Below, piece by piece: positions 1 through 42,282 of a stretch of DNA of 42,282 nucleotides. A program made the position numbers and the translations under genes. Within the stretch, counting starts at the first letter, position 1, and each line of letters begins with the position of its first letter. Source of the stretch: a virus. A model generated the notes under the pieces. The model was given only the letters and a program-made list of their open reading frames with translations, searched no databases and was not told where the DNA came from. The stretch is from IMG/VR virus record IMGVR_UViG_3300042310_000928, positions 1-42,282 of that record; one strand, written 5' to 3'.

Positions 1-291
1 CAGATCAGCATCAATTTGATCAATTTCGGTTCCCTTGTCTTCGAGTTCTTTTATTTGAATTTCAATTCTGCGACGACCTAGTTTTGCTCTCCTTAAATTA
101 TCATATTTGATTTGCATTTCCAAAACACATTGAGAATATGCAAGAGTATCATGATCGTGTTGACCAACCACAAACTTATTTAGAACAAATTCTGTTCTAG
201 GCATTTGAATTTCAAGAAAAGCAGATTCCATTTCCTTGACAAGCTTCATGACATTATCAACACGCTCATCCATCAACTGAATCTCGTTCAT
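1..291 (-). CDS. Partial coiled-coil-like protein (C-terminus beyond window)
   Basis: An open minus-strand frame starts with ATG at 291 (MNEIQLMDERVDNVMKL) and runs 97 codons without a stop to the left edge, so the C-terminus is missing. The visible part is rich in Glu, Lys, Arg and Leu with heptad-like spacing, has few Pro or Gly, and looks like a long helix or coiled coil. No enzymatic motif is visible and I do not recognise the family. It diverges from the glycosyltransferase gene at 372, with a plus-strand promoter between them. That it is a real gene is fairly certain from the open frame and typical codon use; its role is unknown. Confidence 0.6.
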   Translation of the reverse strand, partial: MNEIQLMDERVDNVMKLVKEMESAFLEIQMPRTEFVLNKFVVGQHDHDTLAYSQCVLEMQIKYDNLRRAKLGRRRIEIQIKELEDKGTEIDQIDADL

Positions 292-304
292 TTTTAAGCC
301 TCAT

Positions 305-333
305 TTGAAAAAATAAATCTATTACATTATAAT
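305..333 (+). promoter_or_regulatory. Sigma70-like promoter of the plus-strand glycan cassette
   Basis: TTGAAA (305-310), a 17-nt spacer, then TATAAT (328-333). It lies about 40 nt upstream of the first start codon of the cassette. A small inverted repeat (CAATG-ACAC-CATTG, near 335-348) falls around the expected transcript start. This is consensus matching by eye, with no mapped start site. Confidence 0.55.
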
Positions 334-371
334 GTCAATGACACCATTGTCAAAACAAATGAGAATCAATT

Positions 372-1025
372 ATGCCGGGATCATGGGAACTTATCAACCA
401 GAATCGTGTCCTGTGCTGTATTTTAACAAGAGAATATGCACCAGTTGCATGGGCTTTCGGACTCAGAAACCTTCAAATTCCCGGTGCAGTCACAGCACTC
501 CAAGGAATGCCATATGACCATGCTCGCAATACAGGATGCCTAAAACTACTCGAACTCGGCTGGGAATGGCTATTCTTCCTTGACGATGATGTTATTCCTC
601 CTCCTGATGCAATCATAAAACTAATGTCACACAAGAAGCCAATCGTAAGTGGCTTGTACTACAGAAGATACGAACCACTTGCCCCTGTAATGTTGAGAGA
701 ATCAGAAAATGGTCCTCAATGGATTCAAGAATTTAATGCTCCTGACCTTCTGGAAGTCGATTATGTAGGAGCAGGATGCCTTCTCATACATCGTGATGTT
801 ATCAAACAATTACCTCCACTCAGTAATCGTTGCCAATGGTTTGAATGGCGATGCGATAGAACTGATCTTCCTCATCTTGAAAAAACAAGCGAAGACTTTA
901 CTTTCTGCAAACATGCCAGAAATCATGGATTCAAAATTTATGTTGATACCAGTGTGCAATGCCGACATGCAGGACTGGGACAAAGTGAAATTGGCGGATT
1001 CAAACCATTGGAGATCAGAGCCTAA
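372..1025 (+). CDS. GT-A fold glycosyltransferase (family 2-like)
   Basis: 217 residues. The diagnostic part is LFFLDDDVIPPPDAI around residues 66-80: a hydrophobic strand running into a DDD acidic cluster, as in the nucleotide-sugar/metal-binding DxD motif of GT-A glycosyltransferases. Downstream, VDYVGAGCLLIHRDVI (about residues 127-142) resembles the acceptor-side G-G-x-x-h-h-R region, and SEDFTFC the usual E/D-D catalytic-base segment. It would transfer a sugar from a nucleotide donor in the cytoplasm; the acceptor is unknown. It is the first gene of a plus-strand cassette whose next start (TAATG) overlaps its stop by 1 nt, implying translational coupling. Its own Shine-Dalgarno sequence is weak. 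The exact GT family is uncertain. Confidence 0.75.
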   Translation: MPGSWELINQNRVLCCILTREYAPVAWAFGLRNLQIPGAVTALQGMPYDHARNTGCLKLLELGWEWLFFLDDDVIPPPDAIIKLMSHKKPIVSGLYYRRYEPLAPVMLRESENGPQWIQEFNAPDLLEVDYVGAGCLLIHRDVIKQLPPLSNRCQWFEWRCDRTDLPHLEKTSEDFTFCKHARNHGFKIYVDTSVQCRHAGLGQSEIGGFKPLEIRA

Positions 1026-2083
1026 TGAAACTTACATACTTGCCAACGACTCCAATGAAAAAGTTAAAAATCTGTGTCATATCCAGCACAGTCCTACATT
1101 GCCCCCCAAAGGGCTATTCTGGACTAGAAATGCTGGCTTGGCAGATAGCTGAAGGTCTTAAAGCCAAAGGTCATGAAGTAATGCTTGTTGCCCCAAGAGG
1201 ATCAACAAGTAGTTGCGAAATTCATGAAACAACACAATATGAACCAGAAGGACAAGCCTACAGCGGTTATTGGAACAAACTACCAAGCTTTGATGTGATC
1301 ATCGATCATAGTTGGGAAAAATGGAGCTACATCCTGAAAATGGAAGGTAAGCTTCCACAACCAATCCTTGGAGTTCTACACGCTCCTGTAGACACTATGT
1401 ACAGCACAGCGCCATCCGTCCCATTCCCATGCTTCGTGTGCATCAGCAAGGACCAATCAGATGGTTGCTCCGCACACCTGAAAGTCGCATCCCGTGTCGC
1501 TTATAACGGAGTTGATGTTAATTTTTATAAAAACACAGGATTAACAAGAAACGACCGTTATCTCTTCCTCGCCAGAATAAGCACAATCAAGGGTCCACAT
1601 ATTGCTGTTGATGTGGCCAATACTTGCAAAATTGGATTGGATCTAGTCGGAGATGACAGAATCACAGGAGAACCCGATCTTCTCAACAGCATTAAGACCA
1701 AATGCTCTGTATCGCCCAATCTTAGGTATGTAGGGCATCAAAACCGTGATGAGTGCAGCGTATGGTTCAATACGAATAAAGCCCTCCTACACCCCAATAA
1801 ACACTTCCGTGAGCCATTTGGACTTGCTCCAGTTGAAGCTCAACTATGCGGTATGCCTGTAATCGCATGGAATCATGGTGCTTGCAAGGAAACAATCAAG
1901 CATGGCGAAACAGGATTCCTTGTGAACAGTCAAGAAGAAATGGAAAAACTTATCAAAGATGATGCTGTTTCAACAATTAAATCAAGTAACTGCATTGAAT
2001 GGGCAAATCAGTTTTCTTATGACAACATGATTAAAAGATATGAAGATCTTTGTTTTGAATCAATAGACACAGGTGGCTGGTGA
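1025..2083 (+). CDS. GT4-type (GT-B fold) glycosyltransferase
   Basis: 352 residues. The N-terminal Rossmann half has a glycine-containing loop (KGYSGLEMLAWQIAEGLKAK, about residues 29-48). The C-terminal half has FREPFGLAPVEAQLCGMPVI (about 261-280), the E-x7-E donor-binding signature of GT4 retaining glycosyltransferases. FLARISTIKGP (about 182-192) matches the 'GRl.. KG' motif at the start of the second domain. It probably transfers a hexose from a nucleotide sugar to a growing glycan in the cytoplasm. It overlaps the preceding gene by 1 nt and the following GTG-started gene by 4 nt. Donor and acceptor cannot be deduced. Confidence 0.85.
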   Translation: MKLTYLPTTPMKKLKICVISSTVLHCPPKGYSGLEMLAWQIAEGLKAKGHEVMLVAPRGSTSSCEIHETTQYEPEGQAYSGYWNKLPSFDVIIDHSWEKWSYILKMEGKLPQPILGVLHAPVDTMYSTAPSVPFPCFVCISKDQSDGCSAHLKVASRVAYNGVDVNFYKNTGLTRNDRYLFLARISTIKGPHIAVDVANTCKIGLDLVGDDRITGEPDLLNSIKTKCSVSPNLRYVGHQNRDECSVWFNTNKALLHPNKHFREPFGLAPVEAQLCGMPVIAWNHGACKETIKHGETGFLVNSQEEMEKLIKDDAVSTIKSSNCIEWANQFSYDNMIKRYEDLCFESIDTGGW

Positions 2084-2784
2084 AAATACATATTTCTTAT
2101 ACTTATGGCTGTCCTGACGAAACAATTCTTCGTGAATTGATGAGCTATGACATTCAATGCCCAGAATGCACAATTTTAGAGCCACATGAAAATGCTCCAC
2201 TAAACTTTGAGGTTCCAACTAGCTTTACAAGTTTGCACTGGAGCAGACAATACGAATATCCTTGGGCAATTATGCATAGTAATTTGAAGCCAAGCGATGT
2301 TTGCCTTGATGCTGGAGGAGCATATGCTGTTTTCAAATATGCAGTTGCCAAAAGATGCGCCAAAGTAGTCACGATTGACATGAATCAAGACTATCTTGAC
2401 AAATCTATAAGATCAGCAGAAAGACTTGGCTTCAAAAACATTGAGTTTTATAATTCTAAAATTCAAGATTATAGAAGTGAAGAAAAATTTGATAAGATCT
2501 ATTGCATATCTGTTCTAGAACACATACAGAGTAGTAGTGAAAGAATTGAATGTATTGAAAACATGATAGGAATGTTGAAGAAGGACGGAGAGCTTTATTT
2601 AACTTTTGATTTTATCATAGAAGAAGGTGAAAATCAGTTTGATTTTTACATGAGAAAAAATGAGGCAGCAGAAATATTAAATTATTTTGGTGTGCCTGAA
2701 TATAATAACGAAAAATATTATTCTGCAAGTTTTCCCGGCGGTTGTGTTCTTGCCACAATATGTTTGAAAGTGTGGGATTTGTGA
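2080..2784 (+). CDS. SAM-dependent methyltransferase
   Basis: 234 residues starting at GTG 2080 within GTGA, overlapping the previous stop. The class I SAM-binding core is visible: VCLDAGGAYAVFKYAVA (motif I, the D-x-G-x-G variant), then VVTIDMNQDYL (the acidic residue that would bind the SAM ribose), and KIYCISVLEHIQ (motif II/IV region typical of Methyltransf_11/25 proteins). LKKDGELYLTFDF is the post-motif strand. It sits between a GT4 enzyme and another methyltransferase in one coupled operon, so glycan O-methylation is the simplest reading, though the acceptor is not shown by the sequence. Confidence 0.75.
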   Translation: MKIHISYTYGCPDETILRELMSYDIQCPECTILEPHENAPLNFEVPTSFTSLHWSRQYEYPWAIMHSNLKPSDVCLDAGGAYAVFKYAVAKRCAKVVTIDMNQDYLDKSIRSAERLGFKNIEFYNSKIQDYRSEEKFDKIYCISVLEHIQSSSERIECIENMIGMLKKDGELYLTFDFIIEEGENQFDFYMRKNEAAEILNYFGVPEYNNEKYYSASFPGGCVLATICLKVWDL

Positions 2785-3440
2785 AAATACCTGACCATAT
2801 TATTCAAGAATATAAAACTTTTGATCCAGAAGTAGGATTATTTTTTGCTGATTTTGATGAACCAAAAGGCTCGAAAATACTTGAAATTGGATCTCAACAC
2901 AGTCCTCTTGCCAGTATGATGGCTAAATGTGGGTTTCACGTTACAGGCATTGATCTAAGAGATTCTGATCAAGAATTAAACTATAATCACATTACTGCTG
3001 ATTTCTGTCGGTTACCATCTTACTTCATTCGTGAAAACATAGGAACTTTCGATGCTGCTGTTATTGTCTCTGCCATTGAACATTTTGGTTTGAATACTTA
3101 TGGAGAAGGCAGGAAGCATGAATATTACGATGTTATTGCCATGCGATACATTTATGATTTATTGAAACCGGGTGGAACTTGTTATTTAACAACACCTTTC
3201 GGTGGTAAATTTGTTGAACACAAACCTCATTGGCGTGTTTATGATTGGGCAAATCTACTGGAAAGAATTGTTCAAGATTTTAGCACAGAAGTATTCAATC
3301 TTGGTGTTTGCGAAGAAATAACAATCAACGGTAAGGTTTTTTCTGTTGGAAGCCCAATATCAATGAATGAGGCTATACTGAATACAATTGGATTGCCTCA
3401 TGTTTCTTGCTATGTAAGATTAAGAAAACCATTGGATTAA
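2781..3440 (+). CDS. SAM-dependent methyltransferase
   Basis: I place the start at GTG 2781 (VKIPDHIIQEY). It gives the same 4-nt GTGA overlap seen at 2080; an upstream TTG at 2742 would overlap the previous gene by 43 nt. The protein is then 219 residues. SKILEIGSQHSPLASMMAKC (about 32-51) is motif I, followed by VTGIDLRD, with IVSAIEHFG and LLKPGGTCYLTTPFGG as the later Methyltransf_11-like motifs. It is the second methyltransferase in a row in the glycan cassette. Substrate unknown; sugar methylation is inferred from context only. Confidence 0.75.
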   Translation: MKIPDHIIQEYKTFDPEVGLFFADFDEPKGSKILEIGSQHSPLASMMAKCGFHVTGIDLRDSDQELNYNHITADFCRLPSYFIRENIGTFDAAVIVSAIEHFGLNTYGEGRKHEYYDVIAMRYIYDLLKPGGTCYLTTPFGGKFVEHKPHWRVYDWANLLERIVQDFSTEVFNLGVCEEITINGKVFSVGSPISMNEAILNTIGLPHVSCYVRLRKPLD

Positions 3441-3443
3441 ATC

Positions 3444-4451
3444 ATGTTTTTATTTGTAACAAATGATAAAATCGGGTCAGAAACAGGAGGAGGTCAAGTA
3501 ACCGCACATGAATTTGAAGCGTTAAATCAACTTGGTCCAGTTGATGTTATCAATCCTGAGCCAACCAATAATCCTTTTGATTCAGAAAAGGCAATCCAAG
3601 AAATTGATTTCAGCAAGTATAAACTTGCACACTTCTATGCTGGCACATTCCCAGAACTAACCACCAAGTTAAAAGCAAATGGCGTAAAAATAACTTATAC
3701 TGTAGCTGCTCACGATGTTGACATCAGCAGGGAAGAATTTTTAGGTTTAGGTGCTTCTTTTGACTTTCCACACTTAAATGATCCAAATTTATTTCAAAAA
3801 TACATAAGCTGCTACAAGAATGCTGATGTTGTAATATGTCCATCATCAGTTGCAAAAAAAACCAATAATAAATATGGAATAAACAATACAAAAATAATTC
3901 CGCACGGTCATATCCCTGTTAGAAACAAGAAACATCCAAAGAGGTTTACAGTTGGATATCTTGGTCAGTGTGGACCTGATAAGGGATTGCGATATTTGTT
4001 AGAAGCTTGGTCTATTCTAAACTACAAAGATGCAATATTGAATCTTGCTGGAAGTCAGACTCCCGGTTTATTGCCATTGATTAGGCATTTCGGCAAAGGC
4101 AACATTAACATTCAAGGCTGGGTTAAATCTACGGAAGATTTTTACAATAGTTGCTCTATTTATGTTCAGCCAAGCGCAACAGAAGGATTTGGGATTGAAG
4201 TTCTTGAAGCTATGAGTTCTGGCAGACCTGTTGTTGTTTCTGATGGTGCTGGAGCATCTGACTGCGTTGAAGATTGTGGTTTTGTATTTGAGAAGAAAAA
4301 CACCAAAAAGCTTGCACAAATGATCGACAACTTAAAAAACAATCCAAATCTTTGTGAAGAATTTGGCAGAAAAGCAGAAGCAAAAGCGAAAAATTACACT
4401 TGGGACAAGGTCAAAGAACAATACATCCAATTGTGGCGAGGCATGATATGA
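3444..4451 (+). CDS. GT4-type glycosyltransferase
   Basis: 335 residues. ETGGGQVTAHEFEALNQLG (about 13-31) is the glycine-rich N-terminal loop of GT-B enzymes. VGYLGQCGPDKGLRYLLEAW (about 170-189) is the 'G.. ..KG...ll.A' motif that opens the C-terminal domain. EGFGIEVLEAMSSGRPVVVS (about 248-267) is a textbook E-x7-E donor-binding motif of GT4. It starts 3 nt after the preceding gene, and its stop overlaps the next ATG (ATGA). It is homologous in fold to the 1025-2083 product but clearly divergent, so the two probably add different sugars. Confidence 0.87.
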   Translation: MFLFVTNDKIGSETGGGQVTAHEFEALNQLGPVDVINPEPTNNPFDSEKAIQEIDFSKYKLAHFYAGTFPELTTKLKANGVKITYTVAAHDVDISREEFLGLGASFDFPHLNDPNLFQKYISCYKNADVVICPSSVAKKTNNKYGINNTKIIPHGHIPVRNKKHPKRFTVGYLGQCGPDKGLRYLLEAWSILNYKDAILNLAGSQTPGLLPLIRHFGKGNINIQGWVKSTEDFYNSCSIYVQPSATEGFGIEVLEAMSSGRPVVVSDGAGASDCVEDCGFVFEKKNTKKLAQMIDNLKNNPNLCEEFGRKAEAKAKNYTWDKVKEQYIQLWRGMI

Positions 4452-6022
4452 GTTATTCATTTCCATTTATTCAAACCGACAAGGTAATTGAATTAGGAGG
4501 AGGAGATAGACCATATTTCCGTCCAAATCTCGATGTCCGCTCAGGAACAAGCATTGACATAGTTGCTGATTTTAATGAACCATTACCAATACCAGACAAT
4601 GAATACAATGGTGTATTCAGTCAATTTTGCATTGAACATCTTTCTTGGCGTAAAGTAAAACTATTCATCAGTGAAGTTTATCGTATTCTCAAGAACAATG
4701 GTAAAGTTGTTTTCATTACAGCCAACACTGAAAAGCAAATGCAATATGTTCTTGATCACGATGAGTGGGACGATAACTGTTCTTGTATTATTTTCGGCGA
4801 TCAAGATTATCCAGAAAACACTCATCGCAACAGCTTCAGTCCAAAATATGCAATTAAGTTAATGACTGATGCTGGATTCACCAATGTTGTTGTCTTGCCT
4901 TTTGGGGAATTAGAGACAGATATGATTATTGAAGCCACTAAAACCACCAATAAAATTGAATTCAATAGAGAGTATTTTGATAATCCTCATTTTTATGGTG
5001 AGAACACTGGATTCTATCGTGACCATCCAAGCAATTGGATTGTTTTCAATAACATCATGAAGAAGAATCCAACTTCTGTTTTGGAAATTGGCTGTGGAAG
5101 AGGATATTTGCTTAAAAGGTTTGAATCTAAAGAAATAATTTGCAAAGGACTGGAAATATCCAAGCATTGTATTTTAACAAGAGTGAGTGATTCTGTTGCT
5201 GAATTTGATGTGAGGCAAACACCTTGGCCATTTGAAGACAATCAGTTTGATTTATGTGTATCACATGGATTTTTTGATTTTATTGAAGCAGAATATATTC
5301 CTGTTATTCTCAAAGAAATAAATCGTGTTTCTTCCAGAGGAATGCATGGAGTAAACACAAATAGCCTAAATCTTTCTTGGAGTAATCAGGAATTTATCGA
5401 CAATAAGCATTTAACAGAAGGATCTCTTGCTCTTAACATACCTGCTGGAGATGGTAAGCTTAAACTCAATATTGGTAGTTTTACGGTAATGTTGCATAAT
5501 GGCTGGATCAACACAGACATTGTTAATTTGAATGATTATGCCGCTCAAAATCAATACAAATTCCTTCAGATGGATTGTAGGCATACTCTTCCATTTGAAA
5601 ATAATACTATTGATTTGATTGTTTCCAGTCATATGCTTGAGCATCTGGATTGGAATGAAGGATTGAATTTTCTTAAAGAATGTAATCGCATTATGAAACC
5701 AAATGCGACCATAAGGATTGCTGTTCCAGATGCAGAAAAATTAGTTAGTTATTATAAGGATAACAATCTTGAATTTTTGGATCAGATGAATGTCACTGCT
5801 TCTCAAAACAAAGCACAAACATTCAAATTGTGGTCATTCTTATTTGATGGTCACAAGATTGCATATGATTTTAGTAGTTTAGAGCAGATTGGTATGGAAG
5901 CTGGATTCCGTGTTGAGAGAAGGAATTTCAATGAAGGAAACTTGCAAATAATAAGAGAGACAATGGATTATCTCCCTGAGATTAGCATATATGTTGAAAT
6001 GACTAAGAATTCCAATGTCTAA
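4448..6022 (+). CDS. Protein with three tandem methyltransferase-like domains
   Basis: The start is ATG 4448 (MSYSFPFIQTD), in an ATGA overlap with the preceding stop; an in-frame start further upstream would lie inside the glycosyltransferase gene. In 524 residues I see three SAM-methyltransferase-like units. The first has KVIELGGGDRPYF (about 12-24) with FSQFCIEHLSW. The second has SVLEIGCGRGYLLKRF (about 209-224) with DLCVSHGFFDFI. The third has LKLNIGSFTVMLHNGWINTD (about 338-357) with LIVSSHMLEHLDW and RIMKPNATIRIAVPD. Units 1 and 3 resemble each other in keeping an E-H-L after the strand; unit 2 has the best glycine motif but lacks that E-H. It closes the coupled glycan cassette. It may modify several positions, or some units may be non-catalytic. 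Confidence 0.7.
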   Translation: MSYSFPFIQTDKVIELGGGDRPYFRPNLDVRSGTSIDIVADFNEPLPIPDNEYNGVFSQFCIEHLSWRKVKLFISEVYRILKNNGKVVFITANTEKQMQYVLDHDEWDDNCSCIIFGDQDYPENTHRNSFSPKYAIKLMTDAGFTNVVVLPFGELETDMIIEATKTTNKIEFNREYFDNPHFYGENTGFYRDHPSNWIVFNNIMKKNPTSVLEIGCGRGYLLKRFESKEIICKGLEISKHCILTRVSDSVAEFDVRQTPWPFEDNQFDLCVSHGFFDFIEAEYIPVILKEINRVSSRGMHGVNTNSLNLSWSNQEFIDNKHLTEGSLALNIPAGDGKLKLNIGSFTVMLHNGWINTDIVNLNDYAAQNQYKFLQMDCRHTLPFENNTIDLIVSSHMLEHLDWNEGLNFLKECNRIMKPNATIRIAVPDAEKLVSYYKDNNLEFLDQMNVTASQNKAQTFKLWSFLFDGHKIAYDFSSLEQIGMEAGFRVERRNFNEGNLQIIRETMDYLPEISIYVEMTKNSNV

Positions 6023-6122
6023 TACAATTTGCCATGATGAATCCGCATGTGATAATGTTTATTATCCAAAAGAATGTGCGAATGACGGCTCCTATGTGAC
6101 ATTCAATGTCATCACACATTAA
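6015..6122 (+). CDS. Possible 35-residue Cys-containing small protein
   Basis: ATG 6015 opens a 35-codon frame (MSNTICHDESACDNVYYPKE...) ending in TAA at 6120-6122. It overlaps the end of the triple methyltransferase gene by 8 nt. There are three cysteines and a DGSYV segment that recalls DGAYVPRTV in the small Cys-rich protein at 19934-20185. There is no good Shine-Dalgarno sequence, so this may be chance. I include it because the codon choice and position at the end of a coupled operon are compatible with a small gene. Confidence 0.3.
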   Translation: MSNTICHDESACDNVYYPKECANDGSYVTFNVITH

Positions 6123-6169
6123 GTCGTCACCCATGGCTTTACGCCAAATTGACCAGAATTTTTTGAACA

Positions 6170-6484
6170 TTAGTCAAGAACACCTTGGCTTTTACCAATA
6201 TTACCAAGAACATCAACTGCATTCCAAACAGCATCATAGACTGTTGTGTCTGTAGCAGTATAAGAAAAAAGATCTCTCATATGAAGTCTTCTTCTTTCTG
6301 TTGGATGAAAGTTTGGTTTTCCATTTTCATCTAGGTAGCATAATCTGTAGTCAACAACTAGAATTGGTTCTGGGCTAGCAGTAAGTGTTGCGTCAAGAGT
6401 AAGGTTTTCAACCCACCATACATTATAGATTTTTTCAATTGTTGCGGGTTCTATGATCGGACTGTCTTTTGTGATTAAAGCCAT
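6170..6484 (-). CDS. Hypothetical protein, 104 residues
   Basis: The start ATG at 6484 is preceded by a good ribosome site (CAGGAG, 6 nt before ATG), so the start is secure. The sequence (MALITKDSPIIEPATIEKIY...) is soluble, with alternating hydrophobic residues suggesting beta strands (LVVDYRLCYLDENG) and an acidic, Thr-rich C-terminus. No catalytic motif is visible and I do not recognise the family. It is the last gene of the long minus-strand run from 12666. Its composition would fit a small virion or assembly protein, which is a guess. Confidence 0.6.
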   Translation of the reverse strand: MALITKDSPIIEPATIEKIYNVWWVENLTLDATLTASPEPILVVDYRLCYLDENGKPNFHPTERRRLHMRDLFSYTATDTTVYDAVWNAVDVLGNIGKSQGVLD

Positions 6485-6499
6485 TTTTTCTCCTGTGCG

Positions 6500-6649
6500 T
6501 TACTTAAGGGATTCACCTGTTTCGACGCATTCTTTTTGGGCTTGATTGTATCCATTATAATAACCTATTAGATAGCCACACGATAAATAAATCATGCTTA
6601 AAATTAAAAGCATGATGAAATAAGGTATTTTTTTTAAGAATGACATCAT
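6500..6649 (-). CDS. Small single-pass membrane protein
   Basis: A 49-residue frame in the gap between the GT25-like gene and the 104-residue gene: MMSFLKKIPYFIMLLILSMI, then YLSCGYLIGYYNGYNQAQKE and a short polar tail, ending TAA at 6500-6502. Residues 8-32 form one hydrophobic segment after two lysines, so the N-terminus is probably cytoplasmic. A cysteine within the segment (YLSC) only loosely resembles a lipobox. AGG lies 2 nt before the first ATG and 5 nt before the second (6646), so the second Met may be the real start. Small membrane proteins of phages often act in lysis or superinfection exclusion; nothing here shows which. Confidence 0.5.
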   Translation of the reverse strand: MMSFLKKIPYFIMLLILSMIYLSCGYLIGYYNGYNQAQKECVETGESLK

Positions 6650-6656
6650 AACCTAT

Positions 6657-7343
6657 TTATAATATTTTGCCACAAATTCTTTTATCTTCAGGAGACTTAT
6701 TTCTCTTTATCACTGATTCACTATTCTTTTTGTCATATGCAAAAATACCATTTTGAATTTGAGTGAATATATCTGACCTCATATAAACATCTACGCTTTT
6801 GTTTATTCCTGTTACCATAACGCTTGATAAAAGCCTTCTTGCGATAAAAGGATCAATACTATAAGCGTGTGCCCTACACAAACAGCGTAGTCCTTGCCAT
6901 TGCATCATAATTGGAACAGCATTAGAGATGAAGTTATTTCCCACTTGCTCATGACTTCCTAAGTATATGATTGCATTCATTGCGAAATGTTGTGTGATTT
7001 TTTGTAAAACTATCGCATCATGTTCAAGAATAACAATTGGCTTGTCTTGTTCAGTACATTCTGCCCAGAGACTTATGTGAGCTAAAAAAATTGAAATTTC
7101 TGTTTTATCTAAGGTTGGATTTGAGCATTTAATCCATTTCAACCAATCCTTATTATTCAAATGTTCAGGTACTTTTATTTCATCACCAGTACCATCAAAA
7201 GCTGGCCATAATTTGCAAGGCATTCCAACATCTTCACATGATTTAGCACATTCATTTGCGTACTGACATGATTTTTCATTGTCGGGCAAATAGATGATAT
7301 AAGCTGAATCAACTCCAATTTCATATTTGTAATGTAAATTCAC
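6657..7343 (-). CDS. GT25-like glycosyltransferase, paralogue 2
   Basis: I place the start at GTG 7343, in a GTGA overlap with the upstream stop (product VNLHYKYEIGVDSAYIIYLP..., 228 residues). Longer versions would run into the neighbouring gene. The order of motifs fits glycosyltransferase family 25: DSAYIIYLPD at the N-terminus, AFDGTGDEIKVPEH, then TEISIFLAHISLWAECTEQ and PIVILEHDAIVLQK. In most family members the last reads E-D-D; here it is E-H-D. RAHAYSIDPFIARRLLSS follows. It is about 40 percent identical by eye to the next gene, so the pair arose by duplication. It probably adds a sugar to a surface or virion glycan. Confidence 0.7.
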   Translation of the reverse strand: MNLHYKYEIGVDSAYIIYLPDNEKSCQYANECAKSCEDVGMPCKLWPAFDGTGDEIKVPEHLNNKDWLKWIKCSNPTLDKTEISIFLAHISLWAECTEQDKPIVILEHDAIVLQKITQHFAMNAIIYLGSHEQVGNNFISNAVPIMMQWQGLRCLCRAHAYSIDPFIARRLLSSVMVTGINKSVDVYMRSDIFTQIQNGIFAYDKKNSESVIKRNKSPEDKRICGKIL

Positions 7344-8020
7344 TTTTCTTTTCCTTTCTCTGGAATTGTTGATTCGCCGGGAACATCCATGGCATATATC
7401 CCGAAGCACAACATTGCGAAGCGATTTAGACTTATTGTCACATCAGCAGAAGAAAATATTCCTTTTTCCAATACATGGCTAACTAAGTTTTTTGCCATAA
7501 AAGGATCAATGCTATAAGCATGTGTTCTGAGTATGTGCCTATAATCTGGATTAAGTTGTGCGTGAGGAGGAATGATACTCCAAAAATTATTTCTTACTTG
7601 TTCATTACATCCTAAATAAATAATTGCATTTACTGCTTGATGTTCTGTAAAAGGCTGAAGCATTACAGCGTCATGCTCCAATGCAATTAAAGGTTTATTT
7701 TGTTCAATGCATTTGCACCACAAGGAAAAATGACTTAACAAGCAACATACTTCTGGTTTTGTCAATTCGTGATTTACAAGACGAAGCCATTTAAGCCATG
7801 TAGCGTCTTGGCAATGTTCTGGGACTTTAATTCCTTCAACATTAGGATCAGTACCATCAAAAGCATCGTAAATTTCGGCTTTTTGTCCTACTCTTTTACA
7901 TGATTCAAGGCATCGAGAAGCTAATTTCTCTGATGTTTCATGACCACGAATGGTGATGATGTAGGCTTTGTCTACTACTAGATCGTATTTTGCGTGTAGA
8001 GTTTCATTTAATATTTGCAT
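7340..8020 (-). CDS. GT25-like glycosyltransferase, paralogue 1
   Basis: 226 residues, ATG at 8020 in a TAATG overlap with the sulfotransferase stop. The motifs parallel its neighbour: DKAYIITIRGHETSEKLASR, AFDGTDPNVEGIKVPEH, KPEVCCLLSHFSLWCKCIEQ, PLIALEHDAVMLQPF and RTHAYSIDPFMAKNLVSH. The family 25 layout (LPS biosynthesis type) is clear, again with E-H-D in place of the usual acidic triad. It is coupled to the sulfotransferase upstream and the second paralogue downstream. A cytoplasmic inverting glycosyltransferase is the family expectation; donor and acceptor are unknown. Confidence 0.7.
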   Translation of the reverse strand: MQILNETLHAKYDLVVDKAYIITIRGHETSEKLASRCLESCKRVGQKAEIYDAFDGTDPNVEGIKVPEHCQDATWLKWLRLVNHELTKPEVCCLLSHFSLWCKCIEQNKPLIALEHDAVMLQPFTEHQAVNAIIYLGCNEQVRNNFWSIIPPHAQLNPDYRHILRTHAYSIDPFMAKNLVSHVLEKGIFSSADVTISLNRFAMLCFGIYAMDVPGESTIPEKGKEK

Positions 8021-8811
8021 TAGTACACCAGATTAAATTGATTATAATATTCAGTCAAATATGGCCCAAGTATCTCATCAGGAGGAGTGCTTGTCTTCTT
8101 TAAGATTGTTCTAATTAAATGTAAATTTTCTAATCCCCAAGCAGCATCCTTTTCTTCAGCACAAAAATTATGAATGTTTTCATAAAGATGACCCAAATAA
8201 TGAGGCAAACCTAAAAAGTCATAAATTTGTTTCAACACAATGTCAGGCTTGTTTATCAAGTTTTCATACTCAACAATATGCAAATTATCTCTATAATTTT
8301 TCAGTCCAAACTTCATGCTTTCATATGGAGATATAATGTATTCTTCCCATAAGCACTTGGCACGATTGCCAATGTTAATTGGTATTTTTTTTGATTTCAA
8401 ATGATTGTCAATAAAATTATCAGATTGTTTGTTTTTTTCAATTAATTTAATATAAGAAGCAATTATTTCTGAAACTGGACGAACAGTACAAATTATTTTA
8501 GGTTCATCTGTTACAAATTTTTTCAAAGGAACCAAGTTTCGTGGATGACCACGATGTTTATCTAAAATATATTTCTTGTCTATATGCTTGTAAAAGCCTT
8601 CGATAATTCCTTTGTAAACATTAGCAGAAACTACATCTTTGTCATAGGTATATTTTTGTTCCAACAAGTTAAAATTCTGATTGGCAAAACAAAGTAAATC
8701 TAAAAGAGGACTAGTTGGAGTAACATGAAAATCTGGATTTTGACCTATGATCGAACCTAAAAGTGTCGATCCAGATCTTGGAAGACCAGATAAGAAAAAT
8801 ATTGTTTTCAA
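8020..8811 (-). CDS. PAPS-dependent sulfotransferase
   Basis: 263 residues. The start is TTG 8811, giving a TTGA overlap with the upstream stop; the protein then begins MKTIFFLSGLPRSGSTLLG, with the 5'-phosphosulfate-binding loop G-L-P-R-S-G-S-T immediately, exactly as in Sulfotransfer_1/3 enzymes. ICTVRPVSEIIASYIKLIE (about 108-126) matches the 3'-phosphate-binding R-x(n)-S segment. The C-terminal half (VEYENLINKPDIVLKQIYDF, then LGLPH) is the usual 'YEdL..dp...l..i..Flgl' signature. It would transfer sulfate from PAPS to a hydroxyl or amine. Set between glycosyltransferases in one operon, it most plausibly sulfates the glycan those enzymes build. Confidence 0.85.
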   Translation of the reverse strand: MKTIFFLSGLPRSGSTLLGSIIGQNPDFHVTPTSPLLDLLCFANQNFNLLEQKYTYDKDVVSANVYKGIIEGFYKHIDKKYILDKHRGHPRNLVPLKKFVTDEPKIICTVRPVSEIIASYIKLIEKNKQSDNFIDNHLKSKKIPINIGNRAKCLWEEYIISPYESMKFGLKNYRDNLHIVEYENLINKPDIVLKQIYDFLGLPHYLGHLYENIHNFCAEEKDAAWGLENLHLIRTILKKTSTPPDEILGPYLTEYYNQFNLVY

Positions 8812-10208
8812 TTCAAATACCCTAACAAATCTTTAAGTTTTGCCATGGGTTCATCCCAATTTCTTGGTTTTGTTTGCCTTAGCAATGTTACATTTTCACC
8901 ATACCAAGGGCTTTTCTCTGCTGAGTGGCACCAAGTGTAATATGCTGAAATTGGTACAAAAACATAAACCTTCTTGCCTTGTGATGCTGCCATATGAGCA
9001 ATGCTTGTGCATGACGTAATAACAATGTCAAGATTACTGATCAATGCAAAAGTATCTTCAATTGTTTCTAGCTTATCACTATAATCAACAACATTAGGGA
9101 AATCAACAGTTTCTTCTACTCCATCATCTCTTTGTAGACTAATGAAATGAGCATCAATATGACCAATATTTGAATAAAGCTGAGAGACAGGATAGGATCG
9201 ATGTAGATCTTGTTCGTAATTCTTACTTCCCTTCCAACGAATACCGATTTTCGGCTTATCTGTGTCAATTTTCCATTTGTTCTGAAATTCTGGACAAGGT
9301 TTTAGATATGGTTCTTTCCATAAATCGGCATAGCCAAGATTCAAATAAATTGGTAATTGCATTGAATATGTCCACATGACATCAGGCATATGCAATACTT
9401 CTTCCAAATCTTGAATGACAGGATAGCCATTTTTTACAAAAAGATTAGTTATTCCTTGTCTATCATTTTTTTTATTTTTCTGTGTAGCTTCATACCAATA
9501 GGCATTAATGCCACGTTCTTTCAAATGATTCATAAATCGAATATTGATGATCTCATCGCCGATTCCTGCTTCGGCATAAACAACAAGATTTTTTACATCT
9601 GGAGAGCCTTGCCAAAATGGCAGATTCAAAGCATTATTTTTTGTGAATATTACTTCTGTATTCCAAAGTTTCATCTTGGCTCCACCCAAGAGAAATTGCC
9701 TCATCCCTTTTTGGAATTTATCTTCATATAAATAATATGTTCCTAGATTGAATTTAATCTTATCACGAATTTCTTCAGGAATATCATCGCTCAACAATGC
9801 GTTTTCAAGTATTTTTTGAGCTTCAGGTTTTCTGTTTAACAAATAAAGAGCATAAGACTTATGAAGTTCAATCTCTCCAGATGATCCTGCTCCTTCATTA
9901 AAACCGATATAAGTCATCGCCTCTTCTGGCATATTGGCACTGTTGTAAACATTTATAAGATTGTTTCTTGTTACAAATACATGTTGTGCGCTTGGAGCAA
10001 CGGTTAAAGATGCCTTACCATGCTTTATTGATTTCTTATATTCTTTTATCTTAAAATAACATTTAGATAAATTGTCATGTTGACCAAATAGTGAAGCTGA
10101 TTCGGAAAAAGCATCAAGACATTTAATTGCAAGATCTTTATATCCAATTTTTTGAAGAGCAATAATAAAAGGCTCTAGATCGCTTATGCCTTGTGGTTCT
10201 TGGCTCAT
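8808..10208 (-). CDS. TPR-repeat glycosyltransferase (GT41/GT9-like)
   Basis: 466 residues. The first 190 or so are helical with TPR-like spacing (LSKCYFKIKEYKKSIKHGKA; MPEEAMTYIGFNEGAG; FNLGTYYLYEDKFQKGMRQF). The C-terminal part is a GT-B domain: LVVYAEAGIGDEIINIRFMN, IGIRWKGSKNYEQDLHRSYP, FISLQRDDG and the donor-side motif VITSCTSIAHMAASQGKKVY, close to the heptosyltransferase/OGT 'D..ia.. ..T..aHla.alG.pv' signature. Bacterial TPR-GT proteins of this type often modify proteins (O- or N-linked) as well as glycans, so a virion protein acceptor is possible. ATG 10208 overlaps the upstream stop (ATGA). Confidence 0.75.
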   Translation of the reverse strand: MSQEPQGISDLEPFIIALQKIGYKDLAIKCLDAFSESASLFGQHDNLSKCYFKIKEYKKSIKHGKASLTVAPSAQHVFVTRNNLINVYNSANMPEEAMTYIGFNEGAGSSGEIELHKSYALYLLNRKPEAQKILENALLSDDIPEEIRDKIKFNLGTYYLYEDKFQKGMRQFLLGGAKMKLWNTEVIFTKNNALNLPFWQGSPDVKNLVVYAEAGIGDEIINIRFMNHLKERGINAYWYEATQKNKKNDRQGITNLFVKNGYPVIQDLEEVLHMPDVMWTYSMQLPIYLNLGYADLWKEPYLKPCPEFQNKWKIDTDKPKIGIRWKGSKNYEQDLHRSYPVSQLYSNIGHIDAHFISLQRDDGVEETVDFPNVVDYSDKLETIEDTFALISNLDIVITSCTSIAHMAASQGKKVYVFVPISAYYTWCHSAEKSPWYGENVTLLRQTKPRNWDEPMAKLKDLLGYLN

Positions 10209-10510
10209 AGGTTCCTGATGTATTGTTCGACTTTGTAGAAGTCCCCTACAATTCTACTGATACGGGAATCTTTATCTTTTTCCACTAACTCTTTGGATGG
10301 AACATTTTCACCCATATCTTGAATGAACTTCTCTATTCCAACTAAGTAAGACCATAGCCAATATTTTCTATTTCTAAGCCTTTTTTCAACATCTTTGACA
10401 TATGTCTTCCAAGGAATTTTCCATTTTTTGAAAACAACTACATACCTCTCCATCATCATACGATTCTGCTCATCGTAAAATTCAAGTTCAAAATCAGGAG
10501 AATCCAACAT
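10205..10510 (-). CDS. Hypothetical protein, 101 residues
   Basis: A small, charged, aromatic-rich protein (MLDSPDFELEFYDEQNRMMM... KKWKIPWKTYVKDVEKRLRN) coupled on both sides: its ATG overlaps the stop of the UvsW-like gene (TAATG) and its stop overlaps the next ATG. The sequence is largely helical, with a Trp/Tyr-rich centre. I do not recognise a family. Position directly after uvsW suggests a possible recombination or replication accessory role, but the downstream genes are glycan enzymes, so context does not decide. Confidence 0.6.
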   Translation of the reverse strand: MLDSPDFELEFYDEQNRMMMERYVVVFKKWKIPWKTYVKDVEKRLRNRKYWLWSYLVGIEKFIQDMGENVPSKELVEKDKDSRISRIVGDFYKVEQYIRNL

Positions 10511-11955
10511 TAAAAGTCTATCTCCTTGATTTCAACATTATGACCTTCTTTCTTCAAAATTTCAATTCTTTTGTTGCTGTGATCTTCCAGATAATCATTA
10601 ATTTCAAAAACAAAGTCAAAATAATTCAATCTTTCTTTGTCATCGGCTGTTCTTAATCCACGACCCATACGCTGAATAATCATGTGATCAGCCTGACCAC
10701 CAGCAGCATTAATTAAATTGTTTGGGTGAACATTGATTCCCGTATTAAAAATCTGCTGAGTTGCAATCGCAATTAAATCGCCCTTAGCCTTCTGCAATTC
10801 TTTAATTACTGACTTTCTGGTAACAGCATTGTCTTTGCCTTGAACCCAAAGACTGTTGGGAAGAAGCTTGTTCAAAGCATCTCCATGAGCAATACGATCA
10901 ACTAGAATAAGAGTTCTACCTCTTAAACTCTTGGCAAGACGAGTTACAACATCATGAAAATGAAAGCTTTCGGCAATTCCACGAGTTACTGCATCAATGT
11001 AAATGTCATGTGGAATCTTAGGCTCACGAATTGGATAGAATATACACTTGCTCTTTGCCAAAATTCCACGGTCTTGCAATTCAGAAGTAGTTAGAACTCC
11101 ACCTTCTGCCGACTTAATCTTCAAGATTGGCCCGAAAAAACCACGAACATAAAATTTTTGAACTTGGTCTTTACCACCAAATTTGAAAGGAGTTGCACTT
11201 ACTGCAACACGAATATCAGCAGACTTGAGACGACGATAAACAGCTTTTGGCAAAGTACTCATCATATCATGAATTTCATCAACAATAAGAACTTTGATTT
11301 TAGGCAATACTTTTTCCATTTTGGCAACAGATTGAACTGTTGCAACTGTTATCATACTTGGATTTACACTTCCACCCCATAATGATCCAACATTAGGAAG
11401 ACCCCACTTAACAAACTCATCGTAATTTTGTTGAGCCAAACTAGCCCTATTCTGCAAAACCAATGTAGGTGTATTAGGAGCAATAGTTTTAAGGATACCG
11501 AGCATTACCAATGATTTTCCAGCAGAAGTAGGAGCATAGATAACACCTCTGCGATGTTTGACAACTTGATTAATCATTTCAACTTGGTAATCATAAAGCT
11601 CAAGAGACTTGATCTTGTCGCCAATACTGTTCGTTTCTGGAAGCCATTGATTAAGAAAAAGTTTGTCAACTTCTTGATAAGCGAATAGACTCTTAGTTCT
11701 CAAGTCTTCAACTGTATATTCTGTTTTGAAATGATTCAAGACAGCACTAACTTCAGGAAGCAAACCAGTCAAAAATTTACCTGTTTCTAATGCAAAAAAA
11801 TTGATGAAGCCGTCCCACTTTTTCATCTTGTAGGCACGGTTGTGAAAGTAATTCTTATCACGGAAACGTAATCTGTCCCACAACTCAGTTCTGATTTTCA
11901 TATCATCAGACAAGAAAAAAGAATAATCATTGTTGATTCGGAGGATGTTGGTCAT
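10510..11955 (-). CDS. uvsW: UvsW-like superfamily 2 helicase
   Basis: 481 residues. Helicase motifs run in order: LYDYQVEMINQVV (Q/motif 0), APTSAGKSLVML (Walker A), VLIVDEIHDM (Walker B, DEIH box), VAVSATPFKF (motif III), TLILVDRIAHGDAL (motif IV), and IIQRMGRGLRTADDK (motif VI arginine finger). The N-terminal 100 residues (DKNYFHNRAYKMKKWDGFIN) resemble the T4 UvsW N-terminal domain that precedes the helicase core. In T4 this enzyme unwinds R-loops and branch-migrates recombination intermediates, switching replication from origin- to recombination-dependent mode. Here it is co-directional with an exonuclease upstream and glycan enzymes downstream. ATG 11955 has AGGAG 12 nt upstream, rather far away. 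Confidence 0.88.
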   Translation of the reverse strand: MTNILRINNDYSFFLSDDMKIRTELWDRLRFRDKNYFHNRAYKMKKWDGFINFFALETGKFLTGLLPEVSAVLNHFKTEYTVEDLRTKSLFAYQEVDKLFLNQWLPETNSIGDKIKSLELYDYQVEMINQVVKHRRGVIYAPTSAGKSLVMLGILKTIAPNTPTLVLQNRASLAQQNYDEFVKWGLPNVGSLWGGSVNPSMITVATVQSVAKMEKVLPKIKVLIVDEIHDMMSTLPKAVYRRLKSADIRVAVSATPFKFGGKDQVQKFYVRGFFGPILKIKSAEGGVLTTSELQDRGILAKSKCIFYPIREPKIPHDIYIDAVTRGIAESFHFHDVVTRLAKSLRGRTLILVDRIAHGDALNKLLPNSLWVQGKDNAVTRKSVIKELQKAKGDLIAIATQQIFNTGINVHPNNLINAAGGQADHMIIQRMGRGLRTADDKERLNYFDFVFEINDYLEDHSNKRIEILKKEGHNVEIKEIDF

Positions 11956-12061
11956 CTTTTTTTAACTTCTCCTGAGATTGCACTTTTGCACGAGACTTAG
12001 TCAGACCAGATCTTGGTCCTGTAGTCTTCCTCTTTTTCACCTTTTTTCTTCCGCAACACAT
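11927..12061 (-). CDS. Possible small basic protein
   Basis: A 44-residue frame (MCCGRKKVKKRKTTGPRSGL...) starts at ATG 12061 and ends at TGA 11927-11929. It overlaps the exonuclease end by 25 nt and the UvsW-like start by 29 nt. It begins Met-Cys-Cys-Gly-Arg and is strongly basic (many Lys/Arg), like small nucleic-acid-binding peptides seen in tailed phages. It also fills the otherwise empty 81-nt gap. The ribosome site is weak. Double overlaps and small size keep confidence low. Confidence 0.33.
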   Translation of the reverse strand: MCCGRKKVKKRKTTGPRSGLTKSRAKVQSQEKLKKDDQHPPNQQ

Positions 12062-12666
12062 TCTTTATTTATCAACTTGTGTCTCAAAAGTTTAATCACA
12101 ACTAAAGCGTCTTCAAGAGCAGTATGGGCAACTTCTCCTGCGATGCCTGCTCTTTCCATGCATTTTTTCATGTCAGGAAGAGAATGATCATTTTCCAAAT
12201 CAAAATACAATATAGCAGGATCTATAGAGCGATTAAGAAAGTAAATGCTTCCCCAATCCTTGATTTTTGATTTAAGGAAAGGAATGTCGAAAGAAGATAA
12301 ATTCTTACCTGCTGGATTTATATAAATATTGCCATTTTTATCATTTTGATTATAACCATTTTTGAGAAAAAAGGCGGTAAGAGCGGTTGGCAAGTGATCT
12401 ATGGGCATGAAATAAATGTCTTGGTCTGGGCAATATTCCAGATTTTTCTTTTTAGCCATATCAATTTTTTTGAATATTTCTGAATGCATACTCAAAGCGA
12501 ATGGATTACCCTTATAGTTATCCTGCATAAATATAGCTTGGAATCGAGGAAGTTCTTCAAGTGGTTTTGGGTTTTTCAAATCATCCAAAACAACAGCAAA
12601 CTGTAATATGTCACAGTTTTCCTGAGAAAGACCTGTTGTTTCAATGTCAATGCTGGCGAATTTCAC
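12037..12666 (-). CDS. DEDDh 3'-5' exonuclease (DnaQ/RNase T-like)
   Basis: 209 residues. The exonuclease motifs are visible: ASIDIETTGL at residues 4-13 (ExoI with D and E), NLSSFDIPFLKSKI around 121-134 (ExoII with D), and HTALEDALVVIKLL around 180-193 (ExoIII with H-x4-D). This is the DEDDh arrangement of DnaQ epsilon, RNase T and oligoribonuclease. The single-domain size suggests a free-standing nuclease acting on DNA or RNA ends; it could also supply proofreading that the polymerase at 25198 seems to lack. It is the first gene of the minus-strand operon under the promoter at 12702-12730. Confidence 0.85.
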   Translation of the reverse strand: MKFASIDIETTGLSQENCDILQFAVVLDDLKNPKPLEELPRFQAIFMQDNYKGNPFALSMHSEIFKKIDMAKKKNLEYCPDQDIYFMPIDHLPTALTAFFLKNGYNQNDKNGNIYINPAGKNLSSFDIPFLKSKIKDWGSIYFLNRSIDPAILYFDLENDHSLPDMKKCMERAGIAGEVAHTALEDALVVIKLLRHKLINKECVAEEKR

Positions 12667-12701
12667 GATTTTGGCCTCATTAGAACGGTCTCCAAGTGCT
12701 T

Positions 12702-12730
12702 ATTGTACAGGAGTTTTTGAGAAAATTCAA
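12702..12730 (-). promoter_or_regulatory. Sigma70-like promoter for the exonuclease/uvsW/glycan operon
   Basis: Read on the minus strand: TTGAAT (12730-12725), a 17-nt spacer and TACAAT (12707-12702), with TG directly before the -10. It points into the exonuclease gene, whose start is about 36 nt downstream of the -10. Found by consensus matching. Confidence 0.6.
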
Positions 12731-12784
12731 GAAGAATAAGTTTTGTGGCATCAAGTGCTAAATATATAAGGAGAAAAGTCAAAT

Positions 12785-13324
12785 ATGGCTGATGATTACA
12801 CAATACTTAATCCCGGCGTTGGCGGGGATGTCATGGATGAATCACTTGTGGTTTATCCATCGTCTCCGACCAATCGTAAAAGACCCCGTGTTGTCATTAC
12901 AGGGGAAGGTATTGATGACATAGTCCCAGCGCAAGTGACTAATCCTATTGGAGATGAGTTCGGTTTAGTAACTCGGCCAATAGTTCCTAGTTATCCCGGG
13001 ACTGAAGCAAATACGTTTGGAGATGTAGCTCTTGTTTTAACATCAACCGAAACAACAGTTGTTACTTATACTGTTCCAGCAGATAAAACATTTTATTTTA
13101 TTGGGGTTAATGTTAGCGGAAACGCTAATGCGCTTTTTAAGCTTTATGTTGATGGCGATCCAGTTCTAGCTGGTCGTAGTTCAGTGGCAAATTTAACACT
13201 CAATTTAACTTACAGTTATTCTCCGATCAAAGTCCCAGAAGGAGTTACAATCGTTTTGAAAGTAACTCATGAAGCTTCTGTTGGTTGTGACTTTGAAGGA
13301 ACCATACTTGGTTATATTCTGTAA
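12785..13324 (+). CDS. Putative virion structural protein
   Basis: 179 residues with a strong ribosome site (AAGGAG about 10 nt upstream). The first 75 residues (MADDYTILNPGVGGDVMDES... VVITGEGIDDIVPAQVTNPI) are Gly/Pro-rich and extended. The remainder (TVVTYTVPADKTFYFIGVNV... PIKVPEGVTIVLKVTHEA) alternates hydrophobic and polar residues, as in a beta-sandwich. There are no catalytic motifs. Such N-terminally extended, beta-rich proteins are typical of phage decoration or fibre-associated proteins. It lies 3 nt from the converging collagen-like gene, which supports a virion role. The function is inferred. Confidence 0.5.
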   Translation: MADDYTILNPGVGGDVMDESLVVYPSSPTNRKRPRVVITGEGIDDIVPAQVTNPIGDEFGLVTRPIVPSYPGTEANTFGDVALVLTSTETTVVTYTVPADKTFYFIGVNVSGNANALFKLYVDGDPVLAGRSSVANLTLNLTYSYSPIKVPEGVTIVLKVTHEASVGCDFEGTILGYIL

Positions 13325-13327
13325 AAT

Positions 13328-16300
13328 TTAACCTTCTCTCCATCTACTCCAGAATGTATTATTCCTAACCATTTCTTCGTAGGTATGGGTTGCGAATCTC
13401 TTATGTGCAGCGCCAGCCCTTATTCCAGAAAGTCTCACTACCACTTCAATTTGATTATTGATAAGCTTATCGCTTTCCACATCAATAATAATAAGATTGT
13501 CTCTCACATAAGCTCCAACAATAACTGGCATTGATGGAACAACACTTACAGGTTTTATTGTGTTAAAGGCACAAACTTGTAACAACCGATCATCAATAAA
13601 TTTTGAAACATTTTCTGTTTTATGTCCAAGTCCACCAACCTTGAATATGACGATATCTTCAAATCTAACTTCTGGCATTTCTACACATATAAGCTCAACA
13701 TATTCAGTTCCTTGAGAAGTAACAACAGGAAGGATCGCATACTTATCACCTTGTGGACCTTCTGCGCCTTGTGCGCCTTGTGCTCCGGCTGAACCTTGCA
13801 ATCCAGAACCATTTTCGCCGGGAGGACCTTGTTCTCCTAGAGGACCCGGCTCACCTTGATCACCTTGATCGCCTTGATCGCCTTTAGGCCCTTGTGCTCC
13901 TGTTTGGCCTTGAAATCCAGCTGGTCCACCTTGATTTCCTTGTGCCCCAATTGTACCCTGATTTCCTTGATAACCTTGATAACCTTGATAACCTTGATTC
14001 CCTGTTATTCCTGTAAGTAAGCTATAAATTTCTTGATTTACTAATGCGTTTCCAGAAACAAAATTGACTGGAACTGAATAATAATCTATTGGAAATCCAG
14101 AATATCCCCCAGACTGGTAGCCAATGGGACTTCCATTTGAATTAAATATTGCTAAATTTGTTGTATTGTCGGATTCAATGTAAATGTAATTATTTACAAT
14201 AAAATCTTCGATGTAATTTCCTTCATCTATACCGTTATAATCAACTTTTTTGATGTAAATCTGAGTTACATTACTTATTGTTGCATTATTAAAGTGAATA
14301 TAACCAGCAGATGGAGCTTGATTACCATATACCGACTCATACTTATATTTTGGACCAAATAAAGATCCTTGATTTCCTTGAATGCCTTGAAATCCATCGG
14401 CAGGACCTTGAAAACCTTGATTTCCTTGGTTGCCTTGATATCCTTGTCTTCCTTGATATCCTTGTCTTCCTTGGTTACCTTGATATCCTTGGTTACCTTG
14501 ATATCCTTGGTTACCTTGATATCCTTGAAATCCATCGGCAGGGCCTTGCAATCCCTGATTGCCTTGGAATCCTGCTCCTTGATTGCCTTGATTTCCTTGT
14601 TCTCCTTGATTTCCTTGGTTTCCTTGGAATCCTTGTCTTCCTTGTGCGCCTTGTCTTCCTTGAAAACCATTAGCTGGTCCTTGGAATCCTTGGCTTCCTA
14701 CGTTGCCTTGACTGCCTTGAAATCCAAAAGGATATGCTTGATATCCCTGAGTTCCTTGGTTTCCTTGATAGCCTTGACCACCTGTTCCAGCAACACCTTG
14801 ACTCCCTATTGATCCTTGATATCCTTGATATCCTTGATATCCTTGAAATCCATCAGCAGGACCTTGTAATCCCTGATTGCCTTGTAGTCCAGTGCCTGTA
14901 ATGCCTTGCGGTCCTTGAACACCAGATTCACCAGCATCTCCTTGATATCCCAAGTTTCCTTGATATCCTTGGAATCCTTGATTTCCTTGAAACCCTTGGA
15001 ACCCTTGATTTCCTTGATAACCTTGGAATCCTTGGAATCCTTGATTTCCTTGATAGCCTTGTTCTCCCTGATGACCTTGGAATCCTTGAAAACCTTGATT
15101 TCCCTGATAACCTTGTTCTCCTTGATGACCTTGGAACCCTTGGAATCCTTGATTTCCCTGATAGCCTTGTTCTCCCTGATGACCTTGGAACCCTTGGAAT
15201 CCTTGATTTCCTTGATGGCCTTGGAATCCTTGGAATCCTTGATTTCCCTGATAACCTTGTTCTCCTTGATGACCTTGGAACCCTTGGAATCCTTGATTTC
15301 CCTGATAGCCTTGTTCTCCCTGATTTCCTTGGAACCCTTGGAATCCTTGATTTCCTTGATGGCCTTGGAATCCTTGGAATCCTTGATTTCCCTGATAGCC
15401 TTGTTCTCCCTGATGACCTTGGAACCCTTGATAGCCTTGGTTCCCTTGATAGCCTTGATTTCCTTGTAACCCTTGGAACCCTTGATAGCCTTGGCCTCCT
15501 TGGAATCCATCGGGACTACCTTGCAGCCCTTGATTTCCTTGGTAACCTTGATTTCCTTGATAACCAGCCCCTTGTTCTCCCTGATTACCTTGATTTCCCT
15601 GAAATCCTTGGAATCCTTGAAATCCTTGTTCTCCCTGATTGCCTTGATTTCCTTGGAACCCTTGATAGCCTTGGTTTCCCTGAAATCCTTGGAACCCTTG
15701 GAATCCTTGTTCTCCCTGATTGCCTTGATTTCCTTGGAACCCTTGATAGCCTTGGTTTCCCTGAAATCCTTGGAACCCTTGGAATCCTTGGTTTCCCTGA
15801 TAGCCTTGTTCTCCCTGATTTCCTTGGAACCCTTGGAATCCTTGATTTCCTTGATGACCTTGAAACCCTTGGAATCCTTGATTTCCTTGATGACCTTGGA
15901 ACCCTTGGAATCCTTGATTTCCTTGATAGCCTTGTTCTCCCTGATGACCTTGGAACCCTTGATAACCTTGGCCTCCTTGAAATCCATCGGGACTACCTTG
16001 CAGCCCTTGATTTCCTTGATTTCCCTGAAATCCTTGCAGCCCTTGATAACCTTGATAGCCTTGTAGCCCTTGATAACCTTGATGACCTTGATTTCCTTGG
16101 TAACCTTGGAATCCTTGAAACCCTTGGAATCCTTGATTTCCCTGATAGCCTTGGAATCCTTGAGATCCTTGAGCGCCAGTTATGCCTTGAGCGCCAGTAA
16201 TTCCAATAGTACCTTGGAATCCCTGAAATCCTTGATATCCCTGAAATCCTTGATATCCTTGGAACCCTTGATATCCTTGGAACCCTTGATATCCTTGGAA

Positions 16301-18403
16301 CCCTTGATATCCTAGTCCTTGATATCCTTGGAACCCTTGAAAACCTTGATATCCTTGTTCACCTTGCAGACCTTGATAGCCTATTTGTCCTTGGTAACCA
16401 GTTAATCCAAGATCTCCTTGTGCTCCTTGAGTTCCTTGAAATCCTTGATATCCTCTATCTCCTTGATTTCCTTGGTATCCTTGACGACCTTGAAATCCTT
16501 GGATTCCTTGATATCCTTGGTATCCTCGCTCACCTTCGCTTCCTTGTTGTCCTACATATCCTTGTTCACCTTGATTTCCTTGATATCCTTGATATCCTAC
16601 ATCTCCTATATTTCCAGTTTCTCCTTGATATCCTAGTCCTTGATATCCTTGTTCACCTTGATTTCCTTGGTATCCTTGATTGCTTTGATATCCTTGATAT
16701 CCTGTTTCTCCTTGATATCCTAGTCCTTGATATCCTTGTATTCCTTGATATCCTTGGTATCCTTGGTATCCTTGATTGCTTTGATATCCTTGATATCCTG
16801 TTTCTCCTTGATATCCTAATCCTTGATATCCTTGTTCTCCTTGATATCCTAGGCTTCCTTGATTGCCAGTTAATCCAACATCGCCTTGTTCGCCTTGTCT
16901 TCCTTGTCTACCTTGATATCCTTGATATCCTCTATCTCCTTGAATTCCAGTAAATCCTTGATGACCTTGATAGCCTTGATTTCCTTGATATCCTTGTTCG
17001 CCTTGATTTCCAGTATCTCCTTTATTTCCTTGACTTCCTAGTATTCCTTGAAATCCTTGACTTCCTAGTATTCCTTGAAATCCTTGATATCCTTGTTCGC
17101 CTTTATCTCCTTGATATCCTTGTTCGCCTTGTCTTCCTTGTCTTCCTTGTTCACCTTGAAATCCTTGTTCACTTTGATAGCCTTGTTCGCCTTGATTTCC
17201 TTGGAAACCTTGAAGCCCTTGTTCGCCTTGATTTCCTTGGAAACCTTGAAGCCCTTGGAATCCTTGGTTGCTTTGGTATCCTTGATATCCTAATCCTTGA
17301 TATCCTTGGAATCCTTGGAATCCTTGGAATCCTTGGAATCCTTGATTTCCTTGGAATCCTTGGAATCCTTGATTTCCTTGGAATCCTTGTCCTTGGTTTC
17401 CTTGATTTCCTTGGAACCCTTTTTCGCCTTGATTTCCAGTTGATCCTTGATTTCCAGTTAACCCTTGACGGCCTTGAAATCCTTGTCGCCCTTGTTCTCC
17501 TTGGAACCCTTTTTCGCCTTGATTTCCTATTAAACCTTGTCTTCCTTGATGTCCTTGAAATCCTTGTCGCCCTTGTTCTCCTTGGAACCCTTTTTCGCCT
17601 TGATTTCCTATTAAACCTTGTCTTCCTTGATGTCCTTGAAATCCTTGTTGGCCTTGTTGTCCTTGTTGTCCTTGTAATCCAATAGTTCCTTGTAATCCAA
17701 TAGTTCCTTGTCTTCCTTGATATCCTTGAGCGCCTTGATATCCAGCGCCTTGAATTCCCTGATTGCCTTGTAGTCCTTGAAGCCCTTGAACGCCTTGTGT
17801 TCCAATCCCTGTTGCGCCTGTTGTTCCTTGTGCGCCTTTTCCACCTTGCGGTCCTTGAAAACCTTGAACGCCTTGTTGTCCTTGTGCTCCATCAATTCCT
17901 TGACTTCCCTTTTGTCCTTGATATCCTTGACCTTGGAACCCTTGATAGCCTTGTAGGCCAATATCTCCTTGAAATCCAGCACCTTGGATTCCTTGTTCGC
18001 CTTGAAGACCTTGTTCACCTTTGATTCCTTGTTCGCCCTGAAGACCTTGAATTCCTTGGAATCCATCAGGACTGCCTTGAAGGCCAATAGTTCCTTGATT
18101 TCCTTGTAATCCTTGATTTCCTTGATTTCCTTTTGTACCTTGTGCGCCTTGTGGACCCGCAACAATACTAGGACCACCTTGAGCGCCTTGAGACCCTGCT
18201 CTTCCTTGTGAGCCTTGGTTGCCTTGTGAGCCAGATTGCCCTTGGTTTCCTTGTGGTCCTTGTTTTGACTGTCCAATTTGAGTCGAAACAACAAAATCTC
18301 GCAGATCTTGTGCGGTAATTCCACCTTGGTTATTGTCTGCAAAAACACACAATAATTCTTCTTCTGTTCTTTGCGTTGCTGATTGATTGCATTGATTTGC
18401 CAT
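13328..18403 (-). CDS. Giant collagen-like fibre protein
   Basis: 1691 residues from ATG 18403 ([20 protein letters not shown]), which has AGGA 6 nt upstream. Residues 1-48 are a globular head with [13 protein letters not shown], a motif common before collagen-like tracts in phage proteins. About 1300 residues of nearly unbroken Gly-X-Y follow, with Gln almost always in Y and Phe, Tyr, Asn, Glu, Leu or His in X; Pro is rare. A non-collagen domain (about 1345-1464) interrupts it, then a short conventional GPQ/GDQ tract, then a beta-rich C-terminal domain (about 1553-1691) containing [13 protein letters not shown] and [15 protein letters not shown]. That domain is homologous to the end of the 494-residue neighbour and probably acts in trimerisation or attachment. 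Likely a long tail or head fibre. Confidence 0.85.
14990..15960 (-). repeat. Higher-order tandem repeats inside the collagen-like gene
   Basis: Besides the 9-nt (three-residue) period, longer units recur almost identically. A 54-nt/18-residue unit containing the [18 protein letters not shown] pattern returns at about 15060, 15114, 15168, 15258, 15402 and 15934. An 81-nt unit is duplicated back to back near 15626 and 15707. The near identity at DNA level indicates recent slippage or unequal recombination, so the fibre length is probably variable between relatives. Confidence 0.75.
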
Positions 18404-18441
18404 TTTATTCCTATACTTTTTTTGATTTATTATAAAATAGC

Positions 18442-19926
18442 TTATTCCCAACTATTCCAAAATTGATTGTTTTTAATCATTTCTTTGTATGTGTATTCAA
18501 CAAATCTTCTGCCGCTAAAGCCCAATCTAATTCCTGATAGTCTAATTGTTAATTTTATTTCATTTTCAATTAACTTTTCGCTTTCTGCTTCGATAAACAA
18601 AAATTCACCTTCTATGTATGCTCCAATGTTAATTGGAGCTGATGGAACTACACTGACGACGACAATTGACTGAGGATCGCAAACTTGCACAAAACTATCA
18701 TTTAATTTAATAAAATCTTTATGATTGTTAGTGCCTTGATTGCCAATAACTGTAAAAACTAAATCTTCAAACCGAACTTCAGGCATTTCTACGCAAGACA
18801 AGCCAACATATTTTTCAGAATATTCTTGTATAATTGGAACAATTGCATTTTTAGCTCCTGCTGAACCTTGTGCTCCTTTTGCTCCTGTTGATCCTTTTGC
18901 TCCTGTCGCACCTGTTGCTCCTGTGGGGCCTGTCGCACCTGTTGCTCCTTTGGGGCCTGTTGATCCTGTTGATCCTTTCGGCCCTATTGCGCCTTGAGCG
19001 CCTTGAGACCCTTTCGGACCAACAACTCCTCCTAAGCCGTTTATTCCTTGTTTTCCTTGTGGGCCTATTGCCCCAGTTAATCCTATTGCTCCTTGAACTC
19101 CAATTAATCCTTTTTCTCCTTGGCGACCTTGAAATCCTTGGTGACCTTGAAATCCTTGGCGACCTTGAAATCCTTGATGACCTTGAAATCCTTGGCGACC
19201 TTGAAATCCTTGGCGTCCTTGATGACCTTGATATCCTTGATATCCTTGATGACCTTGATATCCTTGGCGACCTTGAAATCCTTGACGACCTTGATGACCT
19301 TGATATCCCTGAAAACCTTGACTGCCTTGATAGCCCTTTTCTCCTTGACGGCCTTGAAATCCTTGGCGACCTTGAAATCCTTGAAAACCTTGATTTCCTT
19401 GATTTCCTTGAAATCCCTGACGACCTTGAAATCCAATAGTGCCTTGAAAACCGTCTCTTCCTTGTAAACCTTGATTTCCTCTTTCTCCTTGATTTCCAAA
19501 GTCTCCTTGAAGTCCTTTATTTCCTTGTCGTCCTTGAAGTCCTAGATTTCCTTGTTGTCCTTGGTTTCCTATGCCTACAGATCCTTTTTCTCCTTGTTGA
19601 CCCTGATTCCCTTTATCCCCTTTTACTCCTGTTAATCCTAATCCTCCTTGTGGTCCCGTTAGTCCTTTTTCTCCTTGCAGACCTTGTCTTCCTTGTCTTC
19701 CTTGATATCCTTGCTCTCCTTGCTCTCCTTGTCTTCCTTGATGTCCTTGTCTTCCTTGAGATCCTATTCCGGGTCCTTGATAACCTTGAGTTCCTTGAGT
19801 TCCTTTAGTTCCTTGATATCCTTGATATCCTTGTTCTCCAAGCTGTAAAGCTTTGACGTAGGCGGAATTATTGATTAATAATTCTTCTTTGTTATCAAAA
19901 TTTTCTTGATTACCTTGATTTATCAT
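18442..19926 (-). CDS. Collagen-like fibre protein, smaller paralogue
   Basis: 494 residues from ATG 19926 (MINQGNQENFDNKEELLINN), with AGGA upstream; the longer open frame would overlap the gene at 19934. A short N-terminal segment (1-30) leads into Gly-X-Gln repeats (about 32-300; [13 protein letters not shown] type), changing to Pro/Ala/Thr-containing triplets (GATGPTGATGATGAKG) up to about 355. The 140-residue C-terminal domain has [30 protein letters not shown] and RLSGIRLGFSGRRF, matching the end of the giant collagen-like protein block for block. The two are probably partners or alternative fibres sharing an attachment module. Confidence 0.85.
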   Translation of the reverse strand: MINQGNQENFDNKEELLINNSAYVKALQLGEQGYQGYQGTKGTQGTQGYQGPGIGSQGRQGHQGRQGEQGEQGYQGRQGRQGLQGEKGLTGPQGGLGLTGVKGDKGNQGQQGEKGSVGIGNQGQQGNLGLQGRQGNKGLQGDFGNQGERGNQGLQGRDGFQGTIGFQGRQGFQGNQGNQGFQGFQGRQGFQGRQGEKGYQGSQGFQGYQGHQGRQGFQGRQGYQGHQGYQGYQGHQGRQGFQGRQGFQGHQGFQGRQGFQGHQGFQGRQGEKGLIGVQGAIGLTGAIGPQGKQGINGLGGVVGPKGSQGAQGAIGPKGSTGSTGPKGATGATGPTGATGATGAKGSTGAKGAQGSAGAKNAIVPIIQEYSEKYVGLSCVEMPEVRFEDLVFTVIGNQGTNNHKDFIKLNDSFVQVCDPQSIVVVSVVPSAPINIGAYIEGEFLFIEAESEKLIENEIKLTIRLSGIRLGFSGRRFVEYTYKEMIKNNQFWNSWE

Positions 19927-19933
19927 TTTTTTC

Positions 19934-20185
19934 CTATTTGAAGCTATTTGAGAAGGCGCTGCCAAATTGCTTATATTGTCCTTGATAACTTGTTTGCTTG
20001 ATATACTTACATTGACGATATGCTTCTTCATAAGAAACAGTGCGAGGAACATAAGCTCCATCGCTTTGATTGTCTACACATACTTCTGAAGATTTATGTG
20101 GAGGACATTTAAAAACAATAGATGGATTGATGCAACACTCGCTCAATCCAGCTGGTAAATTACAAGTTGTTTTTTTTGTTGCCAT
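19934..20185 (-). CDS. Small Cys-rich protein, 83 residues
   Basis: Six cysteines in the first 59 residues (at about 8, 17, 18, 27, 36 and 59), with CNLPAGLSECCINPS and FKCPPHKSSEVCVDN, then a polar Tyr/Gln tail (YIKQTSYQGQYKQFGSAFS). There is no signal peptide or membrane segment. The Cys spacing could form a Zn site or disulfides. It lies 7 nt upstream of the smaller collagen-like gene on the same strand, so it may be a co-expressed virion protein. I do not recognise the family. Confidence 0.55.
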   Translation of the reverse strand: MATKKTTCNLPAGLSECCINPSIVFKCPPHKSSEVCVDNQSDGAYVPRTVSYEEAYRQCKYIKQTSYQGQYKQFGSAFSNSFK

Positions 20186-20209
20186 GTCTTATTTATCGTG
20201 CGAACCCAT

Positions 20210-20503
20210 CTATTTTTTTCTATCTTTGGACATCAAATCAATAATGTCTCCTAATGTTCCTTCTTGGCTTAATATTTTATCTTTAACCTGTTTTTGAATT
20301 TTGTCATCTAAATTCTTGAATTCGCCTAAATTGTCAAGTAGGCTTATTAAATTATCAGGCGGATTCCATAATTTTAAAGAAGTTGAAACACTATTAATTT
20401 TATTCTTTTTATTATAATTCAATTTTCCTAAAATTAAATCTTTGTAAAAATTATAATCATCTTGCTTATCTTCTAACCAAGTTTGAAAAGAAAAATTTTT
20501 CAT
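20210..20503 (-). CDS. Hypothetical protein with SFxxWL N-terminus
   Basis: 97 residues (MKNFSFQTWLEDKQDDYNFY...), Lys/Asp/Leu-rich and helical, ending in a basic KDRKK. The N-terminus S-F-x-x-W-L is shared with the divergently read protein starting at 20553. No catalytic motif. It is upstream of, and co-directional with, the Cys-rich and collagen-like genes, so late expression is likely. The 49-nt divergent gap contains AT-rich ATAAATA-type sequences reminiscent of T4 late promoters, but no clear sigma70 promoter. Confidence 0.5.
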   Translation of the reverse strand: MKNFSFQTWLEDKQDDYNFYKDLILGKLNYNKKNKINSVSTSLKLWNPPDNLISLLDNLGEFKNLDDKIQKQVKDKILSQEGTLGDIIDLMSKDRKK

Positions 20504-20552
20504 TTTATTTATTCCAATAATAAATACTGTTTATGCGATTGGTATATATTGC

Positions 20553-21368
20553 ATGAACAGATTGTCTTTCAAATATTGGCTTGTAAAAGAAATGGCCAAT
20601 TATGGTTTTGGCGATCCACTGGATCAAATTCTAGGTGGCACAGATGTAATGAAAGGTGATGACTTATTTAAAAGAATAAATCCAAATTTAATTATTTCTG
20701 AGCTTATAAAAATGCCATCTATTATACCTGCTACTGAAGCAAAGCAAACTTTTAATGATGTGATACAATATGGCGATCAAGCTGGTGCCTTTAAAATTGA
20801 ATTGACGCCTCTTGGCTCTATGAGAGTTGTGACTCGCAGATTAACAAAAGACTTAGAAGGAAATGATAGTTGGATCTGTAAAAGCATTCATACAATAAGT
20901 GATTTTGATGATCAAAGCAATGAATCTAATATTGCGAATGATGTTTATGAAAAAATGAATGAAATAAATCAAAAAGAAATTGATGGTCCAGAGAAAGGGT
21001 ACACAGAATTAGAACGACTTGCACAAAAATTGTGGTATGCAACTAAAAAGCAACATCCTTCTTATATTATGTTTCCAACACAGTTAAGGAAACAGGATGA
21101 AAATTATTACAAGCTTGTCTATGAATTCAGAGGCCAAGGTGTTGGAACTCCATATAACGGAAAAACTGGGAGGGCTGAACAGTTCAACATTGATTTGATC
21201 TACTATCCAAAAAAAGGCATGATTAGATGTTTTGGCTACGATATTGACAGTAGTTCAAGAGAAAGAAAGTTTTATGTTCAGCCTTCTCAGTGGGATGAAA
21301 TGTTTTCCCCAAAGCAAGATGATCATGAAATAGTTGAAAATATCATTAAAATTTTCTTGCAGTACTAA
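20553..21368 (+). CDS. Conserved-looking hypothetical protein, 271 residues
   Basis: The protein begins MNRLSFKYWLVKEMANYGFG, with the same S-F-x-x-W-L pattern as its divergent neighbour. The rest is mixed alpha/beta with well-spaced hydrophobic strands (FKIELTPLGSMRVVTRRL; YIMFPTQLRKQDENYYKLVY; FNIDLIYYPKKGMIRCFGYD). No known active-site motif was found. The C-terminus is acidic (SPKQDDHEIVENIIKIF). The next gene, for aspartate carbamoyltransferase, starts about 20 nt later. It may be a virion or internal head protein, judged only from the N-terminus and location. Confidence 0.5.
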   Translation: MNRLSFKYWLVKEMANYGFGDPLDQILGGTDVMKGDDLFKRINPNLIISELIKMPSIIPATEAKQTFNDVIQYGDQAGAFKIELTPLGSMRVVTRRLTKDLEGNDSWICKSIHTISDFDDQSNESNIANDVYEKMNEINQKEIDGPEKGYTELERLAQKLWYATKKQHPSYIMFPTQLRKQDENYYKLVYEFRGQGVGTPYNGKTGRAEQFNIDLIYYPKKGMIRCFGYDIDSSSRERKFYVQPSQWDEMFSPKQDDHEIVENIIKIFLQY

Positions 21369-21387
21369 GTTCTCAACATATAATTAA

Positions 21388-22353
21388 TTGTCAAGCAAAA
21401 AATTACGAGATGAACAAATGCGTCATTTTTTGTCCATTTCCGACTTCACTAAAGATCAAATTGAAACTGTTTTAGAAATTGCGACAGACATTGAAAAGAA
21501 TTGGGAATTTTGTCGCCAAATGAACAACAAATGTATTTCTTCGTTTTTTGCAGAACCTTCTACTAGAACCAGATTTTCCTTTGAGCGAGCAATGCATTGG
21601 CTTGGAGGAAGATGTGTTACGGCTGCTGATGCATCTTCAAGTAGCAGTTTAATCAAAGGTGAAAGCCTCAAGGATACATTTCGCACCCTTGGCCAGTATT
21701 CTGATGCTATAATTATGCGTCATGGTGATTCAAGCTGGCCAGAAATAGCAAGAGCATATTCTCGTGTTCCAGTAATTAATGCAGGAAGTGGATCTGGGGA
21801 ACATCCAACACAGGCACTTCTTGACCTTCACACAATTAAACAAAAATGGAAAGATGTCAGTAATCTTAAGGTTATGTTGTGTGGAGATCTTAAAAACGGA
21901 AGAACAATACACAGTCTTATTGAACTTCTTCACATTTATGGTTGCAAAATATATTATTGCGCTGCCACTGATCATGCAGATTGTGATTTGAGCATACCTG
22001 AAAAATACCTTGCAAATATTCCTTGTAAAAATGTTGAAATATGTGACGCAAATGACATTCTTCCAGAAATCGATGTCATTTATATGACCAGAATCCAAAA
22101 AGAAAGATTCAAAGGTGTCAGTGGTTCTCTAGATTTCTTTAAGATTGACAAAACCAATATCAATAAAATCAAAGAAAACGCTGCAATTCTTCATCCTCTC
22201 CCTAGAAATGAAGAAATTAGTGAAGACATAGATGATGATTCTCGTGCTGACTATCATGAAAGACAAGTCAGGAATGGTCTTTATATAAGAACTGCTCTTT
22301 TAGATTACACCCTCTATACAAGTCCCTTACACAAATATTACAGAGAAATATAA
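21388..22353 (+). CDS. pyrB: Aspartate carbamoyltransferase catalytic chain
   Basis: 321 residues from TTG 21388; ATG 21418 (MRHFLSISDFTKDQ) gives a 311-residue protein that aligns better with the usual PyrB N-terminus, and neither start has a strong ribosome site. All catalytic signatures are present: FFAEPSTRTRFSFERAMHWL (carbamoyl-phosphate site S-T-R-T), a Ser plus the swing-loop Lys in SSSSSLIKGESLKDT, MRH, HPTQALLDLH, GDLKNGRTIHSL, YMTRIQKERF and HPLPRNEEI. It should make carbamoyl-aspartate, the first committed step of pyrimidine synthesis. No PyrI regulatory chain or carbamoyl-phosphate synthetase is in the window, so it would rely on host carbamoyl phosphate. A complete pyrB is unusual in a phage. 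Confidence 0.9.
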   Translation: MSSKKLRDEQMRHFLSISDFTKDQIETVLEIATDIEKNWEFCRQMNNKCISSFFAEPSTRTRFSFERAMHWLGGRCVTAADASSSSSLIKGESLKDTFRTLGQYSDAIIMRHGDSSWPEIARAYSRVPVINAGSGSGEHPTQALLDLHTIKQKWKDVSNLKVMLCGDLKNGRTIHSLIELLHIYGCKIYYCAATDHADCDLSIPEKYLANIPCKNVEICDANDILPEIDVIYMTRIQKERFKGVSGSLDFFKIDKTNINKIKENAAILHPLPRNEEISEDIDDDSRADYHERQVRNGLYIRTALLDYTLYTSPLHKYYREI

Positions 22354-22358
22354 ATTTT

Positions 22359-23003
22359 ATGAAAGATATAACATGGATGCCTTCTTGGGCATCGTACAAT
22401 AGAGAAGATCAGGTACATCCACATCAAGAAGAAGAAAAATCACATCTTTTTCATGCTCTTGATATTGGTTCAACTGAATATGAAGTATTAAATTGGATTC
22501 ATTCTACAATTCGTGTCCTAAAACCAAAATTAGTTTTGGAAACAGGAGCGTATGAGGGAATCGGAACTTTAGCTTTAGCTCATGCCTGCAAACTAAATGG
22601 ATTTGGAAAAGTTATCAGTATTGAAAATGATTCCAAACAATGTGTCAAAGTCGAAGAAATATTAGAAGAAAATAATTTAAAAAAATATGCAGAAGTTATT
22701 TGCTCAGATAGCATTGAATTTCTAAATATAACAAATTATAAATTTGAAATAGGATTTTTTGATAGTGAGACAACTATTCGTGCAAAAGAATGTGAAATTT
22801 GTTTAGATCGTAATATTTTAAATAATGTTGCTATATTTCATGATACTTCACCATATCGTCTCGATGTAATTACACCTCAACACATTCAACAAAAGTATAG
22901 AAGTGATATTTTTGAACTAGCACGACATCCAAATTGTACAGGATATTATGATTCTTGTTTATCAAGAGGATTTATGGCCTTATGGCTTAAAAATTATTCG
23001 TAA
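22359..23003 (+). CDS. Class I SAM methyltransferase (Methyltransf_24-like)
   Basis: 214 residues starting 5 nt after pyrB. KLVLETGAYEGIGTLALAHA (about 56-75) is motif I with E-T-G-x-x-x-G. VISIENDSKQCVKVEEIL supplies the acidic ribose-binding residue, and FEIGFFDSETTIRAKECEIC with NVAIFHDTSPYR resembles the D-x-x-H/HD metal-type region of small O-methyltransferases. It could methylate a hydroxyl of a sugar or small molecule. It converges on and overlaps by 10 nt the minus-strand gene 22994-23707. Coupling to pyrB suggests co-expression, not a shared pathway. Confidence 0.7.
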   Translation: MKDITWMPSWASYNREDQVHPHQEEEKSHLFHALDIGSTEYEVLNWIHSTIRVLKPKLVLETGAYEGIGTLALAHACKLNGFGKVISIENDSKQCVKVEEILEENNLKKYAEVICSDSIEFLNITNYKFEIGFFDSETTIRAKECEICLDRNILNNVAIFHDTSPYRLDVITPQHIQQKYRSDIFELARHPNCTGYYDSCLSRGFMALWLKNYS

Positions 23004-23707
23004 GGAAATAATTCTTTAAATTTTTCTCTGACATTGTCATTAATGCAAGACATATAAACATCAAGTTCAAAATTAATTTTCTTATAATCATCTTCTGTAA
23101 ATATTTTTTTAACAAATGAAGAAATAGCAAGATAATAAGGAGAAATTTTTCCAAGATTAATCCATCGGAAAATATTATTGTTAATATAACATTCTTGCAT
23201 TTTGTTTAATGTGTGTTCAGAGCCGAATATTTTAGCAAAAAATTCTTTTGTTTTTTCAATTCCATCAATTGCTTTTTGGAATCCAATTCCATTAGCAACA
23301 GATTCTGCTGGTTTATTTTTGACTGAGTCGTACCTTTTCTTCCAAAGCTTCCATCTTTTCCAAGCTCTTTCGCCAACTAAGCAGTTTGGATCAATAAGAG
23401 GATGATCTTTTCCAGAATTTATATATTTAAGAACTTCTAACTGAGCACGGATATAAAGTGAATATTCATTGTTCTCAAGAATTCCCTGAGTTTCTCTTGC
23501 AAGCTTATATGCTATTTTAAATATGAGAGACTTTCTAGGGTCGCCCTTTTTCATTGTTGAGTGACGATAATCAGGAAATGTTTTTCTGCTCTGTTCAAGC
23601 CACATTGCAGAAAGATTGCAAGCTTTTGCCTCAAGATCGTCCATATTATACTTTTCAACTGCATCTAAGAGCCACATGTAGTCATCCTCTTTTTTTTCAG
23701 ACTTCAT
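22994..23707 (-). CDS. Hypothetical protein, 237 residues
   Basis: A helical, basic protein (MKSEKKEDDYMWLLDAVEKY... KKGDPRKSLIFKIAYKLARE... SLYIRAQLEVLKYINSGKDH...) with many aromatic residues. The regular alternation suggests an all-alpha fold. Lys/Arg patches (GERAWKRWKLWKKRYDSVKN) could contact nucleic acid. I do not recognise the family and see no catalytic motif. It is a single minus-strand gene between plus-strand genes; its start has AGGAG 5-6 nt upstream in the short divergent spacer (23708-23746). Confidence 0.55.
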   Translation of the reverse strand: MKSEKKEDDYMWLLDAVEKYNMDDLEAKACNLSAMWLEQSRKTFPDYRHSTMKKGDPRKSLIFKIAYKLARETQGILENNEYSLYIRAQLEVLKYINSGKDHPLIDPNCLVGERAWKRWKLWKKRYDSVKNKPAESVANGIGFQKAIDGIEKTKEFFAKIFGSEHTLNKMQECYINNNIFRWINLGKISPYYLAISSFVKKIFTEDDYKKINFELDVYMSCINDNVREKFKELFPYE

Positions 23708-23746
23708 GTTACTCCTTTAAATTTGGAAAAGCAAGGTATGTATTAA

Positions 23747-24634
23747 ATGAAAATAGCATTTTGCCCATTAGTTAGTCGTGATATGGACAAGGCAATTCGT
23801 GCCACAAATTCTTGTCGCAATCAATTTTCAACCGAATCCATTGAAATAGAAACAGTTGCAATTATCAATTCTCAAAATCAAGAATTTGTTTCTCATTTTT
23901 CAGAATGGTGCGAAAAAGAGAATGTCAAATATAAAGTTACAGAATCAAATGGCACTCCGAGTAAGGGTAAAAACTCTGTATTAGATTTTTTGCAAAACTC
24001 AGAATATGATGGTCTGAGTCTCACTGATGGAGACGACCTATTTTACCCAACAGGCGCAATTCAAATTGAAAAACACATGAGGCATCACCCGGGAACTGAT
24101 GTTTTAATTGTCAAGCCTTCAGATCAAGTTTTAAATGAACAAACAAACGGCTCTAATCAGATTGGAGAAAATAAATATGCAGTATGTTGGGGCATGAATA
24201 TTATTAATCTTGGATATAAGTATGGACCCGAAAAGCATGATATATTTACATTAGGTCATAAGGCAGCAAGAAATTTAGGTGGACATGTATTTTATAGTAA
24301 AAAATTAAGCAACATGATAAGGTACGATGAAGAACAATTATTGGGAGAAGACCTACTTCTTGAATTCAATCTTCTTAAACTTCATCAAGAAAGTAAAATA
24401 TCATTTTGGTTAAGTTTTGCTAGTGATGTACAGATGTTAGATAGAACTAATCAAGAAAGCATACAAAAAACTAAAAATAGTAGTTTCGGTAGTGTTTGTT
24501 ATGAAAGGCTGATTGAAAAAGTAAGGGAAATATTGCCTGAGGATAGAAGTTCTTTTAATGAATTGCCAGTAGAGTTTCCAGAAATTATTTTTAATTATGA
24601 TCAAAAAATTGAATGGTTGAAGCAAGTTTTTTGA
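23747..24634 (+). CDS. GT-A type glycosyltransferase
   Basis: 295 residues. MKIAFCPLVSRDMDKAIRAT starts the family 2-like nucleotide-binding strand. SEYDGLSLTDGDDLFYPTGA around residues 84-103 contains the D-G-D-D variant of the DxD metal/donor motif in the expected place after a hydrophobic strand. GEDLLLEFNLLKLH (about 204-217) resembles the E-D catalytic-base region. The ribosome site AAGG lies about 10 nt upstream of ATG. It stands alone between unknown genes and the putative RNA region, not in either glycan cassette. Substrates unknown. Confidence 0.65.
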   Translation: MKIAFCPLVSRDMDKAIRATNSCRNQFSTESIEIETVAIINSQNQEFVSHFSEWCEKENVKYKVTESNGTPSKGKNSVLDFLQNSEYDGLSLTDGDDLFYPTGAIQIEKHMRHHPGTDVLIVKPSDQVLNEQTNGSNQIGENKYAVCWGMNIINLGYKYGPEKHDIFTLGHKAARNLGGHVFYSKKLSNMIRYDEEQLLGEDLLLEFNLLKLHQESKISFWLSFASDVQMLDRTNQESIQKTKNSSFGSVCYERLIEKVREILPEDRSSFNELPVEFPEIIFNYDQKIEWLKQVF

Positions 24635-24654
24635 CATTTTGGGGCAAATAATAT

Positions 24655-24682
24655 TTGACATTCATGCTTTAATCTGTAGAAT
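24655..24682 (+). promoter_or_regulatory. Sigma70-like promoter before the structured RNA region
   Basis: TTGACA (24655-24660) is a perfect -35 box. After 16 nt comes TAGAAT (24677-24682), preceded directly by TG. It begins only 21 nt after the glycosyltransferase stop and more than 500 nt before the next start codon, so the first product must be a long untranslated RNA or leader. It is the best match to consensus in the window. Confidence 0.68.
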
Positions 24683-24684
24683 AT

Positions 24685-25190
24685 GGTTGGCAATCCCCCA
24701 ACTGGATTCAACAATGGTTTCGTACTACCTGAGTTGATGAAGGTGCCTAACCTGTGAGGCCCATACCATGGGCAGGTCTTTGTAGTTGTTCTACAACAAA
24801 TGCTATTACGGGTAGCATTGTTCTCACGGCAGTAGAGGTAAAGTCGAATAGAATTTATGCTGACTTTCATGGCTCCTGTGTCTCCCAAACAAACACAATG
24901 CCATGGACTATTCGATCTTAGGTTTACTGCAAAAAAAAGTACGCAAGTCTTCACCAACCAAAAGGTAAAAGCTGAAGTGAATAAGACAGTAACAAAAAGA
25001 ATAAGCTTAAACGCTAAATTTTTGCTCTACTAATCTTGTTTACCTAATAAGTCATTATTCTTACTGACTTATACAGCAATTACCATTTAGGTCAGCATCC
25101 CGTTCCAAAGTTTGATTGTAAATAAAAATTTCAAAAATAAATTGGTCTTGTTTTAACTGGAAAAGTTTTGCAGAATTGGGCCTAGGAGGA
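24685..25190 (+). ncRNA. Putative large structured RNA or long structured leader
   Basis: No plausible gene on either strand. Complementary segments (by eye): 24686-90/24698-702; 24708-12/24733-37; 24750-54/24773-77 around 24759-64/24768-73; 24780-85/24791-96; 24795-805/24813-821 with one bulge. A long arm stacks 24829-34/24925-30, 24841-51/24908-19 (11 bp, one bulge) and 24868-73/24900-05. Next are 24947-54/24977-87 (3-nt bulge), and 25042-47/25087-92 around 25048-54/25065-71. A loop at 24857-64 can pair with 25091-98 (8 bp), a possible pseudoknot. A promoter precedes it; no clear intrinsic terminator follows, and the polymerase gene with an AGGAGG site starts at 25198. It may be a trans-acting RNA or a cis leader. 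I did not recognise tmRNA, RNase P RNA, 6S or a group I intron core. Confidence 0.6.
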
Positions 25191-25197
25191 ACGATCT

Positions 25198-26511
25198 ATG
25201 AATTTTGAATCTCTGGCCAAGTTGTTATCTGGAATTGATCAGAAAGCCGTTTTCTTGCGGTTTAATCCAGAGATCATGGACATTGCTGAAAAAGACTTGG
25301 AGAATGAGCTTCAGTTCATGCTTTCTGATGGTGTTTCGTTTCAAGTAATGATTCGTGATGATACATTGCCTTTAATTTTGAGTATGTTGCAATTATCATT
25401 GTTTTCAAAAGATAAAAAGGTTTTTACTTGGAATTGGAAGAACTTTTCAAGCTATGTTTTGTGTAAGACTGGCAAGAGTCTTGATATAAAGGCTTCTATA
25501 ATTGATATAAAGATATTAGAATCATTTAGTGGTATTAAAAAAGTTGCTCCTGTTTCGTTTGTTGAGGCGATGAATAGGATTAAGCATTTGGTTTCGTCGG
25601 GTTTGTGGAAAGAAAGTGAAAACATTTATCGTAAGATTCATTTACCGTTAATGACGACAGTTCTGCCTCATCTTGAGAGTGTAGGAATATTGGATGTAGA
25701 ACGTGCTGCCAAAGTACACGCTTACTACGAGATTGATGGTCAGGAAAACGGTCGATTACGTTGTCATGGGGCTTACAAAAAATCATTTGTTCCGCATACA
25801 ATGGGATCTGATTTGAAAGATGTTTTGAAGCCGATTGGTTGTGATAATTTATTTATGAGTTTTGATTTTAAGGGTATGGAAGTTTTTGTGTTAGCCAACT
25901 CTAGTCAAGACTCTAAACTATTGCGTTTGTGTGAGTGTGATGATATTTATTCGGCACTGTTTCAGGTCTTGATGTCAAGTGATCCAGAAAAAAATGATAG
26001 GGAATTGGCAAAAAAATGCTTCTTGCCTGTTATATATGGACAGTCGGCCCGATCACTTTCTTTGAGATGTGGTTTGGCGGCTGATGTGGCTGAGAAAGTG
26101 GTGGAGCGAATTAGTTCTTTGTTTCCCACTGCTATTTCATTTGTTGCCGATTGCGAAAGCAAAGTTAAAAAAGATGGATACGCAAAGGATATCTTCGGTA
26201 AGCGAAGAACAAACTTTGAGGTTGGCAAGGAATATCTTGCTAGAAATTTTGCTGTGCAGTCTCCTGCTGCAACGATATGCCTAGAAAAGTTGATTAAATT
26301 ATATTTTGCGTTGGAAGGCAAAGCTCAAATTGCTTATACTGTACATGACGGTTACGTTATTTATGTAACTAAAGATAACTGGAAACAAATTTTCAAGAAA
26401 AGCATGGATGCGCTTACAAGCGAATCTGAACTTTGTCCTAAACTTCGACTGAAGGTTTCATGTCGTGGTGGACGCAATCTTAACGATTTGAAAGTGATAA
26501 AAACGTCTTAA
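25198..26511 (+). CDS. Compact family A DNA polymerase
   Basis: 437 residues; TAGGAGG lies 7-8 nt before ATG. Polymerase motifs: A, MSFDFKGMEVFVLANSS (about 219-235; catalytic Asp and the Glu steric gate); B/O-helix, DRELAKKCFLPVIYGQSARS (about 263-282; Arg, Lys, Tyr-Gly); C, AYTVHDGYVIYV (about 378-389; His-Asp). The first 150 residues hold only remnants of a 3'-5' exonuclease fold (VFTWNWKNFSSYVLCKTG), without visible DED catalytic acids, so proofreading is probably absent. The residue matching E. coli Phe762 is Leu, followed by Pro where Gly is usual. It is shorter than a Klenow fragment (about 600 residues). Probably the phage replicative polymerase, given the helicase downstream. Confidence 0.85.
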   Translation: MNFESLAKLLSGIDQKAVFLRFNPEIMDIAEKDLENELQFMLSDGVSFQVMIRDDTLPLILSMLQLSLFSKDKKVFTWNWKNFSSYVLCKTGKSLDIKASIIDIKILESFSGIKKVAPVSFVEAMNRIKHLVSSGLWKESENIYRKIHLPLMTTVLPHLESVGILDVERAAKVHAYYEIDGQENGRLRCHGAYKKSFVPHTMGSDLKDVLKPIGCDNLFMSFDFKGMEVFVLANSSQDSKLLRLCECDDIYSALFQVLMSSDPEKNDRELAKKCFLPVIYGQSARSLSLRCGLAADVAEKVVERISSLFPTAISFVADCESKVKKDGYAKDIFGKRRTNFEVGKEYLARNFAVQSPAATICLEKLIKLYFALEGKAQIAYTVHDGYVIYVTKDNWKQIFKKSMDALTSESELCPKLRLKVSCRGGRNLNDLKVIKTS

Positions 26512-26521
26512 AGGAGAAGAA

Positions 26522-27073
26522 ATGATTGAGATTGTTCACAATTTTCCAATTACTGAAATTGAATTTTTTGATCTTGATAAAAAGTTTTCCAAGCTTTGTT
26601 GGCACGCAGCGCATGAATTGAAAAAGAAGAATAGCAATAATAATTTTATTGATGACGCAGAAGATATAAAGCAAGAGCTTCAGATGAGTATGCTTAGGGC
26701 AGGAAGCTATTACAAGAGGCAAGTTTATATCGAGAGATGTCTTGATGTAGCTAAGAAGTATGTGAGTGATAATTTTATTCAAAAAGTTTTGGAAGAGCTT
26801 CAAAATCTTTGGGAGAATAGAACTCGTCACGGAGCCAACCGACAGAAATATGGTTGCTTTCAAGAAAATTTACTTGAAAACATTATCAATAGATTTGTTC
26901 CAAAGGATCAGCAGCCTAAAAAAGATGCTCCTTTGAAGATTGACACTAAGTTCACGACATATTGCAAGGCAATTGTTTGGAATGGTCAGAAGAGCATGGG
27001 TAAAAGAATTACCCGTGAAAAATCAATTCGTAGTGGTATGGTTTCATTAAGCGAGTTTGATTTCCTGCATTGA
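26522..27073 (+). CDS. Possible late sigma factor (gp55-like)
   Basis: 183 residues, AAGGAG before ATG. DAEDIKQELQMSMLRAGSYY (about 45-64) resembles sigma region 2.2 (D-L-x-Q-E-x-x-x-x-L-x-x-A), and IDTKFTTYCKAIVWNGQKSM (about 139-158) resembles region 2.3 ('F-S/T-T-Y-x-x-x-x-I/W'). The last residues, MVSLSEFDFLH, are a hydrophobic tail like the sliding-clamp-binding C-termini of T4 gp55 (S-L-D-F-L). A charged insertion lies between the two halves. It follows the polymerase by 10 nt and precedes a terminator. If correct, it would direct host RNA polymerase to late promoters. Weak similarity by eye; another helical replication accessory protein is possible. Confidence 0.4.
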   Translation: MIEIVHNFPITEIEFFDLDKKFSKLCWHAAHELKKKNSNNNFIDDAEDIKQELQMSMLRAGSYYKRQVYIERCLDVAKKYVSDNFIQKVLEELQNLWENRTRHGANRQKYGCFQENLLENIINRFVPKDQQPKKDAPLKIDTKFTTYCKAIVWNGQKSMGKRITREKSIRSGMVSLSEFDFLH

Positions 27074-27089
27074 GATCAATATAATATTT

Positions 27090-27192
27090 TGAGCAGTATA
27101 GTTCGCCGTCCTGACCATATTTTATAAAATACATTTAATTAATTTACATAGTTCGCAATGGCTGAGTTTAACGGCGTGCTGCTCATTTTTTT
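27090..27192 (+). terminator. Y-shaped terminator with large apical insertion
   Basis: TGAGCAG (27090-27096) pairs with CTGCTCA (27179-27185), then CGCCGT (27104-27109) pairs with ACGGCG (27171-27176); seven Ts follow at 27186-27192. The roughly 60-nt apical part contains a TATTTTATAAAATA palindrome (27117-27131) and a second copy of ATAGTTCGC (27098-27106 and 27148-27156). It should end the polymerase/sigma-like operon and may leave a stable small RNA. Confidence 0.65.
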
Positions 27193-27255
27193 CAAATTAA
27201 TCTAGATGATTTCATATTTTTGTGTTATTCTGGTGTGAGCCTACAGGAATAATTG

Positions 27256-28785
27256 ATGCGTGAACTCACACCAGAAGAACAAGCCAAGCTTGAATCAATG
27301 ACTGACCCAGAAGTCATTAGGCCTAAATTTGCATGGGATGATACTTTTCAGCGCAGATTGTTGGCGATGATTTTGACTGATGATTATATGCTTGTTCAGT
27401 CGATGGATAAAATTAAACCTGAATATTTTAGCAATGAGGCTCATGTAATTATTTGTCGTATTCTTCTTGAATATTTTAGCACCAAAAAGTCTATACCAAA
27501 GGATTGGATACTTCAGCAAGAATTATCTAATGCCCTTAAAGATCGTGATCGTACAATTCAGTTGCATTATCAAGCTGAATTGAAAAGTGTTTATGACTAT
27601 TATGTCCCGGGAGTTGATTCTCGTGAATACCTGATAGACAAGGTAACATATTTTGCTAAAGTTCAAGCTGTAAAGCTTGCTTTCCATTCTAGTTTGGAAA
27701 AAATGCAAGAGGCTCCTGAAGATGAAAAAACATGGAGTTTTGTTTACGAAAAAATGCGTGAAGCCATGCTCGTGGATAGGTCTTACGAACCGGGTCTTGA
27801 ATACTTCATGAATATTGACGAAATGTTTCGTCGTATGGATGATGTATTCATTGGTAAAGATAGATTCACATCGGGTTTCCCAGCGATTGACAATGCCTTG
27901 ACGGGCGGCGGATTGTTTGCTGGTCAGATTGGAAGTTGGATTGGCTTGCCGGGAACTGGTAAGTCTCTAGCTCTAGTAAAAACTGCTGTTCAGAATGTTT
28001 TACTTGGCCATAAGGTTCTTTATATTACATTGGAAATGGATGAGCTTGGTATTGTTCAGAGATTTACAAGTCAGTTTGCCAAGATGGACATCAATAATCT
28101 TCGTGATATGAAGGATGAAATTAAAGCAACTATTGAAGAATTCAAAAAGGAAAAAGAAGATCCAAATCTATTGCACGTCAAACAGTTTCCCGGCGGTCAG
28201 ATTGATGTCAATGGAATTAGAGCATATATGGCGCAATTAGAATTAAGAGGATGGAAGCCTAATGTTTTAATTGTTGACTATGTTGGTGAAATGAAAGACG
28301 ATCCATCAGTTAAAAAATATGAAAGTGCTTATCGTATTTTGCGTGATCTTCGTGGTTATGGAGTTGAAAAAGGTCATTGTACATTTACATGTGTTCAGCC
28401 AAACCAAAGTGCTGCAAAACTTGAAGTTGGTCAATATATTGATGAATCTAATATTGGCACTAGCTTTGATCAGTTCAAACCTCTTGATGCTTTCTGGTCA
28501 ATTAATCAGCAAGTTCTTGAAAAAGATGCTGAAGTTGGAAGGGTTTTTGTCATTAAGCACAGGAATGGTCGGTCAAGGTTTGCATTTAAGATTGGCTTTG
28601 ATTATAAGATTGGTACTCTTGACATGTTTGAAATATCGAAGGATACATATCGTGAAAGAATGAACTTGATTCAGGAAAAGAAAGCTGGAGAAGTTACTAT
28701 GGACAATGTAGGCGATGCTCCTTCGGGCAAGAAGCAGCGCAGTAAAAAGGGATTTGTTCCAGAAGAAGACACCTACGAGGCATAA
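27256..28785 (+). CDS. DnaB-family replicative helicase (T4 gp41 role)
   Basis: ATG 27256 (MRELTPEEQAKLESM) has AGGA 7 nt upstream; the in-frame TTG just before is less likely. About 509 residues. The N-terminal 150 residues are helical (RRLLAMILTDDYMLVQSMDK), like the DnaB N-domain. The RecA-like core has GSWIGLPGTGKSLALVKTAV (Walker A), VLYITLEMDELGIVQRF, WKPNVLIVDYVGEMKDD (Walker B), and a C-terminal IKHRNGRSRFAFKIGFD, matching the 'K.R.G..g....f' motif with the arginine finger. It unwinds DNA ahead of the fork as a hexamer. No primase is in the window. A Lys/Arg tail (SGKKQRSKKGFVP) may bind DNA. Confidence 0.87.
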   Translation: MRELTPEEQAKLESMTDPEVIRPKFAWDDTFQRRLLAMILTDDYMLVQSMDKIKPEYFSNEAHVIICRILLEYFSTKKSIPKDWILQQELSNALKDRDRTIQLHYQAELKSVYDYYVPGVDSREYLIDKVTYFAKVQAVKLAFHSSLEKMQEAPEDEKTWSFVYEKMREAMLVDRSYEPGLEYFMNIDEMFRRMDDVFIGKDRFTSGFPAIDNALTGGGLFAGQIGSWIGLPGTGKSLALVKTAVQNVLLGHKVLYITLEMDELGIVQRFTSQFAKMDINNLRDMKDEIKATIEEFKKEKEDPNLLHVKQFPGGQIDVNGIRAYMAQLELRGWKPNVLIVDYVGEMKDDPSVKKYESAYRILRDLRGYGVEKGHCTFTCVQPNQSAAKLEVGQYIDESNIGTSFDQFKPLDAFWSINQQVLEKDAEVGRVFVIKHRNGRSRFAFKIGFDYKIGTLDMFEISKDTYRERMNLIQEKKAGEVTMDNVGDAPSGKKQRSKKGFVPEEDTYEA

Positions 28786-28787
28786 AA

Positions 28788-28961
28788 ATGGCTAAATATA
28801 AAGTTTTTGAAAATGTTCTGAATGAATATGTCAATCATCCAACTCAAGTTTTGGTTGACGAAGTTGAGGCTAATTCTCCGCAAGAAGCCGCCAATATTAT
28901 TCGTACTATCCATCCCAACAAGGTAAGTTTGACAATTAATGGTCAGCAATTTGAGGGATAA
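28788..28961 (+). CDS. Small hypothetical protein, 57 residues
   Basis: ATG 28788, two nt after the helicase stop, opens MAKYKVFENVLNEYVNHPTQ... ending FEG-TAA at 28959-28961. The sequence is alpha/beta-like (VLVDEVEANSPQEAANIIRT, then a VSLTINGQQF strand), with codon use like its neighbours. The position between helicase and small-ORF genes suggests the same transcript. No family recognised. Confidence 0.55.
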   Translation: MAKYKVFENVLNEYVNHPTQVLVDEVEANSPQEAANIIRTIHPNKVSLTINGQQFEG

Positions 28962-28963
28962 TT

Positions 28964-29125
28964 GTGAGACAGTTTGAAAACATAAATGATGTTGCTAAAA
29001 TCTATAATAGTCCTAAATATGGACTTGGTCCTGATGGAGGTCATCCTCCAGATCAATTTGATCGTAGTTATTTTACTGCTGATAAGGCTTGTTTTTTTAT
29101 TGGAGAGTCATTATATGGCCATTGA
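28964..29125 (+). CDS. Small hypothetical protein, 53 residues
   Basis: GTG 28964, preceded by GAGGG with good spacing, encodes MRQFENINDVAKIYNSPKYG... with a Gly/Pro loop (LGPDGGHPPDQFD) and an aromatic C-terminal half. It overlaps the next ATG (29115) by 11 nt, which suggests coupling. No recognised motif; too small for confident fold assignment. Confidence 0.45.
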   Translation: MRQFENINDVAKIYNSPKYGLGPDGGHPPDQFDRSYFTADKACFFIGESLYGH

Positions 29126-29618
29126 TGCACCTTTGGAAAAAGTTCGAGTAACAGTTCAGGGCAAAGAGATTATTCTCGACCCTGATAACATGAAATATAA
29201 TGAAAATAATCTCCCAGAATATATGAGCAAAGAATATGGATGGGTTGATTATTTGGGTAAACAACTGGAATATGCTCAGAAAGAATTATTGATTGCAGAA
29301 GTTGATTCGGAAGCGATTTATAGTTTGAGATTCATTGAATCAAAAGACGCTGGAAATTCAGATAATTATGCCAAGGCTTATTCAACAGCAAATGTTGATG
29401 TTGTTGCTGCAAAAAGACATGTTATTGATAGGAAAGAAGTTGTCGGGCATATTAAGGCTCATTTGAAAGCATGGGACAAGAATCATGAAAATGTACAAAA
29501 TAGAGGTCATTCTTTAAGACAAGAAATGAAAGTTCTTAATCGTGATATTTACGATACCGATGCTAATAAAACCGATGCTAATAAAAATTCTTGCACATTT
29601 GAAGATTATTTAAAATAA
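29115..29618 (+). CDS. Putative UvsY-like recombination mediator
   Basis: I choose ATG 29115 (MAIDAPLEKVRVTVQGKEII), with GGAG 9 nt upstream; an earlier in-frame start would run across the preceding small gene in another frame. 167 residues. The middle and C-terminal parts have the helical pattern of UvsY: GWVDYLGKQLEYAQKELLIA, then DVVAAKRHVIDRKEVVGHIK and LKAWDKNHENVQNRGHSLRQ, aligning loosely with T4 UvsY's 'DKDVLKVD...L....GALDAIKSRGF'. UvsY loads UvsX onto gp32-covered ssDNA, and both partners are encoded here (36225-38520). Similarity is weak; a generic helical protein remains possible. Confidence 0.45.
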   Translation: MAIDAPLEKVRVTVQGKEIILDPDNMKYNENNLPEYMSKEYGWVDYLGKQLEYAQKELLIAEVDSEAIYSLRFIESKDAGNSDNYAKAYSTANVDVVAAKRHVIDRKEVVGHIKAHLKAWDKNHENVQNRGHSLRQEMKVLNRDIYDTDANKTDANKNSCTFEDYLK

Positions 29619-29620
29619 GA

Positions 29621-29648
29621 TTGACTTAAATTATTTATTTTGTATATT
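29621..29648 (+). promoter_or_regulatory. Sigma70-like promoter for the acetyltransferase gene
   Basis: TTGACT (29621-29626), a 16-nt spacer and TATATT (29643-29648), with TG directly before the -10. The expected transcript start is about 15 nt before the acetyltransferase ATG, in the AGGAAGGGG ribosome site region, giving a very short leader. Confidence 0.55.
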
Positions 29649-29670
29649 GTCTCTAGGAAGGGGACATAAC

Positions 29671-30174
29671 ATGTCAGAACCGACGATGCGATGGATACTG
29701 CAAAGCGACATTTCTTCAATCATTGAGATAGAAAATCAATGTTTTCCTTTTCCTTGGGATGAAAGGGATTTTGATATTTGTCTTAAAAATAAAGACAATG
29801 TTGGTCTTGTTATTGAAAAAGATCATAATATAATTGGGTATCTTATTTTCAGTTTGGGTAAAAATTGTTATAATGTTATAAGTTTGGCTGTTGATCCCAA
29901 AATGTGTCGTAAGGGCTATGGGAATCGCATGATCCAATATTTGATAACAAAAATTAGATCTTCAACACAAGGTCCGAGAAATAAAATAAATGTGATTGTC
30001 AGTGATCAAAACTTAAATTGTCATCAATTTTTAAAGGCAATTAGTTTTACTGCAATAAAGGTTCGTAAAAATTATTTTGGTCCACTTCACGATGCTTATG
30101 AATTCGTTCTTGATATGAATGAAGTCAAAAAAAATATTGTGAAAAGAAACTATAAGGCTAAGAAGAATGCATAG
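29671..30174 (+). CDS. GNAT-family N-acetyltransferase (RimI-like)
   Basis: ATG 29671 follows AAGGGG with good spacing; a TTG further upstream is rejected. 167 residues. The N-terminus MRWILQSDISSIIEIENQCF, then FPFPWDE, mirrors RimI ('..l..I..iE..cF..pWs'). ISLAVDPKMCRKGYGNRMIQ (about 72-91) contains the acetyl-CoA pyrophosphate-binding R-K-G-Y-G motif (Q/R-x-x-G-x-G). KVRKNYFG near the end resembles the 'R..YY' segment. It should transfer acetyl from acetyl-CoA to a protein N-terminus or small amine; the target is unknown. The C-terminus is basic (KRNYKAKKNA). Confidence 0.8.
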   Translation: MSEPTMRWILQSDISSIIEIENQCFPFPWDERDFDICLKNKDNVGLVIEKDHNIIGYLIFSLGKNCYNVISLAVDPKMCRKGYGNRMIQYLITKIRSSTQGPRNKINVIVSDQNLNCHQFLKAISFTAIKVRKNYFGPLHDAYEFVLDMNEVKKNIVKRNYKAKKNA

Positions 30175-30191
30175 GACATGTTGAGGATCTA

Positions 30192-31088
30192 ATGGTAGAA
30201 AATAATGATTTGACAGGATTTATCAGCAATGATATTCCTGTTCTTGGCAATGATGAAAAAAGACAATGTGGAGATTTGCCACTTGTTTATGTTGACAACT
30301 TGAAGAAAAATACGATAGGCAAAAAAATACCTTTTGATTTGTCACCGCAATATTTGTGGAATTTATTTCTGAATCAAAACGGAAAATGTAGCCTGTCTGG
30401 AATGCCATTAGAATTTAATTCATTTGATTTAGAAGGTGATTTTTCTTCTGTCTTTTTAGACATGATAGATCGTTCCCTTGGATATATTGAAGGGAATGTT
30501 CGTTGGATACATAAAAATTTAAGTATTATGCGAGGTAGTTTCACAGATGATGTTTTTCTTGAATATTGCAGAAGATGCTTTTTAAATAATTATTCTATTG
30601 GGAAAATTGAAAGGCCTACTTTTGATGAATACTTTCTAAACATAGCATTTGATGTTTCTTTAAGATCAGATGATCCTGATATTAGACATGGATCTGTGAT
30701 CGTTACCAGTCAAAATCATATTATTGGAACTGGATATAATGCGACAATTCGTGGATCGGATAAGAGCAAAATTCCTTATAAAATAAGAGATAAAAAAAGA
30801 TTATGGATGATTCACGCAGAAGAGAATGCCATTTTGAACTGTACCACAAATCCACTTACCATAGGTGGATCTAAAATATACATAACAGGAACTCCATGCG
30901 TTAATTGCTTGCAGAGAATTATCAATTTTGGCATAAATGAAATAATTTATGCCAAGAGAGTTGGTTCTATTACGGAAAACGATGAAACAAATAAAATGAG
31001 ACAAGATATAATTTTAATGTCTGGAATTAAAATTCGTGAATTTGATTTAGATAATGTTTGGTTAAAGAAAGCGGTAGATGTCAATTAG
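30192..31088 (+). CDS. HNH-like domain fused to a dCMP deaminase-like domain
   Basis: 298 residues; GAGGA precedes ATG. Residues about 52-137 look like a phage HNH module: YLWNLFLNQNGKCSLSGMPL, FLDMIDRSLGYIEGNVRWIH, then LEYCRRCF. The pattern 'C..sG..l...lD.iD...GY..GNv.wvh..iN.mk' is typical, though the catalytic His is uncertain. Residues about 142-280 are a cytidine/dCMP deaminase domain: RHGSVIVTSQNHIIGTGYNA, IHAEENAIL (zinc H and catalytic E) and TPCVNCLQRIINFGINEIIY (zinc C-x-x-C). The deaminase part would convert dCMP to dUMP for dTTP supply, as in T4. The continuous frame argues for a true fusion. The 3' end overlaps the converging glycosyltransferase gene by 8 nt. Confidence 0.75.
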   Translation: MVENNDLTGFISNDIPVLGNDEKRQCGDLPLVYVDNLKKNTIGKKIPFDLSPQYLWNLFLNQNGKCSLSGMPLEFNSFDLEGDFSSVFLDMIDRSLGYIEGNVRWIHKNLSIMRGSFTDDVFLEYCRRCFLNNYSIGKIERPTFDEYFLNIAFDVSLRSDDPDIRHGSVIVTSQNHIIGTGYNATIRGSDKSKIPYKIRDKKRLWMIHAEENAILNCTTNPLTIGGSKIYITGTPCVNCLQRIINFGINEIIYAKRVGSITENDETNKMRQDIILMSGIKIREFDLDNVWLKKAVDVN

Positions 31089-32031
31089 CTTTACATTCTT
31101 TTTGAAAAGCATCGATTATTTCTTCAAATCTAATATCGCTCATACAAGGTTTTATAATTTCTTTTGATTTTGGACAGATTGTGCAATTATAGCATGGACC
31201 ACAATCCCAATTGCCATTGTCACGATGTCTTTGAACCAATGTGAATTTGTAATATTTACCGTATACTTTTCCATCGGTAAATGAAAAAATTCCTACTAAT
31301 GGTTTTTTTAAAGCTCCAGCAAGATGAAATGTTCCTGTGTCAATCGATATGACATAATCTGCTGCTGCTGTCAATCCTGCCCAAGCAGAAAGTTCTATAT
31401 TAATAAATTGAACAGTATTTGTTAGTGTGAATATTTCAATTGGCTCTTTGTGAATTGTAAAAACAAAGAACCCAAGCTCTTTGAGTTTGCTTATTGTTTG
31501 GTAGGTAGTTTTTTCTGGCAGACTTTTAGCTTGGCCGAAATTGTCTTTTGTTGATTGAGTTGCGAATAAAACAGTTGGCAGTTTTTGTGGATTAAGTTCT
31601 TCAATAAATTTTTTATAAAGATCTACATCATTAATTTCCATGTGACAGTTGTGATTCGTAAGTTCTACACCACAACTTTTCGCCCATATGTCACTGCGAT
31701 GGTCAGTATTTCTCCCGCCCATTTTACTTTCATGAACACGACAAGCTGTGCTTATGTCAAAAATAATGCCATAATCTCTTTCATTGATTTCTTCTATAGG
31801 CACCCATTTTGCAAATGGGTGATTATTTGCAAAATCTTTATATAATTTAGGACATGTGTAGGTTAATTCTATTTCTGGCATGTGTTTTTGAAAATCTTCA
31901 AACATCATTCTTTGCATGATGATATCACCATGACCACCATACTTTCTTTTAATTAAAACCTTATTTCTTCTCAGAAAGTGTTCTTTTAGACTTATTGGTT
32001 CAATTTGTTTTTTCTTAACATAAGGAAACAT
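31081..32031 (-). CDS. GT9-like glycosyltransferase
   Basis: 316 residues. IKRKYGGHGDIIMQRMMFED (about 27-46) matches the 'r..aiGDvi...p....lk' N-terminal motif of ADP-heptose:LPS heptosyltransferases. The C-terminal half holds LTAAADYVISIDTGTFHLAG, then ALKKPLVGIFSFTD, the donor-binding 'vi..DsG.mHlAaalgkP.v.lfg' signature of family GT9. CGPCYNCTICPKS near the C-terminus is Cys-rich, as often seen in this group. It probably transfers a heptose-like sugar in the cytoplasm. A 203-nt non-coding stretch lies between its start and the upstream UDP-galactopyranose mutase. Confidence 0.82.
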   Translation of the reverse strand: MFPYVKKKQIEPISLKEHFLRRNKVLIKRKYGGHGDIIMQRMMFEDFQKHMPEIELTYTCPKLYKDFANNHPFAKWVPIEEINERDYGIIFDISTACRVHESKMGGRNTDHRSDIWAKSCGVELTNHNCHMEINDVDLYKKFIEELNPQKLPTVLFATQSTKDNFGQAKSLPEKTTYQTISKLKELGFFVFTIHKEPIEIFTLTNTVQFINIELSAWAGLTAAADYVISIDTGTFHLAGALKKPLVGIFSFTDGKVYGKYYKFTLVQRHRDNGNWDCGPCYNCTICPKSKEIIKPCMSDIRFEEIIDAFQKECKAN

Positions 32032-32040
32032 ATATATATT

Positions 32041-32123
32041 GTCTCTTTTTACTACCTCGGTATTACAATTATAAAAGTTCAGGCTGTCTGTATGGATGTC
32101 GGATCATTATGTAATACCTGAAA
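32041..32123 (-). other. Gene-free stretch with competing inverted repeats
   Basis: Between the GT9-like gene and UDP-galactopyranose mutase. GGTATTAC (32059-32066) pairs with GTAATACC (32111-32118), and TTCAGG (32078-32083) pairs with CCTGAA (32117-32122); the two right arms overlap, so only one can form. On the minus strand this would be the leader of the GT9-like gene, which has no good ribosome site. It could be a switchable leader or chance. The remaining 80 nt up to the mutase hairpin shows nothing clear. Confidence 0.35.
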
Positions 32124-32204
32124 CCTTAATGCAGGAAAAGGATGCTTTGAGGCACTTTTCAAAGGCAATTCAAATAAGTTTAATTAAAAACTTGAAATCG
32201 AGAC

Positions 32205-32236
32205 AGAGAGGTTAACCTTGTTGGTTTAGCCTCTCT
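32205..32236 (-). terminator. Possible terminator hairpin after UDP-galactopyranose mutase
   Basis: AGAGAGG (32205-32211) pairs with CCTCTCT (32230-32236), with further pairing of TTAACC against GGTTTA and a 5-nt loop. It touches the mutase stop codon. On the minus strand the following sequence is not a T-run, so termination would be weak or rho-dependent. Confidence 0.4.
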
Positions 32237-33359
32237 ACACAAATGTTTTAAACTTAGTTAATGCTGAAGCAATTGTCTGGTCAATGTCCAGATATTTATA
32301 TTCACCAAGCCTTCCTCCAAAAGTGATTTCTTTGTGGTTTGTTTTAAGATCTGCGTACTTATTGTATAGTTCGCTGTTTTTATCATCTCTGATTGGATAG
32401 TAAGGTTCGGGATGATCTTTAAATGCAACTGGAATGTCATATGAGACAACAGTTTCTTCTTTCGATTGCAGCTTGACTTCATAATGTTTTGGATTGTTTT
32501 TGTAAAAATGCTTATGCTCTATTGTCCTGATATGTGGCACAGACATGTCTACATGATTAAACACAGCATTCCCTTGATAGTCGCCATGCATTTTTTTGTG
32601 TTCAAATCTTAAAGTGTTGTATTCCAAAGATCCAAACTCATAGTCGTAAAACTTATCTATTGGTCCTGTGTAGATCAGATGTTTGGCATAATCACGCCAT
32701 TTGTTTCTAATTGTAAAAAAATCAGTATTGAGTTCTGTTTTAATTCCATCAAGCATATTTTTTATTGTTGCTGAATATCCTTCATTTGGAATGCCTTGAT
32801 ATTTTGTTGTGAAATAATTTTCTTCATAAGTAAGTCTTATTGGCAGTCTCTGAATTATTGAGGCTGGAAGATCTCTAGGTTCTTTCATCCATTGTTTTTT
32901 AGTGTATCCATAAAAGAATAATTCATAGATTTCCTTGCCAACTCTGTCTAAAGCCCATTCTTCAAAGTTTCTAGGATTTTCGCATGGTATCCGCACATCT
33001 TGCAGTTTACGGTATGCTTCTTCTGGATTGATAACTCCCCATAATTGATGAAGAGTCATCATGTTAATTGGGAATGAATAAACATTTCCTTTAGATAAAA
33101 CTTTTGGTTTGTTTGTGAAAGGCATAATTGTTGTGAATTTATTAATGAAGTCCCAGACTTCTTCGCTTTGAGTGTGGAATATGTGCGCTCCATATTCACT
33201 TACAATAATGCCATTGTCCCATTTTCGATCATATGTTGCGCCAGCAATGTGATTGTTTTTATCAATTACAAGGCACTTTTTGCCAGCATCTGTTGCTTTT
33301 CTTGCAAAAGTGGCACCAAAGAATCCTGATCCCACAATCATAAAGTCAAATTCAGGCAT
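32235..33359 (-). CDS. glf: UDP-galactopyranose mutase
   Basis: 374 residues, a typical length for the family. FDFMIVGSGFFGATFARKAT at residues 4-23 is the FAD dinucleotide-binding G-x-G-x-x-G. The rest follows Glf: HIAGATYDRKWDNGIIVSEY, then GAHIFHT; FFYGYTKKQWMKEPRDLPAS with the substrate Arg; LIYTGPIDKFYDYEFGSLEY; and PEPYYPIRDDKNSEL with GGRLGEYKYLDIDQTIASAL. The reduced-flavin enzyme converts UDP-galactopyranose to UDP-galactofuranose, the donor for galactofuranosyltransferases. It lies 1 nt from the upstream glycosyltransferase on the same strand, so the two are co-transcribed. It implies a galactofuranose-containing glycan. Confidence 0.95.
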   Translation of the reverse strand: MPEFDFMIVGSGFFGATFARKATDAGKKCLVIDKNNHIAGATYDRKWDNGIIVSEYGAHIFHTQSEEVWDFINKFTTIMPFTNKPKVLSKGNVYSFPINMMTLHQLWGVINPEEAYRKLQDVRIPCENPRNFEEWALDRVGKEIYELFFYGYTKKQWMKEPRDLPASIIQRLPIRLTYEENYFTTKYQGIPNEGYSATIKNMLDGIKTELNTDFFTIRNKWRDYAKHLIYTGPIDKFYDYEFGSLEYNTLRFEHKKMHGDYQGNAVFNHVDMSVPHIRTIEHKHFYKNNPKHYEVKLQSKEETVVSYDIPVAFKDHPEPYYPIRDDKNSELYNKYADLKTNHKEITFGGRLGEYKYLDIDQTIASALTKFKTFV

Positions 33360-33360
33360 T

Positions 33361-34188
33361 TTATTTACCCCCAGCTAGATGATCACTCAAACATCCCGCT
33401 AAGTATGCGTCACAGTATTCTTTTTGTGAACTCCAACCGTATTTGTAATAATTTCTATTTCCAAGAAATCCAGTAACCCAAAAATCAATATTGTTTTCCA
33501 TTCTATAGCCCCATGCGGTGAATGTTGGAATTTTCGCTGCTGGTCCCCAGATAGCAGCCCAACTGTCACAAGCAAGAACAATATCAGCACGATAAATTGT
33601 AAATGCCAATGCTTCTAATATCGACCAAGATCCAATTTTATTTTTTGTTTTTTCAATACTTTCTTTTTTCATTGTTTTTTCTATCGGATCATTTTGCCCA
33701 CCAACCATGTAAATATCATAGCCTTTTTCATGTAATAATCCTATGCATCTGTCCCATATTGGTATATACCAATCTATAAATTGCTGTGGCTTTAGATCGA
33801 TACTTACTGGTTGAAGAACTGCTATTTTATTTTTTGTATTAATTTCTGGTGTAAAGTCTTTTAAATCAATCCATTCTTTTATGTCGTGTTCGTCTCGTGT
33901 GAGCATTGGTTGATAAATTTGACAATTATATTTTTTGCTGAAATAAAATGAATTTTTTTCATTATAATCAACATCATATTCAATTTTTTTGATAAATTTG
34001 CATCTTTCAAGTATAACTTTTACATTAGGATTTGTTTTTGTTTCTTTTCCATGTGATTTAAAAATTGGTGATGTATGGATTATTGATGCATCGTGACCAA
34101 TGGCACACATGGCAATATTAGCCCTGCACAGATTTAGTCCTGTGTCTCCAATGGCTCCTGTTTCAAAATAAATATGTAAGTCTGACAT
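33361..34188 (-). CDS. GT-B glycosyltransferase (heptosyltransferase-like)
   Basis: 275 residues. The N-terminus MSDLHIYFETGAIGDTGLNL has the 'G-x-x-G-D' loop of GT9-like enzymes. AVLQPVSIDLKPQQFIDWYI resembles the start of the second domain. RADIVLACDSWAAIWGPAAK, then IPTFTAWGYR, fits the 'ad.vi..dsg..h.a.a.g.p.v.l.G' donor motif with changes (S-W-A-A in place of G-x-x-H). It is coupled to UDP-galactopyranose mutase 1 nt downstream and may use its UDP-galactofuranose product, though galactofuranosyltransferases are more often GT2. Family assignment is moderate. Confidence 0.6.
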   Translation of the reverse strand: MSDLHIYFETGAIGDTGLNLCRANIAMCAIGHDASIIHTSPIFKSHGKETKTNPNVKVILERCKFIKKIEYDVDYNEKNSFYFSKKYNCQIYQPMLTRDEHDIKEWIDLKDFTPEINTKNKIAVLQPVSIDLKPQQFIDWYIPIWDRCIGLLHEKGYDIYMVGGQNDPIEKTMKKESIEKTKNKIGSWSILEALAFTIYRADIVLACDSWAAIWGPAAKIPTFTAWGYRMENNIDFWVTGFLGNRNYYKYGWSSQKEYCDAYLAGCLSDHLAGGK

Positions 34189-34214
34189 CTATTCTAATAT
34201 AAGAGTGAAATTTT

Positions 34215-34844
34215 ATGAAACAAATTGATTTGAAAAAACTTAAGTTGGATGTAGATGTTCATTTGAAAAAAGAATTAATTAGTGGTAAGTTATTGCTTGA
34301 TCGATTCTGTATGATTAATGAGGATTCTAGAAAATCACCATCTTATTCTGATCCAAAATTTACTGCTTTTTATTATCATCTTGGTAAGTACTTAGAGCCT
34401 AAATCTTTGTTGGAAGTTGGTTTTGATTTGGGTCTGTTTTCTGGATGCTTTATGATTTCTTGTAAAACTGTAGAAAAATTTTTAGCTTTTCGTGAAAATA
34501 AAAAAGATTATTATTTTTCTTCAAAAATTGGTCAAAGGAATATTAAAAAATACTTCAAGGGTCCAATAGTTTTTCATTTTGGTACGATTTATGATGATTT
34601 ACTTGATAAAAATTTATCAAAACCTTATGATATGATTATAATCACGATGGAGCAAGCATATGATAAGCAACTTGAATATATGGAATTTTTCTGGCCGCAC
34701 CTAAGTGAAAATGGTATAATGGTTTGTGAAAATATTATTTATCACGAACCAACAAAAGAAGCTTTTAATGCATTTGCTTTTAGTAAAAATAGAGAGCCAA
34801 TCATTTTTTCAACTCGCAATGGAACTGGAATTTTACAAAAATAA
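34215..34844 (+). CDS. Class I methyltransferase-like protein
   Basis: 209 residues. LEPKSLLEVGFDLGLFSGCF (about 57-76) resembles motif I of Methyltransf_24-type proteins (L-E-x-G-x-x-x-G), and PYDMIIITMEQAYDKQLEYM with LSENGIMVCENIIYHEP resembles the later strands ('D.ifiDg.H.y......e..w..L..gG.iv.dd'). The glycines of motif I are poorly kept and the acidic ribose-binding residue is unclear (FLAFRENKK), so catalysis is not certain. It starts 27 nt from the divergent glycosyltransferase and belongs by position to the second glycan island. Confidence 0.5.
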   Translation: MKQIDLKKLKLDVDVHLKKELISGKLLLDRFCMINEDSRKSPSYSDPKFTAFYYHLGKYLEPKSLLEVGFDLGLFSGCFMISCKTVEKFLAFRENKKDYYFSSKIGQRNIKKYFKGPIVFHFGTIYDDLLDKNLSKPYDMIIITMEQAYDKQLEYMEFFWPHLSENGIMVCENIIYHEPTKEAFNAFAFSKNREPIIFSTRNGTGILQK

Positions 34845-34887
34845 ATAAAATTTTAGACTAATTTAATGGAGTGGACAGGAGGTATTT

Positions 34888-35664
34888 GTGGGATTTGAGT
34901 GCTGTTATCACTATTATGAAAAAATTGATGGTGAATATAATAAGGAAGAAACAAAAACTTTTAAGAAAAAGGTTGGCGATCCATTTGACGATGTGCCTGT
35001 TGAAAAAGTAGCAGCTTCTATCATGGCACAGATGGCAAGAAGAGATATTCTTATCATTGATGTTGAGATTTATGAGTTAACCAAAAAATTTATAAGTTTC
35101 AAAGAATCAAAAAGTGGAATTATCATAAAAAATAAAAAGTTTTCTTTTGATGGGGCTGGTGAAGATTCATCATTCATTGCTGTTGAAGAATTACAGCAAC
35201 TATCAGCCCCATCAACACAACAGCAATATACGGTAACGGAATTTCAGCCAAGTAGCTCAAATATGCCAGCACAGCAGCTTTCAGCCGCTGCTACCCATCC
35301 TCACAATGTGAAAAACAATAATAATAAATCTGTCAAAAGATTTGTTGACGTAATGGTTTTTTTGCCAGAAGCATTGCATTTACATCAAGCAAAACAGAAG
35401 AATTTGAAATTTACGGTCAATAAGAAATATCCAATAACTGAAAAACGTCCATCGCCAACAGGTGTCGGAGAAATGTTTGTTGTGCAGGATGATACTGGGC
35501 GTGAGCAGGTTGTTTCAGACATTTATTTTGTGCCAGCCAATATTAATCTTGTTGCTGATAGAGAATTAAATTTTTCTGAAACCCCAGAAGAAAAAGATGG
35601 TGGAAATCTTTATTGGGGCAAATCATCCAATGATCCGGGTATGCCTGATTTGAGAAGGAGATGA
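34888..35664 (+). CDS. Two-domain hypothetical protein, 258 residues
   Basis: GTG 34888 has a near-perfect AGGAGG 5 nt upstream. The N-terminal part (MGFECCYHYYEKIDGEYNKE... VEKVAASIMAQMARRDILII) is alpha/beta. Residues about 105-150 are a Gln/Ser/Asn-rich linker (FQPSSSNMPAQQLSAAATHP). The C-terminal part (VKRFVDVMVFLPEALHLHQA... GEMFVVQDDTGREQVVSDIY) looks beta-rich. I recognise no family. It heads the run leading to the ssDNA-binding protein and UvsX, so a replication-associated role is possible. Confidence 0.55.
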   Translation: MGFECCYHYYEKIDGEYNKEETKTFKKKVGDPFDDVPVEKVAASIMAQMARRDILIIDVEIYELTKKFISFKESKSGIIIKNKKFSFDGAGEDSSFIAVEELQQLSAPSTQQQYTVTEFQPSSSNMPAQQLSAAATHPHNVKNNNNKSVKRFVDVMVFLPEALHLHQAKQKNLKFTVNKKYPITEKRPSPTGVGEMFVVQDDTGREQVVSDIYFVPANINLVADRELNFSETPEEKDGGNLYWGKSSNDPGMPDLRRR

Positions 35665-35667
35665 CAT

Positions 35668-36120
35668 ATGTCACTATCAAGAAAGCAAATAGAAAAGCGT
35701 AAGGTTCGTGAAGAATCTGTTAGAAAGAAAGTTTTAGAACAAAGAGAAGAAATAAGAAGAGAGAGAAAATTGGTCGAGAACGAAAGAAGTAAAGAGAGAG
35801 AAATGCACAAGATAGAATACGGATACACACCACCTGCCCTGCCGGGAAATGCTGAATTGGCTAAAATTAGGCAGGCAGAAAGAGAAAAGAAAATAAGTGA
35901 AAAATTAAAGCATAATTTGGAAATTTTGAAGAATTTAGAGCAAGAGTACGAAAACGAACAGTCTAACCGCAAGAATATCAATGATAAATTAGAATCAGAA
36001 GGCTACAAAACCATGAAGGAAAAGATGGACGCCCTTCACGAAAAGGCTTTAAGCATGGAAAAAGTAGCAAATGATCTTGCAGAAGCAGCTAGTGAAAATT
36101 TTGATATAAATAAAAAATAA
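35668..36120 (+). CDS. Coiled-coil protein, 150 residues
   Basis: ATG 35668 follows GAAGGAG, 3 nt after the preceding stop. The sequence is dominated by Glu, Lys and Arg with heptad leucines (KVLEQREEIRRERKLVENER; KLKHNLEILKNLEQEYENEQ), broken by a short Pro-rich segment (YGYTPPALPGNAELAK) around residues 50-65. It should form two helical rods joined by a flexible hinge. No catalytic motif. It could be a scaffold or DNA-bound accessory factor; the function is unknown. Confidence 0.6.
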   Translation: MSLSRKQIEKRKVREESVRKKVLEQREEIRRERKLVENERSKEREMHKIEYGYTPPALPGNAELAKIRQAEREKKISEKLKHNLEILKNLEQEYENEQSNRKNINDKLESEGYKTMKEKMDALHEKALSMEKVANDLAEAASENFDINKK

Positions 36121-36168
36121 AAATATTTTTCAAAATTCATTAAAGTCTTAGTGATTTTTGTCGATAAT

Positions 36169-36208
36169 AAAGTGACGGGGCTGATGAGGCTACCGTCACT
36201 TTTACTTT
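36169..36208 (+). terminator. Intrinsic terminator before the ssDNA-binding protein gene
   Basis: AAAGTGACGG (36169-36178) pairs perfectly with CCGTCACTTT (36193-36202) around a 14-nt loop; a T-rich stretch (TTACTTTTT, 36201-36210) follows. It ends the coiled-coil operon and lies only about 20 nt before the next ATG, so it is also the leader of the ssDNA-binding protein gene and could act as an attenuator. Confidence 0.65.
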
Positions 36209-36224
36209 TTACAACGAGGACACT

Positions 36225-37226
36225 ATGTCACTAGACTTTGAACCACTGGATTTGAATGAGATTAACAAAGAGGCTAAAAGAGTCTCTGAAGAAGGTGTTG
36301 CCGCTGGAAACAGTGGTGATTATCTTGAAAAGTTTGTCAAGATGCCTGATCGTGATGGCTTTGTAATTATGCGTATTATGCCACGAAAAAAAGGCGGAGT
36401 TGTATGGTGTGCAACTCGTGTTCACACATTGAATAATCCATCTACTCGCCAAAAGAAAACCTATCATTGCCCTCGCAATTTAGTGCAAACGGATAAGGGC
36501 GAGCGTTGGATGGGCGACTGTATCATTTGCAAGTACTATTCAGATTTGTGGCAAAAATCTGAAGGAAAACATGGCAAAGAACAAGAAGACCTTCAGAATC
36601 AGGCAAGAGCAATCAAGCCTGTCGAACGATACTATTACAATGTAATTGTTCGATCTGAAAAGGATAAAGATGGCAACATCAAAAAGAATGTTGGCCCTAA
36701 GATTTATTCTTGTGGTAAAACGACTCATTCTAAGATTATTCGTGCAATGCGTGGGGATGAAGCCGCTGGAGAAAAACCATTGGGTGACATTACTCATCCA
36801 AGGGATGGACGTGACTTTAGAGTTGTCAAGAAAGTTGTTAAAGGTGGAGGTGGCGCTGAATACCCCAACTATGACAATAGTAAGTTTGAAGAACCAACAC
36901 CAGCTGGAAGTCTCGATGAATTGAAGTCGTGGTTGGAAAACATCCATGATCTTCAGGCTCTTCGTGTAGTTAAAACGCAAGATGAACTCAAGCACGCACT
37001 TCGTGTTCATCTTGGTATGGTCAAAGAAGGTGATGCAAGTGGCACCGATAGCGAACTTGATGAATTCAGGAACGCAGGCTCTGCTACTCCTTCCAAGCCT
37101 AAAGTCGTTGAGACAGTTCGAGAAGAATTGGTTGTCAGCAGCACTCCTTCTGTTGCTAAAGAAGAATCAAAACCAAGCGATGATCTAGCCGATGACGACT
37201 TCCTGAAAGAACTTTCAGGCATGTAA
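36225..37226 (+). CDS. Single-stranded DNA-binding protein (T4 gp32-like)
   Basis: 333 residues; GAGGA lies 7 nt upstream. The N-terminus (MSLDFEPLDLNEINKEAKRV) is followed by an OB-fold-like core with a gp32-type zinc cluster: CATRVHTLNNPSTRQKKTYH, then CPRNLV and WMGDCIICKYY (a His and three Cys, about 66-105). VERYYYNVIVRSEKDKDGNI and GPKIYSCGKTTHSKIIRAMR are the aromatic/basic ssDNA-binding strands. The tail (SDDLADDDFLKELSGM) is acidic, as in gp32, where it contacts partner proteins. It coats ssDNA during replication and recombination and should cooperate with the neighbouring UvsX. It is flanked by strong terminators, so it is probably made from its own abundant short mRNA. Confidence 0.85.
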   Translation: MSLDFEPLDLNEINKEAKRVSEEGVAAGNSGDYLEKFVKMPDRDGFVIMRIMPRKKGGVVWCATRVHTLNNPSTRQKKTYHCPRNLVQTDKGERWMGDCIICKYYSDLWQKSEGKHGKEQEDLQNQARAIKPVERYYYNVIVRSEKDKDGNIKKNVGPKIYSCGKTTHSKIIRAMRGDEAAGEKPLGDITHPRDGRDFRVVKKVVKGGGGAEYPNYDNSKFEEPTPAGSLDELKSWLENIHDLQALRVVKTQDELKHALRVHLGMVKEGDASGTDSELDEFRNAGSATPSKPKVVETVREELVVSSTPSVAKEESKPSDDLADDDFLKELSGM

Positions 37227-37235
37227 TCAAAACAG

Positions 37236-37275
37236 AATGGGTGTCCAGAGCATAATCTGGACACCCATTTTTTTT
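37236..37275 (+). terminator. Strong intrinsic terminator between ssb and uvsX
   Basis: A perfect 14-bp stem: AATGGGTGTCCAGA (37236-37249) with TCTGGACACCCATT (37256-37269), 6-nt loop GCATAA, followed by a run of Ts to 37275. It is the clearest rho-independent terminator in the window, starting 9 nt after the ssDNA-binding protein stop. Confidence 0.92.
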
Positions 37276-37302
37276 CATTCTCTCAACATAAGGTGGTGTG
37301 TT

Positions 37303-38520
37303 ATGGCAAAGAAAAAAGCAAGTGAAGGCGTTGATGATAATTTTTTTGAAAATCTCGCAGAAGAAACTGGAGGCGATGTTCTTGATGCAATCGACTCAGT
37401 TAAGTATTTCGTTGACACAGGAAGTCTAGCACTTAATTATATTTGTTCAGGTCAATTCATCACGGGAGGAATTCCCGGTGGAAAATTGACTGAAATATAC
37501 GGTCCAAACAGTTCATCCAAGTCTCTGCTCGGTGCCAATATTTTGTTCGGCACACAGAAAGTCAAAGGCATTCCTATTCTTATGGACTGTGAGAATAGCG
37601 CCAATAAAGAATTCATTCAGATTGCAAGCCATTGTAATCTGAAGCGAATTGTAAGACATACTCCAGAAACACTGGAAGCAGTTTTTTCAACAATGTATAG
37701 GGTTATTGAAAAAGCCCGTGAAAAAACGAACAATGAAGTCCCAATCGTCATTGTTTATGACTCGATTGGGGTAAGTCCTTCTGCCCGTGAACTTCGTGAA
37801 GTTGCATTGCCAGAAAACTACACGAAAGAACAGTTCAAGAAGATAGTAGGCGGAAATGAACAACCCGGAGAAAGAGCTAAAATTTGCTCAAGAGAATTAA
37901 GAAAACTTAACACGGTCATGGAGAAACACAACGCAACAGTTGTGATTCTCAATCAGACTCGTGATAAAATTGGAACTTACATTCCCACCAAAACAACTGC
38001 TGGTGGTGGAAATGCCCTTCCTTTCTATGCGTCTTGTCGTCTTGAAACCAAGACAATGCAGAAAATAGAAAAGAAGATAAGTGCTAAGAAGAAGAAGATT
38101 CTTGGCATCAATGTGAAGCTCAAGAATGTTAAAAACAAGACTCACAGACCTTTTGTGGAGTCTGAGAATGTTCAGCTTCTTTTTGATAAGGGAATTAATC
38201 CAATTAGTGGTCTTCTTTCTTGTTTGTTAGATGCTGATAGGATTGAAATTGCAGGAACAGGATCATTCAAGGTCAAGCCTGCTTTTTCTAATGGCGAAGA
38301 AGTTAAATTCCGTGCAAGTATGGATCGTAACGATGTACCCATGGACATTTTATTGAAGTGTCCAGCACTCATTGATGCTAATTCATCTGATCAGGTCGAT
38401 GCGTATCTTGAGCCTTATAAGCTGGCTATTGCTAGTAGGGCAGAAGATGATTCTGATGTTGAATTAAGCGAAACTGATTCTTATGACGATGAAAGTATCG
38501 ACGAAGAATTGGAAGGATAA
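37303..38520 (+). CDS. uvsX: UvsX-type recombinase (RecA family)
   Basis: The real start is ATG 37303 (MAKKKASEGVDDNFFENLAE), with AAGGTGG upstream; longer frames start inside the terminator. 405 residues. GGKLTEIYGPNSSSKSLLGA (about 77-96) is the Walker A. The usual Gly before Lys is replaced by Ser, as T4 UvsX itself deviates (G-x4-F-K-S), so this is a family trait and not damage. VPIVIVYDSIGVSPSARELR is Walker B, and VVILNQTRDKIGTY with TAGGGNALPFYASCRLE holds the loop 2/Gly-rich DNA-binding region. The C-terminus is acidic (DDSDVELSETDSYDDESIDE). It forms filaments on ssDNA and drives strand exchange, with the ssDNA-binding protein directly upstream. Confidence 0.92.
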   Translation: MAKKKASEGVDDNFFENLAEETGGDVLDAIDSVKYFVDTGSLALNYICSGQFITGGIPGGKLTEIYGPNSSSKSLLGANILFGTQKVKGIPILMDCENSANKEFIQIASHCNLKRIVRHTPETLEAVFSTMYRVIEKAREKTNNEVPIVIVYDSIGVSPSARELREVALPENYTKEQFKKIVGGNEQPGERAKICSRELRKLNTVMEKHNATVVILNQTRDKIGTYIPTKTTAGGGNALPFYASCRLETKTMQKIEKKISAKKKKILGINVKLKNVKNKTHRPFVESENVQLLFDKGINPISGLLSCLLDADRIEIAGTGSFKVKPAFSNGEEVKFRASMDRNDVPMDILLKCPALIDANSSDQVDAYLEPYKLAIASRAEDDSDVELSETDSYDDESIDEELEG

Positions 38521-38526
38521 TGAGAA

Positions 38527-38559
38527 AATTAGGAGGCAGCAAATTGCTGCCTCCTAATT
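38527..38559. terminator. Bidirectional terminator between converging genes
   Basis: AATTAGGAGGCAGC (38527-38540) pairs perfectly with GCTGCCTCCTAATT (38546-38559) around a 5-nt loop. On the minus strand it is followed by TTTTCTC; on the plus strand by GATTTCT. It lies between uvsX and the converging glycosyltransferase and contains the latter's stop codon. Confidence 0.8.
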
Positions 38560-39606
38560 GATTTCTATCATAGAAATTTTTTCATAAGTATAAATGTCAT
38601 TATTTTTTGTAAAGTGTGCAACTTTTTGTAGGCTATCAAGAATAATGATTATTTTGTCTTCTTTTTTACACCATAGTCCTACTGTGTTATTGTTTTCTGA
38701 ATCAGAAGTTATTTCATTATATAATTTAATTTTTTGATCTGGGAAAAACTTTACAAGTTTATTTGCATTTTTATTTTCTTTATCTTCAATTAAGAATACT
38801 TTATTTTCAATTTCTGAAAAAGTTGTTTTTTCGTAATAGTCCATCCATTCCATATATTTGGGACATTTGTCTCTACCAACCCAGTGGACGTGATTTTTGT
38901 GGCCACCAAAATAACTGTGAAGCCATAAGTCACTTTCGTGACTTATAAATTTGACTTCTACTCCATAAATTTTCGACATTCGCAAAGCATGACAAAGACC
39001 GTGATCGCCATATCCTTCGGGAAATTCTTTTCTTAGTTGAAAATACTTATTGGCTTTTGGGTTTTCGGTGACTTTTTTGATTGCGGCATTACTGGTAATG
39101 CTGATTTCTTGTTCATGTGCTGGTGATTCAATGTTTGGCCATAATGTACTATTACGATACCACCAGCCAAAACCAAGTATTGTTAAAAGCTTTTGATCTA
39201 ATGGGTAAATGTCATAAAGCAATCTACTTGCAATATGATATTCTCTCTCATAATCAAAATACCGATCTAAATTTTGAATTAACCCTTCAAGATCATTGAC
39301 GCTATCTTCATCTATTCTCATATACCATTTAGCTATATCGGCTTTTAGATACTTATGATAAAAGTAATAAATCTTTTGAGCGACATGGTTGTAGGGGCAA
39401 TGAATTATATTTATTTCAATATTTTCTGGCCACCCAGTACTTAGCCATTCAAATTCGTCATTATTGTCTTCACTGGCCAGCAAGTTCAATCGTGCTTTAA
39501 TTTTATTTGTATTAATAAACCCATATTTTTTAAAATCATTAATTCTTGTTTTGATGGTTCTATTTGATGTTTCTACAGGAACAACAATGTCTATATCATA
39601 TTTCAT
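38554..39606 (-). CDS. GT-A type glycosyltransferase with extra C-terminal domain
   Basis: 350 residues; ATG 39606 overlaps the upstream stop (ATGA). MKYDIDIVVPVETSNRTIKT is a family 2-like first strand. ADIAKWYMRIDEDSVNDLEG around residues 90-109 contains the D-E-D acidic motif after an aromatic strand. FPEGYGDHGLCHALRMSKIY (about 198-217) resembles the catalytic Glu/Asp segment. Residues after about 270 (NKVFLIEDKENKNANKLVKF... NTVGLWCKKEDKIIIILDSL) form a small beta-rich domain not usual for the family; it may bind acceptor or be structural. The sugar and acceptor are unknown. Confidence 0.6.
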   Translation of the reverse strand: MKYDIDIVVPVETSNRTIKTRINDFKKYGFINTNKIKARLNLLASEDNNDEFEWLSTGWPENIEINIIHCPYNHVAQKIYYFYHKYLKADIAKWYMRIDEDSVNDLEGLIQNLDRYFDYEREYHIASRLLYDIYPLDQKLLTILGFGWWYRNSTLWPNIESPAHEQEISITSNAAIKKVTENPKANKYFQLRKEFPEGYGDHGLCHALRMSKIYGVEVKFISHESDLWLHSYFGGHKNHVHWVGRDKCPKYMEWMDYYEKTTFSEIENKVFLIEDKENKNANKLVKFFPDQKIKLYNEITSDSENNNTVGLWCKKEDKIIIILDSLQKVAHFTKNNDIYTYEKISMIEIN

Positions 39607-40061
39607 AAAATTTTATATGCTCCTGCTGCTATTTTTGAAAAAGTATATCCTTCTTTTGAAAGTTCGTTTTTAATTTTCTTTACATAATTGCAAAGATTTG
39701 CGTCACTAAAACCATATTTGTTATATTTTCCTTTAAGTTCTTTCAAAACAATTATTTTATTACTTAAAAAATTATTTTTAATATTGTTTTGAATTTTTTT
39801 TGCCATTTCACGTTTGTTTGGTTTTTCACAACATGGTGAAATTTTATTTTCTATAACGACATATTCATAGTTTTGTTTTTTTTGTTTTGGGTTGCAAAGA
39901 GCAGGAACTAATTCTTCTAGATCTAAAATCGCACCTTCTTTCATGTTGACTATTGATAAATTTGCTTTAAAAATTTTGCAAAATTCAATAAGTTGACTGA
40001 AATTTTTCTTATGAGTGAAAAATTTTCTTTTATCTTTAGTTTCAATTAAGAGGCATTTCAT
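39603..40061 (-). CDS. Hypothetical protein with possible winged-helix C-terminus
   Basis: 152 residues; AAGGAG precedes ATG 40061. The N-terminal 40 residues (MKCLLIETKDKRKFFTHKKN, then FSQLIEFCKIFKANLSIVNM) form a small alpha/beta unit. The C-terminal 60 (NKIIVLKELKGKYNKYGFSD, then NLCNYVKKIKNELSKEGYTF) have the helix-turn-helix-wing layout of small DNA-binding domains, and the protein is strongly basic. It diverges from the amidoligase-like gene across a promoter-bearing spacer, so a regulatory role is conceivable. No family is recognised with certainty. Confidence 0.45.
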   Translation of the reverse strand: MKCLLIETKDKRKFFTHKKNFSQLIEFCKIFKANLSIVNMKEGAILDLEELVPALCNPKQKKQNYEYVVIENKISPCCEKPNKREMAKKIQNNIKNNFLSNKIIVLKELKGKYNKYGFSDANLCNYVKKIKNELSKEGYTFSKIAAGAYKIL

Positions 40062-40121
40062 GTATTGCTCCTTGTGTCTTTACGACGCCTTTGTAAATAA
40101 TTATAGGTTTGATTTAATAAA

Positions 40122-40150
40122 TTGCTACTCAAAGTTGCTATTCTTATAAT
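40122..40150 (+). promoter_or_regulatory. Sigma70-like promoter of the amidoligase-like gene
   Basis: TTGCTA (40122-40127), a 17-nt spacer, then a perfect TATAAT (40145-40150). The predicted transcript would start near 40157, just before the AGGGGG ribosome site at 40157-40162 and ATG 40169, leaving almost no leader. Confidence 0.6.
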
Positions 40151-40168
40151 GTGAACAGGGGGTTTTCG

Positions 40169-41191
40169 ATGGAATTTATCAAAGAAAATATTGATATAAA
40201 CAACCTCCGAAGATTTGGTGCGGAAATTGAAATCAATGCATTTGATTTTAGGAATAGGCCGCTTGGTCACAATGATGGAATATTGCCAGAAGGCACATAT
40301 TATGTAGCAAATTTAGTACAAAAATCTTCTGAAAAAATAGTTAAAATACACAAATGGGCATATGACCACAACAATAGTGATTGGATTATCAAACCTGACA
40401 GTAGTTGTGGCATCGAAATATGCACACCAGTGCTTAAGGGCTGGGCTGGACTTATGGAAACTTGTAAGGTAATTGATGCGCTTGGGAACGATAATAAAAT
40501 CAATGCTGATGAAAGATGCAGCTTTCACGTTCATGTTGATGTGAGTGATCTTAGCGAGCAAGAATTGGCAAACATTATTACTTGGTGGATTAAATGTGAG
40601 CCAGTTTTTATGGATTCAATGCCAACAAGCCGCAAGCGCAATCAGTATTGTCAGTTGCTGGGGCAATCGGAAATTTTTGAAAGAGTTGAAGATGGATTTC
40701 ATTCTAATGATTATTTGATTCGCAAGCTTGGTTGCTGCAAGTATTATACAATTAACACTTATCATTATTACAACAACAAACGAAAAACGATTGAGTTTAG
40801 AATCATGGATGGAGAATGCTGTCTTGATCCATGGACGGCAAAGAATTACATCAGACTTTTATTACATTTTATTGATAGAGCCTTAAAGTTTGGCGTGCCA
40901 AACTCTTATTACTCTGGAGATCCTTGGTCTGGTTATTGTTGGCTTGATCCACGAGATGTTTTTGATTTTCTTGGATTCAATTCAAAATACAATCTTTCAC
41001 CGGGATTGACTCAAGTATATGAATGGTTTCTTGATCGTTTGCATTTAAATTGCAATTATGAAAAATCAAATGGTATAATGGGTAGTAGTGCTAGAAGGTT
41101 TGCTCAAAAAGAAATTGAAGATATGTGTTCTGAGTATGGCGAAATGTCAATAAATTATGATGATATATTTAATCCTAATTTTCGTATATAA
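40169..41191 (+). CDS. Amidoligase-like enzyme (COOH-NH2 ligase fold)
   Basis: ATG 40169 (MEFIKENIDINNLRRFGAEI) has AGGGGG 6 nt upstream; the in-frame GTG at 40151 is less likely. 340 residues. The motifs fit the amidoligase family described by comparative genomics (glutamine-synthetase-like fold): FGAEIEINAFDFR at the N-terminus; DWIIKPDSSCGIEICTPVLK with the E at the end of a strand; INADERCSFHVHVDVSDLSE (H-x-H); and YYNNKRKTIEFRIMDGECCL (R-x-x-E-F-R) later. Such enzymes use ATP to join a carboxylate and an amine, making isopeptides, gamma-glutamyl compounds or modified proteins. The usual partner genes are not obvious here, so the substrate is open. Confidence 0.72.
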   Translation: MEFIKENIDINNLRRFGAEIEINAFDFRNRPLGHNDGILPEGTYYVANLVQKSSEKIVKIHKWAYDHNNSDWIIKPDSSCGIEICTPVLKGWAGLMETCKVIDALGNDNKINADERCSFHVHVDVSDLSEQELANIITWWIKCEPVFMDSMPTSRKRNQYCQLLGQSEIFERVEDGFHSNDYLIRKLGCCKYYTINTYHYYNNKRKTIEFRIMDGECCLDPWTAKNYIRLLLHFIDRALKFGVPNSYYSGDPWSGYCWLDPRDVFDFLGFNSKYNLSPGLTQVYEWFLDRLHLNCNYEKSNGIMGSSARRFAQKEIEDMCSEYGEMSINYDDIFNPNFRI

Positions 41192-41216
41192 CATTGTTAA
41201 TTAAACTTAAGGTTTT

Positions 41217-41681
41217 ATGAGTTTTTGCAAATCATCAAAACTTGATGAAATAATCAAGGAAATGAAAAACCTTGGCAATGTACTTGTTCCTTTTAATTAT
41301 CCCAAAACACTGATTACTTGGGAGGATGATTTGGCAATCTTCAAGGCAAGAGAAGTTACCATAGATGGTTATAATCTTTTTTTACATTATCAAAAATCAG
41401 ATTACAATGAATATCTTATTGAAACTCTACAAATTCATAACACAAAACACCCATTCTTGCCATTTAATTTAATTTGCAAAATTGGCAAAAGATTTCTTGG
41501 GTCAAAGCACTTATCATTAATTGAAATTTTTAAAGATCATAGGAAGATTTATATTTGGTCTGTTTGCTTAGATAGATCTGAAAAACCAGTTCCAATTCCC
41601 AATCAATATGACACAGAATCTTGCGAGTATGAAGGGTTCCAGTATATATACATGCAACCTAAAAATGTAGATTTCTTTTAA
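41217..41681 (+). CDS. Hypothetical protein, 154 residues
   Basis: It follows the amidoligase-like gene by 25 nt on the same strand (MSFCKSSKLDEIIKEMKNLG...). The sequence is alpha/beta, with strands NLFLHYQKSDYNEYLIETLQ and HLSLIEIFKDHRKIYIWSVC, and a final CEYEGFQYIYMQPKNVDFF. I recognise no family. Co-transcription with the amidoligase suggests a possible partner or substrate. A weak ribosome site (TTAAGG) lies 6 nt before ATG. Confidence 0.55.
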   Translation: MSFCKSSKLDEIIKEMKNLGNVLVPFNYPKTLITWEDDLAIFKAREVTIDGYNLFLHYQKSDYNEYLIETLQIHNTKHPFLPFNLICKIGKRFLGSKHLSLIEIFKDHRKIYIWSVCLDRSEKPVPIPNQYDTESCEYEGFQYIYMQPKNVDFF

Positions 41682-41703
41682 TTTTTCAAAACATGAAGTT
41701 TGG

Positions 41704-41766
41704 TGCGAAGATTTTAACAATCAAATAAAAAAACAATATATAACTTCGCAGCGTCATATACTGACG
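41704..41766 (+). promoter_or_regulatory. Promoter framed by an inverted repeat, with leader hairpin
   Basis: TGCGAAG (41704-41710) and CTTCGCA (41744-41750) are perfect 7-bp inverted repeats that exactly frame a plausible promoter: TTAACA (41714-41719), 17-nt spacer, TATATA (41737-41742). Just after comes a small hairpin, CGTCA-TATAC-TGACG (41752-41766), then the ribosome site GAGGG and ATG 41791. It could be an operator pair or a DNA loop; by-eye only. Confidence 0.45.
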
Positions 41767-41790
41767 TTTTCCTTTAACGAGGGTCCAAAC

Positions 41791-42090
41791 ATGAAAAAAA
41801 GAAAAATTCAGGCTCTTATTGTAGAGCATCTTCTAAAGTACGGACAACTAGAGATACTTCTGCCAGATAGCGTTAAATTGGAAATTGGTACTACTCAAGA
41901 AAATAAAAATGGAGAATTAGTAAGAAAAGATGATTATTGTTGGGTCATTGCCTCCAGAGAGGGAAGATCAACAAGTTTGGATGCGTATAATATGGGCTTA
42001 AGATTCTCAGATGATGAGAGAGTTTTGGTTTTTGAAGATAAATTTATAGACAGAGACGGCGATAATATCAGAAGATTGGATGTTGTTTAA
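41791..42090 (+). CDS. Hypothetical protein, 99 residues
   Basis: ATG 41791 with GAGGG at good spacing. The N-terminus is basic and helical (MKKRKIQALIVEHLLKYGQL), then alternating strands (ILLPDSVKLEIGTTQENKNG; DDYCWVIASREGRSTSLDAY) and an acidic end (EDKFIDRDGDNIRRLDVV). No family recognised; a small regulatory or accessory protein is possible. It has its own promoter region with a dyad. Its stop overlaps by 4 nt the stop of the minus-strand gene at the window edge. Confidence 0.55.
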   Translation: MKKRKIQALIVEHLLKYGQLEILLPDSVKLEIGTTQENKNGELVRKDDYCWVIASREGRSTSLDAYNMGLRFSDDERVLVFEDKFIDRDGDNIRRLDVV

Positions 42091-42282
42091 ATTAAATTAC
42101 CATTCATGGTAATGAAATTTAATGTGCCATCAAAACTTAAATTTAATTCCATTGTACCTTCAGCATACTTGCTGTTGGCAACTGGCGTATTAAATTCAAC
42201 CCAAATCAAGAATCCATTTTTATTTAAATGGAATCTTGATAAGGTGACTCGTATACCTTTGTTTTTTATTTTTTCGCTTGAT
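42087..42282 (-). CDS. Partial hypothetical protein (N-terminus beyond window)
   Basis: An open minus-strand frame enters from the right edge and ends at TAA 42087-42089. The visible 64 C-terminal residues (IKNKGIRVTLSRFHLNKNGF, then WVEFNTPVANSKYAEGTMEL, NLSFDGTLNFITMNGNLI) alternate hydrophobic and polar residues, as in beta strands. Nothing recognisable. It converges on the 99-residue gene. The start and family cannot be judged. Confidence 0.5.
   Translation of the reverse strand, partial: SSEKIKNKGIRVTLSRFHLNKNGFLIWVEFNTPVANSKYAEGTMELNLSFDGTLNFITMNGNLI

Follow-up and report, generated by a model that had tools for sequence, protein, structure and literature searches.

A large structured RNA conserved directly upstream of the family-A DNA polymerase gene in bacteriophages, with a possible part in replication

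We analysed a virus record of 42,282 nt, taken at its full length as the window, and found a large structured noncoding RNA of ~440 nt (24688–25130, both ends approximate; all coordinates are on the plus strand unless noted) directly before the gene for a short family-A DNA polymerase (437 aa, 25198–26511; PF00476, E = 1.7e-27). The assignment draws on the fold, on covariation and on a covariance model, and we regard the RNA family as all but certain to exist. The original prediction of a large structured RNA with its own, predicted promoter is borne out by covariation, by the retrieval of non-seed relatives with the covariance model and by conservation across divergent phages. The class is new relative to Rfam 15 and to the literature found by search, which was accessible in part and in which no description of the ~440-nt RNA was found. 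Few RNAs of this size have a conserved pseudoknotted fold, and among those known several are ribozymes or form the cores of large machines. Phage genomes thus still hold undescribed structured RNA classes of ~440 nt.

Homologues and genomic position

Using the polymerase as bait, we collected relatives whose polymerases are between 35% and 100% identical, carried by contigs of up to 381 kb. The RNA was aligned upstream of the polymerase in nearer relatives and traced by motifs in farther ones. An identical stretch of 558 nt, without a single change, is present in seven further records. The homologues lie directly upstream of the family-A DNA polymerase gene, and polymerase identity among the bearers reaches down to ~40%. 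A 595-kb phage record with a 34% identical polymerase showed no such RNA upstream by sequence inspection and model search. These sequences suggest that the window derives, as a fragment, from a lineage of huge phages. The contig of one relative (L070) is binned as a Neisseriaceae genome, which may reflect either the host or misbinning.

A search that started from the RNA, with a pattern taken from its core and the polymerase left unused, matched 30 contigs, of which 17 were already known via the polymerase and 13 were new. The polymerase lies downstream of the RNA in all 13 new contigs and is 39–43% identical to the best of the 12 query polymerases. By our reading of the sequences, these 13 contigs represent about four lineages, with nine near-copies of one another and two near-copies of another. 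Two other search patterns for the RNA were badly spaced; one of them matched nothing, and an early form of the core pattern matched 2 contigs. The position of the RNA is fixed, directly before and in line with the operon of the family-A DNA polymerase.

Extent and coding content

The conserved part of the RNA stops at ~25130, with a conserved GAUUGUAAA at its 3′ end in the alignment (25114–25122) followed by an AT-rich stretch. The RNA therefore measures ~440 nt rather than the ~500 nt proposed originally, when its end was placed at 25197, just before the ribosome site; in the window, the conserved fold stops ~70 nt ahead of the polymerase start codon. The AT content is 63–83% in the 70 nt behind the RNA and 48–70% in the RNA body. 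The description of the stretch as gene-free holds: it contains no conserved frame, the relatives gave no coding signal, and an antisense ORF of 118 codons (24601–24957) has a related frame only in L011 among 23 loci.

Fold of the RNA

Folding of 24685–25197 gave −138.8 kcal/mol, compared with −113.5 (sd 6.2) for shuffled sequences (z = −4.07; 0 of 100 shuffles as low), and three sub-stretches gave z values of −1.0, −2.1, and −2.7. In the window phage, the sequence begins with a 5′ hairpin (GUUGG/CCAAC, 24686–24702); in farther relatives another 5′ hairpin takes its place, with the loop CUC or CUU in most. Its count (H1) covers 16 sequences, five of the window's group being left out and one row (L052) not found. 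A long-range helix (24721–24943) joins 24721–24726 with 24938–24943 (CGUACU/AGUACG). With hand-placed strands, its pairs 2–5 form in 22 of 22 sequences and pairs 1 and 6 in 19 and 21, both sides are changed in up to 13 sequences, and 0 of 20,000 shuffles paired as well. The core (24748–24842) consists of helices 24750–24753/24836–24839 and 24754–24758/24823–24827, together with hairpins at 24759–24773, 24785–24797, and 24800–24818.

The arm at 24829–24930, proposed from the window as a stack of three helices (24829–24834/24925–24930, 24845–24851/24908–24914, and 24868–24873/24900–24905), is real and is kept by compensatory change. Its outer helix forms 105 of 111 pairs over 21 sequences (L097 left out), and its inner helix 131 of 132 pairs over 22 sequences with 21 different 5′ strands. 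Besides the long-range helix, the fold contains two pseudoknots. One arises where the outer arm helix crosses the core-closing helix; the other joins the arm loop to the 3′ region. The latter had been predicted as 24857–24864 with 25091–25098 and is real, yet of the 22 sequences counted only 15 and 17 form its two end pairs; as 24858–24864/25091–25097 (span 24858–25097), it was matched by 0 of 20,000 shuffles. Its fourth pair is U–A in 9 sequences, C–G in 10, A–U in 1, and unpaired in 2, and as placed it pairs poorly in L069, L044, and L047. Further towards the 3′ end lie a hairpin with a UUAAAC loop (25004–25015; 13 sequences with 9 left out, reached by 1 of 20,000 shuffles) and a hairpin formed by AUAAGUCA and UGACUUAU (25047–25072), which was seen by eye in the alignment, has counterparts in nearer relatives and is uncounted.

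Covariation and covariance-model searches

Compensatory changes abound in the homologues. In a structure-fitted alignment of 22 homologues, 98.7% of 612 pair cells are paired as against 74.5% after shuffling, and changes on both sides occur in 25 of 29 pairs (150 such cells versus 39.8 in shuffles). When the same structure was slid by 1–3 columns, 31–40% of the cells paired. The weakest measure was the number of further pair types (52 versus 43.4), which 2 of 500 shuffles reached. For single helices, the 3′ strands were re-dealt among the 9 to 17 representatives of each helix. None of 20,000 such shuffles reached the observed pairing of the 5′ hairpin, the inner core helix, hairpin c, the three arm helices, the long-range helix, or the pseudoknot, and four short helices were reached by 1 to 6 of 20,000; these positive tests use a structure-fitted alignment and hand-placed strands, both of which lean towards pairing. 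The hand-placed count omits, from the 22 sequences, 5 for H1, 3 for H3, 4 for H4, 9 for H6, 1 for H7, 6 for H8, and 9 for H10, and the row of L058 for H4 was, like that of L052 for H1, not found and dropped. A structure-blind covariation test over all column pairs of a MAFFT alignment gave no significant pair, either by a G-test (105,111 pairs) or by a pair score (97,903 pairs). These home-made tests were modelled on R-scape with a tree-based null and used 22–23 deeply split sequences; we take the negative result as low power, because the sequences are few and deeply split and MAFFT misaligned the helices.

A covariance model (R1) was built from 14 seed sequences and recovers 22 of 22 homologues, including 8 outside the seed at E values of 2e-28 to 1e-4. 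Two of these, L030 (2e-28) and L034 (4e-28), are close relatives of seed members. The distant non-seed matches are L058 (9e-13), L044 (7e-11), L069 (2e-9), and L049, L051, and L047 (6e-6 to 1e-4). Three matches in alignment A7 were due to chance (E 0.95 to 3.3), and counting was done on A8 (E up to 0.01). In each of the 10 RNA-bearing records searched, the model gave one match, before the polymerase, and no other under E 0.9; the search omitted the G012 and G018 pieces. At E up to 1, no match was obtained in G009, G011, G015 (first 200 of 343 kb), G016, G017, L039, L056, L065, or L071, and the search of these records returned a single match at E 3.

That the stretch works as DNA and not as RNA, through origin repeats or an overlooked gene, is hardly credible. 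A likely origin nearby would suit such a reading, but compensatory changes in 12 helices, the absence of repeats of 14 nt or more from 22900–25300 and the lack of a conserved open frame all argue against it.

Comparison with known RNA classes

The original prediction could not match the RNA to a known one by eye, and Rfam gave no family at the gathering threshold in the window or in 10 loci. At E up to 10, the RNA stretch yielded a weak snoRNA match at E 1.6 alone, and five loci holding homologues yielded none at E up to 1. The Rfam models for RNase P RNA and for group I and II introns were without a match, and neither these models nor ARAGORN (window and 14 loci) detected a tmRNA. A very diverged tmRNA, RNase P RNA, or group I intron that the models missed would fit the compact pseudoknotted fold in this size range; given the Rfam and ARAGORN results, we consider this very improbable.

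The RNA had also been proposed as a possible trans-acting RNA in the size class of GOLLD and ROOL, and nothing beyond size supports this tie: there is no Rfam match, and neither the window nor any of 14 scanned loci, at most 13 kb long, showed a tRNA gene. ROOL and GOLLD are often near tRNA islands, a trait that is not strictly defining (PMC12286853). With them the present RNA shares that it is a large phage-encoded noncoding RNA with a complex fold and no assigned function (PMC12286853). It is shorter than GOLLD, many of which exceed 800 nt (PMC12286853), and differs from both in adjoining a DNA polymerase gene instead of tRNA genes. The RNA might nevertheless act in trans in a job outside replication, for instance as an assembly made of RNA, like the RNA-only multimer cages of ROOL and GOLLD, or as a decoy for a host protein, and would then lie here because early genes cluster by the polymerase. 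Its size, pseudoknots, and phage origin recall ROOL and GOLLD, it has a promoter-like site of its own, and no conserved contact with the polymerase gene was seen. Against this stand the polymerase neighbour in 13 of 13 new contigs from the RNA-based search, the lack of nearby tRNA genes and the absence of an Rfam match at gathering; we regard the reading as rather unlikely.

Promoters and terminators around the RNA

A sigma70-like promoter is predicted at 24655–24682, with TTGACA at 24655–24660, a 16-nt spacer and TAGAAT at 24677–24682, placing the start near 24689. The boxes described originally are thus present, with 11 of 12 matches, yet the site alone is not significant: 24560–25300 holds 3 promoter-type sites where 1.9 are expected. 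A two-strand scan of that interval in the window listed no minus-strand site, such as a counterpart of RNA I, the antisense regulator of ColE1, would need. At the same offset, 91–93 nt before the core, L028 and L034 have TTGACA-17/16-TATAAT and L035 has TTGACT-17-TACAAT; L030 lacks a promoter at this offset and has TTGCAA-17-TACAAT further up. Sites beating 95% of shuffles precede the RNA in 9 of 22 loci, the window's second, more distant site being uncounted. The search interval of this shuffle-scored scan missed the RNA promoter of the window group. Adding four window-type sites, which are TTGAC-type, share one offset within the window's group and have no shuffle comparison behind them, gives a promoter-like site upstream of the RNA in 13 of 22 loci. 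With loci treated as independent, the combined promoter scores give p = 2e-8 before the RNA and 5e-4 before the polymerase.

The RNA could instead serve the polymerase operon as a long 5′ leader, in which transcription from the RNA promoter would run on into the polymerase gene and binding of the fold by the polymerase, another phage protein or a ligand would set the polymerase output. Wherever found, it is directly upstream of and colinear with the gene, and the distance from the 3′ strand of the pseudoknot to the assigned polymerase start is 96–123 nt in 18 of 22 loci and 155–170 nt in 4 (starts of L077, L078, L084, and L097 approximate). No terminator turned up between the RNA and the polymerase in a simple search of 22 loci, and 18 of these loci have no site before the polymerase that beats 95% of shuffles. 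The window itself has no good promoter there (best shuffle fraction 0.27), so its polymerase mRNA may include the RNA. Other observations speak against a leader. The G–C threshold of the terminator search excluded an AT-rich hairpin with a T-run at the 3′ end of the RNA in L069, seen by eye. Sites above 95% of shuffles do precede the polymerase in 4 of 22 loci (L030, L037, L044, and L052), and the combined pre-polymerase scores beat shuffles. In L037 and L052, as in the RNA-less L063 and L066, a promoter-like −10 box ends 6–7 nt before the polymerase start; this suggests a leaderless polymerase mRNA in all four, which in the first two would not contain the RNA. These sites, found in few relatives, speak mildly in favour of a separate RNA. 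In phage T4, the DNA polymerase gene (gene 43) is linked to an upstream RNA element, a translational operator that takes the form of a small hairpin located at its ribosome site. The present RNA is likewise ahead of such a gene, but its fold ends ~70 nt short of the start codon, and no conserved pairing that reaches the ribosome site was seen by eye in the alignment. Taken together, a leader seems somewhat unlikely but is a serious rival, as is an RNA acting in trans outside replication.

Descent with the polymerase

The polymerase tree, rooted at its midpoint, has 32 tips, and all 23 that bear the RNA belong to a single clade of 26 (support 0.67). The other three tips of this clade, L039, L041, and L042 (contigs of up to 223 kb), have a long ORF-free stretch before the polymerase with no recognised RNA and no model match; in L041 the nearest upstream ORF of 70 aa or more is 795 nt away. 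Since these tips are nested among RNA bearers, the RNA was lost, was replaced or is beyond recognition there, and the ORF-free stretch may contain an RNA that has diverged strongly or been replaced by another. Among the six tips outside the clade, five are without the RNA and L056 is ambiguous. The simplest reading of these sequences is that the RNA has been inherited together with the polymerase.

Replication-origin signal and possible role

As an indirect marker of origins, we used GC skew at third codon positions, comparing the genes of each strand separately. The scan covered 17 records, all fragments: 12 with the RNA (among them the window and its near-copy G014) and 5 others, G015 over its first 200 kb only. 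In the window, G005, and G006, the skew increases at the locus. The record's strongest upward step falls no more than 3 kb from the locus in 4 of the 12 RNA-bearing and all 5 other records with a half-window of 15 kb, in 3 of 12 and 4 of 5 with 25 kb, and in 4 of 12 and 5 of 5 with 40 kb. In the majority of RNA-bearing records the strongest step is thus elsewhere; G001 and G007 have a weak step at the locus. Combined rank fractions at 25 kb give p = 0.001 for 11 RNA-bearing records and 2e-5 for the 5 others, assuming independence in a set with near relatives (window/G014, G003/G012, and G009/G011). The sign of the skew agrees with a rightward leading strand through the polymerase operon, colinear with the RNA. 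The RNA-less G016 and G017 also show the origin signal at the polymerase; as these 2 of the 5 other records are clearly without the RNA, the position of the origin does not need it.

The ColE1 plasmid offers a parallel: its RNA II, a structured pre-primer of ~550 nt, is codirectional with leading-strand synthesis and serves a family-A DNA polymerase. By analogy, the present RNA is structured, would be colinear with the leading strand by the sign of the skew, and lies beside a family-A polymerase gene; it differs in belonging to bacteriophages whose genomes run to hundreds of kilobases. In phage T4, host RNA polymerase makes phage RNA that primes replication at R-loop origins; no conserved 440-nt fold is known in these origin transcripts. 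The reading we prefer, tentatively, is that the RNA has a role in replication, as an origin RNA that would start or control it, and we infer a separate transcript acting at the origin. An RNA II-like role is suggested by a selected, pseudoknotted fold of 440 nt, a likely origin, colinearity with the leading strand and the adjacent family-A polymerase. In the mechanism that we consider the most probable, the RNA would be transcribed from its own promoter beside the polymerase gene, and its fold would keep the newly made transcript on the AT-rich DNA that follows its 3′ end. The hybridised RNA would then stay and, like RNA II, prime synthesis of the rightward leading strand by the polymerase encoded next to it; alternatively, the RNA may recruit replication proteins to the AT-rich DNA. 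That the RNA itself primes replication at the origin, a step taken from the analogy, is unlikely, and it is similarly doubtful that huge phages carry as part of their origin a dedicated, ribozyme-sized RNA that locks onto origin DNA and primes the leading strand. If true, phages whose genomes span hundreds of kilobases would have evolved an RNA II-like start system. An RNA kept together with the replication polymerase makes the start of replication in huge phages directly testable, at one RNA and one place.

Neighbouring genes

The neighbourhood was compared across 23 loci, some without a recognised RNA. F0, a helical protein of unassigned function (26522–27073), is encoded after the polymerase in all 23, and a DnaB-like helicase (27253–28785) belongs to a family found in 19 of 23, some of them with short flanks. 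Across the RNA from the polymerase lies the divergently oriented F2 (22994–23707, minus strand), with a family in 18 of 23. No convincing known fold or family was found for F0 or F2; a faint likeness of F0 to a sigma factor, resting on matches to two single-member PHROGs (E = 0.045 and 0.085), was dropped. A primase zinc domain (PF01807) occurs in 1 of 6 records, which may be fragments.

Some observations concern other loci. In L065, a CRISPR-like array was seen by eye at the usual place of the RNA, within ~0.5 kb upstream of the polymerase, with several copies of a repeat of ~36 nt and unique spacers. In the RNA-less L067 and L071, a second polymerase-like frame seems, by eye, to abut the polymerase upstream. 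Within the window, 29647–33359 carries genes for a GNAT acetyltransferase, a dCMP deaminase, and a UDP-galactopyranose mutase.
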